In this document: positions 1-64,000 of the stretch, one piece after another
How positions within the stretch are numbered: position 1 is the first letter of the stretch
Layout: every line of letters starts with the position of its first letter
Source of the DNA: Pseudanabaena sp. Chao 1811
Lineage (GTDB): Bacteria; Cyanobacteriota; Cyanobacteriia; Pseudanabaenales; Pseudanabaenaceae
Assembly (NCBI RefSeq): GCF_027942295.1
Contig: NZ_CP101416.1
Coordinates: forward strand, 1,759,501 to 1,823,500
Length of the DNA: 64,000 nt
Direction: 5' to 3'
Made by a program: the position numbers and the translations under genes
Notes under the pieces: model-generated
The model's database searches: none
The model's input: only the letters and a program-made list of their open reading frames with translations
Told to the model about the DNA's origin: nothing

Positions 1-2
1 AT

Positions 3-101
3 TGCGATCGCGATGTGATTTTGGTCAAAATCGAGCAGGTTGGTGATATTGCCTGTCATACAGGTGCGAGAAGTTGCTTTTTTACAGAAGTTCCAATATG
101 A
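3..101 (+). CDS. hisI: HisI, phosphoribosyl-AMP cyclohydrolase (C-terminal fragment)
   Basis: The reading frame is open from the left edge and ends in TGA at 99-101, giving 32 residues of a protein that starts outside the window. The visible sequence has an aspartate-rich CDRDV stretch and then ACHTG and RSCFF, which are the metal-binding C-terminal motifs of phosphoribosyl-AMP cyclohydrolase (histidine biosynthesis, cytoplasmic, Zn/Mg-dependent opening of the purine ring of PR-AMP). It stops directly after the cyclohydrolase domain, so it is HisI alone and not a HisIE fusion. Only the tail is present, but the motif pair is diagnostic. Confidence 0.85.
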
Positions 102-326
102 ACATTTAACAAATACTGAATGACCGAATTGTTGACTTGGTTAGGGTTGGCACAATGCGATCGCTACGTGCGATATTGTCCAATAAAAACCTACTGCCCC
201 TCAATTCCGTAACTTCTCTCCTAGGCGCACCGATTATTGTCTGGACAATTTTGCGGCGACGATGAGTTAGAGCCATGCAAAAATATTCATCATTCCAATA
301 AAAACTCCATTCACAATAGGCAATAT
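102..326. other. Intergenic stretch between hisI and the MBL gene
   Basis: I see no supported gene here. A 74-codon minus-strand frame (106-330) exists but has no recognisable domain. On the minus strand at about 120-170 it encodes SDRIVPTLTKSTI, which closely matches SDRIVPALTKSTI at the C-terminus of the flavoprotein at 4754-6076. The stretch may hold a relic of that gene's 3' end, or the match may be partly driven by the shared GCGATCGC octamer. Confidence 0.35.
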
Positions 327-1364
327 TCAACTTAAATCAGCAAGTCCTTTACAAGCAGCATGAGAAAAGCTTGCTACTTTATCTAGATGGTTCGTCTCAG
401 TTTTCAATTTCCAGTCACCTGTGGTTTCCGCAAGAATCGTGATTTCTCCTGCACATTTTGTAGCTTCAGATAATCCTTTTGTCATAGTTGCGCGATCGCT
501 AGCTGAATGTTTACAAGTGCGCGTAACTTCCGTGCAGATAAATTTATCGAGACGTTTATCTTTGTTGTCCTTTAAATCAATTAGAGCCTTGAAAAGCTCT
601 GGTTGAACATGACCATATCGATTTGTACTGCCCACAGACAGAACTGCAAGTTGAGCATCAATCAAAGTCAATAACTCTTGCAATTCATCACCATTTTTAG
701 GATAGGCTCCATGATGAGGGATTTTGACAATATTCGCTGTAAAGTCGTCACTGTCTGAGTTTGCCTCTAAAAAGCTGAGTAATTCTGTAAGTCCAGCACC
801 TTCAATATCAGCAAGAAGAAATGCAGAAAATTTACTATAGCTAACTCGTAAAACTGTAGAGATTTCGTTTAGCTTACCAGCAATGAGAGCAGAATGATTT
901 TCAACATAGTATTGACTTGGATGTAGGGCTTCAATCTTTAATAGCCCATCAGAATATTCTTCGCCGTCCCTCTCAATGTGAGAAAACTTTGGTTTACGTC
1001 TTTTTTCCCATTCTGAAATACTTTTTAGAGCTAATCTCAGTTTTCCAATTTTTGGATCATTATTTTTATCAGATGAAACTTTTTTTCTGGCAATTTCAAA
1101 TACTTTATAAGGCAAATGAATTTTATCTATACTTATAATCTCCTGCCAATCAGTAATAAAGTCTTTCAACCTGATTAGTGATGGAAAATGATCACTGTGA
1201 GCATGAGTAATGTAAATTCTATGTATTCTAGATATTTCATGCTCTTGAAGCCAGCTTTCTAGTACATCAAGCTTACCAAGATCGACAATTATAGTGGAGA
1301 TATCAGTTTGAATTACGATACTGTCTGCATTACCAACAGGTAAAAAGGTGATTTCGCAGGTCAT
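327..1364 (-). CDS. ComEC-like MBL-fold metallo-hydrolase
   Basis: A 345-residue soluble protein of the metallo-beta-lactamase fold. The hallmark THAHSDH (His54-x-His56-x-Asp58-His59) binds the dinuclear metal site; later LLADIEG and KIPHHGAYP supply the usual downstream Asp and His ligands, and RYGHVQPELFKAL resembles the end of the ComEC/Rec2 hydrolase domain. There are no membrane segments, so it is the stand-alone hydrolase and not the DNA channel. Its ATG overlaps the stop of the upstream methylase gene by 4 bases (ATGA at 1361-1364), so the two are translationally coupled. Stand-alone ComEC-like hydrolases can act on nucleic acids or small phosphoesters; the substrate here is unknown. 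The linkage to a DNA methylase and a MerR-type regulator suggests a defence or DNA-modification role, which is inference. Confidence 0.8.
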   Translation of the reverse strand: MTCEITFLPVGNADSIVIQTDISTIIVDLGKLDVLESWLQEHEISRIHRIYITHAHSDHFPSLIRLKDFITDWQEIISIDKIHLPYKVFEIARKKVSSDKNNDPKIGKLRLALKSISEWEKRRKPKFSHIERDGEEYSDGLLKIEALHPSQYYVENHSALIAGKLNEISTVLRVSYSKFSAFLLADIEGAGLTELLSFLEANSDSDDFTANIVKIPHHGAYPKNGDELQELLTLIDAQLAVLSVGSTNRYGHVQPELFKALIDLKDNKDKRLDKFICTEVTRTCKHSASDRATMTKGLSEATKCAGEITILAETTGDWKLKTETNHLDKVASFSHAACKGLADLS

Positions 1365-4132
1365 GATAGAACCTCCAATTCTGGGATTGTCAGAAATTCT
1401 TCTAACTCTTCACCAGTTAGATATGCACGTTGTTCATGGCGAAATTTTCTTAAAGCCCAAGGACGCTCTCTAAGTTGTACAAATGTTTTTACATCATGAC
1501 TTAACTGCACCTCAAATGGAGTACCATCTAATGCCCAACCTGGTAACTCTTGAGGTAAGGGAATCCATTCGCCTTCAGTATCATCATCCATGAGTCTACT
1601 GATATACATAAGAACTTGGCTCTTATCCCCAGAAATTTCTAAGACTTGACCAATAGCAGTTTTAGTCTTCTTGATTTTTTGCTCTAACTTCCAAGCTTCT
1701 AATTCTGGCGATTTACCTGTACGCTGACGTTTAATCCAAGTGGGATTTCCATAGGATTTTTCTACTAGACGATTTAACTCTTGACGCATAGGATCTGGAT
1801 CTGGAATAGCTTCACGGGCTTGATTTCGTTTAACCATTTGATCCGTAATTTCGATTATTTGTGGATCAACTATTAAAGGAAGTGGAAATTGTAATAGGAC
1901 ATCTTTTGACAAATGAACATTTCCACGACCTAACATGGATAACTTGATAGCTAAATCTGAAGTAAGAATACCTAATAACCATAATTTTTGTTGTTCGATA
2001 CTCAGATTTTTCCAGTTTTCGGGTTCCTGATCTAATTTAGCCCCTTTGTTTGTTTTTTGAGCATCATTAACAGGCAAGATACACCAAATACCTGTATTAG
2101 GGCATAAGCCTGTGGTATCCAGTTGTACGGACAAAGATCTTTTAGAAGCAATATTTGCTATGCGACCCAAAAATATTTTGGGTTTGTCAAGAAGATCAGA
2201 ATCTCGCATTCCTTCTAAGGCAATTGGATCATAAATAACCCAACGCATTAGAGGATCGACTCTTGATGGATCAGCCCACAGAGAAACATCTTCCGCCCAT
2301 ATTCTCCGCCATGCTGGTTTGTATGGTCTATCTTTAGGAGGTGTGCCGACAGGTACATCACCTGCCCGATGATTTACTCCATTAAAAACAAAGAAAAGAT
2401 TTAATAAGGGAGTTGTTGGAACAGATAGATTAATTATGTCTTCTATAAGGTTAGCCCAATCACCATTAGACTGAATTTTTGTAATACGCGCATTGCCTAA
2501 GTAACCATTTTCCCGTATTTCTGATGCTTCAGCCCTAGAAATTACAGAGCGTGAAATTGTATAAATCTTGTTTTTAGGTTGTCCAATTTCTCCTATCAGA
2601 ATGCTTACATCCTGCCTCGCGTCAATACCGATAGTACCTTCAGGATATCGACACACTTCAAACAATTTACATTTTTCGGAAAAGGATTTCCGAATATCTA
2701 ATACGCCATATTTCGTTCCTGAGATAAATGAACTTGGCAAAATAAACGCGAATTGTGAACCTTCATCTAGCCAGTTGGTAGCTTGTTTTACAAACTCAAA
2801 AGCTAATTGCTTCTTCCCCCTAATCTCAAAAGGAGGGTTAGCAATAACTATTCGTGGCTTATGACCAATTTTTTGTGTAATATCTTCCTTGGTGAAAGAT
2901 TCGTAATCCTCATGATGAAAATTTGGGGATGGGAGAAAATCACCAATACCAATAGATTCTGTAGCTAAAAAATAGCGAAGTTGAGTGATTAAATTGACAT
3001 CTCTATCTAAATCGTTACCAATGACATGATTAGCTAAATAATCTCTTCGTGATTGTTCATCAGTAGGAATGTCTGACATTTGAGCAAGCCGAGCAGTAGC
3101 TGCTAAAAGCAAACTTCCTGAACCAGCCGCAGGATCGAAAATAAAACGTTCTTCTGGTCGAATACGTTCTAATGGCAATAACTCCAGCATTTTTTCGGCA
3201 ACTTTGATCGGGGTGTAATGTCGATTCAAATCACCCCAAGTATTTCCATTTAAGTCGTCAGGTAATTCTATAATTGCTTTTTCGTATAAACTGCCCACAT
3301 CACGATGATTAGTTAAAGCAAAGCTAACAGATTGCCCCATATACAGAGCAAGTTGTTGTCGAATTACTTCGTTAGTATATTGAGCAGACTCTAAAGCTCT
3401 ACGAAAAAAGCCATTGGTACGAGTCACCATAAGATTAAGCAAATCTAAGGGATCGTTTGTTTGAAATAATTCAGCAGTTCCGAAAAAACCTTTGTCCTGC
3501 AAAATTCTTGCTGCTAAATAAGCGATTGCTACTCGGATAACATGACCTTGAATCTCATTCCTTGATGAGCCTAGACCTTTAGAGGACTTAACTTTTTTTA
3601 ATGCTTCTTCAATAGCTTTTTGGAATGCTTTATCAATCCGTTCCTGTTGACGGAGTAAAAATGTAAAACTTCTTTCAGAAATAGTTTCTTCTAAATCTGA
3701 AAGTGATAACTGCCCTTGACGAAACTGTGAAAGAGCTTTTGGCGTAAAAAGATGAGGCTTAGGCGAAACTAGAGTTTCACGCCAAGCATTAATATCTAAA
3801 GTTTTTTCATCTAACCTTTTAGAAGAATCAGAAGGTGTTACAAGATGTAGATGATCAGAACCAACCAGTAAACCTCCCCGAACTGGCCATTCTTCCAGTC
3901 TGCGTCTCCATCGATCTAGATCATTTTCATCAGAGACAGGCTGAACAAAGAAAGCAAGAATATTAGCATTAGGACGTAAACCACCATCTGTCCATAAAGC
4001 ATCAATTTTTACTATTCCTTGAGTGTCAATTTCTGGCATAGGAATATTCCGCATTGGTTCGATCTCATAACGATCCATCCAAATACGTTGAGTTAAATCT
4101 AAAGCTTCATTAAACAGTGCTTGGCTAGTCAT
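1361..4132 (-). CDS. N6-adenine DNA methyltransferase (type I/IIG-like)
   Basis: A 923-residue protein. Motif I for S-adenosylmethionine is FDPAAGSGS (about 332-340), preceded by HYTP (305-308), and the catalytic motif IV is NPPF (432-435), so this is an N6-adenine methylase of the HsdM/N6_Mtase type. The first 150 residues (with GGLLVGSDHLHLVTP) match nothing I can name and carry no clear PD-(D/E)XK or helicase motif. The last 350 or so residues probably hold target recognition, with a WIKRQRTGKSPELEAWKLEQ basic stretch. It lies 8 bp downstream of the MerR-type regulator and overlaps the MBL gene by 4 bp. No HsdR or HsdS subunit is nearby. Alternatives are an orphan regulatory methylase or the modification part of a restriction system whose nuclease is the N-terminal region or the MBL partner. 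Confidence 0.88.
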   Translation of the reverse strand: MTSQALFNEALDLTQRIWMDRYEIEPMRNIPMPEIDTQGIVKIDALWTDGGLRPNANILAFFVQPVSDENDLDRWRRRLEEWPVRGGLLVGSDHLHLVTPSDSSKRLDEKTLDINAWRETLVSPKPHLFTPKALSQFRQGQLSLSDLEETISERSFTFLLRQQERIDKAFQKAIEEALKKVKSSKGLGSSRNEIQGHVIRVAIAYLAARILQDKGFFGTAELFQTNDPLDLLNLMVTRTNGFFRRALESAQYTNEVIRQQLALYMGQSVSFALTNHRDVGSLYEKAIIELPDDLNGNTWGDLNRHYTPIKVAEKMLELLPLERIRPEERFIFDPAAGSGSLLLAATARLAQMSDIPTDEQSRRDYLANHVIGNDLDRDVNLITQLRYFLATESIGIGDFLPSPNFHHEDYESFTKEDITQKIGHKPRIVIANPPFEIRGKKQLAFEFVKQATNWLDEGSQFAFILPSSFISGTKYGVLDIRKSFSEKCKLFEVCRYPEGTIGIDARQDVSILIGEIGQPKNKIYTISRSVISRAEASEIRENGYLGNARITKIQSNGDWANLIEDIINLSVPTTPLLNLFFVFNGVNHRAGDVPVGTPPKDRPYKPAWRRIWAEDVSLWADPSRVDPLMRWVIYDPIALEGMRDSDLLDKPKIFLGRIANIASKRSLSVQLDTTGLCPNTGIWCILPVNDAQKTNKGAKLDQEPENWKNLSIEQQKLWLLGILTSDLAIKLSMLGRGNVHLSKDVLLQFPLPLIVDPQIIEITDQMVKRNQAREAIPDPDPMRQELNRLVEKSYGNPTWIKRQRTGKSPELEAWKLEQKIKKTKTAIGQVLEISGDKSQVLMYISRLMDDDTEGEWIPLPQELPGWALDGTPFEVQLSHDVKTFVQLRERPWALRKFRHEQRAYLTGEELEEFLTIPELEVLS

Positions 4133-4140
4133 GGTGATTC

Positions 4141-4614
4141 TTAACTTGCTAATGCAAGCCCTGCACGTTTCTCAAAATCAAGTACATGATGCTTTTCAGC
4201 CTCCCTGAATAATTCAGTAATAATGTCACCGATCGCACCAACTTCATGGATCACAACCTGACCTTTATTCACTCCTGAAGCCTCCAATACAGTCAAGCCA
4301 AACTGCCGCAGATCTTCAACCAAATACAACTGTGAATTTACCAAGACAAGTTTGTGTGCAAAAAAGGAAGGCTCATAATCATGTTCTTTTAGAAAAACAA
4401 GTACTTTGCGGATCTCCTGAAGCGTTAAGTTTTCTCTGAGTCTCTCAATAGTTTTAATCTCAAGCACCTGCTGCCAGCTATAAACTACCTTTGGATGCTT
4501 AGGATTACCAAATTTCAGAGGTACGACTAGCTTCGTGCGATCAAGATAGCTAAGCCTACCAGAGTCGATCCCTGTCAGATCGATTGCTTCTTGTCTTGTA
4601 AAACCATTAGTCAT
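4141..4614 (-). CDS. MerR-like HTH regulator of the methylase cassette
   Basis: A 157-residue protein whose N-terminal 75 residues read as a MerR-type winged helix: TRQEAIDLTGIDSGRLSYLDRTKLVVP followed by YSWQQVLEIKTIERLRENLTLQEIRKVL. The C-terminal half (LVLVNSQLYLVEDLRQFG ... VVIHEVGAIGDIITELF) has no metal-binding cysteines, so it is not a classical metal or redox MerR. It is the first gene of the minus-strand cassette, 8 bp ahead of the methylase, which suggests it autoregulates the operon. A GGAG lies about 14 bases upstream of the ATG. The upstream AT-rich stretch 4615-4753 would hold the promoter; it repeats TTGTTTA-type words but shows no clean operator. An antitoxin role is possible but not shown. 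Confidence 0.7.
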   Translation of the reverse strand: MTNGFTRQEAIDLTGIDSGRLSYLDRTKLVVPLKFGNPKHPKVVYSWQQVLEIKTIERLRENLTLQEIRKVLVFLKEHDYEPSFFAHKLVLVNSQLYLVEDLRQFGLTVLEASGVNKGQVVIHEVGAIGDIITELFREAEKHHVLDFEKRAGLALAS

Positions 4615-4753
4615 ATTGAGTTTAAATACTCCGATGCTAGAATTTTACTCACTTGTTTAAATTAAGCTTTTAAATTCAAACATTTGTTTACATTTACTTT
4701 AGATTGTAAATGCCATTAAATCTAGTAGTCTCCTAAAGAAAAATTTCGTGGCT

Positions 4754-6076
4754 CTAATGATGCACTAACGAGTATGAAAAGCTAATCGTAGATTTGGTCA
4801 GTGCAGGCACAATGCGATCGCTTGCCATTCTTGCGCCCGAAATATTTCTTGCTGTTGGTCCCACACGTAACGCAGCTAGACCTCCCATGACAAATAATTC
4901 GCAGCCATGCCATCGCAAATGTTCGTCGAGAATTGGAAATCCGTTAACTAGGGGTTGGGGATATTGCTGCATGACTTGATGTAGCAACGGTTCCGCTTTT
5001 GCGTCAAACCTTGTACCTGTGGCTAACCAAAGGCGATCGCAAGTAAGTTCCATGCCGTCAGTGCAAACAATTTGCCATTTTGTTCCATTCCAACTGGCTT
5101 GAGCAACTTCGCATTCTGGATGAAATTCTAATCTGCCTTGATGATGCTCTCTGCGTAATTGTGTCATCACCGAGGGAGTCATCGAACCACCATCTCTTGC
5201 AGTTAAGACAGTTTCCCGCCGTTTTTGCCAATCGGTTTCGGCATGAAAACCCTTGAGATATTTGGGACCAAGCCATCCTGCATCAGCATCAAAGAGTTTT
5301 TCTTTGAATTGCCGACGGGAAAGCAATAATACCCTTGCGCCACGGGCGATCGCGCCTAAAGCCAAATGTCCACTAGTTAAGCCACCACCAACGATCAAGA
5401 TAGTTTCTCCTGCTAAGTGTTGCGATGCTAGATTGAGGTCACTAGAATGCACAAGGCGATCGCTAGGAAAGTTAGGGGCAATCCGCTCGACCCAATTGGG
5501 AATTTGTTTAATGCTGTTATTGGTTGCTAAGACAACGCGCTTAGCAGTGATGCTTTTGCCATGATTTAGCCCAAGCCGAAAGCCTCGACGGGGTGACAGA
5601 ATTGGCTCTAGGTCGATGGCTTTAGCTGTGATTAGTCGCTCATCAAGTCGCTGGGAAGCGATCGCCTTTTGGCAAAAGTCACAAAATAGCTTTGTGGATG
5701 GCAAGTCATAGGGAGGAAATAAGTCATTGGGACGGTTTTCAGCAAAGCGTCTTAAGGCAAAGGGATCGGGGTCAGGATGGTGAACGGCAGGCGATCGCAG
5801 ATGGGGAATTTCTTGGGCGGCAAATTGGCGATGCCATTGGGTGAGCCAATTACCACTGGGATCAAAAATTAGGATTTTTTCTCGTAAATCCTGACGTTTT
5901 TGCAAGAGATGTAGGGTTAAGGTGAGGGCATGGACTCCTGCACCAATGATAGCGATGTCAATATCAAAATTGCCTTTAGCTTGAATTTTGGCTTTGCTGT
6001 GTTGATAATTCAGGAATTGGGCTGAAGAATTATGTGTAGATTCTGCTAAGCGATCGCCCAAATTAACAATAGACAT
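4754..6076 (-). CDS. FAD/NAD(P)-binding oxidoreductase, monooxygenase-like
   Basis: A 440-residue two-dinucleotide-binding flavoprotein. The first Rossmann motif is IAIIGAGVHALTLTLHLL (about residues 42-59) for FAD; the second, ILIVGGGLTSGHLALGA, is the NAD(P)H site, followed by LLSRR. LWLATGTRFDA near the end is the typical ATG motif. The overall plan resembles L-lysine/L-ornithine N-hydroxylases and related COG4529-type proteins; the substrate is unknown. It is transcribed away from a palindromic Zur/Fur-like box (6095-6113) shared with the CobW-like gene at 6135, so metal control is likely. The last residues, ASDRIVPALTKSTI, have a near copy encoded at about 120-170. The start ATG is followed by a hydrophilic N-terminal extension of about 35 residues before the FAD motif. 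Confidence 0.8.
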   Translation of the reverse strand: MSIVNLGDRLAESTHNSSAQFLNYQHSKAKIQAKGNFDIDIAIIGAGVHALTLTLHLLQKRQDLREKILIFDPSGNWLTQWHRQFAAQEIPHLRSPAVHHPDPDPFALRRFAENRPNDLFPPYDLPSTKLFCDFCQKAIASQRLDERLITAKAIDLEPILSPRRGFRLGLNHGKSITAKRVVLATNNSIKQIPNWVERIAPNFPSDRLVHSSDLNLASQHLAGETILIVGGGLTSGHLALGAIARGARVLLLSRRQFKEKLFDADAGWLGPKYLKGFHAETDWQKRRETVLTARDGGSMTPSVMTQLRREHHQGRLEFHPECEVAQASWNGTKWQIVCTDGMELTCDRLWLATGTRFDAKAEPLLHQVMQQYPQPLVNGFPILDEHLRWHGCELFVMGGLAALRVGPTARNISGARMASDRIVPALTKSTISFSYSLVHH

Positions 6077-6094
6077 AGTAAACTAAATAGCAAT

Positions 6095-6113
6095 AATGAT
6101 AATCGTTATCATT
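6095..6113. promoter_or_regulatory. Zur/Fur-like operator between divergent genes
   Basis: AATGATAATCGTTATCATT is a perfect palindrome with 8-bp arms around TCG. Its core TGATAAT-C-GTTATCA (6097-6111) differs by one base from the 7-1-7 pattern TGATAAT-N-ATTATCA known for cyanobacterial Zur, and it also resembles a Fur box. It sits 18 bases upstream of the flavoprotein start and 21 upstream of the CobW-like gene, so one dimer could control both. Zur is preferred because a COG0523 gene carries the other copy at 13985-14003. Confidence 0.7.
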
Positions 6114-6134
6114 TTATACTGCCTTAACTGCTAA

Positions 6135-6959
6135 ATGTCTATGTCTATTGCTACAGCTTCACCACAGAAATCTGCCGCACCTGTTCAGGTATGGGCGATC
6201 GCAGGAGCAGTGGGAATTGGCAAAACTGGTTGGATCTTGCAGCAAATTGAGCAAATATCTGCACCAGTTGTTTATTTCTGCCCTAGTGCTGGTAATGTTC
6301 CCATCGATCCAACTTGTCTTATCGCAGAATTTCCCCATGTGCAAATTTTCACCGATGGGCAGGAATTAGAACTGATTGAAAAAGTGGAACAGGGCGCGAT
6401 CGCTTTAATCGAGTTAGGCTTTCACTTGGATCTGCGTTCGGGCGATATGTTGCTAGAAACACTGGCAGCTAATAGTGCCTTAAAAAAGATTGCCCTTGTA
6501 CCTTTAGGCTTGGCAAATTCGGAATGGCATCACTGGGCTGATCAAGTCATAGAAGTCAAATATGATTTAGATTTTCATGATTTGCAGATTTGGCGCTCGC
6601 CCTTTACAGGACAGGTTTTTGATCCTTCAAGTTTGAATGTCTTGTGGTACGAAATCACCCAAGGTGCTTATGGAGAAGTGACGCGAGTAAAAGGGATTTT
6701 TGATCTGTTTGACGGTAGAGCCTTTCATCTTGATTTTGTCGCAGGCATGGAAGATAGCCTCTATTTACCTCTTGATGTCCCGCTTTGGTTAGATGGTCGT
6801 CCTGAGCGCTTTAGTGGGATTGAAGTTGTCGGGCGTAATCTTGATGGCAAGGCGATCGCGCAGTGCATTATCGATTGCTGCCTGTCCGAGGAAATCATGC
6901 TCCATTATCAAAACCAAATCAAACAATCGCACCAACAATCACGCCAAGTGGCGGCGTAA
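6135..6959 (+). CDS. CobW/COG0523-like P-loop protein lacking the zinc motif
   Basis: A 274-residue protein with a Walker A motif GAVGIGKT (24-31) at the N-terminus and a CobW C-terminal-like stretch RPERFSGIEVVGRNLDG near residue 220-240. Unlike true COG0523 GTPases such as the one at 14026, it has no CxCC metal motif and I cannot find the NKxD guanine-specificity motif, so it is probably a divergent relative with altered or lost GTPase activity. It is the first gene of a plus-strand operon with two phosphoesterase-like proteins and lies just behind the Zur/Fur-like box. This points to a zinc-deficiency role, possibly as a chaperone or regulator. Start may be Met1 (6135) or Met3 (6141). Confidence 0.7.
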   Translation: MSMSIATASPQKSAAPVQVWAIAGAVGIGKTGWILQQIEQISAPVVYFCPSAGNVPIDPTCLIAEFPHVQIFTDGQELELIEKVEQGAIALIELGFHLDLRSGDMLLETLAANSALKKIALVPLGLANSEWHHWADQVIEVKYDLDFHDLQIWRSPFTGQVFDPSSLNVLWYEITQGAYGEVTRVKGIFDLFDGRAFHLDFVAGMEDSLYLPLDVPLWLDGRPERFSGIEVVGRNLDGKAIAQCIIDCCLSEEIMLHYQNQIKQSHQQSRQVAA

Positions 6960-6967
6960 ATCCTATA

Positions 6968-6998
6968 AAAGTTGGTCAGGCAAAGCCTGACCAACTTT
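6968..6998. repeat. Intercistronic perfect hairpin (14+3+14)
   Basis: Fourteen-base arms (starting AAAGTTGGTCAGGC) flank an AAA loop. It lies between the stop of the CobW-like gene and the ATG at 7025. It may protect mRNA, attenuate, or belong to the window-wide class of triloop hairpins. Confidence 0.8.
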
Positions 6999-7024
6999 AC
7001 CTACCTAACGGAATAAATCACAAA

Positions 7025-7849
7025 ATGAAAATCGCTGTAATGTCTTGCATTCATGGCAACTATGAAGCCCTTGATGCAGTTTTGAGAGATATAGACCACC
7101 AAAAAGCCGAAAAAATCTTTTGCTTAGGGGATCTCGTTGGTTATGGTCCCTATCCTAGTAACGTCGTGGAAATGGTGCGATCGCTCGATATTCCCACGAC
7201 ACAGGGTTGTTGGGATGAGGATATTGTCGAAGGATTGAACTCCTGTGAATGTAGCTATCCCTCGATGCTTGCGGAAAAGCGCGGTCGGCTTGCCCATGAA
7301 TGGACAAATGAGCATATTTATCCTGAAACCAAGGAATATCTGGCGGCTTTACCGAAAGTGATTAAGCATAACAACCTCGCCTTTGTGCATGGTAGCCCGC
7401 AAAGTCAGCATGAATATCTTTTGCCAGAATTGGATGGATTCATTGCCCTAGAGCGAGTTCTCTCGACGGGAGCCGATACGCTCTTTTGTGGTCATACCCA
7501 TGTGCCTTATGTGCGAACCCTAGATGCGGGTAATTTGCGCCTCTTGGTGAGAACTGGTACTGAGATTCCAGAAGCAGAAATGCGCGAATTTAATGCACCC
7601 TTAAAGCGGATCGTCAATGTTGGCTCGGTCGGTGAGCCGCGTCATGGTCGCCCCAATGCCACCTATGTAATTTATGATACGGATAGCGATCGCGTTACCT
7701 TGCGGGAAGTGGAATATGACTATCAAAAGACCTGTGTTGCCATTATTGAGCGAGGGTTACCACCAATTTTTGCATGGCGTTTAGCTAAGGGTTTAGAATT
7801 TGCCGAACGTGCCGATGATGCTTCCCATTTGTGCGAGAGAGGTGTGTAG
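7025..7849 (+). CDS. Calcineurin-like phosphoesterase with Cys in metal motifs
   Basis: A 274-residue metallophosphoesterase. I start it at 7025 (MKIAVMSCIHGN), because an upstream frame from 6863 would overlap the previous gene and run through the hairpin. Family motifs are readable but altered: motif 1, normally DxHGN, is CIHGN; motif 2 is GDLVGYGP; motif 3, normally GNHD, is GCWDED; motif 4 is VHGSP; motif 5 is GHTHVP. Two positions that normally give Asp and Asn metal ligands are therefore cysteine, while the later His ligands are kept. That would favour a soft metal such as zinc. It sits in an operon behind a Zur/Fur-like box and abuts its paralogue (stop TAG followed at once by ATG). 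Substrate unknown. Confidence 0.8.
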   Translation: MKIAVMSCIHGNYEALDAVLRDIDHQKAEKIFCLGDLVGYGPYPSNVVEMVRSLDIPTTQGCWDEDIVEGLNSCECSYPSMLAEKRGRLAHEWTNEHIYPETKEYLAALPKVIKHNNLAFVHGSPQSQHEYLLPELDGFIALERVLSTGADTLFCGHTHVPYVRTLDAGNLRLLVRTGTEIPEAEMREFNAPLKRIVNVGSVGEPRHGRPNATYVIYDTDSDRVTLREVEYDYQKTCVAIIERGLPPIFAWRLAKGLEFAERADDASHLCERGV

Positions 7850-8581
7850 ATGTCACATTGGGCAATTTTAAGTGGCATTGAGGCGAATCTCACGGCTTAT
7901 GAAGCAGTGCTAGAAGACATTAAGCGACAGGTTCCGAAAGTTACCGAACTTTATATTCTTGGTGATGTGATCAATGCGAGTGCTGCCAGTGAAAAAGTCG
8001 TAGAGAGAATTCGCAATCCCCGCATTGGTGAGCTAGTGCCGCAGGTCTGCAAAGGCTGGTGGGAAGAGCAAGTGCTGATGCTGCATGGATTCGTTCCCGA
8101 TCTTGAGCCAAATCCTTTGGTAGAAAAATATGGCGTAGCTGCTGCAAAATCTCTTTGGGACAATATCTCTAAAGAAACCGTGTCATGGATTAGCAATCTC
8201 CATTTTGCCTTTATGGAATTTGACTGTCTATTAGTACATGGTAGTAGTTTGAGTGTATTGGAAGTTCTCACCCCTGAAAGTTCGCCTTTACTACTCCTAG
8301 ATCGCATTGCCCGTAGTAATGCTAATCGCCTATTTTGCGGACGTTCTGGACAAACCTTTCGCTACCATATTAAGGATGGTTCCCTCAATTCCCATGTGTT
8401 AACCCTTGATGGTGAAGAGGTTTCGCAAACCTTTAATACTAGCGATAGCCTTGCAATCGGGGTGGGCAATGTCGGTGGCACTCCCAACAAAGCAACCTAT
8501 ACAATCTATAGTCCCAATACGGATATCGTGCAGTTTCGGACAGTACGCTATGGTAAGAGCAAAGGCTTTGGGAAAAGTTAA
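7850..8581 (+). CDS. Catalytically dead phosphoesterase paralogue
   Basis: A 243-residue protein sharing the plan of its upstream neighbour (compare NVGGTPNKATYTIY with NVGSVGEPRHGRPNATYVIY). Nearly all metal ligands are gone: motif 1 reads SGIEAN in place of SDIHGN, motif 3 reads GWWEEQ, and motif 5 reads GRSGQ in place of GHTHV; only VHGSS of motif 4 remains. It is therefore unlikely to hydrolyse phosphoesters and may be a structural or regulatory partner of the gene before it. The ATG follows directly on the preceding stop codon, so the pair is coupled. Its last codons (RTVRYGKSKGFGKS) have a copy at 13893-13946. Confidence 0.75.
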   Translation: MSHWAILSGIEANLTAYEAVLEDIKRQVPKVTELYILGDVINASAASEKVVERIRNPRIGELVPQVCKGWWEEQVLMLHGFVPDLEPNPLVEKYGVAAAKSLWDNISKETVSWISNLHFAFMEFDCLLVHGSSLSVLEVLTPESSPLLLLDRIARSNANRLFCGRSGQTFRYHIKDGSLNSHVLTLDGEEVSQTFNTSDSLAIGVGNVGGTPNKATYTIYSPNTDIVQFRTVRYGKSKGFGKS

Positions 8582-8632
8582 TGCAACATTTAGTTAGCCT
8601 TCCAAAACAAACTATTGATGCCTTGAGTAGTA

Positions 8633-8683
8633 CAGAAATATTTTTGAAAGCGTTGCGAAGCAACGCTTTCAAAAATATTTCTG
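8633..8683. repeat. Perfect hairpin 24+3+24, GAA loop
   Basis: Arms of 24 bases (starting CAGAAATATTTTTGAAAG) are exact complements around a GAA loop, giving GCGAAGC at the tip. It lies in the convergent gap between 8581 and 8820 and could act as a bidirectional terminator. A second, imperfect 17-bp hairpin follows at 8713-8750 (arms CCAATTCACGAAAGTGT and ACACTTTTTTGAATTGG). Nothing else is seen in this gap. Confidence 0.8.
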
Positions 8684-8819
8684 GGTTTTAAGTAAGCGCA
8701 AAGTGCTGTACGCCAATTCACGAAAGTGTTGCCACACTTTTTTGAATTGGTATTACATGGCTATTGCTTTTGTGATTCTCAACAAATTGGGCAAAGTTAT
8801 TAGACACAGAATAATTGGA

Positions 8820-9620
8820 TTAACCCAAAAACCATCTTACTCCTGTAATTAAATAATAAATTCCTGCCAAAATTAAGGCTATGCTTCCTAATTTAGTGAT
8901 TAGTTCTGAGTGTTGCAGTAATAATCTTGCTTGTTTGGCAAAACCAGCTAATAGACTTGCCAAAAAGATGATCGCGGTGTAGCCAAAGGCATAGCTTGCC
9001 ATCGTTAAAACTGCCAGTAATTGAGAACCACTAGTGCTGGACGCAGCGAGAACTGCAAACAAAACTGGGCTGGAACAAGGAGAACTAATCAGGGCAAAGG
9101 TTAATCCCACACCAAAGGGTCCCCAATGGGAACCATCGATATGGATTCGGGGCAAGGGAATCTGAATCAGTCCCAATAAGCCAATCCCCATAAACAAAAT
9201 AATTGCGCCCACTACGACATTGACATGACCGCGATATTCCACAATCACAGCACTCGCAAAGGAGGATACCAATCCAAATAGACTGAGGACTATCACATTC
9301 CCTAAGACAAATAGCCCCGCTTTGAGTAAAGCATCACGGCGAGAGGTAATATTACGTGTGCCGATGTAACTAAGATTGACGGGCAGCAAAGCCAAAATGC
9401 AAGGGGAAACGCTGGCTAGTAAACCACCCACAAAGGCAAGTGGCATCAGAACTAATGGATTGGTTGTATCCTGATTGGAGAACCATTGCTGATAGCTATT
9501 TTCAGCTAGGGAAATGGAATGTTCAAGTCCTTGGGAAACGGAACCGTTAGTTAATAGAACTAGTACTAAACCTAGCAAGGCTAGGCTGCCAAATATTAAC
9601 CATTTTGCAGGGATTTTCAT
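8820..9620 (-). CDS. ccdA: CcdA/DsbD-type thiol-disulfide transmembrane protein
   Basis: A 266-residue membrane protein with an N-terminal signal-like helix and about six further hydrophobic segments. The two family cysteines sit in SVSPCILALLP and ISSPCSSPVLF, the pair that shuttles electrons across the membrane in CcdA/DsbD. It moves reducing power from cytoplasmic thioredoxin to exported thiol proteins, as in cytochrome c assembly. Its ATG lies one base from the stop of the exported thioredoxin gene upstream, so the two are coupled and the thioredoxins are its likely partners. A long segment of about 55 residues before the first core helix (SLAENSYQQWFSNQDTTNP) is probably lumenal or periplasmic. 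Confidence 0.85.
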   Translation of the reverse strand: MKIPAKWLIFGSLALLGLVLVLLTNGSVSQGLEHSISLAENSYQQWFSNQDTTNPLVLMPLAFVGGLLASVSPCILALLPVNLSYIGTRNITSRRDALLKAGLFVLGNVIVLSLFGLVSSFASAVIVEYRGHVNVVVGAIILFMGIGLLGLIQIPLPRIHIDGSHWGPFGVGLTFALISSPCSSPVLFAVLAASSTSGSQLLAVLTMASYAFGYTAIIFLASLLAGFAKQARLLLQHSELITKLGSIALILAGIYYLITGVRWFLG

Positions 9621-9621
9621 A

Positions 9622-10224
9622 TTATCTAGCCAAAGCCTTGTCTAGCACTTGAGTATAGGCGGCTTTATCGGCATTGTTACGGTACTGCGCTAAGACTTTG
9701 CCTGTAGCAGGATCGATAATCGTGAGAGAACCAGTTTGAGTTTTATTCTCGGCAAGAAATTTACTCAATCCTAGCTCTTTAGCAGTGGCTTCCGCAGCAG
9801 CCGTAGTGGACTTGTCCGATACATCTAACACCACAAATTCCACTTTGCCTTCGTACTCTTTCTTGAGATCGGATATGGTTGGGGCGATATTTTTACAAGC
9901 AGGACACCAAGTAGCATAAACATCAACCACAACGGGCTTGCCTTGCAGCTTTTGAGCAAGCGGTTCACCGATGGAAGTAGATGCAGCTTTTGCTGCACAG
10001 GGATTAGCTTTGTCTTTTGCCGCGCAAGGATTGGCTTTATCTTTTGCCGCGCAAGGATTAGTTTTGTCTTTTGCCGCAAAGGGATTTGGCTTAACTTCGG
10101 CAGCATTGCTGGCAACCGTATTGGTGGCAGGAGTGGTTGCGCTTGGGCTAGAAGAACAGGACGAGATCGCTACAGTAGATAGTAATGAAATCACAGCTAG
10201 GGTGGCAATATGTTGGGCTTTCAT
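9622..10224 (-). CDS. Exported thioredoxin-like lipoprotein with NPCAAKDK repeats
   Basis: A 200-residue protein with a lipoprotein signal (AISSC near residue 23), a linker, and a thioredoxin domain with active site WCPAC. The linker holds four 9-residue units of the form NPCAAKDKA (the first has F for C), encoded by 27-bp tandem repeats at about 10000-10090. The repeats add three extra cysteines close to the membrane anchor. The domain is probably kept reduced by the adjoining CcdA and reduces apocytochrome or other exported thiols. It lies 57 bp downstream of a paralogue without the repeat linker. The repeat could bind metal or simply be a flexible tether; related NPCAA repeats occur in other bacterial exported proteins. 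Confidence 0.85.
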   Translation of the reverse strand: MKAQHIATLAVISLLSTVAISSCSSSPSATTPATNTVASNAAEVKPNPFAAKDKTNPCAAKDKANPCAAKDKANPCAAKAASTSIGEPLAQKLQGKPVVVDVYATWCPACKNIAPTISDLKKEYEGKVEFVVLDVSDKSTTAAAEATAKELGLSKFLAENKTQTGSLTIIDPATGKVLAQYRNNADKAAYTQVLDKALAR

Positions 10225-10281
10225 GGTTTTGAGTTCCGTTAATAGGGATTTAAAGAGAATAGTGATTAGATAGCGATCGCC

Positions 10282-10782
10282 TTACCTTCTCGCCAAAGCT
10301 GCATCTAACACTCTGGTGTAAGTAGACTTGTTAGGGTTGTTATAGTTTTGTGACAGAATCTTGCCTGTAGATGGCTCAACAATAGTTACTGAACCAGTTC
10401 GATTCTTGTTAGCAGCAAAGAAATCACTGAGTCCTAGCTCTTGGGCGATCGCCTCTGATTGAGCCGTAGATGCTCTATCTGATACATCTAGCACCACAAA
10501 GTGAACCTTCCCTGCATATTGTTGTTTCAGTTGAGAGACAGTTGGGGCAATATTTTTGCAAGCAGGACACCAACTAGCATAGATATCAACCACTACAGGT
10601 TTGCCATGCAATTTCTTGGCGAGAGATCCACCCACAGATTGGGCATAGGCGGCTTCACCTGCGATCGCTTCCGATACGGATTGTTGAATATGTTGAATAG
10701 TTTCTGGCTTTACTAAGGCGATCGCCGTACCAAAACTTAGTAAGGCGATCGCGGCAACTGTTGACAGAGACTTAACTTTCAT
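10282..10782 (-). CDS. Exported thioredoxin-like protein
   Basis: A 166-residue paralogue of the downstream lipoprotein: the thioredoxin domain (KPVVVDIYASWCPACKNIAP ... GSVTIVEPSTGKIL) is about 70 percent identical by eye. It has an N-terminal hydrophobic signal and an apparent cleavage site after AAYAQ near residue 46-49 rather than a lipobox, so it is probably soluble or loosely anchored outside the cytoplasm. It is the first gene of the three-gene operon with the repeat lipoprotein and CcdA. The active-site WCPAC is intact, so it should act as a thiol-disulfide reductase. Confidence 0.85.
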   Translation of the reverse strand: MKVKSLSTVAAIALLSFGTAIALVKPETIQHIQQSVSEAIAGEAAYAQSVGGSLAKKLHGKPVVVDIYASWCPACKNIAPTVSQLKQQYAGKVHFVVLDVSDRASTAQSEAIAQELGLSDFFAANKNRTGSVTIVEPSTGKILSQNYNNPNKSTYTRVLDAALARR

Positions 10783-11080
10783 AGGAATTACTCAGGTGAA
10801 ATATTAGGCAAAATTCAAGACTGAGCCTATTAAAGCCGAGAAAAATGAGTGCCAGATGAGGAGTAGATGGAGATTACATAAAGCTTGCAGACTTGAGAAA
10901 GTAGTGGTAATTCATGAATTGCCGCTACGCTAAGCATTACAAGCCTGATTGCCGAGCAGAATACCTGTCTTCATCAAAAATTTATCTTGGAGTCACTTGT
11001 CACTCATCTAGAATCCCCAACTTGGCTCTAGACTGAAGAAAATAAACCCATACTTCAGTTTAAGATTTGCTATAGCGGGT
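10783..11080. other. Divergent intergenic region
   Basis: Between the thioredoxin operon and the cupin operon. It contains a short palindrome GGTAATTCATGAATTGCC near 10908 and otherwise no gene or clear regulatory motif before the promoter at 11081. Confidence 0.4.
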
Positions 11081-11109
11081 TTGACATTAAACTGCCGTAA
11101 AAATATAAA
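11081..11109 (+). promoter_or_regulatory. Consensus sigma-70 promoter of the cupin operon
   Basis: TTGACA (11081-11086), 17 bases, then TATAAA (11104-11109): a near-perfect housekeeping promoter. The -10 box ends only three bases before the cupin ATG at 11113, so the expected transcription start falls at or just inside the coding region. Either the mRNA is leaderless or this promoter serves a shorter reading frame. Confidence 0.6.
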
Positions 11110-11112
11110 TCA

Positions 11113-11745
11113 ATGCAAGCGATCGCTCAAGACTGGTTAGTTACTAATGAAAGTGAATGTATTCCCCTTGCGCTACAGCATAATCTGCAAGATCTGCTAG
11201 AAGATTCACGCGCATACCCCTATCGACTTTATCGCTTTCTTACTGATGTTGAAAATATCATCTGGCAAGAACAAGATGATCACTTGCGATTGCAAAAAAT
11301 CTATCCATTAGTACGGCGTTTACTCAATAATTCGGAATGGATTTTAACTAGTTTTGCACTACCTGATCCTGAAACGGGTTGGTCAGTCCAAATACTCTAT
11401 GATGAGCCAGACTTTGAGCTAACGGTACAGACAGTAGCTTGGTCACCGCAAAGTATTTCGCCAATTCATAATCATGCAACATGGGGAATTGTAGCGCTGA
11501 TTGACGGCGAAGAGAAAAATACATTTTGGCGGCGATCGCCTACATCAGAGTTTCCCAATCACATTACTAAAACTGGCGAACATATTCTCAATGCTGGCGA
11601 TATTCTCTGCTTAATGCCCGATGCCATTCATCAAATTGAAGCCATTAGTAATGAACCTACAATTAGCTTTAATCTTTATGGAATTACTGACTATCAGCAA
11701 CGTTTCGAGTTTGATATCCAAGAGCATAGCGCTAAAATTTTCTAA
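11113..11745 (+). CDS. Cupin protein, cysteine dioxygenase-like
   Basis: A 210-residue single-domain cupin. The motif SISPIHNHATWGIVALIDG carries the HxH iron ligands of the first cupin motif, and MPDAIHQIEA gives the third His; WRR and the surrounding layout resemble type I cysteine dioxygenase-like proteins, which oxidise thiols such as cysteine to the sulfinate using Fe(II) and oxygen. Substrate is not proven, since other thiol dioxygenases share these motifs. It is the first gene of an operon: only two bases separate its stop from the histidine kinase ATG, so the sensor pair may respond to a sulfur or redox signal related to it. No ribosome-binding site precedes the start. Confidence 0.75.
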   Translation: MQAIAQDWLVTNESECIPLALQHNLQDLLEDSRAYPYRLYRFLTDVENIIWQEQDDHLRLQKIYPLVRRLLNNSEWILTSFALPDPETGWSVQILYDEPDFELTVQTVAWSPQSISPIHNHATWGIVALIDGEEKNTFWRRSPTSEFPNHITKTGEHILNAGDILCLMPDAIHQIEAISNEPTISFNLYGITDYQQRFEFDIQEHSAKIF

Positions 11746-11747
11746 AA

Positions 11748-13163
11748 ATGCCTAACCCATTCAAAACTTCACTCCAGTTCCGATTGACCATAGAATTGAT
11801 TGCCATTTCGATCATTGGGTTAAGCAGTGTTTCCGTTTGGGCAGGTTGGAAAATGGAGCAGACCTTGATCACCAGTCATAAGCAGCTATTGGAATATGTG
11901 GCGATGCGTTTTCCTGAGCAGGTGGAAATGTATCTGGAAATGGGTGAAGTGAATACGGGCATAGAACGGACAACCAATAAACTCGCGACTGCGGAACTCA
12001 CAATTTTAGTACAGAGTAACGATGGTAAGGTTCTTGCCAAGTCTAGCAACAATCCTAATTCAGAGGCTGATCCAACAGCTATAGTGGCAACCACAGCAAT
12101 TCCCACTACGCCACAGGTAATGCGCTTTGGCGATCGCTATCTGGTAATCTGCGGCAATGAACTGAAGGTAAATGGAAAGATTGTCGGTAAAGTGTATCTA
12201 TCGCAGGACATTACCAATCAGCAGCGACAATTGACGAATGGACTGTATGGCTTGGTGATTACAAGCACTGTGGTGGCGTTAATCTTAATTGGGGCGATCG
12301 CCTATCGGATTCAGAATGCGCTCTATCCATTAAAACAAATGAGTGCATCCGCAAGCACCACTGACTTAGAAGATTTGCAATCGCTCAAATTGCAGCTTGC
12401 ACAGGCTCCCGATGAGGTGCGAGGACTTGTGCAAGCTTTTAACGAAACCCTGTTACGATTGTCTAGTGCTTGGGAACAGCAACATCAATTTGTCGGCAAT
12501 GTATCCCACGAATTACGCACCCCCCTAACCGTAATCAATGGTTATCTCCAAAGCTTGCTACGCCGAGGCGACAACCTCAGCATTTATCAACAACAAGCCC
12601 TTGAAACCGCCAGTGCCGAAACCGATCGCACAATCACGATGCTCCAAGATTTACTAGACTTAGCCAGAGCCGACAGTGGTAATTTGCACTTCCGCCAAAG
12701 CCCTGTTTTTCTGAATACCTTAGTGGCGGAAGTTGCCAAAATGAGTGAAAAAGTCAGCGATCGCCCCGTGAAGTTATTAGCCACCGATCAAGATATAGTC
12801 GCCCTTGCCGACCAAGATCGCCTGCAACAAGTCCTGATTAATTTAGTGGATAATGCCATCAAATATTCTGCTGAACCTGTGGAGATTCAACTCGAAAGTA
12901 CTGCCGATCAAGCAATTATCCATATTTGCGATCGCGGCATTGGTATTTCTTTGCAACATCAAAATCGTATTTTTGAGCGTTTTTATCGCGCCGATGAAGC
13001 TGCCACACGTTCTAGGGATGGTACGGGCTTGGGACTTGCGATCGCCAAGAGCCTAATTGAAGGTATGCATGGTCGGATTACCCTGCGTTCCAAGCCCAAT
13101 GAGGGTAGTATCTTTACGATTGCCTTGCCTCTATGGAAATCAACCAACGGAAATATAATATGA
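11748..13163 (+). CDS. Membrane sensor histidine kinase
   Basis: A 471-residue kinase. A transmembrane helix near 13-35 and another near 170-192 enclose an extracytoplasmic sensor of about 135 residues; a HAMP-like linker follows. HisKA has VGNVSHELRTPL (His about 253), and the ATPase domain has DNAIKYS (N box), ICDRGIGIS (G1) and DGTGLGLAIAKSL (G2). All catalytic motifs are intact. Its stop overlaps the response regulator ATG by 4 bases, and it lies two bases behind the cupin gene, so it forms one operon. The signal is not identifiable from the sequence. Confidence 0.9.
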   Translation: MPNPFKTSLQFRLTIELIAISIIGLSSVSVWAGWKMEQTLITSHKQLLEYVAMRFPEQVEMYLEMGEVNTGIERTTNKLATAELTILVQSNDGKVLAKSSNNPNSEADPTAIVATTAIPTTPQVMRFGDRYLVICGNELKVNGKIVGKVYLSQDITNQQRQLTNGLYGLVITSTVVALILIGAIAYRIQNALYPLKQMSASASTTDLEDLQSLKLQLAQAPDEVRGLVQAFNETLLRLSSAWEQQHQFVGNVSHELRTPLTVINGYLQSLLRRGDNLSIYQQQALETASAETDRTITMLQDLLDLARADSGNLHFRQSPVFLNTLVAEVAKMSEKVSDRPVKLLATDQDIVALADQDRLQQVLINLVDNAIKYSAEPVEIQLESTADQAIIHICDRGIGISLQHQNRIFERFYRADEAATRSRDGTGLGLAIAKSLIEGMHGRITLRSKPNEGSIFTIALPLWKSTNGNII

Positions 13164-13864
13164 GCGATCGCATTCTCTTAGTTGAAGATGACCCAAAATT
13201 ATCAAAATTCATCGCCTCAGAACTGAGTTTAGAAGGCTATCAAGTCACCGTTGCTAACAATGGTATTGATGGTTTAGCGATCGCCAGAAACTTGATTGAG
13301 TCACAGCAACTTGATCTCCTGATTCTAGATTGGATGCTTCCCGAAATTTCTGGACTAGATATCTGTATTCGGCTTCGCAAACATCAACTGGGAGGGGGGC
13401 TACAAGTACCAATTATTATGTTGACGGCAAAGGATGAAATTCCCGATCGCGTGACGGGTTTAAATGCGGGAGCTGATGATTATCTAGTCAAACCATTTAG
13501 CATTGAAGAACTCCTAGCCAGAATCCAAGCCAGACTCAGACGCATCCATCCTGAAATCACGAATAGTTTACAATTTGCCAACTTGACCCTAAACCGCCTC
13601 TCCCGTGAAGTTTATCGCGCTACTCAAAAAATCGAACTAACTGCCAAGGAATTCGATCTTCTAGAATTCATGCTACGCCATCCTCACCAAGTTCTCACCC
13701 GCGACCAAATTCTAGAATCAGTATGGGGCTATGACTTTATGGGTGAGTCCAATATCATCGAAGTCTACATTCGCGCTCTACGGATCAAGTTAGAAGTAGG
13801 TGATCGACAACGACTTTTACACACAGTACGCGGAGTGGGCTATGTGTTGCGCGAACAGCCCTGA
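13160..13864 (+). CDS. OmpR-family response regulator
   Basis: I start this at 13160 (MSDRILLVEDDPK), where ATGA overlaps the kinase stop; a longer frame from 13133 only adds nine residues inside the kinase gene. The 234-residue product has an N-terminal receiver (EDD acidic pocket, phosphoacceptor Asp about 57 in LILDWMLP, Lys in LVKPF) and a C-terminal winged helix (LTAKEFDLLEFMLRHPHQVLTR ... IEVYIRALRIKL ... LLHTVRGVGYVL). It is the partner of the kinase immediately upstream and presumably binds DNA as a phosphorylated dimer. Confidence 0.92.
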   Translation: MSDRILLVEDDPKLSKFIASELSLEGYQVTVANNGIDGLAIARNLIESQQLDLLILDWMLPEISGLDICIRLRKHQLGGGLQVPIIMLTAKDEIPDRVTGLNAGADDYLVKPFSIEELLARIQARLRRIHPEITNSLQFANLTLNRLSREVYRATQKIELTAKEFDLLEFMLRHPHQVLTRDQILESVWGYDFMGESNIIEVYIRALRIKLEVGDRQRLLHTVRGVGYVLREQP

Positions 13865-13892
13865 AACTATTAGGACTTACCACATTCACATT

Positions 13893-13946
13893 ATGAAAGT
13901 GCGCTATAGCAAGAGCAAAAACTTTGGGAAAGTTGAGACATTCTAA
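13893..13946 (+). pseudogene. Vestige of a phosphoesterase-gene 3' end
   Basis: An ATG-started 17-codon frame reads MKVRYSKSKNFGKVETF. It matches the last codons of the dead phosphoesterase at 8541-8580 (VRYGKSKGFGKS), with about 32 of 39 aligned bases identical. It ends about 40 bases before the second Zur/Fur-like box, so the zinc gene at 14026 may once have been downstream of a copy of the phosphoesterase gene. Confidence 0.5.
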
Positions 13947-13984
13947 AAATAATTTTTAGGATGTTTTCACTTAGAAGCGATATG

Positions 13985-14003
13985 ATAATGATAATCATTA
14001 TTA
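13985..14003. promoter_or_regulatory. Second Zur/Fur-like operator
   Basis: ATAATGATAATCATTAT is a perfect palindrome with 8-bp arms around one A. From 13989 it reads TGATAATCATTATTA, one mismatch from TGATAAT-N-ATTATCA and close to the box at 6097-6111. It lies 23 bases upstream of the CobW gene, placing it over the likely promoter. Confidence 0.72.
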
Positions 14004-14025
14004 AATAGCAAGCGACAAAAATCCT

Positions 14026-14991
14026 ATGAATACCACATCCTCTGCAATCCCTGTCACTGTGCTAACAGGCTATCTCGGTGCAGGCAAAACCACATTACTT
14101 AATCGCATTCTTACCCATGAGCATGGCAAAAAAGTTGCTGTGATCGTCAATGAATTTGGTGAAGTTGGCATCGATCATAAATTGGTCGTTAACGCTGACG
14201 AAGAAATCTTTGAAATGAACAATGGCTGTATTTGCTGTACTGTGCGTGGTGACTTGATTAGAATTATCACTAATCTGATGCGCCGCCGTGACAAGTTTGA
14301 TCATTTAGTGATTGAGACCACTGGACTTGCTGATCCTGCACCTGTAATTCAAACCTTCTTTGTGGATGAAGATGTCAGCACTAAAACCAAGCTAGATGCG
14401 GTAGTCACAGTAGTTGATGCAAAGCATATCTCGCAGCATTGGGATGCTGAAGAAGTACAGGAGCAAATCGCTTTTGCCGACATTATTTTATTAAACAAAA
14501 CAGATTTGGTAAGCGAGGCAGAACTCGAAGATCTAGAGAAACGCATCAAAGCAATGAACTTGATGAGCAAAATCTATCGCACTCAAAACTCAGAAATTGA
14601 TATGGATGCTGTGTTAGGAGTCGGTGCATTTGAGCTAGAGAGAGCTTTACAAATTGATCCTGAATTTCTCGGTGAAGATGCCCACGAACATGACGACACC
14701 GTAACATCTGTTGCGATTGTCGAAGAAGGCGAACTCTATTTACCGAAGGTAAATAATTGGATTAGCACACTATTGCGTGAACAGGGTGTGGATATCTTTA
14801 GGATGAAGGGAATTCTCAATATCAAGGGAATTGATGAACGCTTTGTTTTTCAAGGTGTGCATATGTTATTTGATGGTACTCGTGATCGCCTATGGCAACT
14901 TCACGAAAAGCGCCAAAATGAGCTAGTATTCATCGGACGTAACCTTGATGCTGAAAAATTAAAAGCAGAGTTCCTTGCTTGCTTGGCTTAA
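14026..14991 (+). CDS. CobW/COG0523 family zinc-chaperone GTPase
   Basis: A 321-residue GTPase of the COG0523 family. Walker A is GYLGAGKT (15-22), the signature metal motif is GCICC (Cys68, Cys70, Cys71), NKTDL gives guanine specificity, and the CobW C-terminal domain ends in QLHEKRQNELVFIGRNLD. A short EDAHEHDD stretch between the domains could also bind metal. Members under Zur control deliver zinc to client enzymes during zinc limitation. A Zur/Fur-like box sits just upstream, which supports zinc rather than cobalamin. It is convergent with the ABC exporter gene, leaving only 18 bases between stops. Confidence 0.88.
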   Translation: MNTTSSAIPVTVLTGYLGAGKTTLLNRILTHEHGKKVAVIVNEFGEVGIDHKLVVNADEEIFEMNNGCICCTVRGDLIRIITNLMRRRDKFDHLVIETTGLADPAPVIQTFFVDEDVSTKTKLDAVVTVVDAKHISQHWDAEEVQEQIAFADIILLNKTDLVSEAELEDLEKRIKAMNLMSKIYRTQNSEIDMDAVLGVGAFELERALQIDPEFLGEDAHEHDDTVTSVAIVEEGELYLPKVNNWISTLLREQGVDIFRMKGILNIKGIDERFVFQGVHMLFDGTRDRLWQLHEKRQNELVFIGRNLDAEKLKAEFLACLA

Positions 14992-15009
14992 TTACTCTGA
15001 TAGAGATTG

Positions 15010-16833
15010 TTACAACAATTCACCCGACTCTTGCAAAGAATGTAAGCGATGATAGATACCACCTTGAGCGAGAAGCTGTTGATGGGAACCGATTTCAACG
15101 ATCGCACCTTTATCTAAAACTACAATCTTATCGGCTTCGCGCACAGTGCTGAGTCGGTGAGCAATCACAATCGTGGTGCGGGTTCCCTGAATGCGACGCA
15201 TGGCGAGTTGAATCGATCGCTCGGATTCGTAATCAAGGCTAGAAGTTGCCTCATCAAAGACGAGAATATCAGGATTAACTAGTAAAGCTCTGGCAATGCC
15301 TAAGCGCTGACGTTGACCACCAGAGAGACGCACACCCCGTTCACCGACGATGGTGTTATAGCCCCTTGGTAATAAATGGAGAAACTCGTCCACACTGGCG
15401 ATCGCACAGGCTTCTTGAACTTGAGCGAAAGTTGCCGTAGGATTGCCGTAAACCAGATTATCCATCAGGGTTCCATTAAAGATATCTACTTCCTGATGCA
15501 CGATCGCTAAACGTTTACGGTAGCCCGTAATATCTAGTTCGGTGATATTTGTCCCATCAATCAAAATGCCGCCACTTGATGGCTCGAAGTAACGGAATAG
15601 CAATTTAACTAAAGTGGATTTACCAGAACCTGATTTTCCTACTAGGGCAACGGTTTCATAGGGATTGATGGTAAATTGAATCTTTCCGAGGACAGGGCGA
15701 TCGCGGTCATAACCAAAGGTGAGATTGCGGAACTCGACTTTACCTGTCAAACGATATTGCGGATATTTGGTATCAGGATGCAAGGCGATCGCCGCATCCT
15801 GTCCATTGGCTTGTTTCATGAACTCATGGAAGCGCAACATCGAGGAATAGCGACGGGCAAAGACTTCGGCAAGTAAACAAATCGGTTTGATTTCCGAATA
15901 AGCCATGCTAGCCAAGGTGGAAATGGTGATGAAATGCCCAATGGACATCTTGCCACCAAAAGTAGCGAATAGGGCAGCTCCAAATACGACAAATTGACAA
16001 GCTTCCAACACCGTATCGCGCACCATGCCTAATTTTACATAGCCAATGTGAATGCCCCAAAGTGAGACTTTTGCTTCCCGTTCAAGGCGATCGCTTTGGC
16101 GTTTATATTCTTTCGCTTCATTAGCAAAAGCTTTGACAGTCTTGATGCTAGTAATAATTTCGGAAGTGCGACTTTCGGTATTCTCTTGATAGATATCGAG
16201 ATTCTCTTCCGTTTTGACTAATCCCTTCAGTTTTTGCAAACTTCCTAATAGCACTAAAATAAATGACACTAAAAAGAATGCCGAGATCCACCATGCGATC
16301 GCACAGATGATTACAAAAATACCGAGAATTCGCACGACTTTTGGAATCAATTGCCCTGCGATTTCGGGATATGACCACATGTGATTGGCTAAACCTCGCG
16401 CCACACGTCCTGCAATCCTGCCCGCATTATTCTCATCGTAAAACTCGATGGGTAGGGTCAAAATTTTGGCGATCGCTTTTTGAGTCTGATCGCGGCGTGA
16501 TTTGAGGGCAATTTCCCAGTGGAAGTTATTGGCAATCCAGACCTGAATCGGTGCGCGTAAAACCGTCACCACAAAAATCAAGCCTGATAACATAATTAAT
16601 GCGGTAGTGGGATTCGGAGACTGTCCAAAAATACCCGCCATTGCGATAACAAGGCTATTGATTTCAGGATCGAGCGATCGCCCTGATAACACATTCAGAA
16701 TTTGCCCAACGGTATAGGGAACGGCGAGATCGATGATTTCAAATAGACTGGAACCTGTAATGCTCCATATCGCCGTGTTGCGATAGCGTTTAAAGTAACG
16801 GACAATGTCCCAAAAGTTAGCGGTCATGCTCAT
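15010..16833 (-). CDS. ABC exporter half-transporter
   Basis: A 607-residue fused permease-ATPase. The N-terminal 320 residues hold about six transmembrane helices of the type I exporter fold; the nucleotide-binding domain has Walker A GKSGSGKST, signature LSGGQRQRLGIARAL, Walker B ILVFDEATSSLD and the H-loop IVIAHRLS. It would work as a homodimer in the cytoplasmic or thylakoid membrane, exporting lipid, peptide or drug; the substrate is not deducible. Its start overlaps the end of recJ by 17 bases (or 11 if Met3 is used), so it is probably co-transcribed with recJ. Confidence 0.9.
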   Translation of the reverse strand: MSMTANFWDIVRYFKRYRNTAIWSITGSSLFEIIDLAVPYTVGQILNVLSGRSLDPEINSLVIAMAGIFGQSPNPTTALIMLSGLIFVVTVLRAPIQVWIANNFHWEIALKSRRDQTQKAIAKILTLPIEFYDENNAGRIAGRVARGLANHMWSYPEIAGQLIPKVVRILGIFVIICAIAWWISAFFLVSFILVLLGSLQKLKGLVKTEENLDIYQENTESRTSEIITSIKTVKAFANEAKEYKRQSDRLEREAKVSLWGIHIGYVKLGMVRDTVLEACQFVVFGAALFATFGGKMSIGHFITISTLASMAYSEIKPICLLAEVFARRYSSMLRFHEFMKQANGQDAAIALHPDTKYPQYRLTGKVEFRNLTFGYDRDRPVLGKIQFTINPYETVALVGKSGSGKSTLVKLLFRYFEPSSGGILIDGTNITELDITGYRKRLAIVHQEVDIFNGTLMDNLVYGNPTATFAQVQEACAIASVDEFLHLLPRGYNTIVGERGVRLSGGQRQRLGIARALLVNPDILVFDEATSSLDYESERSIQLAMRRIQGTRTTIVIAHRLSTVREADKIVVLDKGAIVEIGSHQQLLAQGGIYHRLHSLQESGELL

Positions 16834-19138
16834 TCAAAGAAATTAATTGGCGATCGAAGAACTGTTGCTGAAACAGGATTTCATTGGCAGCTTGGATAAA
16901 CTGTTTGGTAATAGTTGATGATTGCGTCGATGATTCTGCTGATAAATGATCGGTGGCAACAGAATTGATGCGTATGTGAGGATCATCTAGTTCACCATTA
17001 CTTTCATTATGAACGATCTCCACAACATAGCCATATTGTCGCAATTCCTCAAAGCCAAGCTGCAAGACACTTTGATCTTCGATTCCCAATTTAGCAATTA
17101 ATTGCGATCGCTTGATTTCTTTGCCTGTACGACTAAGGTATTTAGCGATACCCACAAGGGTTTGCCATGCGATCGCACCATTAATCTTTTCAGGATTGGT
17201 ATAAACTAGCGCTAAGGCTTGATCGGATTGCGCCGCTTGCTCGATGAGCATGTTTAAATCATGCCAACTCGTGGGACAGCGATCGCAGATTGTAGCTTCT
17301 AATTCTTGTTCTAACTGCCCATGCCCCCGCCGATCGATGATTTTCAGATTGGGATTGCACTTTTTGATGGAGTTTGATGCAAGCGTAGATTCCTCGGACT
17401 TTAGTGGGGCGCTTTGAGCATGGATATCCAACAGACGTACATCATAGCGTTTGCGAAAAGCATTATCCACTAGCTCGATCACCACATCACAGGCGGTATC
17501 TGGCAACTCATAGCTATAATGTCCCCACCAATCGCCATGAATTTGATTGCCTTGGCGATCGCTTAAGGTAAATTCGGTTTTGATATATTCAACTTTTTGT
17601 CCTTTATGAGTGCGAATATTGGCATTGGATATATCGACAAACTCACAGTTCCGTACTAGTAACTTCGGCGCAGGATTACCCATACCAAAAGGTTCTAACT
17701 GCTTGAATTCATTAAATAAATCCTTATTCAAATCGGCAATTTTTACTTCCAAATCAATAGTTATAGCTTTACTCTGTAACTGTCCATATTGACTCCAAAA
17801 GCGCTGATCGATCGCCTCAGCAAGTACCTGCAAATTCTCTAGCGCAAAGCTCAAACCACCTGCGAGGGGATGTCCTCCAAAGCTCAGCAATAAATGCTCT
17901 TGTCCCTTCAGTAGTTCATAGAGATTAATCCCTTCTAGCGATCGCGCACTGCCTTTCGCGATACCATCCTCAACCGTACAGAGAATCGTCGGGCGACCAT
18001 ATTCCGCAACCACTTGACCTGCGACTAATCCCAAAACTCCCACCGACCATTGCGGATCGGCAAGAATAATAATTCCCGTTGTTGATAAATCAAGCTGTTC
18101 AATTTTTCCTTGTACCTGTTTGAATACTCTTTTCTGTAAAGCTTTGCGTTGTGTATTCGCTAGTTCTGTTTGATCGATTAAAGACTTGCAAATTTTCTCA
18201 TCACGGGTGGTGAGAAGTTCCACACATTTGCGGACATCGCCCCAGATGCGGCTGACGGCATTAATGCGTGGCGCAATGCCAAAGCTGATATCAATCGGGC
18301 GATCGCCAACGCGCTTACATTGTTCTAGGAGCATCCGTACACCGAGACGTTTCTTTTGTCGCAAAACCTCAATTCCCTTTTGGGCAAGATAGCGACAATC
18401 GCCTGTCAACTGCACTAAATCTGCAACTAGCCCGATCGCTACTAAATCTAATAAATTCTCTAGGGGCTGTTGGGGAACTTCAGGCAGTTTTTCATACAAT
18501 GCTTCCATTAATTTATAAGCAACTGCCACACCCGATAAATGGAATAGTGGATGCTCATTACTTAAATAACGCGGATTGATAATTGCGACGACATTGGGAC
18601 GTGTATCAGGCAAGGTGTGATGATCGGTGACAATCACATCGATTCCTAGTTCGTTAGCGTAATTAATTGCCTCTAAACTAGTGCTGCCCGTATCACAGGT
18701 AATAATTAAATTGACAGATTTTCCTATGGATTCATATTGCGATCGCAGATCATCTAATCCTCTGATCGAGATGCCATGAGATTCCTTAAGGCGAGCGGGG
18801 ATATAAAAAACTAAGCGATCGCCTTGTGTAAAAAACTGCCCTAAGCCTTCCCACAATACCGATGTAGCCGTAATCCCATCCGCATCAAAATCTCCCCAAA
18901 TCGCGATCGTTTCACCTTGTTCATAGGCTTTTTGAATTCTGGCGATCGCCTGCTGCATCTCAGGAAAAGCAAAAGCACTAGTTGGTTGATAAGCTTCCGT
19001 TGATAAAAATGCGTCTACTTGCTCAGGCTCAAATATGCCTCTTTGATAAAGTACCTGCGCCGCAAATTTGCCAACTTTAGTAACTAACCAAGTGGGTGGT
19101 TCAACGGTTTCTAAAATATGCCAATTGGTCGGTGACAT
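16817..19138 (-). CDS. recJ: Single-stranded-DNA-specific 5'-3' exonuclease RecJ
   Basis: A 773-residue protein. The DHH phosphoesterase motifs are present: GDFDADG (residues 82-88) for motif I/II, CDTG (148-151), TDHH (171-174) and the DHHA1 motif SFGGHPLAGG. An OB-like domain follows and then a cyanobacterial C-terminal extension of about 200 residues, so the protein is longer than the E. coli enzyme (577 residues). It degrades single-stranded DNA from 5' ends in recombination and repair. It overlaps the ABC exporter gene downstream. Confidence 0.92.
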   Translation of the reverse strand: MSPTNWHILETVEPPTWLVTKVGKFAAQVLYQRGIFEPEQVDAFLSTEAYQPTSAFAFPEMQQAIARIQKAYEQGETIAIWGDFDADGITATSVLWEGLGQFFTQGDRLVFYIPARLKESHGISIRGLDDLRSQYESIGKSVNLIITCDTGSTSLEAINYANELGIDVIVTDHHTLPDTRPNVVAIINPRYLSNEHPLFHLSGVAVAYKLMEALYEKLPEVPQQPLENLLDLVAIGLVADLVQLTGDCRYLAQKGIEVLRQKKRLGVRMLLEQCKRVGDRPIDISFGIAPRINAVSRIWGDVRKCVELLTTRDEKICKSLIDQTELANTQRKALQKRVFKQVQGKIEQLDLSTTGIIILADPQWSVGVLGLVAGQVVAEYGRPTILCTVEDGIAKGSARSLEGINLYELLKGQEHLLLSFGGHPLAGGLSFALENLQVLAEAIDQRFWSQYGQLQSKAITIDLEVKIADLNKDLFNEFKQLEPFGMGNPAPKLLVRNCEFVDISNANIRTHKGQKVEYIKTEFTLSDRQGNQIHGDWWGHYSYELPDTACDVVIELVDNAFRKRYDVRLLDIHAQSAPLKSEESTLASNSIKKCNPNLKIIDRRGHGQLEQELEATICDRCPTSWHDLNMLIEQAAQSDQALALVYTNPEKINGAIAWQTLVGIAKYLSRTGKEIKRSQLIAKLGIEDQSVLQLGFEELRQYGYVVEIVHNESNGELDDPHIRINSVATDHLSAESSTQSSTITKQFIQAANEILFQQQFFDRQLISLNEHDR

Positions 19139-19239
19139 GTTTATTACAATAGTTTTTTCTCCCCAAATAACACATGAACTATTTGTAGACTTAGCTCAAT
19201 GGTAGTCTTGATAACTTTCCATCATCTGAATGGTGGCGA

Positions 19240-20079
19240 TTAATTTTTTGGCGATCGCTTAGGTTTAGACGATTTAGGCATCTTGGATTTTTGGGAAAGC
19301 TTTTTTAGTTTTTCAACTTGTTTGAGGGTGAGTCCTGTAAATTGAGCAACTAATTCTACGGAAATATTGGAAAGCAACATATTTGTGGCAATTTGATTAG
19401 CTGTTTCAGCTTTGCCTTCAGCCTTACCTTCAGCTTTGCCTTCAGCCTTACCTTGGAGTAAAATCTCTTGATAAATTACTGATTCTTTCATGATCTCGCT
19501 CCTCAAAAGTCTTTGGATGATTTCTTTATTCAGGGCTATACCTGATATTATAGCGGTCGAGGCAGCTACGTTACTTTGTACTTCTTTATCTTGGATATTT
19601 TCGATTTGCTTGGCAACTTGTCTTAGCGTTTCTTCGGGGTTGCTGGTTTGAGATAATGTTGCAAAAGGAAATAGTCCCTGATATTGCTGAAATATTTCTG
19701 TAGGCTGTTCCCATAGCCTAATTACGCTAAATTCATGATTTAACTTGCCAACCCTAAAAGTTGTTTCATGTACTAATGGTGATTGGCTGGCACTGAGATA
19801 GATAACGACCTGATGAATTTGTCTATCGGGAAATTTACGATATAGCCTGAGCCGATAATCTGCCATACGGAAGGGAATATTTTTATTTGGCTCGGTCTGA
19901 AATTCAATATGCAGGATTATCTTGGTTGATTCGAGGAATATCACTGAGTCAGCACGGATTGGCTCAACCAAAAGTTCGGATGGTTCGATTTTGGTTAAGG
20001 CGATCGCTTCTCCTAATATCCAACTGGCGAAGTCTGCGGAGAAACTTTCGGCTAGAAACTTACAGATATTATCAATCAT
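19240..20079 (-). CDS. Rpn-family PD-(D/E)XK nuclease
   Basis: A 279-residue protein of the Rpn/recombination-promoting nuclease group (also annotated as DUF4351 or putative transposase). RADSVIFLESTKIILHIEFQTE gives the D-xn-E-x-Q nuclease core, and YRLRLYRKFPDRQIHQVVIYL the rest of the fold. A run of four GKAE units sits near residue 210-225, encoded by 12-bp tandem repeats, a hallmark linker of this family. The C-terminus is strongly basic. It follows the NADAR gene by only 9 bp and is probably co-transcribed with it. Members cut DNA and stimulate RecA-independent recombination; some act in phage defence or as selfish elements. Confidence 0.8.
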   Translation of the reverse strand: MIDNICKFLAESFSADFASWILGEAIALTKIEPSELLVEPIRADSVIFLESTKIILHIEFQTEPNKNIPFRMADYRLRLYRKFPDRQIHQVVIYLSASQSPLVHETTFRVGKLNHEFSVIRLWEQPTEIFQQYQGLFPFATLSQTSNPEETLRQVAKQIENIQDKEVQSNVAASTAIISGIALNKEIIQRLLRSEIMKESVIYQEILLQGKAEGKAEGKAEGKAETANQIATNMLLSNISVELVAQFTGLTLKQVEKLKKLSQKSKMPKSSKPKRSPKN

Positions 20080-20088
20080 GGCAAGATT

Positions 20089-20526
20089 TTAGCAGCTTAA
20101 GATTTGAGCACGGACTTCTTGGAGAATTTTGCCTAACATATTTTTGCCAGAGCCATCGGCTCCACAACCCCAGTAATAATCACCTGAGGCGTTTTCCACA
20201 ATTTCCTGATCGCCTGTGGAAATCAACAGAGAGCTGAGCTGTGGATGAGTCTGAAACTTCTTAAGGACTGCCTGCCGCATTACATCATCTTTGATCTCTT
20301 CCCAATCATCTCTGATGGGAACATCACGACTTCTTCCTAAATTGGCAGCAGTTTTCGGATCAGGCGCGAGACGAATTTTTTCTTGATAGGCTTTGTCTAA
20401 AAATTTTTGCGCTTGAAAATAATGTTCAGTAGTACGCCACCATTGTCCATCTAGCTCGATACCAAAGGGAGCAAAGTTAGAGAACTCTGCGTAGGCTTGG
20501 TTTTGACTGTAGAAATAGATTGTCAT
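20089..20526 (-). CDS. NADAR (YbiA-like) N-glycosidase
   Basis: A 145-residue NADAR-domain protein. Family motifs seen are YSQNQAYAEFSNFAPFGIEL at the N-terminus, WRTTEHYFQAQKF, and GDYYWGCGADGSGKNMLGKIL at the C-terminus. NADAR proteins cleave N-glycosidic bonds in riboflavin-pathway intermediates, and some remove ADP-ribose from guanine in DNA, opposing DarT-type toxins. It is the upstream gene of a two-gene unit with the Rpn nuclease (9-bp gap), an arrangement that could belong to nucleotide repair or defence. No ADP-ribosyltransferase is visible nearby. Confidence 0.88.
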   Translation of the reverse strand: MTIYFYSQNQAYAEFSNFAPFGIELDGQWWRTTEHYFQAQKFLDKAYQEKIRLAPDPKTAANLGRSRDVPIRDDWEEIKDDVMRQAVLKKFQTHPQLSSLLISTGDQEIVENASGDYYWGCGADGSGKNMLGKILQEVRAQILSC

Positions 20527-20633
20527 AGGTCATGTTTTTGAACAATAATAAAAGTTTTAGAGCGTAGTTCATCTTTATGGAATTTAAAAATTGGGAATAC
20601 GTCAAACTTTCTTGAATTGGTGAAGTAATATAG

Positions 20634-20667
20634 CGCCATTTAAAGTATTATTCCTGCGTAAATGGCG
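20634..20667. repeat. Weak hairpin in the divergent gap 20527-20841
   Basis: CGCCATTTA and TAAATGGCG form a 9-bp stem with a 16-base loop. The remaining 280 bases of this divergent gap are AT-rich and hold no gene that I can support. Confidence 0.4.
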
Positions 20668-20841
20668 ATAAAATAAAGCTTTTAAACAGGAAATTTATAG
20701 GTTTCTTGCTTTGAAAACACCTGTTTGGGGTAATTTATCTCATCCCTTTGTAGGATGATGATATATGGGTTTAAGACCTAGACTTTTGTTGAAAGATTGG
20801 GATTGCAAAAGCAGTGTTAAACAACCGATGGAGGTCATGTT

Positions 20842-21123
20842 ATGAATACACAAGAAGCGACCATCGAAGTATTACAAAATCGTATTAAGTACCTAGAAGC
20901 TCACCTCCAGATGGCTTTACAGATTTTAGGTGAAATGGAACGAGATACAAGAGACTATTCTCAAGAAGTAGTTACGGATTTGCAGAGACAGTTTATTGAT
21001 GTAGTCCCTACGAGTGAGGTGAAGCTACCCACGTTCCTCAATTCACGCACATGGAAACATCCTTATCCTGAGCCAGCAAATTTACGAGAGTCTCGCGATC
21101 GCTTAGTAGCTAATGCTTCCTAA
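20842..21123 (+). CDS. Small coiled-coil hypothetical protein
   Basis: A 93-residue protein of unknown function. A good ribosome-binding site (TGGAGG, nine bases before the ATG) supports the start. Residues 5-50 (EATIEVLQNRIKYLEAHLQMALQILGEME) read as an amphipathic helix with heptad leucines, likely a dimerising coiled coil; the C-terminal half is polar with YPEPANLRESRDRL. There is no membrane segment or signal peptide. It stands alone between divergent and convergent neighbours and is followed by two strong hairpins. Confidence 0.7.
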   Translation: MNTQEATIEVLQNRIKYLEAHLQMALQILGEMERDTRDYSQEVVTDLQRQFIDVVPTSEVKLPTFLNSRTWKHPYPEPANLRESRDRLVANAS

Positions 21124-21177
21124 ATAAACGTGAGTTTGATATTGCTATTTGCATCGTGCTTGGCACAGTGAAAATAG

Positions 21178-21220
21178 CGAAAAATGGTAAGAATCGTCTA
21201 GCGATTCTTACCATTTTTCG
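21178..21220. terminator. Hairpin, 19-bp stem
   Basis: Arms CGAAAAATGGTAAGAATCG and its complement flank a TCTAG loop. It lies in the convergent gap between the small coiled-coil gene and glgB and could terminate either. Confidence 0.65.
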
Positions 21221-21227
21221 AAACAAA

Positions 21228-21256
21228 AAAGAAGGCTTGCATAGCAAGCCTTCTTT
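21228..21256. terminator. Hairpin 13+3+13 between convergent genes
   Basis: AAAGAAGGCTTGC, loop ATA, GCAAGCCTTCTTT: a perfect A/T-flanked stem, preceded by an A run and followed by a T run, so it can act as a bidirectional intrinsic terminator for 20842-21123 and for glgB. Confidence 0.75.
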
Positions 21257-21296
21257 AGTTTCATGTAAACCTTGCTGGGCAGGGCTTGTGAAAAAG

Positions 21297-23555
21297 TTAA
21301 ACTTCGCCGATGTATTTCAAGACAACTACGCCTAACGGTGGAGCAGTCACATCAACGGAATAGGGCTTGCCGTGAGTGCCATAGTCATCGCTATATTTGC
21401 CGCCCATGTTGCCAATGCCACTACCACCATAGATTGGAGCATCACTGTTGAGAACTTCTTTGTAGAAGCCTTTTTCAGGAACACCGATGCGATAGTTATG
21501 GTGGGGAACGGGAGTGAAGTTACAGACGACTAGTACAAATTCACCATCTACACCTTTCCGTAGGAAAGAAATAACGGAATTTTGGGTGTCGTTGCATTCA
21601 ATCCATTCAAAACCAGATTCTGAGAAGTCTTGGGTATAGAGTTCAGGTAGCGATCGCAAAAGTTTGTTGAGATCACTGACATAGCGCTGGAGGGTTTTGT
21701 GGCTAGGATATTGCAGCAAATGCCATTCTAAATCGCCCCAGACATTCCATTCCGCCCATTGACCGAATTCCATGCCCATAAACATGGTTTTCTTACCAGG
21801 GTGGGTGAACATATAGCCATAGAGACAGCGCAGGTTCGCAAACTTCTGCCATTCATCCCCAGGCATCTTGCCGATCATCGGACTCTTGCCATGCACGACT
21901 TCATCATGGGAGAGCGCCAGCATGAAATTCTCACTAAAGGCGTACCAAATGCTGAAGGTGACATAGTTGTTGTTATGTCCACGGAAATAGGGGTCAAGCT
22001 TGAAGTAATCGAGCATGTCATGCATCCAGCCCATATTCCACTTCAGGTTAAAGCCTAAGCCTCCTGAATAGGCGGGCCATGTCACCATCGGCCAAGAAGT
22101 TGATTCTTCAGCGATCGACAAGGCTCCAGGGTAATAGGTGAAGAGAATGCTGTGTAAATGGCGGAATAGCTCGATCGCTTCGAGGCTTTCACGACCACCA
22201 TATTCATTGGCAAGCCATTCGCCATCTTTGCGGTTGTAGTCGCGGTAGATCATCGAAGCTACGGCATCGACACGAATCCCATCAATGTGATATTTGTCGA
22301 ACCAGAACAGGACATTGGCGATCAAGAAGTTTTTGACTTCACTGCGCTTGTAGTTAAAGATTTTGGTTCCCCATTCCTTATGCTCACCAATGCGGACATC
22401 CTCAGGCTCATAGAGAAATGTACCGTCAAAGAAGGACAAGCCATGACCATCTTTGGGGAAATGGGCAGGAACCCAGTCCACAATGATGCCAATGTCGTTT
22501 TGGTGACACTTGTCGATGAAATACATCAAGTCTTGGGGTGTGCCATAGCGTGAAGTCGCGGCATAATAACCTGTGACCTGATAGCCCCATGACCCATCAA
22601 AGGGATGCTCGGCGATCGGCATCATTTCGATGTGGGTATAGCCCATTTCCTTGACGTAGGGGATCAGGTCTTCGGCGAGTTCGCGATAGGTGAGAAATCT
22701 TGCCCCCGGCTTGAGATCGGCGGCGGATACGGAGGGGTAACCACTAGCGGGAGGATTGGCAGTGGCAGCGTGCATCCATGAACCGAGATGTAGCTCATAG
22801 ACTGAGATGGGTTTTTTTAATGGATCTTCAGTACGACGGGTTTCGAGCCACTTTTGATCACTCCATTCGTAGGTATTGAGATCAGTAACGATGGAGGCAG
22901 TTTTGGGGCGAATTTCTTGGAAGAAGCCGTAGGGATCGGACTTTTCGTAGATATGTCCTGCGGGGCTTTTAATTTCGTATTTGTAAACTGTGCCAACCTT
23001 GAGTTCGGGGATAAACAAGTCCCAAATGCCTGTATTTCCTTTACGCATTTGGTGTTTGCGTCCGTCCCAGCTATTGAAATCACCAATGACGGAGACATTA
23101 CGGGCATTGGGAGCCCAGACGGAAAAATAAACGCCATCTACACCGTCAATGGTGGTGGGGTGAGCGCCCATTTTTTCGTAAATCTGGTAATGGGTTCCTT
23201 CACCAAATAAATAGCTGTCAAACTCAGTTAGTAAGGGAGATTTGAAGTAGTAGGGATCGTGAATGAGGCGATCGCTATTGCCCGACTTAACTTTAAACTG
23301 ATAACTAAAGAGGTGGGGCGCGTCAGTAATTATACATTCAAAAAAGTGGGGGTGATGCACCGAATGCATCGGATATTCCTTGTGCTGATCGGGCGTAACT
23401 ACGGATACCGCCTCTGCGTCGGGTAGATACGCTCTAACCACCCATACCGACTTACCATCTTGCTCAATTTCATGGGGACCAAGGACTGTAAAGGGGTCGT
23501 GGTGTTGATTCCACACAATGCGATCGATTTGCTCGGTGGGGAGGGTTGGGGTCAT
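21297..23555 (-). CDS. glgB: 1,4-alpha-glucan branching enzyme
   Basis: A 752-residue GH13 enzyme that makes alpha-1,6 branches in glycogen. It has an N-terminal carbohydrate-binding domain (HDPFTVLGPHE), a second CBM48 (YFSVWAPNARNVSVIGDFNSW) and the barrel with GIRVDAVASM (nucleophile Asp about 428), the acid Glu in SIAEEST (about 480) and LSHDEVVHGK (about 554). Length and order match full-length cyanobacterial GlgB. No other glycogen gene is adjacent. Downstream (to the left) there are two hairpins; upstream is a long palindrome-rich gap shared with the divergent hybrid kinase. Confidence 0.96.
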   Translation of the reverse strand: MTPTLPTEQIDRIVWNQHHDPFTVLGPHEIEQDGKSVWVVRAYLPDAEAVSVVTPDQHKEYPMHSVHHPHFFECIITDAPHLFSYQFKVKSGNSDRLIHDPYYFKSPLLTEFDSYLFGEGTHYQIYEKMGAHPTTIDGVDGVYFSVWAPNARNVSVIGDFNSWDGRKHQMRKGNTGIWDLFIPELKVGTVYKYEIKSPAGHIYEKSDPYGFFQEIRPKTASIVTDLNTYEWSDQKWLETRRTEDPLKKPISVYELHLGSWMHAATANPPASGYPSVSAADLKPGARFLTYRELAEDLIPYVKEMGYTHIEMMPIAEHPFDGSWGYQVTGYYAATSRYGTPQDLMYFIDKCHQNDIGIIVDWVPAHFPKDGHGLSFFDGTFLYEPEDVRIGEHKEWGTKIFNYKRSEVKNFLIANVLFWFDKYHIDGIRVDAVASMIYRDYNRKDGEWLANEYGGRESLEAIELFRHLHSILFTYYPGALSIAEESTSWPMVTWPAYSGGLGFNLKWNMGWMHDMLDYFKLDPYFRGHNNNYVTFSIWYAFSENFMLALSHDEVVHGKSPMIGKMPGDEWQKFANLRCLYGYMFTHPGKKTMFMGMEFGQWAEWNVWGDLEWHLLQYPSHKTLQRYVSDLNKLLRSLPELYTQDFSESGFEWIECNDTQNSVISFLRKGVDGEFVLVVCNFTPVPHHNYRIGVPEKGFYKEVLNSDAPIYGGSGIGNMGGKYSDDYGTHGKPYSVDVTAPPLGVVVLKYIGEV

Positions 23556-23860
23556 ATCTCTTTAAATAAACACACATAATTAAATTACTGCATATTACTC
23601 ACCAAATTACAGTGTGTAACCTAAACTAAAGACGGATGTATAATTTCTTCTATTTATTAGATATATAATATATAGCTGTTTTTATATAAATTGAAGATCT
23701 TTAAAGTCCCGAATATTGAAATGTGATAATTCACGATGCGCTTCACATTTTGAGTTTTGATTGGTAGCTATCTGTAAAACGAGCTTTGAGACTGAAACAT
23801 CTTAATAAAATCTGAGTTCTCTATAGCTGTTTAAGCTATGTAAAAAATGGTGAAATGGCG

Positions 23861-23891
23861 AAAATAAGAATTGTTTGGCAATTCTTATTTT
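23861..23891. repeat. Hairpin, 13-bp stem, upstream of glgB
   Basis: AAAATAAGAATTG and its complement around TTTGG. It is one of three palindromes in the divergent gap 23556-24325, where no transcript end is expected from either neighbour, so it is more likely a repeat than a terminator. Confidence 0.6.
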
Positions 23892-23916
23892 CCACAACCA
23901 GTTATGGATAAATTCA

Positions 23917-23967
23917 AAATCCAGAAGAGAGTTGCGGTGCAAAGCACCGCAACTCTCTTCTGGATTT
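23917..23967. repeat. Perfect hairpin 24+3+24, AAA loop
   Basis: Arms of 24 bases (starting AAATCCAGAAGAGAGTTGCG) pair exactly around AAA. Geometry is identical to the elements at 8633 and 58221, but the stem sequence is unrelated. It lies between divergent genes. Confidence 0.8.
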
Positions 23968-24090
23968 TTATTTAGGTAGAGCACACACAGCGTGCGCTAC
24001 AGGTTTTATAGCTTCATATCTCAACTTAATAAAAAATTTATATTAAAAAATGCCACAAGTATATAAATCCCTAAAAGCATCTTGAAATGG

Positions 24091-24178
24091 AGCAGTCTTA
24101 AATGGTTTATGGAAGCCTAATCCTTGGAGTTAGGCTTCCATAAATCCAAAAATCTACAGAATGATTGAGGAATACTAT
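24091..24178. repeat. Palindromic repeat, AGCAATCCTAAAT family (copy 1)
   Basis: Ends AGCAGTCTTAAATGG and AATGATTGAGGAATACT match the family seen at 43630 and 57326. The central hairpin (24107-24143) has arms TTATGGAAGCCTAA. This is the most diverged of the three copies. Confidence 0.6.
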
Positions 24179-24325
24179 ATGTAAGTTAATAGATCTAGAA
24201 CTAGGGCTAAAATGATGTTATGGATATGATAGGGAAGTGTTTACTAATTCTTTATGCACTTATGTAAATAACCAGTAAATAAACCTATCAAACCTGATTC
24301 TTTAGATAATTTAAAAAGTCTCACT

Positions 24326-27300
24326 ATGTCGTTTAACTTGTCTAGCAATAGCTTAGGAGAAATTTTAGAGCGCATTACCGCGCTCTCTTTGCGAATAAAT
24401 TCTGCTGCTAGTTTAGATGAGATGTTAAACATTACTGTCCAGCAAACAAGAGAGCTGTTAGATTGCGATCGCGTATTGATCTATCAGTTCCTGCCCGATG
24501 GAGATGGGGCAATTACGGCTGAGTCGGTGGGGGCAAAAGTGCAATCAATTCTAGGGGAATTGATTTACGATCCTTGCTTTGCTCAAAAATGGTGGGGGCT
24601 TTATCTAAAAGGAAAGTTTAGTGTGATTGAAGATACACAGACTAAGCCGATGGAGCCTTGTTATGCCAATTTGCTAGCGAGGATGCAGGTTAGGGCAAAT
24701 CTAGTCATGCCGATTTTGATTGGACAAAAAGTATCAAAATATCTATTTGGGTTGCTGCTTGTGCATCAGTGCGATCGCCCCCGTCAATGGCAAGATCAAG
24801 AGATTAGCATACTGCACAATATTGCTACACAACTGGGACTTGCCCTACGCAATAAGACCCAAAGGAAGAAAATAGAAGAAAATATCATTGCGAGTACGAA
24901 ACGTTGGCAATATGCTATGGATAGTAGTGGCGATGGTATTTGGGATTGGAATCTCCAGACTAATGAGGTTTTCTTCTCACACCGATGGAAAAATATGTTG
25001 GGATTTGCCGATCATGAAATTAGCAATAAATTAGAGGAATGGAAGAATCGCGTTCATCCTGATGATCTTGAGCAAGTTTATGTAGATATTGAGAAGCATT
25101 TGCGTGGTGAAACTCCACAATATGTGAATGAACATCGACTGAAATGTAAGGATGGGAGCTATAAATGGATTTTGGATCGAGGTTTAGTTTTTAGCTATGA
25201 TGCCGATGGAAAACCCTTACGATTTATTGGTACGCATGTTGATATTAGCGATCGCAAAAAAGTAGAATCGGAGCTACAAAAGGGTGAAGCTAGGCAGAGA
25301 GCCATCCTTGAAGCTCTGCCCGACTTGATTTTGCGCGTTGATCGTGATGGATCATGTTTAGATTGTATGATGCCTACAAACTCGGAACCTAACCAGTTTG
25401 TACCAATTGCTAAGCATTTATCTGAAGTCTTACCTCCCGACCTATTAACAATTCAACTGCAAGCAATTGAACGGGCGATCGCCACTAAAGATCTGCAAAT
25501 ATCCAATCATCAACTTTTTAAATTTGGAAAACTTGCCTATGAAGAAGTACGGATCGCAGCAATTAATGAGAATGAAGCTTTAGTCATCGTTCGCGATATT
25601 ACCTCTCAGGTAGAGCTATCAAGACGATTGGAACAGATCTCGCACAATGTGCCTGGGGTGATTTATCAATACCGACTGAGAGCCGATGGTAGTTCGCATT
25701 TTCCCTATGCTAGTCAAGGTATTCGCGATATTTACGATCTTTCCCCTGACGATGTGTGCCAAGATGCTTCTGCTATTTTTGAGCGTCTCCACCCAGATGA
25801 TATAGAACATGTGGGACAGACAATCATAGAATCCGCTCAAAAACTAACTGTGTGGCAATGTGAATATCGAGTATGTTTTGACGATGGTCGGATCATTTGG
25901 GTTGAAGGTCAGGCAACTCCACAAAGAGAACCTGATGGCAGTACTCTCTGGCATGGATACATTACGGAATGTACGAGGCGTAAACAATCAGAAATTGATT
26001 TACAGCAGAGTGCTACAAAATTGAGAGAAGCCTATGCTGAGCAAAATGCGCTATTTGCGGCGATGTCTGATTTGGTGTTCATTCGTAATTCTGAAGGGAA
26101 GTGTCTTAAAATCGTAACTAATGATATCCATAACTTGTTAGGTACTCCTGAGGAAGTGCTAAGCCGATCAATTATGGAGGAACTTCCTCAACCAGCAGCT
26201 AGCATTATTATGTTGGCAATTCGAGAAGCTCTATTTACTAAGAAAATTGTAAATTGTGATTATTCTTTAGAGCTACATGGCAAAGTTGCGTGGTTTTCAT
26301 CAAATATTTCACCAATTGCCCACGATAAAGTTATTCAGATTGCCAGAGATATTACAGAGCGTAAGCAAGCGGAACTAGCCCTTGCACAGGCTAAGGAAAC
26401 CGCCGAAGCTGCAACCAGAGCTAAGAGTGAGTTTCTAGCTAATATGAGCCACGAAATTAGAACTCCTATGAATGGGGTCATTGGCATGGTAGATTTGCTC
26501 ATAGCTACACCACTCAATAGCGAACAGTTGGAATATGTGCAAACGATTCGAGATAGTGGAAATATTCTGCTTTCTATCATTAATGACATTCTTGACTTTT
26601 CTAAAATTGAAGCAGGAAAATTAGAACTCGAACAACGTTCTTTTATTTTAGTAGATGCGATTAAGTCCGTTAGCCAGATTTTGAGTAGTCAATGTGCTAA
26701 TCAAGAAAATACATTCAAATACGCGATCGCGGCTGACGTTCCTAATGTGATTATTGGTGATGTTTCGAGATTAAGTCAAATCTTGATTAACTTAATCGGG
26801 AATGCTATTAAGTTTACGAAAAAGGGAGAAGTCACCTTAACCGTGAATTATCTGCGACCTTCCCAACTACAATTTGCCATTCAGGATACAGGTATTGGCA
26901 TATCTAGCGATCGCCTTAACAGCTTGTTTCAAGCCTTTGCACAGGCTGATACTTCGATCAATCGTCGCTATGGTGGTACAGGGCTAGGTTTGGTAATTTG
27001 TAAATGTCTAGTGAAGTTGATGGGTGGTACTATTTGGGTAGAGAGTAAAGGTGGTATTGGTGGCGAACCTCCTATGTTCTGGCAAACAAGATCTGCTACT
27101 ACTCAAGGTTCTACCTTCTACTTCACCCTCACTTTGCCCTTGACTGCCAAGGCGATCGCGACTACAGATATGCCTGTGAATATGGGGAATGAGAGTTTGA
27201 TGGCTGAGCAATTTCCTCTCAGGATTTTAGTTGTAGAAGATAATCCTGTAAATCAAAAAATTGCTATGCTCATGATTCTAAAACAGTTTGGTTATCATGT

Positions 27301-27607
27301 TGACGTTGCTAACAACGGCATAGAATCTGTCAATAAGGTCTCTCAAGGGGCTTATGATCTGGTGTTTATGGATGTACAGATGCCTGAGATGGATGGATTG
27401 ACAGCGACTAAACTAATTCGAGCTAATCTCTCCATTCCTATCCAACCCTATATTGTGGCGATGACTGGAAATGCTATGCCAGAGGATCGCCAAGCTTGTT
27501 TTGATGCGGGGATGAATGATTACATCAGTAAACCAATAAGAAGTAACGAAATTGCACGAGTGTTTGCTCAATATAGAAATTTTGCTCTTAATTCAAAGAT
27601 AAATTGA
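24326..27607 (+). CDS. Cyanobacteriochrome-like GAF/PAS hybrid histidine kinase
   Basis: A 1093-residue soluble sensor. Order: GAF (about 20-175), PAS (about 193-316), a degenerate PAS (325-430), PAS (432-550), PAS (565-680), HisKA (MSHEIRTPM, His about 709), ATPase (NAIKFT, DTGIGIS, GTGLGLVICK), and a C-terminal receiver (FMDVQMPEMDG, Asp about 1015). The GAF carries DPCF (Asp82-Cys84-Phe85) and a second cysteine in EPCYANLL (Cys112), followed by QVRANLVMPIL. That is the layout of DXCF cyanobacteriochromes, which bind a bilin through two cysteines; here Tyr follows the canonical Cys where His is usual. It could therefore be a blue/green-type light sensor. No output partner is adjacent. Confidence 0.88.
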   Translation: MSFNLSSNSLGEILERITALSLRINSAASLDEMLNITVQQTRELLDCDRVLIYQFLPDGDGAITAESVGAKVQSILGELIYDPCFAQKWWGLYLKGKFSVIEDTQTKPMEPCYANLLARMQVRANLVMPILIGQKVSKYLFGLLLVHQCDRPRQWQDQEISILHNIATQLGLALRNKTQRKKIEENIIASTKRWQYAMDSSGDGIWDWNLQTNEVFFSHRWKNMLGFADHEISNKLEEWKNRVHPDDLEQVYVDIEKHLRGETPQYVNEHRLKCKDGSYKWILDRGLVFSYDADGKPLRFIGTHVDISDRKKVESELQKGEARQRAILEALPDLILRVDRDGSCLDCMMPTNSEPNQFVPIAKHLSEVLPPDLLTIQLQAIERAIATKDLQISNHQLFKFGKLAYEEVRIAAINENEALVIVRDITSQVELSRRLEQISHNVPGVIYQYRLRADGSSHFPYASQGIRDIYDLSPDDVCQDASAIFERLHPDDIEHVGQTIIESAQKLTVWQCEYRVCFDDGRIIWVEGQATPQREPDGSTLWHGYITECTRRKQSEIDLQQSATKLREAYAEQNALFAAMSDLVFIRNSEGKCLKIVTNDIHNLLGTPEEVLSRSIMEELPQPAASIIMLAIREALFTKKIVNCDYSLELHGKVAWFSSNISPIAHDKVIQIARDITERKQAELALAQAKETAEAATRAKSEFLANMSHEIRTPMNGVIGMVDLLIATPLNSEQLEYVQTIRDSGNILLSIINDILDFSKIEAGKLELEQRSFILVDAIKSVSQILSSQCANQENTFKYAIAADVPNVIIGDVSRLSQILINLIGNAIKFTKKGEVTLTVNYLRPSQLQFAIQDTGIGISSDRLNSLFQAFAQADTSINRRYGGTGLGLVICKCLVKLMGGTIWVESKGGIGGEPPMFWQTRSATTQGSTFYFTLTLPLTAKAIATTDMPVNMGNESLMAEQFPLRILVVEDNPVNQKIAMLMILKQFGYHVDVANNGIESVNKVSQGAYDLVFMDVQMPEMDGLTATKLIRANLSIPIQPYIVAMTGNAMPEDRQACFDAGMNDYISKPIRSNEIARVFAQYRNFALNSKIN

Positions 27608-27727
27608 CTATTCATATCTATTTTTCTTCCAAATCTTGATTCTAGTTCTGTTTTGAGACTGGCGCATTTTAATATATTCGATTCCATTAGACTTTACAAA
27701 ATTATCAACTAAACCCTCTCTCAACGT

Positions 27728-27768
27728 CAAAAGGCAAAATCCTTGCTAAGCAAGGATTTTGCCTTTTG
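27728..27768. terminator. Hairpin 19+3+19 after the hybrid kinase
   Basis: Arms of 19 bases (CAAAAGGCAAAATCCTTGC) around TAA, 120 bases downstream of the kinase stop. It may terminate the kinase mRNA and also a small minus-strand frame at 27822. Confidence 0.65.
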
Positions 27769-27821
27769 GCTTTTAAAATTTTCCAGCTTAATCCGAACTG
27801 ACGTTATCCTTAGGAGGGAAG

Positions 27822-27965
27822 TTAAAGGATAAAATCCTTACTCAAAGTGGCACGAACTGCAAGTGTATTAATGGCGACAATCTGTGATATTCCTGACTTT
27901 GATACTGCTGAGCAACTTAGCGATCCGCACCCTAGCCCCAACAAACTAGCAAATAACTTTTTCAT
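27822..27965 (-). CDS. Possible small lipoprotein-like peptide
   Basis: A 47-codon frame starting MKKLFASLLGLGCGSLSCSA: two lysines, a hydrophobic core and a cysteine after GLG or SLS, as in a lipoprotein signal. The next 27 residues (VSKSGISQIVAINTLAVRA) are unremarkable. A second upstream ATG at 27971 would add two residues. There is no good ribosome-binding site, and the frame ends ahead of the hairpin at 27728-27768. It may be a genuine small exported peptide or a remnant of a larger lipoprotein gene. Confidence 0.35.
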   Translation of the reverse strand: MKKLFASLLGLGCGSLSCSAVSKSGISQIVAINTLAVRATLSKDFIL

Positions 27966-28045
27966 AACCATAGAGTTGTCACTTACCAATATTTCATGTA
28001 AGAATTCATGGGATATTTTGTGCTTGTGACAAGGGATCAGGAATT

Positions 28046-29539
28046 ATGCGTTTAGGACAATTGCTTGCGTTAGCAGGGTATCAAAATTCTCAGCCTGAAC
28101 TAGATGGGCTAGAAGTCAAGCGTTTAATTACCGATTCACGGGCTTGTCAAGATGGGGACTTGTTTATCGGCATGACTGGTACACAGGTGGATGGGGGCAA
28201 ATTTGCGCCACAGGCGATCGCGCAGGGCGCGATCGCAGCAATCATCTCCCTTGAGGCTCATGCAAATTTGGCGGTTAAGGATAAAGCGATCGCCGTCGAT
28301 GATGTGGTTGTCGCTTGTAGCAAATTGGCGACAGCATTTTATGACTATCCTGCTCAAAAGCTAAAACTGGTGGGCGTGACGGGGACAAATGGCAAAACGA
28401 CGACGACCCACCTGATCGAGTTTTTATTGCAAACCCAATATGCTGCGGCCCTATTTGGCACACTCTATACCCGTTGGGCGGGCTATTCCCAGACTGCAAG
28501 CCATACCACACCCTTTGCAGTAGACTTGCAGGCGCAACTATCCCAAGCGATCGCCGCAGGTTGTGATGTCGGTTTGATGGAGGTTAGCTCCCATGCTCTA
28601 GATCAGAGGCGCGTGTTAGGTTGCCCCTTTGAGGTTGCCGTATTTACCAACTTGACCCAAGACCATTTGGACTACCACAAAGACCTAGAGGCTTATTTTC
28701 AGGCAAAGTCTCTCCTGTTTAGCGACACCTATTTACAAGGTCGCGCCATTATTAATCTCGATGATCCCTTTGGGCAGAGATTAGTGCAATCTCTCACGGA
28801 CAAACCAGTTTGGACCTATAGCATTAGCAACTCTCAAGCCGATTTTTATACAGAGGATTTGACCTATCTGCCCAATGGCGCGACGGGAATCCTGCATACC
28901 CCACAGGGAGCAATTACTTTCAAATCGCCTCTAGTGGGGCGCTTTAATGTCGAGAATATTTTGGCAGCGATCGCTACGGCTTTGCATATGGGCATGGGCT
29001 TGACGGAAGTAATCAGCCGCTTGCCAGAGTTTAAGAGTGTCCCTGGCCGCGTAGAACGGGTACAGGTCAGCGATGACCAAGATGTAACTGTGGTGGTGGA
29101 CTATGCCCATACTCCCGACAGTCTCGAAAACCTACTCAAGGCAATGCGTCCCTTTACGCAGCGTGAATTAGTCTGTGTATTTGGCTGTGGTGGCGATCGC
29201 GATCGCACCAAGCGTCCATTGATGGGTGGGATTGCTGCCCGACTTGCCGATCGCGTTTATGTCACTTCCGACAATCCGCGCACCGAAGATCCTCAGAGAA
29301 TTCTTGATGATGTTGTAGTTGGTGTAAAGGCTGACATTGGGGATAAACCTCTGACCATCGAAGGCGATCGCCATAAATGTATCCAACTGGCGATCGCTGA
29401 AGCCCAAGCAGGCGATACGATTTTGATCGCAGGCAAAGGACATGAAGACTATCAAATTATTGGACGCGAAAAAATCCATTTTGACGATCGCGAAGAGGCA
29501 CAATTAGCTTTGAGCAACCGTCGATTAGGTACTCACTAA
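28046..29539 (+). CDS. murE: UDP-N-acetylmuramoyl-tripeptide synthetase MurE
   Basis: A 497-residue Mur ligase that adds meso-diaminopimelate to UDP-MurNAc-L-Ala-D-Glu in the cytoplasm. ATP loop VGVTGTNGKTTTTH (about 110-122), LMEVSSHALDQRRVLG, and the C-terminal motif TSDNPRTEDP; DNPR is the signature for diaminopimelate rather than lysine. AYFQAKSLLF carries the carbamylated Lys. Length matches the family. It stands alone on the plus strand between two kinase genes. Confidence 0.96.
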   Translation: MRLGQLLALAGYQNSQPELDGLEVKRLITDSRACQDGDLFIGMTGTQVDGGKFAPQAIAQGAIAAIISLEAHANLAVKDKAIAVDDVVVACSKLATAFYDYPAQKLKLVGVTGTNGKTTTTHLIEFLLQTQYAAALFGTLYTRWAGYSQTASHTTPFAVDLQAQLSQAIAAGCDVGLMEVSSHALDQRRVLGCPFEVAVFTNLTQDHLDYHKDLEAYFQAKSLLFSDTYLQGRAIINLDDPFGQRLVQSLTDKPVWTYSISNSQADFYTEDLTYLPNGATGILHTPQGAITFKSPLVGRFNVENILAAIATALHMGMGLTEVISRLPEFKSVPGRVERVQVSDDQDVTVVVDYAHTPDSLENLLKAMRPFTQRELVCVFGCGGDRDRTKRPLMGGIAARLADRVYVTSDNPRTEDPQRILDDVVVGVKADIGDKPLTIEGDRHKCIQLAIAEAQAGDTILIAGKGHEDYQIIGREKIHFDDREEAQLALSNRRLGTH

Positions 29540-29635
29540 GAAATTGGTAATACCTTCTAAAGCTTTGCTGAGTCAAGCAAAGACTACTTAAATATGTGAT
29601 AAATCCTCAGCAAAAACACGTAAGGAGGATCGGTT

Positions 29636-29671
29636 ATGATGCAAAAGGAAGTATATTCAGAACCAAGTTAG
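29636..29671 (+). CDS. Possible leader peptide (11 codons)
   Basis: A strong Shine-Dalgarno (AAGGAGG at 29622-29628) precedes ATGATG and a frame reading MMQKEVYSEPS, stop TAG. The main gene begins 33 bases later at 29705 with only a weak GGAAG. The strong site serves the short frame and not the cyclase, so it may control translation of the downstream gene. The alternative is that the site is coincidental. Confidence 0.4.
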   Translation: MMQKEVYSEPS

Positions 29672-29704
29672 GTTTATCACTGCTAGATAGGAAGAAGTAG
29701 CTAC

Positions 29705-32700
29705 ATGGGTTCGCAATCTGCCCCTAAACCTAAGTTGCTAGTTATCGATGATGAACCCGATAACTTAGATTTGCTATTTCGGACTTTTTATCGAGAATAT
29801 CAAGTTCTCAGGGCTAATAGTGGCTTGGAAGCCTTGGAATTGCTCGATCATGAGGGGGAAGTTGCGGTAATTATCTCTGATCAGAGAATGCCGATCATGA
29901 GTGGAACGGAATTTTTGAGCCAAATGGCGGTCAAATATCCAGACACCATGCGAATCATCCTCACGGGCTATACCGATGTTGAGGATTTGGTCGAAGCGAT
30001 TAATACCTGCAAAGTCTTCAAATATGTCACCAAACCTTGGGATGAAGATGAACTGAGAAATGTCGTCAGTCAGGCGATCGACACTCACAATGTATTGCGA
30101 AATCGTACTGCCGAACTGCGCCGAACCCTCCGCCAACAGTCACTTATCAATGCGATCGCTGCCTCCGTCGATAACGATGCCCCCTATCGCGAAAGTATTG
30201 CCGCGATCGCCGAATTTATTGCCCGTCATTTTGAAGTCTCAGGCAGTATTTTGAGACTATTTGAGAATGGTCAACTGTTAGAAGATTATTTTGCCTATTG
30301 CCATGAACCAATTGCTAACTTGCCGCAGTTAGCGGCATCACTACCTCTCCAAGCGCGGATTGTGGCAATTAGCAATATCGAAACTGATGTGCGGATTACT
30401 GAAGCTGACAAAGAGATCTATGCCCAAGCAAATATCAAATCTGTTCTTTTTATTCCCCTCGAAGTTCAGAAAGAATGCTTAGCGATGCTAGCGCTATATC
30501 ATTGTGGAAGCCCCCATGAATGGAGCAAAGATGAATTGGATTTAATTGAGTTAGCAAGTGATCAGGCGGCGATCGTCAGTTCCCGTGCCAGAGCCTATGA
30601 TCGTATTCAAGAACTTGCCAAGAGAGAAGCTCTACTCAATACGATTACCAGTACAATTCGTTCCAGTCTCGATCCCAAAAAGATTTTTGCTTCGATTACC
30701 CAACAGTTAGGACAGGCTCTCAATACCGAAAGTTGCGCCCTTTCTTTATGGACTGAAGAAGATCATTATTTACGCTGTGTAGGTTTGCATTTGCTCGATC
30801 CTGATGAGGTAATTGGTAATACAGATAGTTCCAACGAATCAACATTACCTCAATCCATTGTCAATATCTCCGTTAATCCTGTATTTCTCGCACTAATTGA
30901 AACGAAGCAACCCGTAGCAATTACCGATTTGCATGAGAATCCTGAATGGAATCTGATTGATTTGCCCTTGCGCTCCATTGCTCGATCACTATTGATCGTC
31001 CCCTTGCTCTCCGATGGCAAGATTATTGGCAGCATTTCCATGCGTCAAAACAAAGAGCCTCGCCAATGGCAGCCTGAAGAAATCTCTCTAGTCCAAGCCG
31101 TAGCTGCACAGGCGGCGATCGCCGTCCAACAGGCAAATCTCTTTCAAAAAACCCGCCAACAAGCCCAGCAACTGCTGGAACTCGATCGCCAAAAAACCGA
31201 GTTCTTTCAAAATCTATCCCATGAATTTCGTACTCCGCTTACCTTAACCATTGGCCCCCTCGAAGCGGCGATCGAGCAATCTAATCCATTGCCCTACGAT
31301 CAATCTGTGATCGCTCTGCGTAACTGTCGGCGGTTGCTACGATTAGTCAATCAATTGCTGGATATCCAACGCCTTGATGCTGGCAAAATGCAAGCCTGTT
31401 TCCGCCCTTGCAATCTCGTCGAATTTACCAGTCAAACCATTGATGCGTTCCGTCCCTATTGCGAGCGCAAAAATATTCATCTCTTTAGCGAATTTAGCGA
31501 ATGTCCTGATATTTATCTCGACCTAGAGAAGTTTGATAAGGTTCTCTACAATCTCCTGTCCAATGCCATGAAGTTTACGCCCAGCAATGGCAGTATCAAC
31601 ATTAGTATTGATGTAGATGAAGAGCAGAAACGATGTATTCTTCGGGTACATGATACAGGTATCGGCATTCGCCAAGATCAGATTCCTTTTCTCTTTGATC
31701 GATTCCGTCAAGCGGAGGGTTCTGTCAATCGCAGTTATGAGGGTAGTGGCTTAGGTTTAGCACTAGTCAAAGAACTCGTTAGTCTGCATGGTGGCGATAT
31801 TTCAGTCACGTCAGATTATGGCTATGGGACAACCTTTGCGATCGCCATTCCGATGGGTAAAAAACACTTACCCGCCGATCAAGTTACTAACTTACCTGCG
31901 GATTTACAAATTTCTAGAGCCTCAGTGGAACTTGCCGATATTGAAACAGAACTCAATTTAGAAGAAGACACAATTCCCTCACTAGCTAATGATAGTGAAT
32001 TTCCCATTTCTGACCATCCTCAAACAGGCACAATTCTAATCGTTGATGATAATCGGGATCTGCGAAGTTATTTGCGGCGCGTTCTCAATCAATCTGGTTA
32101 TGACGTGGTTTCAGGACATAATGGCGCTCATGGATACACCCAAGCTCAACAATATCGACCTGATTTGATCGTTACTGATTTGATGATGCCACAGGTTTCA
32201 GGTTTAGATTTGATTGCGATGATTCGCAAAGATCAGGAATTGTCAGGTACACCGATCATTTTGCTAACCGCTAAGGCAAACGAAGAGACCCGCATCGAAG
32301 GTACGGAAATGGGTGCAGATGGCTACTTAGCCAAGCCCTTTAACGATCGCGAATTATTAGCGGAAGTGCGGAATCTACTCGCCCTCAAAGCCAATGAACG
32401 CCGCATTGCCCAACTCAATCTCTATTTAACGGAATCTGTCCTCAAACGTTTTTTACCGCCTAGTCTGGTTGCTAAAGCCGCTACAGGTGAACTCAGCCTC
32501 GATCTCCGTCCTGAGCCAAAGATGATCACAGTTCTCTTTACGGATATTGTGGGCTTTACTTCCCTTGCTAATACTTTGCGATCGCGTCGCGTTGCGGAAC
32601 TGCTCAATCAATACCTCGGCGCGATGACTGAGGCGATTTTTGCCAATGGCGGCACTGTGGATAAATTTATGGGTGACGGCATCATGGCATTGTTTGGTGC

Positions 32701-33070
32701 GCCCGAAGATTGCAGTCCAAACGAACAAGTGCGTCGTGCTGTTCAGACTGCTAAATCGATGCAGCGATCGCTTGCCCAACTCAATGAACAATGGGCAGCC
32801 CAAGGCATTCCTACTGTTAGGTTTCGCTGTGGCATCCATCAAGGTACTGCCGTTGTGGGGATGTTTGGCAGTGCAGAGCGATCGGACTACACGGCGATCG
32901 GCCCGACGGTAAATATTGCGGCGCGGATTCAGTCGGCGGCGGAACCTGATTGTATTCTCGTATCGGCAGCCGTGGCGGACTACCTAGATGATGAGGAATT
33001 GCGTAAACGTGAACCGCTTAAGCTCAAAGGTGTAGACGAGACGGTATTGACGTTTTTTGTGGATAGTTAA
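29705..33070 (+). CDS. REC-GAF-GAF-histidine kinase-REC-adenylate cyclase
   Basis: A 1121-residue fusion. Receiver 1 (about 8-125, Asp59 in IISDQRMP); two GAF domains (about 150-300 and 315-480); HisKA (NLSHEFRTPL, His about 505); ATPase (NAMKFTP, DTGIGIR, GSGLGLALVK); receiver 2 (IVTDLMMPQVSG, Asp about 823); then an S-helix-like linker and a class III nucleotide cyclase (VLFTDIVGFTSL, metal Asp about 945; DKFMGDGIMALFG; GIHQGTAVVGMFGS; DYTAIGPTVNIAARIQ). The cyclase motifs (Lys/Asp type substrate residues) suggest ATP and hence cAMP. It would couple a phosphorelay to cAMP production. A leader-like short frame precedes it, and two hairpins follow. Confidence 0.92.
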   Translation: MGSQSAPKPKLLVIDDEPDNLDLLFRTFYREYQVLRANSGLEALELLDHEGEVAVIISDQRMPIMSGTEFLSQMAVKYPDTMRIILTGYTDVEDLVEAINTCKVFKYVTKPWDEDELRNVVSQAIDTHNVLRNRTAELRRTLRQQSLINAIAASVDNDAPYRESIAAIAEFIARHFEVSGSILRLFENGQLLEDYFAYCHEPIANLPQLAASLPLQARIVAISNIETDVRITEADKEIYAQANIKSVLFIPLEVQKECLAMLALYHCGSPHEWSKDELDLIELASDQAAIVSSRARAYDRIQELAKREALLNTITSTIRSSLDPKKIFASITQQLGQALNTESCALSLWTEEDHYLRCVGLHLLDPDEVIGNTDSSNESTLPQSIVNISVNPVFLALIETKQPVAITDLHENPEWNLIDLPLRSIARSLLIVPLLSDGKIIGSISMRQNKEPRQWQPEEISLVQAVAAQAAIAVQQANLFQKTRQQAQQLLELDRQKTEFFQNLSHEFRTPLTLTIGPLEAAIEQSNPLPYDQSVIALRNCRRLLRLVNQLLDIQRLDAGKMQACFRPCNLVEFTSQTIDAFRPYCERKNIHLFSEFSECPDIYLDLEKFDKVLYNLLSNAMKFTPSNGSINISIDVDEEQKRCILRVHDTGIGIRQDQIPFLFDRFRQAEGSVNRSYEGSGLGLALVKELVSLHGGDISVTSDYGYGTTFAIAIPMGKKHLPADQVTNLPADLQISRASVELADIETELNLEEDTIPSLANDSEFPISDHPQTGTILIVDDNRDLRSYLRRVLNQSGYDVVSGHNGAHGYTQAQQYRPDLIVTDLMMPQVSGLDLIAMIRKDQELSGTPIILLTAKANEETRIEGTEMGADGYLAKPFNDRELLAEVRNLLALKANERRIAQLNLYLTESVLKRFLPPSLVAKAATGELSLDLRPEPKMITVLFTDIVGFTSLANTLRSRRVAELLNQYLGAMTEAIFANGGTVDKFMGDGIMALFGAPEDCSPNEQVRRAVQTAKSMQRSLAQLNEQWAAQGIPTVRFRCGIHQGTAVVGMFGSAERSDYTAIGPTVNIAARIQSAAEPDCILVSAAVADYLDDEELRKREPLKLKGVDETVLTFFVDS

Positions 33071-33071
33071 A

Positions 33072-33102
33072 ATTTCATTTTTACCGTAGGTAAAAATGAA
33101 AT
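33072..33102. terminator. Hairpin 14+3+14 directly after the cyclase stop
   Basis: ATTTCATTTTTACC, loop GTA, GGTAAAAATGAAAT, beginning two bases after the stop. Position suggests a terminator. Confidence 0.7.
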
Positions 33103-33106
33103 CTCT

Positions 33107-33200
33107 ATATAGCGTATATCAATCTGAAGTACAGGGTTGTGTCTCCGCCGAAGGCGGAGACACAACCCTCTGTACCTCGCTTGCTTGAAAAGCGCTATAT
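33107..33200. repeat. 94-bp palindromic repeat with GAA-loop hairpin
   Basis: Ends ATATAGCG and CGCTATAT are inverted. The centre (33133-33169) is a 17+3+17 hairpin with GCCGAAGGC at its tip, followed by CTCGCTTGCTTGAAAA. A degraded relative is at 39912-39975. An upstream start for the ATPase gene at 33139 would lie inside this repeat, which argues against that start. Confidence 0.75.
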
Positions 33201-33264
33201 AATATTTAGGACAGATGACAGCGGCTCTCATCCTAAATATCGCTCAGTGCGACCCTCTCTCAAT

Positions 33265-34557
33265 ATGGATCTTGAACTTTCTCGATTTTATAAGGCTTGC
33301 AATCCCACGCATCCTCTCGACTCCAGCAATGAAGAGGATCGCAGTTATTATGTTGACCTCTCAACGGTGCGGGGAGAAAAGCTGATTGAAAGTTTATCGC
33401 GCAAGATTGTGAGAATTTCGCCCGATGAGTCAACCTGTCAGCTATTTACAGGGCATATCGGCTGTGGCAAATCGACGGAGCTTTTGCGGCTGAAGCATGA
33501 GTTGACCGAGAAAAAGTTTCATGTGGCTTATTTTGAATGCGATCGCCAGTTGGAACTGAGTGATGTTGATGCCAGCGATATTTTGTTAGCGATCGCGGGT
33601 CAACTCAGTAAAGGATTGGAACAGGAGGGCATTAATATCATCCCCGAATATTTCAAAAAACTATTTGGCGAACTGAAGGATATTTTGCAAACCAAACTTG
33701 ATTTGAGCGCAAATTTCAAGCTATCAGTGGGGATTGCCGAGATTACAGCCCAAGCGAAGAATAGCCCGTCATTGCGTCGGCAAATGCGCGAACGGTTGGA
33801 ATCCCGCACCAATAGCATTATTACTTCCATTAATAAGGAGTTACTGGCTCCTGCCAAGGAGAGATTGCAAGCTGCTGGTAAAAAAGGCTTAGTTGTGATT
33901 GTGGATAACCTCGATCGCATTGAAAATCGCATTGATCTTAAAGAGCAGTCCAAGGCTGGATATTTGTTTGTCGAACGGGGCGATCAGTTGCGAGGGTTAG
34001 ATTGTCATGTGGTTTACACAGTGCCTTTGTTGCTAACTTTTTCTAACGATGCGGCGATCGTGACCAGTCGATTTGGAACCGATATTAAGACTTTGCCGAT
34101 GGTTCCTGCACGATTGGCAGATGGTAGTGAGTGTGAAGAGGGACTTGCTTTGCTACGTCAGATTGTGATGGCAAGGGCTTTCCCGAAGGCAAATCCATTA
34201 CAGCGCATTAATGATGAATTTGTAAACAAAGTATTCGATAGTCCCAAAACTCTCGATCGCCTATGTCAAGCTAGTGGTGGTCATGTTCGCAATTTATTTC
34301 GATTGCTGTATGGTTGCCTAGAGCAGGACGATCCGCCGATTACCGCAAAATTAGTTGAGAGCATCATCGCTAAGGAACGGAATAAGATGGTAAAGACAAT
34401 CACTGATGATGAATGGGATTTGATTAAGAAGGTACAACAGGATAAACGGGTACGTGGTGAGGCGGAATATCAAACCCTGATCAAGAGTCAGTTTGTGTTT
34501 GAGTATGAGTATCAAGGTAATAGTTGGTTTGACCGAAATCCGATTTTAGATGATTAA
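33265..34557 (+). CDS. P-loop ATPase (STAND/ORC-like), partner of the WD40 gene
   Basis: A 430-residue protein started at Met 33265 (MDLELSRFYKACNPTHPL). Walker A is GHIGCGKST (63-71) and Walker B VVIVDNLDRIE (about 210-218). Downstream, DGSECEEGLALLRQIVMAR and LCQASGGHVRNLFRLL resemble the sensor and winged-helix regions of AAA/STAND ATPases. There are no membrane segments. It is followed after a 233-bp repeat-filled gap by the STAND-WD40 gene on the same strand, so the two probably work together. A regulatory or defence-type role is inference. Confidence 0.75.
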   Translation: MDLELSRFYKACNPTHPLDSSNEEDRSYYVDLSTVRGEKLIESLSRKIVRISPDESTCQLFTGHIGCGKSTELLRLKHELTEKKFHVAYFECDRQLELSDVDASDILLAIAGQLSKGLEQEGINIIPEYFKKLFGELKDILQTKLDLSANFKLSVGIAEITAQAKNSPSLRRQMRERLESRTNSIITSINKELLAPAKERLQAAGKKGLVVIVDNLDRIENRIDLKEQSKAGYLFVERGDQLRGLDCHVVYTVPLLLTFSNDAAIVTSRFGTDIKTLPMVPARLADGSECEEGLALLRQIVMARAFPKANPLQRINDEFVNKVFDSPKTLDRLCQASGGHVRNLFRLLYGCLEQDDPPITAKLVESIIAKERNKMVKTITDDEWDLIKKVQQDKRVRGEAEYQTLIKSQFVFEYEYQGNSWFDRNPILDD

Positions 34558-34593
34558 GACTCTCCCACCGATAGCTAGTATGTGTACACAAGT

Positions 34594-34757
34594 CTCAAAA
34601 ACCCCCTTTAATTCCCCCTTGCAAAGGGGGAAAACTAGAAATCTTGTTCCCTCCCTTATTAAGGGGAAGACTAGAAATCTTGTTCCCTCCCTTATCAAGG
34701 GGGAAGACTAGAAATCTTGTCCCCTCCCCTTGTCAAGGGGAGGGTTAGGGAGGGGTT
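34594..34757. repeat. GC-rich palindromic repeat with tandem units
   Basis: Ends AACCCCCTTTAATTCCCCC and AGGGTTAGGGAGGGGTT form an outer inverted repeat. Inside are three tandem units of 36-37 bp starting ACTAGAAATCTTGT at 34634, 34670 and 34707, each holding CCCTCCC...AAGGGG. It fills most of the gap between the two ATPase genes. Confidence 0.7.
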
Positions 34758-34790
34758 ATTAATGAGAGCAGGCAGATAGAGGACGTTTTT

Positions 34791-37700
34791 ATGAATGATC
34801 GCACCGATATAATTGCCGATAATAATCGCGATGCTTTACGTCGATTGACGAGAATTGTGACGCGATCGCAAGGTTTTTCATTGTCGATCGCCTTATCTAA
34901 CTATCACGTATTACAAAAGCGCGTACTACAAGACTTGCGATCGCAACTTACTGAGAATGGCTTACCTGAAACTGCGATCGCGACACTTGAACTCAAACCT
35001 GATGCGAAGACTTTGCTAGCACCGATTCAGGAATTGATGGGGGAGGTACATCAATTGCCAAGTGAGCAGAAGCCCAAGGTGTTAATGGTTTTGGGATTGG
35101 ATGCGGTTACGGAAATCGAAGCGGTTTTGAAGTCGGCAAATCGGGTAAGAGAAGAATTTGCCAATTGTTTAGAGTTTCCGATGGTATTGTGGCTAAACGA
35201 TCGCACTCAGGATATTTTGACCCGTGAGGCGAGTGATCTAGCGAACTGGACTACGGCAGGGGCGATCGAGTTTCAGCTTGAGACGGAGGAACTAAAGAAT
35301 TTAGTCCAAGCATCGACGGAGGCAATGTTCGATCGCTTTCTTGAGATTGACAAGCAAGAAACTTCTCTTCACGCTGAAATCTCCCCTAGTGCACAGCATT
35401 TTGAACTGATGTCCGCGATCGCCGAATTAGAGGAGCAACAAATTGCGATCGCGCCAGAATTAAGAGCTAATCTAGATTTTGCCTTTGGGTGTATTGCCTT
35501 TACAGACAAGGAGATTACACAGGCGCAAGAATTTTTTCAAAAAAGCTTAGCAACTTTTGCAGAATGCGATCGCCTCAAACAGGCGATTTGTTTGCTGCAA
35601 TTGGGAATGTGCGAGTTCAATCGCGCCTTTGGCGATCGCTATCACAAGCTACCTTTTTACGAAGCTTCTCAAAAATATTTTGCTGAAAGTATCAATCTTT
35701 TCCGTGAATTGGAACGTTGGGATTTGGTGGCAGCATATATTAACTTTTTGACTGCGACAACAGAGGAGTTATTGAGTCGGGAAGCCCTCACCCCCAACCC
35801 CTCTCCCAGAGGGAGAGGGGAGCAAGAAGTAGATCTAACTCCCCCTCTCCTGCGGGAGAGGGGGCTGGGGGGTGAGGGCTTAGAAGCTCTCGCCCATGAA
35901 GCCTTATCCCTACATCAAACCTATCCCAATCAATTGCGAGAGGCGCACGATCGCGCCATCATTGCGTCGGTCAAACTTAGAGAAAAGGACTATCAATCGG
36001 CGAAAGAGTTTGCAGAATTGGCTTTGGCTCTCTATCACGAAGGAGAAGAACTGAAACTATCGAATTTAAGTTTTTCCAAGCGTTATGGCTATGGGAAGTA
36101 TGAGATTTGGTTAGCGAGGGCTTTGGAGGGATTGGGCGATCGCCAAGGTGCGATTAGGCGGCTCGAAAATGTCAAGGCTAGCTGGAATCATCAATACGAT
36201 GCTCAGATTTATGTGGCAGTTTTGGAGGAGTTGCGATCACTCTATACCGCCGCAGGTTTATATCTAGAAGCCTTTGAAACTAAGCAACATCAGCGATCGG
36301 TGGAGCAGCAGTATGGCTTACGCGCTTTTATTGGGGCGGGTACGCTCAATCCGAAACGAGAAGGCAATAATCCTGATCCCTATACGAATGTTGCGCCGCC
36401 GCCCGATGAAATTGCTCAAGAGATTGCGGCTTCAGGAAGAATGCAAGATGTGCTGAACTTGGTCGATCGCATTGGTCAGGCAAGATTTCCGTTAACGGTG
36501 GTGCATGGTGATTCGGGGGCAGGGAAAAGTTCGATTTTGAGTGGTGGGGTGATTCCTGCGTTACGGCTCAGAGAGAGCTTTGATGGGCGTAGGGTTTTAG
36601 TTTTGGCGGTGAAAACCTATAAAGATTGGAGTGGCGAAATTCGGCGGCAGTTACAGAATTATTTCCCCAATCGCTCTCCCGATCTCGATCCGATCCATCA
36701 TTTCAAACGGAATATTGAAGAGAATTATTTGACGGTATTAATATTCGATCAGTTTGAGGATTTCTTTTTTAAGAAGGAAGATTTTCGCGATCGCCTACCG
36801 TTTTATAAGTTCCTGAAGGCTTGTTTGCATACAGATTTTGTGCGGGTAGTGTTGTCATTGCGGGAGGACTATTTGCATTATTTGTTGGAATGCGATCGCG
36901 CTGTGGATTTGGAAAAGGTGGAGAATGATATTCTCGGTAAGCAGGTGCGCTACTATTTGGGGGATTTTACGCAGGAGCAGGCGCGGCAGGTAATCGAGGC
37001 GTTGACTAGGCGATCGCAGTTACGTTTAGAGCCTGAGTTGATCGAGCGTCTCGTGACGGATTTGAGTGGTGAGCAGTTGCGGATTTTGCCGATTGAGTTG
37101 CAGGTGGTGGGGGCGCAGTTGGAGTCGGAGGTTCCACCAATCTCGAATCTGCGTGAGTATCTTGCATTGACAGGGGATACGCAGCGTAAGTCGAGTGAGG
37201 TATTGGTGGAGCGGTGGTTGGAGAATGTGGTGAGGGATTGTGGGGTGGGGAATAAGGAGTTGGCGGAGAGGGTGTTGTATGCGTTGACGGGGAATGAGGA
37301 GAAGCGTCCGCAAAAGACGCAAGCGGAGCTTGCGGCGGAGTTGTTGCCATCTTCAGCCCCCCTAGCCCCCCAATTCTGGGGGGGACAAGAAAATGACCGT
37401 GTTTCAAAGTCCCCCAGTATTGGGGGATTTAGGGGGCTAGATAACATTGCATCGGAGAAGGGAGGAGCAGAAAATCTCTCGCTAGTGCTAGCGGTTCTAG
37501 TTGGCTCTGGGCTTGCTTTTCGGGTGAGTAGTGCGCCTGATGATCGTTTTCAGTTGATTCATGATTATTTGGTTAGCTTTATTCGCAAGAAGTATGTCTT
37601 CGGTATGGCGGAAGAGTTGCGGATGACTAAAGAACAATTGCGATCGGCGCTAGAGGCAAAAGATTTAGCTCTAGCAGAGAAAGAAAAAGAACTCCAACGC

Positions 37701-39746
37701 GCTGAAATTGCTGAGATCGAAGCGGTGAGTATCACCTGTGAGGCTTATTGGCTAGCGCATAAGGAGTTAGATGCGATGGTGGCAGGATTAAGAGCCGCAA
37801 GGCGCATCTTCGATCCTGATATCCGCAAGATTGTTCCTAACTATACCGAGGGTAGAACCTTTGGGCGACTGTGGGAAGTTATCCATAACATTCACGAAGC
37901 CAATCGCCTTGAAGGACATCGCAGTGGGGTTAGGAGCGTTGCCTTTTCTCCCGATGGCAAAACCATCGCCTCTGGCAGTTATGACAAATCCATCAAATTA
38001 TGGAACCTCGAAGGAAAAGAACTGAGTACCCTCACGGGGCATAGCAATTGGGTTAGGAGCGTCGCCTTTTCTCCCGATGGCAAAACCATCGCCTCTGGTA
38101 GTTATGACAAATCCATCAAATTATGGAATCTGGAAGGAAAAGAACTGCGTACCCTCATGGGGCATAGCAATGGGGTTTTGAGCGTCGCCTTTTCTCCCGA
38201 TGGCAAAACCATCGTCTCTGGCAGTTCTGACAACTCCATCAAATTATGGAATCTGGAAGGAAAAGAACTGCGTACCCTCACGGGGCATAGCAATGTGGTT
38301 AGGAGCGTCGCCTTTTCTCCCGATGGCAAAACCATCGCCTCTGGCAGTTATGACAAATCCATCAAATTATGGAATCTGGAAGGAAAAGAACTGCGTACCC
38401 TCACGGGGCATAGCAATGTGATTAGGAGCGTCGCCTTTTCTCCCGATGGCAAAACCATCGCCTCTGGCAGTTCTGACAACTCCATCAAATTATGGAATCT
38501 GGAAGGAAAAGAACTGCGTACCCTCACGGGGCATAGCAATGGGGTTTTGAGCGTCGCCTTTTCTCCCGATGGCAAAACCATCGCCTCTGGCAGTTCTGAC
38601 AACTCCATCAAATTATGGAATCTGGAAGGAAAAGAACTGCGTACCTTCATGGGGCATAGCAATGGGGTTTGGAGCATTGCCTTTTCTCCCGATGGCAAAA
38701 CCATCGTCTCTGGCAGTTCTGACAAATCCATCAAATTATGGAATCTGGAAGGAAAAGAACTGCGTACCCTCATGGGGCATAGCAATGTGGTTAGGAGCAT
38801 CGCCTTTTCTCCCGTTCGCGCAGCGTTTCCGCAGGAAATTGGCAAAACCATCGTCTCTGGCAGTTCTGACAAATCCATCAAATTATGGAACCTCGAAGGA
38901 AAAGAACTGCGTACCCTCATGGGGCATAGCAATGGGGTTTTGAGCGTCGCCTTTTCTCCCGATGGCAAAACTATCGCCTCTGGCAGTTCTGACAAATCCA
39001 TCAAATTATGGAATCTGGAAGGAAAAGAACTGCGTACCCTCATGGGGCATAACAATGGGATTTGGAGCATCGCCTTTTCTCCCGATGGCAAAACCATCGC
39101 CTCTGGCAGTTCTGACAACTCCATCAAATTATGGAATCTGGAAGGAAAAGAACTGCGTACCCTCACGGGGCATAGCAATGGGGTTTTGAGCGTCGCCTTT
39201 TCTCCCGATGGCAAAACCATCGCCTCTGGCAGTTCTGACAACTCCATCAAATTATGGAATCTGGAAGGAAAAGAACTGCGTACCCTCACGGGGCATAGCA
39301 ATGTAGTTTGGAGCATCGCCTTTTCTCCCGATGGCAAAACCATCGTCTCTGGCAGTTCTGACAACTCCATCAAATTATGGAATCTCAAAGGAAAAGAACT
39401 GCGTACCCTCATGGGGCATAGCAATGAGGTTTGGAGCGTCGCCTTTTCTCCCGATGGCAAAACCATCGCCTCTGGCAGTTCTGACAACTCCATCAAATTA
39501 TGGAATCTGGAAGGAAAAGAACTGCGTACCCTCACGGGGCATAGCAATGGGGTTTTGAGCGTCGCCTTTTCTCCCGATGGCAAAACCATCGCCTCTGGCA
39601 GTTATGACAAATCCGTCAAATTATGGGATATCGACTATGATCGCGCAATTTCTGAAGCCTGCGATTGGCTACGCCCTTACCTCACCAATAACTCCAATGT
39701 TTCTGAAAGCAACAGACAACTTTTGACAAGTCCTGTAGAGGCGTAG
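34791..39746 (+). CDS. STAND-like ATPase with 14 WD40 blades
   Basis: A 1651-residue protein. Residues 1-190 form an ATPase-like domain without an obvious Walker A; 200-550 are helical, TPR-like; then a P-loop GDSGAGKS (573-580) with VLIFDQFEDFFF (about 650) as Walker B, typical of STAND/NACHT-like NTPases; a helical arm; a coiled coil (about 950-990); and from 1042 fourteen WD40 repeats of 41 residues, i.e. two seven-bladed propellers. The tail DYDRAISEACDWLRPYL is common in cyanobacterial WD40 proteins. Such proteins assemble on ligand binding; the trigger is unknown. Two palindromic elements are read in frame (residues about 331-364 and 855-883), and one blade has an 8-residue insertion. 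Confidence 0.85.
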   Translation: MNDRTDIIADNNRDALRRLTRIVTRSQGFSLSIALSNYHVLQKRVLQDLRSQLTENGLPETAIATLELKPDAKTLLAPIQELMGEVHQLPSEQKPKVLMVLGLDAVTEIEAVLKSANRVREEFANCLEFPMVLWLNDRTQDILTREASDLANWTTAGAIEFQLETEELKNLVQASTEAMFDRFLEIDKQETSLHAEISPSAQHFELMSAIAELEEQQIAIAPELRANLDFAFGCIAFTDKEITQAQEFFQKSLATFAECDRLKQAICLLQLGMCEFNRAFGDRYHKLPFYEASQKYFAESINLFRELERWDLVAAYINFLTATTEELLSREALTPNPSPRGRGEQEVDLTPPLLRERGLGGEGLEALAHEALSLHQTYPNQLREAHDRAIIASVKLREKDYQSAKEFAELALALYHEGEELKLSNLSFSKRYGYGKYEIWLARALEGLGDRQGAIRRLENVKASWNHQYDAQIYVAVLEELRSLYTAAGLYLEAFETKQHQRSVEQQYGLRAFIGAGTLNPKREGNNPDPYTNVAPPPDEIAQEIAASGRMQDVLNLVDRIGQARFPLTVVHGDSGAGKSSILSGGVIPALRLRESFDGRRVLVLAVKTYKDWSGEIRRQLQNYFPNRSPDLDPIHHFKRNIEENYLTVLIFDQFEDFFFKKEDFRDRLPFYKFLKACLHTDFVRVVLSLREDYLHYLLECDRAVDLEKVENDILGKQVRYYLGDFTQEQARQVIEALTRRSQLRLEPELIERLVTDLSGEQLRILPIELQVVGAQLESEVPPISNLREYLALTGDTQRKSSEVLVERWLENVVRDCGVGNKELAERVLYALTGNEEKRPQKTQAELAAELLPSSAPLAPQFWGGQENDRVSKSPSIGGFRGLDNIASEKGGAENLSLVLAVLVGSGLAFRVSSAPDDRFQLIHDYLVSFIRKKYVFGMAEELRMTKEQLRSALEAKDLALAEKEKELQRAEIAEIEAVSITCEAYWLAHKELDAMVAGLRAARRIFDPDIRKIVPNYTEGRTFGRLWEVIHNIHEANRLEGHRSGVRSVAFSPDGKTIASGSYDKSIKLWNLEGKELSTLTGHSNWVRSVAFSPDGKTIASGSYDKSIKLWNLEGKELRTLMGHSNGVLSVAFSPDGKTIVSGSSDNSIKLWNLEGKELRTLTGHSNVVRSVAFSPDGKTIASGSYDKSIKLWNLEGKELRTLTGHSNVIRSVAFSPDGKTIASGSSDNSIKLWNLEGKELRTLTGHSNGVLSVAFSPDGKTIASGSSDNSIKLWNLEGKELRTFMGHSNGVWSIAFSPDGKTIVSGSSDKSIKLWNLEGKELRTLMGHSNVVRSIAFSPVRAAFPQEIGKTIVSGSSDKSIKLWNLEGKELRTLMGHSNGVLSVAFSPDGKTIASGSSDKSIKLWNLEGKELRTLMGHNNGIWSIAFSPDGKTIASGSSDNSIKLWNLEGKELRTLTGHSNGVLSVAFSPDGKTIASGSSDNSIKLWNLEGKELRTLTGHSNVVWSIAFSPDGKTIVSGSSDNSIKLWNLKGKELRTLMGHSNEVWSVAFSPDGKTIASGSSDNSIKLWNLEGKELRTLTGHSNGVLSVAFSPDGKTIASGSYDKSVKLWDIDYDRAISEACDWLRPYLTNNSNVSESNRQLLTSPVEA
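35782..35881. mobile_element. In-frame palindromic element inside the STAND gene (1)
   Basis: The ends AAGCCCTCACCCCCAACCCC and GGGGCTGGGGGGTGAGGGCTT are inverted. Two inner hairpins of CTCTCCC/GGGAGAG are separated by AGCAAGAAGTAGATCTAA. It is translated as LTPNPSPRGRGE ... LLRERGLGGEGL without a stop, in the helical region. The palindromic nature suggests insertion into the gene. Confidence 0.75.
37355..37439. mobile_element. In-frame palindromic element inside the STAND gene (2)
   Basis: Left AGCCCCCCTAGCCCCCCAAT and right ATTGGGGGATTTAGGGGGCT are inverted, flanking GACAAGAAAATGACCGTG. It is read through as SAPLAPQFWGGQ ... SPSIGGFRGL. Together with 35782, 34594 and 43501 it belongs to the CCCC-rich palindromic group. 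Confidence 0.7.
37914..39636 (+). repeat. Fourteen 123-bp WD40-encoding tandem repeats
   Basis: Each 123-bp unit encodes GHSN-x-V-x-S-V-AFSPDGKTI-x-SGS-x-D-x-SIKLWNLEGKELRTL. The units are nearly identical at the DNA level, including silent positions, which points to recent expansion or gene conversion. Confidence 0.95.
38815..38838. mobile_element. 24-bp insertion (short dispersed repeat-like) in WD40 blade 8
   Basis: In blade 8 the sequence TCTCCCG is followed by a 24-base insert (38815-38838, beginning TTCGCGCAGCGTTTCC) before TGGCAAAACC, whereas all other blades continue directly as ATGGCAAAACC. Length is a net gain of 24 bases, frame kept, giving VRAAFPQEI in place of D. Size and GCGCAGCG-type sequence resemble the very small mobile repeats (SDR) of cyanobacteria. 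Confidence 0.8.
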
Positions 39747-40065
39747 CATTTGCGCCACAATCTTGCACACCAACAGATAAACTGCAAATGCTGCGTTCTC
39801 TAAAAACTCAATTTCGCAAATTAATATCTCTTGGCTCGTCATACATTTGCCCTCCCTGCCTTTTACGCATAGCTGGTAAATTTTTGCCGATCTAGACATC
39901 TAGCGATCGCCTATAGCCTATGAAATACAGGTTGGACACAACCCTCCACACCTCGCTTGCTTGAAAAACGCCTATCTAAAAATACAAAATCTAAAAAACT
40001 TTAGAGGATGCGATCGCGATAACATGAAAAAAGCCATGTTATCAAAGCAAGTTAGAAATTAATTT
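39747..40065. other. Intergenic region after the WD40 gene
   Basis: No gene is supported. It includes a degraded copy of the 33107 repeat at 39912-39975 (CTCGCTTGCTTGAAAAACG matches). A 76-codon minus-strand frame at 39669-39899 overlaps the WD40 gene and has no recognisable domain. Confidence 0.5.
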
Positions 40066-40917
40066 ATGTCGAAAATTTGGGAGTTAGATTTTTATTCCCG
40101 TCCTGTGTTGGATACTAATAATAAAAAGGTCTGGGAATTACTGATTTGCGATCGCGATCGCCAGTTTGAATGGGTACGTGAATGCCCATCCAACGAAGTC
40201 AACTCCGAATGGCTAGCCAAGCAACTTGCGGAATGTGTAGAAACAACGGGAGAAACCCCCATCAAAATCCGTTTCTTTCGTCCGAGCATGACCAATATTA
40301 TTATTCGGGGTTGTACGCTAGCAGGTATCACAGGACAAGCATCGCGGCGGGTATTTACGATGTCTGCATGGCTCGCCGAGAGAATGGCAAATATTTACCC
40401 TAATCGTGAAGGTTTTCAGGCAGTTGATCCCAATCCATTGCCCTTAAAAGTACTAGCCGCCCAAGATCCCAAACCCGTTCCTGATGCCTTAATGGGAGAG
40501 CGTTGGATCTCCGTATCGCTAAAAGCGGGAGACTTTGCCGAAGCGAATGAATGGTCGATGGATTTTAGTGAACTACTCGATATCAGTCACCTCGATCCTG
40601 AAACGATTGTATCGGGGATCATCATTATTTCAGCAAGGGCAACAGCTCTGGCGGCGTGGATGTCAGGCGTTGATCCTGTATTTATCAAATTTGAACGCTT
40701 GCTAGGCGATCGCACCCAAATGCAATTGGAAGCCAGTGCCGATGCGCGATGGGTATTAGCAAATTTACAAGCACCAAAAGATAAACAGGCGATCGCTCAA
40801 GGTGCAGCCTTTGAAAAGTCTAAACAAAATGCCCAAGGGTTTCATTTCCTAGCCGTACAAACCAAACCTGAAGAAGAACATTTTGCGGGATTTTGGATGC
40901 TGAAAGAAGTTATTTAG
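40066..40917 (+). CDS. Tab2/Atab2-family RNA-binding protein
   Basis: A 283-residue protein of the Tab2/Atab2 (DUF1092) family. It starts MSKIWELDFYSRPV and holds KIRFFRPSMTNII, ALPLKVLAAQ-like spacing and the C-terminal FWMLKEV. In algae and plants the family is needed for translation of photosystem I mRNAs (psaB), where it acts on RNA. The cyanobacterial protein is presumed to play a related role in photosystem assembly. Length equals the family's usual 280-300 residues. It precedes the GGDEF gene by 41 bp on the same strand. Confidence 0.85.
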   Translation: MSKIWELDFYSRPVLDTNNKKVWELLICDRDRQFEWVRECPSNEVNSEWLAKQLAECVETTGETPIKIRFFRPSMTNIIIRGCTLAGITGQASRRVFTMSAWLAERMANIYPNREGFQAVDPNPLPLKVLAAQDPKPVPDALMGERWISVSLKAGDFAEANEWSMDFSELLDISHLDPETIVSGIIIISARATALAAWMSGVDPVFIKFERLLGDRTQMQLEASADARWVLANLQAPKDKQAIAQGAAFEKSKQNAQGFHFLAVQTKPEEEHFAGFWMLKEVI

Positions 40918-40958
40918 ACGATAAAATAAAAGCTTCCTAATAATTTAGGGGGATTTCT

Positions 40959-42485
40959 ATGCAGGGCAATTGGCTATTACGGAAAGGGGCTTTGAGTTTT
41001 ACGATTCTCAACCTGCTAATAGCGATTGCCTATGCGATCGGCGTAAGACTAAGCCATGAATTTGCGACCTTACCAGCTACGGTAGCTTCTGTTTGGTTTC
41101 CGTCAGGAATGACATTAGCTCTAGTCTATTTACTAGGCGATCGCGTCATTTTAGGAATTATTTGCGGATCAACCTTGGCACTTGTTCCTGCTTTACTGAA
41201 AATGCAGCCGCCAATATCAGGTTTTAGTTTGATCTTGATTTTGATAGCCTGTGCTTGTGGCAATGTTCTCCAGCCAGTGGTTGCCAACTATCTGATTAAA
41301 AAGTTTGCTCGACACAAAGACATTTTTAGTCATGTTAGTACAGTAGTTTTGTACATTATGGCAGTAGTCTTTGCCCCGACAATATCGGCATTATTTGGGG
41401 TTACTAGTCTCTGCATAACTGGACTGATTCCGTGGACGAGTTATGGACTGAGTTGGATGACATGGTGGCTAGCTAGCGCTCTCCCCCACTTAATCTTTAC
41501 TCCGACCATCCTCCTATGGCAAAACATATCTTATAAAGACATTCAGCATAAAGTTGGGGAAATAGGCTTAGGACTGAGTTTGTTCTTATGTGTTAGTTGG
41601 ATTGCCTTTGTGAGTGGCTATCCTTTGGCTTATTTCTTTCTACCGATTCTCATTTGGGTCGTCTTTCGGCATGGTAGTTTTTTTGCCAGCTTATTAGTGA
41701 GTATTGTTTCCTTAATCGCAATTTTAGCCACTGCCAAAAATCACGGACTCTATATCCCCAATGAACCCAATGCTTCTCTATTACTATTGCAGTCCTTTAT
41801 GGCGGTATTTTCTCTAACATCACTAATTCTTTCGGCAGTAATTGACGAAAAAAATGCAGCCCAATTATCTCTCAAACAAGCAATGGAAAATCTCGAATCG
41901 CAAGTAATGGAGAGAACAATGGAACTGCAACATAGTGAATATCTGCTCAAACAAGCAAATTTAGAATTAGAAAAGTTGGTCAATGTTGATGGATTGACCC
42001 AAGTTGGTAATCGTCGATGTTTTGATGAACGGATGCAAATAGAGTGGGATCGACTTTGCCGAGATTCACAACCTTTATCCTTGATCTTGTTTGATATTGA
42101 CTATTTCAAACACTATAACGATTGCTATGGACATCAAATGGGTGATGATTGCTTAACGGCGATCGCTCAAACCGTCAAACATGCTTTAGCACGTCCCGCC
42201 GATGTAATTGCTCGCTATGGTGGGGAAGAGTTTGTGGTGATATTACCTAATACTAATGCGAAAGGAGCATTCATGGTTGCCGAAAAGATTCGCCTTGAGG
42301 TTACAAATTTAGACATTCCTCACCAAAAATCGGATATCAGCGATATAGTTACGATTAGTCTTGGGGTAGCGAGTGTGCTACCGAACTCTATGCAGGAACC
42401 AGCAATCCTGATTAAACAAGCTGATATTGCTCTATATCAGGCAAAACAGCAGGGGCGTAATCGATCTATAGTCTTTTTAGAATAA
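40959..42485 (+). CDS. MASE1-GGDEF diguanylate cyclase
   Basis: A 508-residue membrane protein. The first 305 residues contain about eight transmembrane helices of the MASE1 sensor type; a short coiled coil (MENLESQVMERTMELQ) follows, then a GGDEF domain with RYGGEEFVVILP (about 418-429). RPAD five residues before GGEEF matches the RxxD inhibitory site, so c-di-GMP feedback is likely. There is no EAL domain. It should make c-di-GMP at the membrane. The galT gene starts 13 bp downstream, so the two may share a transcript. AGGGGG about nine bases before the ATG serves as ribosome-binding site. Confidence 0.9.
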   Translation: MQGNWLLRKGALSFTILNLLIAIAYAIGVRLSHEFATLPATVASVWFPSGMTLALVYLLGDRVILGIICGSTLALVPALLKMQPPISGFSLILILIACACGNVLQPVVANYLIKKFARHKDIFSHVSTVVLYIMAVVFAPTISALFGVTSLCITGLIPWTSYGLSWMTWWLASALPHLIFTPTILLWQNISYKDIQHKVGEIGLGLSLFLCVSWIAFVSGYPLAYFFLPILIWVVFRHGSFFASLLVSIVSLIAILATAKNHGLYIPNEPNASLLLLQSFMAVFSLTSLILSAVIDEKNAAQLSLKQAMENLESQVMERTMELQHSEYLLKQANLELEKLVNVDGLTQVGNRRCFDERMQIEWDRLCRDSQPLSLILFDIDYFKHYNDCYGHQMGDDCLTAIAQTVKHALARPADVIARYGGEEFVVILPNTNAKGAFMVAEKIRLEVTNLDIPHQKSDISDIVTISLGVASVLPNSMQEPAILIKQADIALYQAKQQGRNRSIVFLE

Positions 42486-42498
42486 GCCGCAAACTACC

Positions 42499-43500
42499 AT
42501 GTCACATCTGCGCCAAAACGTGATTACTAAAGACTGGGTGATTTTTGCTACGGAGAGAGCTAAGCGCCCCCATGAGTTTGCGCGATCGCTAGATGAAATC
42601 CCCCCCGACTTACCCACCTACAAGCATAATTGTCCCTTTTGTCGGGGGAATGAAAATACGGCGGAACCTGAATATTTGCGTATAGAAGACGAGCATGGCT
42701 GGCGAATCAGGATTATTCCGAATAAATATCCTGCCTTGTCGCCAATAGGCGATCGCATCCGCCATAGCGAGGGAATTCATCGTGCTATTACAGGTGTAGG
42801 CTACCACGAAGTTTTGATCGAGCATCCCGATCATAATGCGACGATCGCGCTCATGCAGCTTGATGATGTGATTAATATTTTCAAAGCCTATCGCCAGCGC
42901 TATAAAGAGATTCGACAAGACAATCGCATTGAAAGCATCATTATCTTTAAAAATCATGGCGAAAGTGCTGGTACTTCCCTCGAACATCCCCATTCGCAAA
43001 TCACCGCTACCCCTGTAGTTCCTTCACAAATTCGTTATCGCCTAATCGAAGCAACTAACTATTTTGATGATATCGGTGAATGTTTATTTTGCCATACTCT
43101 TAGAGATGAGCTAGCTGCTAAGGAGCGGATTGTTTTTGAAACAGAACATTTTGTCACTTTCATGCCCTATGCAGCTCTATCTCCTTTCCATATGTGGATA
43201 TTTCCTCGCCGCCATAGTTCTTGCTTTAGCGAAACGAACGATGTTGAGCTTGCCGATCTTGCCTATAATCTCAAAACAGTTCTCGCTAAACTTTATTATG
43301 GGCTCAATAATCCTGCCTACAATTACACAATTCGCTCAATGCCAACGGACGAGAAACAGTCTGATTACTTCCATTGGTATTTAGCGATCGTGCCACGGGT
43401 TTCTAAGGCGGCGGGCTTTGAACTAGGCAGTGGCATGTATATTAATACAGCCATGCCTGAGGATAGCGCCAAGTTCCTACGAGAAGTACAAATTCCTTAG
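42499..43500 (+). CDS. galT: Galactose-1-phosphate uridylyltransferase
   Basis: A 333-residue HIT-superfamily transferase that exchanges UMP between UDP-glucose and galactose-1-phosphate. CPFCRGNE gives the zinc cysteines, and the nucleophile His lies in EHPHSQITATP. The second half has FCHTLRDEL and MPYAALSPFHMWIFPRRH. Length fits GalT. The active-site motif is HPHSQ where enteric GalT has HPHGQ. It lies 13 bp after the GGDEF gene, and the last base of its stop is followed at once by a MITE-like element (43501). Confidence 0.88.
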   Translation: MSHLRQNVITKDWVIFATERAKRPHEFARSLDEIPPDLPTYKHNCPFCRGNENTAEPEYLRIEDEHGWRIRIIPNKYPALSPIGDRIRHSEGIHRAITGVGYHEVLIEHPDHNATIALMQLDDVINIFKAYRQRYKEIRQDNRIESIIIFKNHGESAGTSLEHPHSQITATPVVPSQIRYRLIEATNYFDDIGECLFCHTLRDELAAKERIVFETEHFVTFMPYAALSPFHMWIFPRRHSSCFSETNDVELADLAYNLKTVLAKLYYGLNNPAYNYTIRSMPTDEKQSDYFHWYLAIVPRVSKAAGFELGSGMYINTAMPEDSAKFLREVQIP

Positions 43501-43625
43501 AGCGTGTTTGAGAAGTTTTTACCCCCTCTAACTCCCCCTTGGAAGGGGGAGAACTTAGACTTCCCCCCTTGGAAGGGGGGATTGAGGGGGGTAAAAGCAG
43601 AAATTTATTACTTCTCAAACACGCT
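43501..43625. mobile_element. 125-bp MITE-like element with 16-bp terminal repeats
   Basis: AGCGTGTTTGAGAAGT at the left and its exact complement ACTTCTCAAACACGCT at the right define the ends. Between are GGGGG-rich inner palindromes (TCCCCCTTGGAAGGGGGA). It abuts the galT stop. Confidence 0.8.
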
Positions 43626-43629
43626 CTTA

Positions 43630-43705
43630 ATAGCAAAAATGGGTTGTGGAAGCGCACCCCGAAGGGGTGCGCTTCCACAACCTACAAATGATTTAGGATT
43701 GCTAT
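43630..43705. repeat. Palindromic repeat, AGCAATCCTAAAT family (copy 2)
   Basis: ATAGCA and TGCTAT ends with a 19+3+19 hairpin (43642-43682; GAA loop, GCGCACCCC stem). Copy 3 at 57326 shares GGTTTGTGGAAGCGCACCCC. It lies between convergent genes, six bases from the minus gene's stop. Confidence 0.75.
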
Positions 43706-43710
43706 CTGGG

Positions 43711-45198
43711 CTAGGTACAGTAGCGATCGCGTCCCTGTTGTTTTGCTTTGTACAAGGCCTGATCTGCTTGCTCAATTAATCTATTTGCTTGACCTTCTAT
43801 CGTAGGCATCATTGAGGCAATTCCGAGGCTAATTGTGACAATTGAACTCACACTAGACTGCTGATGGGGAATTGCTAAATCCTGAACAATCTGCTGCATT
43901 CTTTGGGCTACGGAGATAGCTCCATCTAAATCCGTACTAGGAAGCAGTACCACAAATTCCTCACCACCATAGCGAGCCACCAGATCACCAGCCCGATCAA
44001 TTGCTTTGGAGATAGACTGGGCGACCCTCTCTAGGCAATCATCCCCCGCGAGATGCCCATAGTAGTCGTTATAGAACTTAAAGAAATCAAGATCAAAGAT
44101 AATTAACGAAAGCAATTGTTGTTTTCGGGCTAGTCGATTCCATTCTTCTTGGAGTCGAATATCAAAGCATCGACGGTTTGCGACCTTAGTTAATCCATCA
44201 ATATTTACTAAGGATTCGAGTTTTTGATTCGATTCTTGCAGCGCAAGTTCTATTTTCTTCCGTGCAGTAATATCGCGCACGGTAACTGCTAGCCCGTCAT
44301 CTAACTTGACGGATGCAAATTGATACCAGTAAGAATCCCCCCAAGGATAATAAAAATCTTGTTCTAAAGGTTGTCCTGTTTCCACAACTTGAACAAAGCG
44401 ATCGAACAAATCTGGCTCAATATTATTAAGGAACTTTCTCGATACTAATTTCCCAATTAGTTCTTCTTGATTGGCATTAAAGGCTCTGACAATAATGGGA
44501 TTAATCATTAAGCAACGGAAACTTTCAATGTGAGCAGTCGTAGGTTCACGTATTGACTTTAGAGCCACAATGCCATCAAGAGAACTATTTAAAATCCCGC
44601 TAAGGATATTTTCTATTTCCCTCCGTTTATTGATCTCATCCTGTAATTTGATAGTTCGATCTTCTACACGCCTTTCTAAATCGGAATTCAGTGATTCTAA
44701 TTCAGTGTAGGCTTTATATGATCGTAAAGCCGTAATAATCGCTGTAAACAGCTTTTGGGAGGTAAATTCTGTTTTAGTTTTGTAATCATCAATATCATAA
44801 TCGACAATCACCTGTCTTTCGGGTGCTTGTCCCGGTTGCCCCGTCCGTAAAATAATCCGAATTGCTCGATTCTGAAGGGTTTCGCGGATATACTTAGCAG
44901 TAATTAATCCCGCATCGTCAGATTCCATAATGACATCGAGCAATGTAACTGCAATGTCAGGATGTTTTTTCATGATCTGGCGTGCATCCGTTCCAGAATA
45001 AGCACTAAGAAACTTAAGACTCTTGTTGTCAAAACTAAAATCTTCTAATGCAAGTCTAGTGATGTTATGAATTTCTACTTCGTCATCAACGATTAGAACT
45101 TTCCAAGACTCTAGACTTTCAGACAATGTTTGATCAACTTCATCAGCAAATTCCAATTCATCTGCAATTATTAACTCATCATCAACCATTGAGAACAT
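43711..45198 (-). CDS. REC-PAS-GGDEF response regulator
   Basis: A 495-residue cytoplasmic protein. The N-terminal receiver (WKVLIVDDEVEIHNITRLAL, Asp in TLLDVIMESDDAG) is nearly the same as in the two downstream-numbered neighbours. A coiled coil, a PAS domain (about 205-330) and a GGDEF domain (RYGGEEFVVLLP, with RxxD as RAGD five residues before GGEEF) follow. Phosphorylation would control c-di-GMP synthesis. It is the leftmost of three tandem paralogues on the minus strand that end with the giant kinase, which may be their phosphodonor system. Start could also be Met4. Confidence 0.88.
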   Translation of the reverse strand: MFSMVDDELIIADELEFADEVDQTLSESLESWKVLIVDDEVEIHNITRLALEDFSFDNKSLKFLSAYSGTDARQIMKKHPDIAVTLLDVIMESDDAGLITAKYIRETLQNRAIRIILRTGQPGQAPERQVIVDYDIDDYKTKTEFTSQKLFTAIITALRSYKAYTELESLNSDLERRVEDRTIKLQDEINKRREIENILSGILNSSLDGIVALKSIREPTTAHIESFRCLMINPIIVRAFNANQEELIGKLVSRKFLNNIEPDLFDRFVQVVETGQPLEQDFYYPWGDSYWYQFASVKLDDGLAVTVRDITARKKIELALQESNQKLESLVNIDGLTKVANRRCFDIRLQEEWNRLARKQQLLSLIIFDLDFFKFYNDYYGHLAGDDCLERVAQSISKAIDRAGDLVARYGGEEFVVLLPSTDLDGAISVAQRMQQIVQDLAIPHQQSSVSSIVTISLGIASMMPTIEGQANRLIEQADQALYKAKQQGRDRYCT

Positions 45199-45267
45199 GA
45201 AGTATCTATAACTCTATAGAATTATACAGCTTCCCCAGAGAAATAGTTGACACTAAGACTGCGATTT

Positions 45268-45328
45268 AATAAGGAAGCAAATTTTTGTGACGTGGCGAAG
45301 CCACGTCACAAAAATTTGCTTCCTTATT
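45268..45328. terminator. Hairpin 29+3+29, GAA loop
   Basis: The longest perfect palindrome in the window: 29-base arms (AATAAGGAAGCAAATTTTTG at the outside) around GAA, with GGCGAAGCC at the tip. The right arm overlaps the stop codon of 45324-46577, so it is well placed as a terminator or transcript-end protector. Confidence 0.8.
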
Positions 45329-46577
45329 TTCCTGTATATCCCTTATGAAGTGGTAAATGGACTGCAAAGCAACTACCTTGACCAATCTCGCTGCTGAAAC
45401 TGACATAGCCGCCGTGGAGTTCTATAAGTTGCTGCACTAGTGCTAGCCCTAACCCTGTACCTTCATATTTGCGTGTGAGCCCTCCATCAATCTGAGTAAA
45501 TGGCTGAAATATCTGGGCTTGATGGTGAGGAGCAATCCCAATACCTGTATCAGTAACTAAAAACTGAATCCAAGGATCAGAATCCTGCTCATTTTCTATT
45601 TTCACATCTAGACTGACCTTGCCTCCCGCTGGTGTAAATTTAATGGCGTTATCTAACAAATGGACTAATACCTGTCTTAATCGTTGCTCATCCACAGCGA
45701 TCGTTGTTAAATGAGCCACTAGGCTCATCTTAAGTTGAATTTGTTTTTCCAGAGCCTTGTGTTTAACGAACTTGAGGCTAGAGCTGCACAAATCAGCGAT
45801 CGCTACGGTTGTGATATCTAGATTGAGCATGCCTGCCATGATTTTGGAGGCATCCATCATGTCGTTAATCAATTTCAGTAAATCCTTACTGCTACTTTTA
45901 ATGATTTCGAGCGCTTCCTCTTGGTTAGAATTGATTGTGCCAAAAAACTCTCCAAGTAAACATTCTGTCATTCCTAAGATCGCGTTGAGGGGGGTGCGCA
46001 ACTCATGATTCATTGTGGAGAGAAATTCATCTTTTAGTTTAGTAGATTGAATGAGTGCTGCATTAGCATGTTCTAAATTGGCATTCAATGATACTAGTAG
46101 GGTATGTGCTCGCAAAGATGTGACAATTGTTGTAAATAGCTTTTGGGAGGTCAGTTCTGTTTTTGTCTTGTAATCATCGATGTCATACTCGACGACTACT
46201 TTTTGTTCGGGTACTCGTCCCGGTTGACCTGTTCGCAAAATAATTCTGATTGCTCGATTTTGAAGGGTTTCACGGATATACTTGACGGTAATTAAACCTG
46301 CATCATCGGATTCCATAATCACATCGAGCAGAGCAATCGCAATGTCAGGATGCTCTAACATAATCTGGCGAGCTTCTATCCCAGAGTAAGCACTGAGGAA
46401 CTTGAGACTCTTGTTATGGAAGCTGAAATCTTCTAAAGCCAGTCTGGTGATCGTATGAACTTCTACTTCGTCATCAACAATTAGAACCTTCCAAGTCCCT
46501 AGACTTGGTGACGAAACTTGATCCATTTCATCAGCAAATTCTAATTCATCCACGATTGGTAGCTCATTATCGGCCAT
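45324..46577 (-). CDS. REC-fronted histidine kinase (paralogue 1)
   Basis: A 417-residue protein: receiver (about 28-150; WKVLIVDDEVEVHTITRLAL, Asp in LLDVIMES), a short linker, then HisKA (STMNHELRTPLNAI) and ATPase (DNAIKFTPAGG, VTDTGIGIAPHH, YEGTGLGLALV). It has no input domain besides the receiver and no membrane segments, so it relays a phosphoryl signal from another kinase. It shares high similarity with 46708-47967 over the full length and with 43711-45198 over the receiver. Its end lies within a 29+3+29 hairpin. Confidence 0.9.
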   Translation of the reverse strand: MADNELPIVDELEFADEMDQVSSPSLGTWKVLIVDDEVEVHTITRLALEDFSFHNKSLKFLSAYSGIEARQIMLEHPDIAIALLDVIMESDDAGLITVKYIRETLQNRAIRIILRTGQPGRVPEQKVVVEYDIDDYKTKTELTSQKLFTTIVTSLRAHTLLVSLNANLEHANAALIQSTKLKDEFLSTMNHELRTPLNAILGMTECLLGEFFGTINSNQEEALEIIKSSSKDLLKLINDMMDASKIMAGMLNLDITTVAIADLCSSSLKFVKHKALEKQIQLKMSLVAHLTTIAVDEQRLRQVLVHLLDNAIKFTPAGGKVSLDVKIENEQDSDPWIQFLVTDTGIGIAPHHQAQIFQPFTQIDGGLTRKYEGTGLGLALVQQLIELHGGYVSFSSEIGQGSCFAVHLPLHKGYTGK

Positions 46578-46707
46578 TGAGAAAATGAAGTATCTATAAA
46601 ACTATGTAGAATTATACAGCTTACCTAGAGAATTACTCTAAACTAGTCTAAATGCTAGGGGATAGATTGCCTAAGTTCTATGCAACATCAGTTAACACTT
46701 TCTAAAA

Positions 46708-47967
46708 TTAAATGATATAGAGGGATTTTTTCTGCCCCTTCAGAGGTAAACGGACTGTAAAACAACTTCCCTCACCAAGCTGGCTGGTGCAATCGACATA
46801 GCCCCCGTGGAGTTCTACGAGTTGATGGACTAACGCTAATCCTAATCCTGAGCCTTCATATTTGCGGGAGAGACCACCATCAATCTGGATAAATGGCTGA
46901 AATATTTTGTCGTGATCGCTAGGGGCAATACCAATACCTGTATCGGTAACTGAGAAATAAATCCAACTGCGCGAATTCTGCTCAGTTTTTAAGCTGACAT
47001 CCAGCCTTACCTTACCGCCAGAGGGGGTAAATTTGATGGCATTATCGAGCAAGTTGATTAATATCTGTCTCCATCGCCGCTCATCAACTTCAATAACTTC
47101 TAAATCTGGAGATAGACTCATAGAAAGTTGAATTTGCTTTTTGAGGGCTTTGAGTTGAATAAATTCTAGACAGGAGCTACATAAATTAGCGATCGCTACA
47201 GTTGTGATATCTAGCTTGAGCATACCTGCCATAATTTTGGAGACATCAAGCATGTCAGCAATCAGTTCCAGTAAATGCTCACCACTGTTTCTAATAGTCT
47301 CGAGAGCATCCTCTTGGCTCGAATTAATTGTGCCGAATAATTCTTCATGTAAGCACTCGGTCATCCCTAGAATGGCGTTGAGTGGTGTCCGTAACTCATG
47401 GCTCATATTGGCAAGAAACTCATCTTTGAGTTTAGTAGTGCGTAAGAGTTCGGCATTAGTACGTTCTAAATTGATGTTGAGAGCTTCTAAGGTGGTATAA
47501 GCCTTGTACGATCGCAAAGCCGTAATGATCGTTGTAAATAGCTTTTGGGAAGTAAATTCTGTTTTGGTTTTGTAATCATCGATATCATAATCGACCATTG
47601 CTTGGCGTTCAGGTACTTGCCCCGGTTGACCTGTGCGGAGAATAATCCGAATTGCCCGATTTTGAAGGGTTTCACGGATATATTTAGCGGTGATCAATCC
47701 TGCATCATCAGATTCCATAATCACATCCAGTAAAGTGACAGCAATGTCAGGATTTTCATCCATGATCTGACGTGCTTCTTTACCAGAATAGGCACTGAGG
47801 AACTGGAGCTTCTTGTTATCAAAGCTGAAATCTTCTAAGGCGAGGCGCGTGATGTTATGAATTTCTACTTCATCATCAACGATCAGTACTTTCCAAGACC
47901 CTAGATCCTGTGACGATGTTTGATCAATTTCTTCTTCATCTGCAAATTCTATCAAGTCATTAATCAT
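46708..47967 (-). CDS. REC-fronted histidine kinase (paralogue 2)
   Basis: A 419-residue paralogue of the preceding gene: receiver (WKVLIVDDEVEIHNITRLAL), HisKA ANMSHELRTPLNAI and ATPase (DNAIKFTPSGG, VTDTGIGIAPSD, YEGSGLGLALV). Full-length similarity, including a conserved LEFIQLKALKKQIQLSM region, shows recent duplication. Its gene is separated from the giant kinase upstream by about 310 bases on the same strand. Confidence 0.9.
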   Translation of the reverse strand: MINDLIEFADEEEIDQTSSQDLGSWKVLIVDDEVEIHNITRLALEDFSFDNKKLQFLSAYSGKEARQIMDENPDIAVTLLDVIMESDDAGLITAKYIRETLQNRAIRIILRTGQPGQVPERQAMVDYDIDDYKTKTEFTSQKLFTTIITALRSYKAYTTLEALNINLERTNAELLRTTKLKDEFLANMSHELRTPLNAILGMTECLHEELFGTINSSQEDALETIRNSGEHLLELIADMLDVSKIMAGMLKLDITTVAIANLCSSCLEFIQLKALKKQIQLSMSLSPDLEVIEVDERRWRQILINLLDNAIKFTPSGGKVRLDVSLKTEQNSRSWIYFSVTDTGIGIAPSDHDKIFQPFIQIDGGLSRKYEGSGLGLALVHQLVELHGGYVDCTSQLGEGSCFTVRLPLKGQKKSLYII

Positions 47968-48277
47968 GAACTTCTCGCCAAATCATTGAAAACATAAAGA
48001 AACATAAATATTTACTGGGATTAGACCTAGTATTTTTGTTGAAGGGGGAGTAAAGTAATACTTCTAACCATAGGACTCACCCAATAGCCCTGTAACAAAT
48101 TACAGGCTTAAAGCTTAAATACATTGTAAAGAGTTGCTTTAAAGTATTCTTTAGTCTGCTTTAGCAAACTTTTTAGCTTTGAGTCAAGAACTGTAGTTCT
48201 TGGTTTGTTAGCATAAGTCCTAAACAAAAATCCTATACTTCTCTTCCTCGCAAATTACTGTAAGTACTACATAATAA
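47968..48277. other. Intergenic region upstream of the REC triplet
   Basis: The gap holds two small palindromes, CCTGTAA-CAAA-TTACAGG near 48086 and CAAGAACT-GT-AGTTCTTG at 48185-48202, and an AT-rich promoter-like stretch. No gene is seen. Confidence 0.4.
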
Positions 48278-51200
48278 TCATAGAGGAATTTGAATGATAA
48301 ATTTAGTACCCACGCCAACTTGACTTTCACAGGTAATACTACCTTGGAGCTTTTGGGTTACAAGGTTATAAACAATGTGTAGACCCAAACCACTGCCTCC
48401 TTGCCCACGTTTAGTTGTATAAAACGGATCGAAAATTTTGCCAATGTTATCCGAAGAAATACCTTTACCATCATCACTAAATTCAAAGATGAGACGCTGA
48501 TTTTGTTCAGAAATAACAAAGAGAATTGTCCCATTGTCATTAGGATCGTAGGCGTGGATTAAGGAATTCATCACTAAGTTAGTAGTAATTTGGGAAATCA
48601 AACCCGGAAAACTGTCAAGGATGATATTGTCGGCACAATCAATTTGCACATTGATTTTTGTCCGTTTGAGTTTTGGCTGAAGATTGAGTAAAACTTCTTC
48701 AAGGTAGGCTTTGAGATTAAACGATCGCCTTTCTTCACTAGATTGATCAACGGCGACCTGCTTAAAGCTCTGAATCAGTTCGGCAGCACGATTTAAATTG
48801 GACATAACAATCATGCTGCTTTGTTGGAGGCTATCCATAAATTTTTCGAGATCAGATCGCTTCAGTGAGCCATTTTTAATCGCATTGGTAAGACTTTGAG
48901 TTTTATCGGCAATTAGGGATGCTGCTGTGACACCAATGCCAATGGGGGTATTGATTTCGTGGGCGATACCTGCGACTAGTCCTCCTAAAGCCGCCATTTT
49001 TTCGGATTCGACTAGTTCTGTTTGGGCTGCCTTGAGGTTAGTGAGAGCTTGGGATAGCTCTTGGGTGCGATCGCTCACTAGTTGTTCTAAATTTTCGTTA
49101 AAGAGCTTAAGGTTGCTATACAAACGGGCATTATTGATGGCGATCGCTGCTTGGCTAGAGAGCAGCGTCAGGACTTTGAGGCGATCAATGGTAAATGCTT
49201 CGGTAACAAGATCATTTTCGAGATAGAGAATTCCCGCAAGTTCACCTTGATTGATTAAAGGCATACATAGTAATGATTTTGGTTGATGCAGTTGAATATA
49301 GTCATCGTTGGTAAATTTGCCTTCTTGGGTGGCATTACCCAGCACAACACTTTCTAAGGTGCGGGCAACAAAATTGACGATTGAGACGGGGACAGCATTT
49401 TCCATAGAGCGAGAGCCTAGTACTTCGATTTCATCGCTACCTGCATTGCCGATTGCTTCAATTTTTAGTCCTTCTTCTCTTTCAAGGATGAGATAGCCAA
49501 CCTGCGCCCCAGCATTTTCAATCAAGATCTTCATGAGTTTAGCGAGGAGCTTTTTTAAGTCGATTTCATCGGAAAGAATTTGGAATGTCTTCACAACTGA
49601 AGCTAAATCGATTTCCATCGATCTATTTGCCATCATTGTCGTTGTACTCAGACTAGAGTAGCGATTATCAAATAACTGTGCATCTTTATGCGCAGCAAAC
49701 CTGTGACTGAAAAATTGTAAATAGTTTACTTGTAAATGCTGTACCTTGGCGATCGCACCCCAACTTTGATAGCAAGAGGAAGCATCGATAAAATAAGTTT
49801 GGGCAATTTTATCTCTACCATATTGGAGATGGAACTTACCCGCCCTCTCATTGGCTAGAGCTTCTTCTTGAATATACTCATTTTTTCTTGCCCCTTTAAT
49901 AGCGCGATCGTAGTATGCCATTGCTTCGATTTGCTTACCTAGTAATGCGTATCGTTCTGCTTCTACTAACTCATATTTATGTTGAAAGTTCATCGGACAA
50001 TGTTTTGCCCAGCGCCGCATTTTATTCTGGTTTTTAGCAACTTGCTTAAGATAAATTTGGTGGGAAGATTTCGGCAAACTTCTGCACAAGCCTAAGCAAG
50101 CAAGGGATTGATAGAAATTATGGAGGGCAAATCCATACGCACTGACAATTGATCTCGCGAAGGGTATAGCTTGTTCAAAAGCAGGGATTGCCTCTTTGTA
50201 GTCGTAGAAGAAATAATGCGACATGCCCTTAGCGGTGCAGGTATAGTAACTGGGAATTCCATTCTTTTCTGCCAAAAAAGTGGGAAGCATCTCGAACTCG
50301 TCTATAGCTGTACCAACCAGAAATGGCATATTTTCTCCTAATCCTACAAAATTGAGGGCTAGCTGATGCCAAGCTCGGTGCTGATCAACGATCTGGGGTT
50401 GTTTGATTTTATTTAATAGTAAACCATCATAATTTTGAAAATCTTGAATAACTACCCCTAGAGGATCGCCGACAAAAAAACGATGCATACAGTAAGCCGA
50501 TACACTAAAGCTAATCGCTTCATATTCTCCAAATTCAATACCGATTTGGATGGCTTGGCGTAAGTTGGGTACAGAGTCCCTGAGATGTTCTTTCCAGTGC
50601 CTCAGACAAGCTTCAAAGGCTGATATAGATAAAGAAGAACCAGCCCGAACATGATTTTGTTCGATTAATTGTAAACTAACTAAACCAATCCGATAGCTCC
50701 TTTCGATATCCTGAAAAGCAACCCAGCGAATTAATCCATAGGCTGCACCGATAATGAGTGAATCTGGTGAAACTCCATATTGAAGGATCAAATTGACAAT
50801 ACGGAGAATTACGATCCCCACGAGTAAAGGATTCAAATTAATCGCCGATGTTGCGATGGTAGTCATAATATAGACCGCCGCAATTTTGTAGGGATCGGTC
50901 ATCGCTGGTAAAGCTGTCCAATCCTTAATTCCCCGTAAGCGAGTGCGTAGTTCTGTTCGCAGCAGTTCTATCCCAACTTGCAACTCACTCGGAAAAGGTG
51001 GAATCGGCTCACCTAAACGAATGAGGATCGAATTTACGGTTGTGGGAACTTCGTGGAATTTTCTCTGGGCGGTATAGGCATTAATCTTTACCTTGTAGGA
51101 CTTAATCGTATCGAGAATATGATTGGCATGATGCATAATGCGATCGACTAAGCGATGACACTCATCAAAGTCAGTATTCAAATAGGCTGATTCTGCTGCC

Positions 51201-53620
51201 GCCTCATAGAGTTTTAGGGTCAGTGGATAGTGAATTTCCCATGCTGTGTCTGGTAATAGACCAATACCGATCGCTAGGTAGTTTTGGGCATCCGCATAGG
51301 CATTAGAATCTTTAGCTTTTTTGCCTGCGATCAGATTTAATTCTGCTAGGGCGAGGCGTTCTTCAGGATCGCGAATTAAGCCCATACCCATATTTAGGTG
51401 ATTGGCAATCCGAAAGGCTTCCTCTTCGATCGCTAAATTTTTGCCATTTTCTTCCTTGTGATGGCAAACTTTTTTGAACAGTTGCCGACCAATTTTTAGA
51501 TGGGTAACTTGTTTCTCGGATTCAGGAATCATCACATAGGCAGCCTGTTGAACCCGATCATGGAGAAATTTGTAGTCAATGAAAAAATCCTCAGAAAACT
51601 CATTTTCGGTGTCAACGATCGCAAATTTATAGTTGTTAGTTAACGGCAAGATTAATCCTTCAGTTAAAACTGGCAATAGATCTTGCAGCACTAGCCGATG
51701 GGGTCTTTCGGTGGCGATCGCAAGGGTTTGCGAATCAAAATGGTTACCAATACAGGCAGCAATTTGAATCATTTTCTGAGTGTCGGGGGTGAGCTTTTGG
51801 ATTTTGTCCAACATCAAATCAACCACATTATCGGTAAAATCTGCGGACTGGATTTGGTCTAAGTTCCATTGCCAGACTCGTTTTTTTAAATCAAAATAGA
51901 TTAATCCCCCTTCGTACAAGGATTTGAGAAATTCGTTAATAAAAAAAGGATTACCATCGGTTTTTTGGAAGACAATTTCAGATAGTGGTTTGATCGTTTC
52001 GCGATCGCATTTGAGCGTATCTGCAACTAATTCATCCACATCTGATTGCTCTAGGGGCAGTAGGACGATATCGTTAATAGCAGTTCCAGTGGCTGCAATC
52101 TCATTGAGCGTTAACCTTAAGGGATGAATAGCATCGACTTCATTATTACGATAGGCTCCGATAATGTAGAGAAACTGACTATCTGTGGAAGTGACGAGTA
52201 GTTCTAAAAGTTTTAAAGAGGCAGCATCAGCCCATTGGAGATCGTCTAAAAAGATCACGAGGGGATGGTTGGGTTTGGTAAAAACATGTACGAAGTTCTG
52301 AAAAACTAAATTGAACCGATTCTGAGCTTCAGTAGGCGGAAGTTCCAATACTGGGGATTGCTTGCCCACGATCTTCTCTACTTCAGGGATCACATCAATA
52401 ATAATTTGGGCATTTTTTCCCAAGGCATTCAGTAATTGATCGCGCCATGTTTGGAGTTGGCTTTCAGTTTCAGTTAGCAATTGTGTGACGAGGTCGCGAA
52501 AGGCATTGACAACGGCACTATAGGGAATATTACGTTGAAACTGATCGAACTTTCCTGAAATGAAGTACCCCCTTTGTTTGGTAATTGGCTTATAGATTTC
52601 GTGAACGAGTGCGGATTTACCAATGCCAGAGAAACCCGTGACCATGATTACTTCGGCTTTCCCAAAGCGCAGACATTCAAATACCGCTAGTAATAGCCAA
52701 ATTTCTAGTTCTCGACCATAGAGTTTTTGGGAAACTTGAAACTTATCGGAAATATCCTCTGTGCCTAGTACAAAATTGGTAATTTCGCCTTTAGTTTCCA
52801 ATAGTTTTTTACAAAGGTTTAAATCCGCTTTTAAACCCTGAGCACTTTGATAGCGATCTTCTGCTGTTTTTGCCAATAGTTTCATGACAATATCCGAGAC
52901 GACTTGGGGAATCTCAGGATTGATGCTGCATGGTGCTATGGGGATTTTGGCAATATGGCAATGGACTAACTCGACAGGATCGTTAGCAGTAAAAGGAAGT
53001 TGATCGGTGAGGAGTTCATATAGGGTTACGCCCAAAGAATAGAGATCGCTACGGTTATCAAGGGTACGGTTCATCCGACCTGTTTGCTCAGGGGACATAT
53101 AGCTAAGCGTCCCTTCAAGCGTATGCGGATTACGGATGGTGGGATTTTCTCGCGACAAAATGTTTGAGATGCCAAAGTCAATAATTTTGACTTGAGATGT
53201 CCTTGGATTAAACACGATATTAGAGGGATTGATGTCTTTATGAATGACATTTGCCCCATGAATTTCGCTAAGAATATCGGCAACTTGGGCAGCGATCGCT
53301 AAAATTTCAATCAGATTAAAGCTGCGCGATTTCTTTAAGATGCGAATTGATTCTCCACCAAAATCTTCAAAGGCAATACAGCGAAACCGTTGATATTTGA
53401 TAAAGCTGTAGGCTTTGACTACTCCCTCAATCTGACTGAGCCGACTACAGATTTCATATTCTAATTTGTACCTCGCGATCGCCTCAGGGGTTGGGTACTC
53501 TAATTTAAGGATTTTCAGAATGATCGGTTGATAATCGTTAGTTCGATATCCTCTATACACTAGCGATAATTCGCTTTCATAAATTAACGAATTAATTTTG
53601 TAGTCAGGAATCTCAAACAT
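48278..53620 (-). CDS. Ser/Thr kinase-AAA ATPase-GAF-histidine kinase
   Basis: A 1780-residue cytoplasmic protein. The protein kinase domain (about 1-270) has IILKILK, VIHKDINPSNIV and KIIDFGIS; HKD replaces the usual HRD. An AAA/STAND-type ATPase follows (TGFSGIGKSALVHEIY, about 331; IFLDDLQWAD, about 445), then a long helical TPR-like region (650-1330), GAF (about 1370-1520) and a histidine kinase (GIAHEINTPIGIG, His about 1553; GQGGSGLGLHIVYNL). This is the well-known cyanobacterial trifunctional architecture. It is the largest gene here and is the first of the minus-strand signalling block with the three REC paralogues. Confidence 0.94.
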   Translation of the reverse strand: MFEIPDYKINSLIYESELSLVYRGYRTNDYQPIILKILKLEYPTPEAIARYKLEYEICSRLSQIEGVVKAYSFIKYQRFRCIAFEDFGGESIRILKKSRSFNLIEILAIAAQVADILSEIHGANVIHKDINPSNIVFNPRTSQVKIIDFGISNILSRENPTIRNPHTLEGTLSYMSPEQTGRMNRTLDNRSDLYSLGVTLYELLTDQLPFTANDPVELVHCHIAKIPIAPCSINPEIPQVVSDIVMKLLAKTAEDRYQSAQGLKADLNLCKKLLETKGEITNFVLGTEDISDKFQVSQKLYGRELEIWLLLAVFECLRFGKAEVIMVTGFSGIGKSALVHEIYKPITKQRGYFISGKFDQFQRNIPYSAVVNAFRDLVTQLLTETESQLQTWRDQLLNALGKNAQIIIDVIPEVEKIVGKQSPVLELPPTEAQNRFNLVFQNFVHVFTKPNHPLVIFLDDLQWADAASLKLLELLVTSTDSQFLYIIGAYRNNEVDAIHPLRLTLNEIAATGTAINDIVLLPLEQSDVDELVADTLKCDRETIKPLSEIVFQKTDGNPFFINEFLKSLYEGGLIYFDLKKRVWQWNLDQIQSADFTDNVVDLMLDKIQKLTPDTQKMIQIAACIGNHFDSQTLAIATERPHRLVLQDLLPVLTEGLILPLTNNYKFAIVDTENEFSEDFFIDYKFLHDRVQQAAYVMIPESEKQVTHLKIGRQLFKKVCHHKEENGKNLAIEEEAFRIANHLNMGMGLIRDPEERLALAELNLIAGKKAKDSNAYADAQNYLAIGIGLLPDTAWEIHYPLTLKLYEAAAESAYLNTDFDECHRLVDRIMHHANHILDTIKSYKVKINAYTAQRKFHEVPTTVNSILIRLGEPIPPFPSELQVGIELLRTELRTRLRGIKDWTALPAMTDPYKIAAVYIMTTIATSAINLNPLLVGIVILRIVNLILQYGVSPDSLIIGAAYGLIRWVAFQDIERSYRIGLVSLQLIEQNHVRAGSSLSISAFEACLRHWKEHLRDSVPNLRQAIQIGIEFGEYEAISFSVSAYCMHRFFVGDPLGVVIQDFQNYDGLLLNKIKQPQIVDQHRAWHQLALNFVGLGENMPFLVGTAIDEFEMLPTFLAEKNGIPSYYTCTAKGMSHYFFYDYKEAIPAFEQAIPFARSIVSAYGFALHNFYQSLACLGLCRSLPKSSHQIYLKQVAKNQNKMRRWAKHCPMNFQHKYELVEAERYALLGKQIEAMAYYDRAIKGARKNEYIQEEALANERAGKFHLQYGRDKIAQTYFIDASSCYQSWGAIAKVQHLQVNYLQFFSHRFAAHKDAQLFDNRYSSLSTTTMMANRSMEIDLASVVKTFQILSDEIDLKKLLAKLMKILIENAGAQVGYLILEREEGLKIEAIGNAGSDEIEVLGSRSMENAVPVSIVNFVARTLESVVLGNATQEGKFTNDDYIQLHQPKSLLCMPLINQGELAGILYLENDLVTEAFTIDRLKVLTLLSSQAAIAINNARLYSNLKLFNENLEQLVSDRTQELSQALTNLKAAQTELVESEKMAALGGLVAGIAHEINTPIGIGVTAASLIADKTQSLTNAIKNGSLKRSDLEKFMDSLQQSSMIVMSNLNRAAELIQSFKQVAVDQSSEERRSFNLKAYLEEVLLNLQPKLKRTKINVQIDCADNIILDSFPGLISQITTNLVMNSLIHAYDPNDNGTILFVISEQNQRLIFEFSDDGKGISSDNIGKIFDPFYTTKRGQGGSGLGLHIVYNLVTQKLQGSITCESQVGVGTKFIIQIPL

Positions 53621-53700
53621 GACCTCGATTACCTCTCAAGCTTTAAGGATAAATTTTATAGCAGGTTTTTAATGGATGGATGTGCGTTGGCAAACTAACA

Positions 53701-53804
53701 TAAGTATCTGGATGCAATTAAATCTCCCCCCCAAACCTTTAGTGCAGAAGCCGCAAATGCCACAGGTTTTCGCTCTAGTTTGTTAATTATGCCCAACTAT
53801 CAAT
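53701..53804. mobile_element. AAGTAGC MITE-like element (copy D, degraded)
   Basis: Left TAAGTATCTGGATGCAATTA and right TTAATTATGCCCAACTATC are relics of the family's terminal inverted repeats. Inside, CACAGGTTTT matches copy A. Confidence 0.6.
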
Positions 53805-53825
53805 TAATTCTGCCTTTAACGGGAA

Positions 53826-53878
53826 TTCGATAATGCCATTTGCGCGGCGCGAAGCGCCGCGCAAATGGCATTATCGAA
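53826..53878. repeat. Perfect hairpin 25+3+25, GCGCGAAGCGC tip
   Basis: TTCGATAATGCCATTTGCGC and its complement around GAA. A sister at 62203 shares CGCCATTTGCGC. It lies behind the P450 gene end and could serve as a terminator. Confidence 0.75.
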
Positions 53879-53889
53879 CTGACCTGCCT

Positions 53890-55251
53890 TTAGTTACTGC
53901 GGGGTTGGACACGCACATAAAACCTATTGCTTGGGGAAAGAGTAGGATTGCTAATGGGTTGAATTGTGTAATTGGGAGATTCTAAAGAAAACTCAAACCG
54001 ATGTAATAGCGTCGCCATTGTGAGCATGATTTGCACTTCCGCCAAACCATTGCCTAGACATAAATGTGCGCCTGCCCCAAAGGGAGCAAAAGCTCCATTT
54101 TGCTTATGTTCATTTCGAGGTGGATGAAAGCGATCAATATCGAATGTATGAGGATTTGGGAAATATTGTGGTAAAAAATGCGGCACAGTCGTGGCAATGA
54201 TCACATGGGTTCCTGCATCCACCCGAAAGCCTTTAAAGGCAAAATCGGCGATCGCATACCGTTGAATTGCCGTCGCCACAGGATACATCCGCAGTGTTTC
54301 CATCGCAGCCCCATGCAAAGCGCTCAGACCACGCAATCCTTCAGCATTGGGAATACCATCTTGAAATAGCCCATCAACTTCCTGTATCACTTTTGCCATG
54401 ATCTCAGGAGATTTGAGTAAAGCATAAAGCATGAAGGAACAGGTATTCGCCACCGTGTCCAAACCTGCGAGATAGGGACCCACGGCGGCAGCAATCATTT
54501 CCGATTCCGATAGCAAAGGATGCGGTTGTTGGCAGTCAGTTAGTAACTCATCGATTAAATTCGGCTTTTGTCGCTTAGTCTGAGACATCCGATTTTTTTT
54601 GATCGCCAGCTTTGCTAGTTCTAGCACTCTTTTTCGCGATCGCTGATAGGAGGGCAGCCATAGCAAAAAAGATGGCAATTGCTTTACCACTGTCACATTT
54701 AAGGCAGTCTGTAAAAATCTGACTAGGTCGCCACGATAGTGACTTGGGGAGCAGTCCGCTAACAACATCCCCAATTGCTCACAGATGATTTGTTGAAAAA
54801 AGGGTAAAACTTGGACTCTTTGCCCCGATCGCAAATTTGCAGTCAGCTCAACTATTAATTGGATCGTCTCTGGAAAAGCATGAATGATTGAATTGCGCGA
54901 ATAACTAGGCTGTAAAAAGCGGCGCTGTTGTAAATGGCGATCGCCATCTAAACTGACCAGCAAGTTATCCGTACCTAACTCTTTGCAAAAATCTTGCCAA
55001 AAATCTTGAACACTGAGAAACTCTGTTCCTACCTGATTGACAAATTGGTTTGCCTCAGTTCCTGCGATGACGGTGAATTGACGATTAAGGGCGCGAACTC
55101 GAAAAATTGCACCGACTTCATGGTACTGCTTGACAAAGAACCCAAGGTTATCTTTAGCGAGTTCTAAACTACTCCCCAAAATTGGGAATCCTTTGACTAA
55201 AGGTGGAAGCGGAATATTATTAACTTCCCGTGACCATAAATTATCAATCAT
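53890..55251 (-). CDS. Cytochrome P450
   Basis: A 453-residue soluble P450. The oxygen-binding helix has AGLDT (262-266), the ExxR pair is ETLR (318-321) and the heme loop is FGAGAHLCLGNG with Cys398 as ligand. All core motifs are intact. It may resemble CYP120-type cyanobacterial enzymes (retinoid-like substrates), but the assignment is uncertain. An electron donor is not encoded nearby. It is adjacent to, but probably separate from, the porin gene, with 80 bases between them. Confidence 0.92.
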   Translation of the reverse strand: MIDNLWSREVNNIPLPPLVKGFPILGSSLELAKDNLGFFVKQYHEVGAIFRVRALNRQFTVIAGTEANQFVNQVGTEFLSVQDFWQDFCKELGTDNLLVSLDGDRHLQQRRFLQPSYSRNSIIHAFPETIQLIVELTANLRSGQRVQVLPFFQQIICEQLGMLLADCSPSHYRGDLVRFLQTALNVTVVKQLPSFLLWLPSYQRSRKRVLELAKLAIKKNRMSQTKRQKPNLIDELLTDCQQPHPLLSESEMIAAAVGPYLAGLDTVANTCSFMLYALLKSPEIMAKVIQEVDGLFQDGIPNAEGLRGLSALHGAAMETLRMYPVATAIQRYAIADFAFKGFRVDAGTHVIIATTVPHFLPQYFPNPHTFDIDRFHPPRNEHKQNGAFAPFGAGAHLCLGNGLAEVQIMLTMATLLHRFEFSLESPNYTIQPISNPTLSPSNRFYVRVQPRSN

Positions 55252-55331
55252 TGTTTTGATTCCTGAAACCTTGGTTATAAAGGATTAACCACGTAGTTGT
55301 AGCTAACCCTAAATTCATTCCCTAACACTTC

Positions 55332-57182
55332 CTAAAATAAGAACTGTGTTCGTAACACTGCTCCCCAAACGGCGGGATTACTACTAAAGTTATTCGCATT
55401 AAATGTCCCAAACAGCGAAGGCACAAGTGTCATAAATTTCGTGATGGGATAGGAATAGGTTAATTCCAAATCATATTGTGTACCACCATCCCCATTCCCT
55501 GACACCAGAAAGTTGCGCCCAGACAGCACTTGAAAGGGAATCATAAAAGCGACAGTAGCTACAGCCCCTTCCTTACCTAGATCAGGAAAAGCTAAGCCTA
55601 ATTGAAAGGCTTGCAGATTTACATTCCCCCCAGCGATTGCAGGATTTACAGGTGCAATCTGGTAGCTACTATAGGAATAACGACCAAATAAACCAAAGGA
55701 TTGATTTAGCAACCAATCAAAGTTAAACACAAAATTGTCGCCTGTGCTGTCTTGTAGCCTACCGCCAAATCCATCATCCACAACACCTCTAGCTGAATAG
55801 GTCAAGAAGAAAGGGAAATTGGGTTGTCCCAAGGGAGAAGCGGGAGGTGCTTGGTTATAGGTACGACTGTAGAGAAATCGTAAATTTGTGGAATCACTTG
55901 GGGAATAGGTGAGTTCCGCTAGCAGTTGATTAGATCCACCAAACAAACCGCGATTGGGGTTATTAGCACTATCACCACCAAAATAAAGGAAAGAAGCATC
56001 GTTACGGGCTAGATAACCTGCTTTAAGCAGCAATTGATCGGACATGCGCCAACTAGCGATCGCGCCTGCTCCCGACAAACCAGTATTAGCAAGGGTACTC
56101 TGATAGGAGTTTAAGCCTCCTGCGCCATTAAGCACTGACGTAAAGCGATTAACATCAAACTGTCGAAAAGACAGGATTTTGGGGCCAATTTGGAGCCTCA
56201 CCGTATCACTAATGGGGAAACTATAGAACAGCTCAAATAAACCAATGCTGTTGGGGGATAAAGGTACAACGGGATTGGAGTCAGCATAGGGAACTCCAAA
56301 GGTGCTAGAAAAACCTGCGGAACTATAGGCACTAGCTGGCGGATTGCCATTACCCATCGCCAAAATTAAATTCAGCGTATCTTTACCTGTAAACGAAGAG
56401 GTCAAGAGCAGATAGTTAGAATAGCTGAAAGTGGTATTTGGCTTTTCTGTAATTGTGCCGACAATAGGACTTCCTGTAAATGGGTTGCGGGTAGCAAATC
56501 GAGCGACAGGTGTACTTCCCGCAATTGGGAATCCTTCTGCAAGGATGTTCCCATTACTAAAAGCACTACTGAGATTAAAGGAACTCAGAATATTGAGTTT
56601 GGTCGTGGTGGAGAACTGCTGTGATTCTATTTGACTAGTTTTCGCCTCTAGTGCATCGATCTTTCCCCTTAAGACCGACAATTCAGCCGCAAATTCTTCT
56701 TGGAGTTTTTTGAGGGTTGCTAAGTCTTGTTGACTTACCTTGTCGGCTAAACCTGCACTCACGATTTCATTAATTTTATCTAAACAGGCATTCAGTCCTG
56801 CGGCAAATTCGTAACGAGCGATCGCTTGTTTGCCCTGATAAGTTCGGTTGGGATAGCCTGCAATACATCCATACCGTTCAACTAAACTTTGGAGGGAGAT
56901 AAAAGCCCAGTCAGTTGCCTTGACATCTGATAGTTGTGATACAGAGGTAACTTCGGCGATCGCTTGCTTGGGTTCGTCTATGTAACTGCTAATGCGATCG
57001 CGTTGCTGAGAATCTAGTGTATTGGAAATAGAAGGCTCAATGAAAATTTTGCTCTCTTTAATTTCTTTTGTTTCTTTAACTTTTGGGACAGGTTCTAACG
57101 CCAAGGCTTGAGTACCAAGATCCGCAAAGATATTGAAGATGGCGGATAGTATTATCAAAGTAGCGTAAATCTTGGTATTCAT
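55332..57182 (-). CDS. SLH-OprB outer-membrane porin (Som/iron-uptake type)
   Basis: Started at 57182 (MNTKIYATLIILSAIFN), with GTGAGG just upstream; a longer frame adds eight residues (MCDGCEDC) with no sign of use. The 616-residue product has a signal peptide, an SLH domain (VSQLSDVKATDWAFISLQSL ... ARYEFAAGLNACLDK), a coiled coil (LAALKKLQEEFAAELSVLR-like) and a beta-barrel OprB-type region to the C-terminal LF. It is anchored to peptidoglycan through SLH and forms the outer-membrane pore of cyanobacteria, with roles in inorganic ion uptake such as iron. Confidence 0.9.
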   Translation of the reverse strand: MNTKIYATLIILSAIFNIFADLGTQALALEPVPKVKETKEIKESKIFIEPSISNTLDSQQRDRISSYIDEPKQAIAEVTSVSQLSDVKATDWAFISLQSLVERYGCIAGYPNRTYQGKQAIARYEFAAGLNACLDKINEIVSAGLADKVSQQDLATLKKLQEEFAAELSVLRGKIDALEAKTSQIESQQFSTTTKLNILSSFNLSSAFSNGNILAEGFPIAGSTPVARFATRNPFTGSPIVGTITEKPNTTFSYSNYLLLTSSFTGKDTLNLILAMGNGNPPASAYSSAGFSSTFGVPYADSNPVVPLSPNSIGLFELFYSFPISDTVRLQIGPKILSFRQFDVNRFTSVLNGAGGLNSYQSTLANTGLSGAGAIASWRMSDQLLLKAGYLARNDASFLYFGGDSANNPNRGLFGGSNQLLAELTYSPSDSTNLRFLYSRTYNQAPPASPLGQPNFPFFLTYSARGVVDDGFGGRLQDSTGDNFVFNFDWLLNQSFGLFGRYSYSSYQIAPVNPAIAGGNVNLQAFQLGLAFPDLGKEGAVATVAFMIPFQVLSGRNFLVSGNGDGGTQYDLELTYSYPITKFMTLVPSLFGTFNANNFSSNPAVWGAVLRTQFLF

Positions 57183-57325
57183 GCAGTCCTCACACCCATC
57201 ACACAATAATTGATTAATTGGTTATTAATAGAGGTTTCTACGATTTAATAAAGAACCAGATTCTTTATGCCACAGCTTTGCTGCACCCAAAAAATTGTCT
57301 TTTATTTTTCTACGCATCCCTCATA

Positions 57326-57413
57326 TCGCAATCCTAAATGGTTTGTGGAAGCGCACCCCTTCGGGGTGCGCTTCCACAAACCTAAAAATCTACAAATGAT
57401 TTAGGACTGCTAT
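57326..57413. repeat. Palindromic repeat, AGCAATCCTAAAT family (copy 3)
   Basis: CGCAATCCTAAATGG at left and AATGATTTAGGACTGC at right, with a 20+3+20 hairpin (57340-57382; TTC loop, so GAA on the other strand). It is in the divergent gap 57207-57720 between the porin and a small secreted gene. Confidence 0.75.
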
Positions 57414-57480
57414 AGAATATTAAATAGCTTTTTTGGTTTATAGCCAAGTTATTGTTTTACAACTTTTATGATCATAGAAC

Positions 57481-57585
57481 TAAGTAGCTGGGTGCAATTA
57501 AATCTAAAATCTACAAACCTGTAGTTCAATCTATACGTGAGCCACAGGTTTTGGGGCTGCTTTTTTAATAATGCCCAGCCACTTA
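57481..57585. mobile_element. AAGTAGC MITE-like element (copy A)
   Basis: Left end TAAGTAGCTGGGTGCAATTA and right end TAATGCCCAGCCACTTA are inverted repeats; 105 bp. It includes CACAGGTTTTGGGGC shared with copy D. The other half of the gap 57207-57720 shows no gene. Confidence 0.72.
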
Positions 57586-57720
57586 TTGAAAATATTGATG
57601 TCCCATACTTTAATACTTTAGTCGGGGGGCATTATTATGATCATTAACTTAGGATGATCACATTATGGATGGGGAAAGAAATTAAATCTATATTTAAAAT
57701 TACATCTAAGTATATTTAAG

Positions 57721-58188
57721 ATGAAAATAAATTCTGCCTTTTTAATTGCGATCGCTATGGCATCTATTGTCAATCCCCTTGAGATGCTTCCCCAAGTCTT
57801 CGCATCACCTATCCATCCTTCTATGCCACTCCATCAAACAGGAATGGAGCCGACAAATAAGGATTCTGAATGTAAAGCCTTTATAACGATTACGAATAAA
57901 GCTGCGGGAGCCGCAAACACGATGGATCTGGCGGTAATCTTACGTTATATCAATGAACTCAAACAAGATTTACTGGTATTGAAAGTCGAAGATAGTCAGC
58001 TCAAATCCTTGCAGGAGCGCTACTTGCAATTTTCTGGAGACATGAGTGAGCAATTGACCCAAGCTAAGCGGGATCAAGCACAGGGAGACTATGCTGCCTT
58101 TCAATCTGCCTCCGCGAGTTTGACTGCTACTGGTAGCAGAGGCATTGATTTAGAACAAGAGTTACAGCAATATTGTGGAAAATCTTAA
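57721..58188 (+). CDS. Small secreted hypothetical protein
   Basis: A 155-residue protein with a signal peptide (MKINSAFLIAIAMASIVNPL ... QVFAS, likely cut after ASP near 29-31) and an alpha-helical mature part. Residues about 85-150 (LKQDLLVLKVEDSQLKSLQERYLQF) read as coiled coil. Two cysteines, one near residue 52 in SECKAF and one in QQYCGKS at the end, could form a disulfide. No known domain is recognised. It lies between two MITE-bearing gaps. Confidence 0.65.
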   Translation: MKINSAFLIAIAMASIVNPLEMLPQVFASPIHPSMPLHQTGMEPTNKDSECKAFITITNKAAGAANTMDLAVILRYINELKQDLLVLKVEDSQLKSLQERYLQFSGDMSEQLTQAKRDQAQGDYAAFQSASASLTATGSRGIDLEQELQQYCGKS

Positions 58189-58194
58189 TCCTTC

Positions 58195-58271
58195 AAGTAG
58201 CTTGACATAATTAAAACCCAAAAGCCCAAAACTGTAGCGCACGCGCAGCGTGCGCTACAGTTTTGGGCTTT
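58195..58271. repeat. Half AAGTAGC element with hairpin 24+3+24 (copy E)
   Basis: The left end AAGTAGCTTGACATAATTAA matches the right end of copy C. It runs into a perfect hairpin (58221-58271; loop GCA). The other terminal repeat is missing. It lies between convergent genes, so it can serve as a terminator. Confidence 0.6.
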
Positions 58272-58307
58272 GATAAGAAGGATGGTGCAACATGCCACCT
58301 TTATTAT

Positions 58308-59345
58308 CTAAAACTTAATCTGGTAATTGGTAATTCCTGTATTTCTAGCTACTGTCAAGAGTGCTGATGATGGACGCTGAGCAAGGTAACTGATAATTTG
58401 TTTGGCATCGCTAATTGGTGCGCCATTTAAGCTCACAAGGCGATCGCCTTTTTGTAAACCCATGCGGCTAGCCAGAGAGTTAGGGCGGACTTCATAAACA
58501 GTGAGACTATTGGTAAGCACTACTCCTAATAGAGGGCGTTCCGTCGAGGTAGCCGTTGTAGATTTAATGGAAGCTTGAGGAGAAGTGGAAGCTGTAGTTG
58601 GTGATGAAATCTGTGGAAGACTAGCGATGTTATTGGCAGCCTTGTTGGTGGGAATGAAGGCAGCACTGCGGGTAAGAAATTCCTTGGTAATAGGAGCGCT
58701 AGTTGCAAAACCAATGCCTGTATTCGAGCGACCATCGGGGCTGAGGATTGATTTGTTCACTCCAATAATTTCCCCACGGGAGTTGAGCAAAGGACCTCCA
58801 GAATTCCCAGGATTGAGTCGGGCATCGGTTTGAAGATCGCCATTAGCTGCTACACGGCTGAGAATGCCAGTGGTGAGGGTTCCTGACAAACCAAAGGGAC
58901 TACCGATCGCAAATACTTTTTGCCCAACGAGAAGGCTGTCTCGATCCGCTAGGGATAAGCTAGGAAAGCGATCGCTGCTGATAATTTTTACTAGGGCTAA
59001 GTCATTTTTGCGATCAATTGTGAGAACTTGTCCATCATAGGTTTTACCATCGATATTGATTATCTTGACATTGCCATTCTTTGCGTCGTGAATGACATGC
59101 TCATTAGTAATGACTAGACCTTCAGGGGTAATGATGCTGCCTGAGCCAGTGCTAGTTGCGGTTTTAATGGTGACTACCGCAGGATTAGATGAACGATAAA
59201 CTTCCATCGTGATTTTTTCTTCAGGATCAAAATCCTTGGGTGCAGCAGTCGCAGCTTTGCTAAAACTAGGAATGCTAACTAGTAAGGCGGATACAAGGCT
59301 CAAGGCGATCGCTGTAGATTTCATAGTCTTCTCTGTCGTCTGCAT
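58308..59345 (-). CDS. HtrA/Deg-type serine protease with PDZ domain
   Basis: A 345-residue S1C protease. Signal peptide MKSTAIALSLVSALLVSIPS (Met8 may be the real start), protease core with catalytic His83 (NEHVIHD), Asp115 (KNDLALV) and Ser182 (NPGNSGGPLL), and one PDZ domain at the C-terminus (LASRMGLQKGDRLVSLNG). It acts outside the cytoplasm in protein quality control, as HhoA/HhoB/HtrA do in cyanobacteria. It is shorter than the typical 390-450-residue enzymes. The Ser/Thr-rich linker (TTASTSPQASIKSTTATST) sits between protease and PDZ domain. Confidence 0.93.
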   Translation of the reverse strand: MQTTEKTMKSTAIALSLVSALLVSIPSFSKAATAAPKDFDPEEKITMEVYRSSNPAVVTIKTATSTGSGSIITPEGLVITNEHVIHDAKNGNVKIINIDGKTYDGQVLTIDRKNDLALVKIISSDRFPSLSLADRDSLLVGQKVFAIGSPFGLSGTLTTGILSRVAANGDLQTDARLNPGNSGGPLLNSRGEIIGVNKSILSPDGRSNTGIGFATSAPITKEFLTRSAAFIPTNKAANNIASLPQISSPTTASTSPQASIKSTTATSTERPLLGVVLTNSLTVYEVRPNSLASRMGLQKGDRLVSLNGAPISDAKQIISYLAQRPSSALLTVARNTGITNYQIKF

Positions 59346-59430
59346 AATTCCTGTTATGGCAAACTTGACGGGAGTAGCGATCGCGCAGTTCCGAGAAGCA
59401 TCTACGCTATTTATCGTAGATATGTAGTGC

Positions 59431-59582
59431 TAAGTAGCTAGGTATAAATGAATAAGCCCGCCGCAGAGCGGCGGAGAATTTACCCTTTAGCTAGATTAAA
59501 AAAATAGAACTAAAAGCTGTGGCGCACGCTGCGCGTGCGCCACAGCATTTGGGGTTTATATTTAATTGCGCCTAGCTACTTA
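59431..59582. mobile_element. AAGTAGC MITE-like element (copy B)
   Basis: TAAGTAGCTAGGTATAAAT at the left and TTTAATTGCGCCTAGCTACT at the right. It contains a 14+3+14 hairpin (59516-59546, TGC loop) and CCGCCGCAGAGCGGCGG. 152 bp, in the divergent gap 59346-59681. Confidence 0.75.
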
Positions 59583-59681
59583 CTCCTCACAGGTTGCATA
59601 AATCGAGCGCTTCTTCAGATTTGTGGGTTAAAATGCTGTTGTAGCAAATAAGGCTTCTCTAAGCTATGTACCCCAAAAGAT

Positions 59682-60716
59682 TTGTCGCGATCGCTTTTTT
59701 TTTTGTTGACCTTGGTAAGTTTTATTCTATTCGCAGAACCAGCGAAGACTAAGATCGTTGCCGATGCTAAGTTTACGGACACAAGCCCCAAAAGTGCTCA
59801 GGTGAAGCGCCCCAAACCTACAAACCCCACAAATCTTAAACAAAAATCTCAAGAACAAAAAGCTCAATATATTAATTACCAAACTATAAACTTCTCACCA
59901 GAAGTTAACCAATTTGCACCCGTCAAAGGATGCGATCTTCAGCCGCCAGCAAATCCGCCTGAGCCGTCACTACCCGCCGCCCTCACCTCTACTCCCATTA
60001 CCTTAGAGCGATTTCGGAATTCCTTAACTACCGCTACCACAACTTCCACTTCTGCTCAGAAATCAATTGACTATACTCCTAGAGAGATAATTGCCTTAGC
60101 GGCATCCTCTAACTATGGCGATCGCTATCTCAAAAATTTATCAGGCAAACCTGTTAATAATTTACCCATTATCGTTCTTCATGAAACGGTTGGCTCTGCT
60201 AACAGTGTCGTCAGCTTCTTTCAGGAGTTCCATACCGATGAAGATAATCAAGCGAGTTATCACACTTTAATTTCTAGTGATGGCACGATTATTTACTTTG
60301 TCCCACCAGATAAACGCGCTTTTGGTGCAGGCAACTCTGTATTTATAAGTTCTTTAGGACAAGAAGCAGTCCAAACAAATCCTCGCTATCCTAGTTCTGT
60401 GAATAATTTTGCCTATCACATCTCCCTAGAAACACCTGAAGATGGAATGCACAATGGATATAGTCATAGCGGATATACGGAAGCTCAATATCAATCTCTG
60501 GCATGGTTAGTGGCGAAAACCGATGTTCCATTAGAGCGCATCACAACGCATAGAATTGTTGATCGGTCTGGGTCTCGCATCGATCCGCGCAGCTTTGATT
60601 TTAATCTGTTCCAAAAACTACTCAGTAACTACCCTAGAACTAAAGAAATTGCGATCGGTTGTGCATTGTCTACCCCAGAGTCAAAGAAAGTATCAAAGAA
60701 GTTAGGATCTAAGTAG
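59682..60716 (+). CDS. Exported N-acetylmuramoyl-L-alanine amidase, split start
   Basis: A 344-residue frame. The amidase_2 domain has IVLHETVGS, SYHTLISSDGTIIYFVP and RITTHRIVDRSG, so zinc ligands His and His are present; it should cut peptidoglycan outside the cytoplasm. In this frame the start is TTG and the N-terminus LFFLLTLVSFILF is a hydrophobic core without its basic head. An ATG at 59666 starts MYPKRFVAIAFF in another frame; removing one T from the T10 tract (59695-59704) would join it to this frame and give a complete signal peptide. This may be slippage, a sequence error or a real frameshift. The stop codon lies in a MITE (60711). Confidence 0.75.
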   Translation: MSRSLFFLLTLVSFILFAEPAKTKIVADAKFTDTSPKSAQVKRPKPTNPTNLKQKSQEQKAQYINYQTINFSPEVNQFAPVKGCDLQPPANPPEPSLPAALTSTPITLERFRNSLTTATTTSTSAQKSIDYTPREIIALAASSNYGDRYLKNLSGKPVNNLPIIVLHETVGSANSVVSFFQEFHTDEDNQASYHTLISSDGTIIYFVPPDKRAFGAGNSVFISSLGQEAVQTNPRYPSSVNNFAYHISLETPEDGMHNGYSHSGYTEAQYQSLAWLVAKTDVPLERITTHRIVDRSGSRIDPRSFDFNLFQKLLSNYPRTKEIAIGCALSTPESKKVSKKLGSK

Positions 60717-60813
60717 CTGGGTGCAGTTAAATATAAAGCTTAAAAGCCTGTAACGAATGCTGTGCGTTCGTTGTAGGCTTTAATTCTGGGTTTTAATTAT
60801 ACCAAGCTACTTA
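60711..60813. mobile_element. AAGTAGC MITE-like element (copy C), overlaps the amidase stop
   Basis: TAAGTAGCTGGGTGCAGTTA at left and AATTATACCAAGCTACTTA at right. The amidase's last codons AAG TAG lie inside its left terminal repeat. It contains an imperfect hairpin with arms AAAGCCTGTAACGAA and TTCGTTGTAGGCTTT. Confidence 0.75.
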
Positions 60814-60975
60814 AATAGTTTGAGAGATTGCACCTTAAGGAGTTACATTTTCTCAAACTATAAATTAGTTTGTAAAGTTTAGGCAAATGGCTCTCCACTT
60901 TTGGTTAGTTTATTGGTATATGTAGTTGGTTGATCAGTTTCCCAGCGCATTTAATTATGGGCAAAGCTAGTAAAC

Positions 60976-62106
60976 ATGAATAAGCCCAAGCAGCCAAAAC
61001 ACCAGTTTATTCGCTTCGATCGCGGGATTAGTCAGTACAATCATGACTACTATGCTGCCTTGGGCTTACCTATTATTAGCAACCCTATGTATATCCGCAA
61101 TGTATATTTGCGGATCGCCCGCATTCTCCATCCCGATGTGTATGGCTTTTCGGCGGATGAGAAAATCTTGGCTACACAATATCTTGCCAAACTAGTGAAT
61201 CCTGCCTATAACGGTTTGATGAAGGAGCAAGATCGTAAGGCATATCAACAGATATTTAAATTACTTGCGAAGCGCTTAATGCAGAGATCTCGCAATATTC
61301 AGATTCACTCAGAGAGTGCCTGTGAGTTAATTATGACTCCTAGTGATGATGTCTACGAGCGATTGGTTACAGAACTCGCTAAAGTCCAATATCAATCCCT
61401 CACTCAAATTCTCGATTTTACCGCACAGATTAGTGAGCTAAATTTGGTTTACATTCTGTGTAAAGAGGGTTATCGACATGGGGCAGCGAATATGCCGCCA
61501 GTACTTGCACCAATGGTGACTCCTAAAGGCACTAAAGCTCATACCTTAAATTTCCTCCCTCCCCCCTCAAAACCTAGTTATACCTATAGCCTTCAGTATT
61601 CATCTGAACAGTCTTCTAGTAATCTACAAGCTAAAGCTGATGAAACAGTATTTCAGTTGGGCAACGATGGTGATAACACCATACTTCAGTCTAGAAGTGA
61701 TGGCGATAATACGGTACTTCAGTCTAGGGATGAGCATCCTGATATCAAGATGATTAATGATCGCATCAAAGTCTGTGAAGTCTATATATTGCAGAGTGAG
61801 TGGAAAGCGGCAATTCAAGAATTGCGAGCAATTTTGAGAATTGATGAGAACAATAGTAAGTGTCTAGCTCTACTAGGTGTGGTTTATATCAATACTAATC
61901 AACTTCAAATGGCAAAAGCAAGCTTTAAGCGATCGCTTTACATTAATCCTCAAGAGGCTATAGCCCTAAAACATCTTTTGGAATTGAGTGAACCTGATGC
62001 TAACCAAAGTGGGAAAAGCGCTCATAAATCAAATTCCTCTAAGAAACCTCATCTCAATGAAAAACAAGGTTGGTTAACTAACCTGTTCACATGGTTTTCC
62101 TCCTAA
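60976..62106 (+). CDS. J-domain and TPR protein
   Basis: A 376-residue protein. The N-terminal J-like domain has YYAALGLPI and the HPD tripeptide (His52-Pro53-Asp54 in RILHPDVYG), which stimulates Hsp70 ATPase. The middle part (about 200-245) carries two DGDNTxLQSR units, and the C-terminus has two TPR-like helices (WKAAIQELRAILRIDENNSK and MAKASFKRSLYINPQEAI). It should recruit DnaK to specific clients. J-TPR fusions are common in cyanobacteria. Start MNKPKQPKHQF is basic; no signal peptide. Confidence 0.8.
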   Translation: MNKPKQPKHQFIRFDRGISQYNHDYYAALGLPIISNPMYIRNVYLRIARILHPDVYGFSADEKILATQYLAKLVNPAYNGLMKEQDRKAYQQIFKLLAKRLMQRSRNIQIHSESACELIMTPSDDVYERLVTELAKVQYQSLTQILDFTAQISELNLVYILCKEGYRHGAANMPPVLAPMVTPKGTKAHTLNFLPPPSKPSYTYSLQYSSEQSSSNLQAKADETVFQLGNDGDNTILQSRSDGDNTVLQSRDEHPDIKMINDRIKVCEVYILQSEWKAAIQELRAILRIDENNSKCLALLGVVYINTNQLQMAKASFKRSLYINPQEAIALKHLLELSEPDANQSGKSAHKSNSSKKPHLNEKQGWLTNLFTWFSS

Positions 62107-62202
62107 GTTTCTCTTGCATTCAGTAGTTAGGGGTAGTACTAAATAGGTAAGTATGGGCTTATTGAATCTGTGCTGTCAGTTTTGTCCGTTCATCAATGTC
62201 AT

Positions 62203-62255
62203 TTCGACAACGCCATTTGCGCGGCGCTTCGCGCGGCGCAAATGGCGTTGTCGAA
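62203..62255. repeat. Hairpin, sister of the 53826 element
   Basis: TTCGACAACGCCATTTGCGC and its complement (20 bp) flank a GGCGCTTCGCGCG centre. CGCCATTTGCGCGGCGC is shared with 53826, showing a repeat family rather than a unique terminator. Confidence 0.7.
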
Positions 62256-62333
62256 CTCACGTTAAATTAGAAATAGTAGACTATTGTAGAATTGTGTCAG
62301 AGATTGATCACTGTGTAATCCTCAAGTGAAGTG

Positions 62334-64000
62334 ATGCTAATACCAAACAGCATTTATATAGATTTGGCGATTAATCCCCAACCCATCATCGTTGCCCCCG
62401 ATGTATCACTATTTGATGTTATTTGTTTAATGAATCAATTGGTTCATGCTGTCAATTTAAGTCAGCCCATGGACTATAGATTCTTAGAGTCGCGAACAAG
62501 CTGTGTTTTAGTTGTTGACAAGGACAATCTGCTTGGTCTATTTACAAAGTGGGATGTGCTGAATCTAGTTGCAGAGCAAAAAGATACGCAGAAATTAAAG
62601 ATTGGAGATGTGATTACTCCACCTTCCATTGTAATTAAGCGATCGCAGATTCAAGATTTGGAGTCAATGCTCAGGCTCTTAGAAGAGTTTCGTTGTTATC
62701 AGTTACCTATAGTCAACGACTTTAATCAAACATTTGGTGTTGCTACGCAAGAAAGTATTCTCTTTGCTAAGGATAAGCAAACTGAAGACACTTTAAATCA
62801 AGTTGAAGCTCAAAAAAGAGCAGTTTTAATGGCAATTCCAGACTTAATCTATCGTGTAAGTGCCAATGGAACTTACTTAGAATGCTTTTCTAGTAATTAT
62901 GTCGCAGATTTGCTACCCGCTGACATGAATATAATAGATAAGCAACTGTCTGACGTTTTACCAGCAGATCTAGCCTTTCGCAAATTGCAGGCGATTCAAA
63001 GAGCGATCGCTACTGGGATAATTCAGACCTTTGAGCAGCAATGGAATATTGATGGAAAAGTGCAGTACGAAGAGGTGCAAGTCGTTAGAGTTAGTGATCA
63101 GGAAGCTTTAACAATTATCCGCAATATTAGCGATCGCAAACAAGCTGAAGAAGCTTTGCGAGAATCAGAAATGCGCTTTAGAAGTGTATTTGATACAGCC
63201 GCAGTAGGTATTTCGATTGCGGCTCCTAATGGTAATCATCTTGCGGTTAATCAAGCGCTATGTAATATGTTGGGGTATTCTGAGGAAGAACTACGAAAAT
63301 TGACCTTTCAAGATATTACCCATCCTGATGATCTCGAAATTGATCTCTATCATCATCAAAAATTACTTAGCAATGAGATTGATAGTTTCCATATTGAAAA
63401 GCGATTTCGTCATAAAAATGGTCAATTCATTTGGGGACTGATGAGTGTCTCCCTTGTATGGGACTCACAAAATCATCCCCTGTATGATATTGCTTTAATT
63501 CAAAATATTAATGATCTTAAAAATACTCAACAGGAATTATCAAAACTCAATCAAGAATTAGAAGTTAGAATTCAGCAAAGAACTGCTGATCTAGCAGAAA
63601 GTGAAACTCGCAAACAACAGTTAATCAATGCAATTCCCGATTTGTTACTAAGACTGAAGCGTGATGGCACATGTATCGACTGTATCTTGCCTAATACTCC
63701 CGATAAAGAAGCCTTTGTTCCTATTCATAATCATATTTCCGAACTTTTATTACCCCATGTTTTAGAAGAATTACTTCAAGTATTTAATCGGGCGATCGCT
63801 ACAGGAGAGGTGCAATTTTATGAACATCAACTCCAAAAATATAACAAATCAATTTATGAAGAAGTACGGATCAGTCCCTGTGGTGAGGATGAGGTATTGG
63901 TCTTGGTACGAAATATTAGCGATCGCAAACAAGCAGAAGCTGAACTCCAGTTGAGTAACGAAAAGCTAATATCAGCTAACCAAGAGTTGGAAAGGGTTAC
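62334..64000 (+). CDS. CBS-PAS multi-domain sensor (truncated at window edge)
   Basis: The frame opens at 62334 (MLIPNSIYIDLAINPQPIIV) and is open to the end, 555 codons. Two CBS motifs (about 1-140, with VVDKDNLLGLFTKWDVL and LPIVNDFNQTFGV), a PAS-like domain (about 165-280), a PAS (about 290-400, with MRFRSVFDTAAVGISIAAPN), a coiled coil and a third PAS (about 420-540) are seen. The last one, like the degenerate PAS of the 24326 kinase, reads AIPDLLLRLKRDGTCIDC. The output domain, probably a histidine kinase or GGDEF, lies outside the window. Confidence 0.82.
   Translation, partial: MLIPNSIYIDLAINPQPIIVAPDVSLFDVICLMNQLVHAVNLSQPMDYRFLESRTSCVLVVDKDNLLGLFTKWDVLNLVAEQKDTQKLKIGDVITPPSIVIKRSQIQDLESMLRLLEEFRCYQLPIVNDFNQTFGVATQESILFAKDKQTEDTLNQVEAQKRAVLMAIPDLIYRVSANGTYLECFSSNYVADLLPADMNIIDKQLSDVLPADLAFRKLQAIQRAIATGIIQTFEQQWNIDGKVQYEEVQVVRVSDQEALTIIRNISDRKQAEEALRESEMRFRSVFDTAAVGISIAAPNGNHLAVNQALCNMLGYSEEELRKLTFQDITHPDDLEIDLYHHQKLLSNEIDSFHIEKRFRHKNGQFIWGLMSVSLVWDSQNHPLYDIALIQNINDLKNTQQELSKLNQELEVRIQQRTADLAESETRKQQLINAIPDLLLRLKRDGTCIDCILPNTPDKEAFVPIHNHISELLLPHVLEELLQVFNRAIATGEVQFYEHQLQKYNKSIYEEVRISPCGEDEVLVLVRNISDRKQAEAELQLSNEKLISANQELERV

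What the first reader, a model, noticed from the sequence alone, without database searches (positions are those of the whole stretch)
38815..38838. Net 24-bp insertion caught inside one of 14 near-identical WD40 units
Thirteen units read TCTCCCGATGGCAAAACC; blade 8 has a 24-base insert beginning TTCGCGCAGCGTTTCC and ending GCAGGAAA. The sister units show the uninterrupted state, so the boundaries can be read directly. Size, in-frame length and sequence type match the very small dispersed repeats reported in cyanobacteria (SDR class, 21-27 bases). The one base next to it also differs (A to T).
Basis: partly seen in the sequence, partly recalled or inferred. Interest (0 to 1): 0.65.

Follow-up and report, generated by a model that had tools for sequence, protein, structure and literature searches.

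The report
Tiny mobile repeat inside WD40 gene
A 25-letter piece of DNA that occurs across many cyanobacteria has jumped into one of 14 nearly identical repeat units of a gene, swapping out exactly one base; the same swap is seen at a second gene in this genome and at 21 sites in other species, so its insertion can be read base by base.

Summary
The insert is real. Unit 8 of 14 WD40 units (nSTAND1-WD40 gene, 34791..39746) reads CCCG[TTCGCGCAGCGTTTCCGCAGGAAA]TTGGC where 13 sister units read CCCGATGGC. The neighbouring A-to-T change is not incidental: at 21 of 21 copies in tandem heptamers elsewhere, T stands where A is predicted, and a second copy in this genome, in a Uma2 gene, puts 25 nt where homologues have one base. 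So the unit is 25 nt replacing 1 nt, net +24, frame-preserving. Its target CCG^ATGGC matches HIP1 (GCG^ATCGC) at 6 of 8 bases, at the position published for SDR5. The element is two mini-hairpins; the second stem covaries, and the first has GNA/GNNA loops, the rule for very stable DNA mini-hairpins. How it moves is unknown; a single-stranded DNA intermediate is inferred. It is a new member of a known kind with unusually clean empty sites.

The parts
34791..39746 (+). Host gene: nSTAND1 NTPase plus 14-unit WD40 array, 1651 aa
   Evidence: ORF; PF20703 nSTAND1 E=3.6e-27; PF00400 WD40 in 14 stretches
37914..39659 (+). Array of 14 WD40 units, 123-bp period; unit 8 (38775-38921) is 147 bp
   Evidence: strands of all units kept in the AlphaFold2 model
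38815..38838 (+). The 24-base insert TTCGCGCAGCGTTTCCGCAGGAAA
38839..38839 (+). T replacing the A of the 13 sister units; read as the 25th base of the element
38817..38825 (+). Hairpin 1: CGC-GCA-GCG, GNA triloop
   Evidence: fold; loop statistics; loop rule PMC4686876
38826..38838 (+). Hairpin 2: TTTCC-GCA-GGAAA; its stem covaries across genomes
   Evidence: fold; covariation
38812..38843 (+). Interrupted target CCG^ATGGC (A replaced), 6 of 8 match to HIP1 GCG^ATCGC
   Evidence: HIP1 position for SDR5 from PMC4390886

Best explanation
Shown: unit 8 carries a copy of a small dispersed repeat widespread in cyanobacteria (25 nt, TTCGCGNAGCG-[TNNCC GNA GGNNA]-T). It entered a HIP1-like site between CG and AT, replaced the single A, and added a net 24 bp (8 codons, in frame). 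Inferred from a structure model: the WD40 fold stays intact because the insert only lengthens one surface loop between strands A and B. Inferred: the element is mobilised in trans by an enzyme that acts on single-stranded DNA, with the two adjacent mini-hairpins as the recognised structure and CG^A(T) as the target; insertion costs one target base and gives no target duplication. Confidence is about 0.92 for the identity and junction part and about 0.4 for the single-stranded DNA step.
For: Clean empty sites in 13 sister units. A second event in the same genome (G000:C1:3131916, Uma2 gene PF05685) puts 25 nt where all 21 aligned homologues of the genus, three of them at 89-95% protein identity, have exactly one base. 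21 of 21 copies in tandem heptamers have T where A is predicted. The 5' neighbour is G in 54/58 and the 3' neighbour T in 46/58 exact-core copies. Perfect HIP1 halves GCG|element|NTCGC at 13 of 106 copies and in another genome of the same genus (G008). Stem: 57/72 copies have both free pairs Watson-Crick against a shuffle mean of 33 and maximum of 42. Loop 1 is GNA in 62/72 although left open in the search; 4-nt variants are GNNA in 22/25, of which only 2 are GNRA. The two-hairpin fold is the DNA minimum for all four sequences tried, the RNA minimum for three of four and less dominant there. AlphaFold2 places the insert in a low-confidence loop (about 299-311) between strands 293-298 and 312-317.
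Against: Only two copies are found in this 4.73-Mb genome, so no burst of mobility is seen here. In a second junction class (e.g. G039) the A of HIP1 is kept after the element, so one-base replacement is not universal. No mobilising enzyme was linked: the genome has three Y1 transposases but the element is not near them. The DNA folding energy of the window copy is unremarkable against shuffles (z -0.78). Loop 2 is GNA in only about half of the copies. The structure model used a single sequence and the five models differed widely (mean pLDDT 41-88).
Confidence: 0.77

Rival explanations
1. Same element, but it moves through an RNA copy that is reverse transcribed into the target. From memory, this is what Elhai et al. 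2008 suggested for some SDR families.
For: Compensatory changes in the stem fit any single-strand intermediate, RNA included. The RNA form also folds hairpin 2.
Against: Hairpin 1 loops follow the DNA rule GNA/GNNA (PMC4686876); the tetraloop variants are GNYA in 20 of 22, not the RNA GNRA rule. RNA folding of hairpin 1 is marginal and lost in one of four sequences.
Confidence: 0.25
2. The insertion did not happen in this lineage: a blade already carrying it was brought in from another cyanobacterium by gene conversion or horizontal transfer.
For: The element is nearly absent from the genus, whereas the exact 24-mer exists in Nodularia, Cyanosarcina and Dolichospermum.
Against: Unit 8 outside the insert is as close to its sisters as they are to each other. 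No genus member has the 24-mer in this gene. The Uma2 copy in the same genome has an independent context with the same junction.
Confidence: 0.1
3. The element is a REP-type repeat moved by a REP-associated tyrosine transposase (RAYT).
For: Hairpin element; three Y1 transposase genes in the genome; GTAG REPs are reported in cyanobacteria (PMC3733652).
Against: No GTAG tag; the window copy has CGTT rather than CGTC before the stem and no CCA tail; the two copies are not near the Y1 genes.
Confidence: 0.12
4. A local accident: slippage, templated repair or a sequencing error within the repeat array produced 24 arbitrary bases.
For: The 24-mer is unique in this genome; arrays of this type rearrange often.
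Against: No source in the array; it matches a family found only in cyanobacteria in the genome scan and has that family's junction base.
Confidence: 0.01

Closest known systems
Small dispersed repeats (SDR) of cyanobacteria, notably SDR5 (Elhai et al. 2008, Genome Res. 18:1484; not held, cited through PMC4390886 and PMC2884548)
   Same: Some 20-odd nt long, dispersed copies, hairpins with compensatory changes, insertion between the third and fourth base of HIP1.
   Different: Target here is a 6/8 HIP1; one target base is replaced by an element-borne T; it lies in a coding gene of a genus with almost no copies. Identity with a named SDR consensus could not be checked.
GTAG/CGTC-tagged REP elements and REPINs (PMC3733652, PMC3116915)
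   Same: Short hairpin repeats, non-autonomous, possibly moved as single-stranded DNA.
   Different: No GTAG tag or CCA tail; two very short adjacent hairpins; precise CG^A target; no linked RAYT.
Rickettsia palindromic elements (RPE; from general knowledge)
   Same: Small repeats inserted in frame in protein genes and tolerated there.
   Different: RPEs are roughly 100-150 bp and unrelated in sequence; this one is 25 nt.
d(GCGNAGC) DNA mini-hairpins (PMC4686876 and its references)
   Same: Hairpin 1, CGC-GNA-GCG, is that structure, including the GNNA variant.
   Different: Those are synthetic oligonucleotides; here the rule appears in a dispersed genomic repeat.

Membership tests
Cyanobacterial SDR | Length in the 21-27 nt range | tested here: met
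   24 nt net, 25 nt with the replaced base
Cyanobacterial SDR | Dispersed copies in a genome and in relatives | tested here: met
   Two copies in own genome; many in other cyanobacteria, e.g. 19 in G039 for the open-loop pattern; 54 stretches, all cyanobacterial
Cyanobacterial SDR | Shared secondary structure supported by compensatory changes | tested here: met
   (57/72 against shuffle maximum 42)
Cyanobacterial SDR | Evidence of mobility from filled and empty sites | tested here: met
   WD40 sister units, Uma2 homologues, heptamer arrays
SDR5 | Insertion between bases 3 and 4 of HIP1 (PMC4390886) | tested here: inconclusive
   Position met, but the target is CCGATGGC, 6/8 to HIP1; perfect HIP1 halves at 13 of 106 relatives and in G008
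SDR5 | Match to the published SDR5 consensus | not testable with these tools
   Paper not held
REP (GTAG or CGTC) | Terminal GTAG or CGTC tag next to a stem-loop | tested here: not met
   Window copy has GCGTTTCC; no GTAG at either end
REP / RAYT system | Flanks a RAYT gene | tested here: not met
   Three Y1 genes at 4615458, 359280 and 3483423; element copies only at 1798315 and 3131916

The most novel reading that the evidence does not exclude
A 25-nt element made of two adjacent mini-hairpins moves as single-stranded DNA and inserts by exchanging exactly one target base for itself at CG^A, without target duplication. It would be among the smallest mobile elements and use an insertion chemistry not described for IS200/IS605, REP or retroelement systems.
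Probability: 0.25. Interest if true: 0.78.

Novelty: new member of a known kind. Interest (0 to 1): 0.55.

Why it matters
How repeats of some 25 nt move is unsettled. Here the before-and-after states are readable to the base in three unrelated settings (WD40 sister units, Uma2 homologues, heptamer arrays), and they agree on one rule: cut after CG, lose one base, gain 25 nt ending in T. That rule can be tested experimentally and constrains any mechanism. It also shows such repeats adding 8-codon peptides to proteins without breaking the gene, and reaching a cyanobacterial genus where the element is almost absent.

Tried and rejected
Exact and relaxed 24-mer searches in the own genome gave only the known copy until the loops and inner stem were opened. 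One search used a pattern with one base too many in loop 1; it was kept because it revealed the GNNA variants. Two 2-mismatch hits in the own genome (L022, L023) were rejected as chance: controls are about as frequent, and L023 aligns with coding sequence of a relative (L010). In the genus, 1-mismatch hits are no more frequent than the reversed control. Phage carriage: one match in 2.9 million viral contigs, so no phage vehicle is suggested. Literature searches on SDRs and heptamers gave no full description. A coding-context tally shows that copies in other genomes lie mostly outside long open frames (18/54 inside against 74% of random positions), so the two in-gene copies here are not typical.

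Full report
Observation. The window gene 34791..39746 encodes 1651 aa with an nSTAND1 NTPase domain and 14 WD40 repeats. The array has 14 units with a 123-bp period; unit 8 is 147 bp. It reads CCCG-TTCGCGCAGCGTTTCCGCAGGAAA-TTGGC where its 13 sisters read CCCG-ATGGC. Outside the insert, unit 8 is as close to its sisters as they are to each other (5-9 differences to units 2-13; mean 6.0 among units 2-13). So the event hit a unit of an already homogenised array and was not spread by it.

Is the sequence known elsewhere? In its own closed 4.73-Mb genome the 24-mer is unique with up to 3 mismatches. In 57 other cyanobacterial genomes the same search gave 17 matches in 9 genomes and none for the reversed pattern. 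A scan of one genome for each of about 85,000 prokaryote species with TTCGCGNAGCGTTTCCGNAGGAAA gave 54 stretches, every one from a record titled as a cyanobacterium, including exact copies of the 24-mer in Nodularia, Cyanosarcina and Dolichospermum.

Structure. The element is two adjacent mini-hairpins, CGC-GNA-GCG and TNNCC-GNA-GGNNA. With both loops and the two inner pairs of the second stem left open in the search, 57 of 72 listed copies from 58 genomes have both inner pairs Watson-Crick, against a column-shuffle mean of 33 and maximum of 42 (with identical copies removed, 42 of 56 against a maximum of 32). Copies are related to each other, so this is support and not a probability. Loop 1 is GNA in 62 of 72, with all four middle bases represented. 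Variants with a 4-nt loop are GNNA in 22 of 25, and only 2 of these fit the RNA rule GNRA. GNA and GNNA loops closed by G-C pairs are the published rule for extraordinarily stable DNA mini-hairpins (PMC4686876). This favours a DNA structure, but the 4-nt sample comes from few genomes and the first G was fixed in that search.

Junctions. (1) In tandem heptamers such as (AATTACG)n of other cyanobacteria, the repeat unit predicts the base that should follow the element: it is A in 21 of 21 cases, and T is found in all 21. (2) The second copy in this genome, G000:C1:3131916-3131939 (TTCGCATAGCGTCTCCGAAGGAGA), lies in a Uma2-family gene (PF05685). Its homologues in the genus have exactly one base, T or C on the gene strand, where this gene has 25 nt; all 21 that could be aligned are empty, three of them at 89-95% protein identity. 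The net change is 24 nt, in frame, and the element again ends in T. (3) Over 58 exact-core copies the 5' neighbour is G in 54 and the 3' neighbour T in 46. The T is thus best read as the element's 25th base, replacing one target base. A second junction class keeps A after the element and splits perfect HIP1 sites, for example in G039 and in a genome of the same genus, G008; 13 of 106 copies have GCG and NTCGC as their neighbours.

Target. The empty site CCG^ATGGC matches HIP1 GCG^ATCGC at 6 of 8 bases, and it is the only CGAT in the unit examined. SDR5 is reported to sit between bases 3 and 4 of HIP1 (PMC4390886). The position agrees; the target is degenerate.

Effect on the protein. The insert turns SP-D-GKT into SP-VRAAFPQEI-GKT, a net gain of eight residues with loss of the Asp of the SPDG turn. 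In a single-sequence AlphaFold2 model (best mean pLDDT 87.6, other models lower) all strands are kept and the insert is a low-confidence loop between strands 293-298 and 312-317. A tolerated loop extension is the likely outcome; no new function is claimed. Orthologues of the gene were fetched from 14 congeners; none has the 24-mer in this gene, though two of those arrays are cut by contig ends or gaps.

Mechanism. Shown: precise insertion, one-base replacement, a preferred CG^A site, a paired structure under constraint. Inferred: mobilisation in trans of a single-stranded DNA form. The enzyme is unknown. Three Y1 transposases are present but the element does not flank them. An RNA route remains possible. 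In other genomes the copies lie mostly outside long open frames (18 of 54 inside, against 74% of random positions), so the two genic copies here are probably survivors helped by a net size divisible by three.

Verdict. A new member, possibly of an already named family, of the cyanobacterial SDR class, with unusually good empty-site evidence. The published SDR consensus sequences could not be read; what is said of that paper beyond PMC4390886 and PMC2884548 is from memory.

Noticed in passing
G000:C1:3131916-3131939 (L217:1417-1440): Second copy of the family in this genome, in frame inside a Uma2 gene, with empty sites in orthologues and paralogues.
   Followed up: yes
window 35781-35860: A second dispersed repeat inside the same ORF, encoding LTPNPSPRGRGE; similar DNA occurs at several other places in sampled stretches of this genome, and several orthologues lack it.
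   Followed up: partly
window 37353-37440: A third insertion-like segment in the same ORF (inverted repeat AGCCCCCC...GGGGGGCT, in frame); weak protein matches to it occur in frames with stops in relatives, and orthologues vary strongly here.
   Followed up: partly
window 58239-58253 (+) and 59524-59538 (-): Resident dispersed long palindrome ATAAAACCCCAAAAGCTGTGGCGCACGC-GCA-GCGTGCGCCACAGC..., 12 copies in 464 kb of this genome, with stem changes that keep pairing and a GNA loop.
   Followed up: partly
window, whole: Perfect hairpins with 3-base loops and stems of 6 or more: 14 of 32 have GNA (or TNC) loops against 2.3 expected from a first-order Markov model.
   Followed up: partly
G157 and G140: Two genomes with tens of near-identical copies of related elements in larger repeated contexts (CCCCCCTCGCGCAGCGTGCCC...; GGGTGTTCGCGAAGCGTCGCC...).
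   Followed up: no
L259:504 (G008): A copy splitting a perfect HIP1 site in another genome of the same genus, with the A retained.
   Followed up: no
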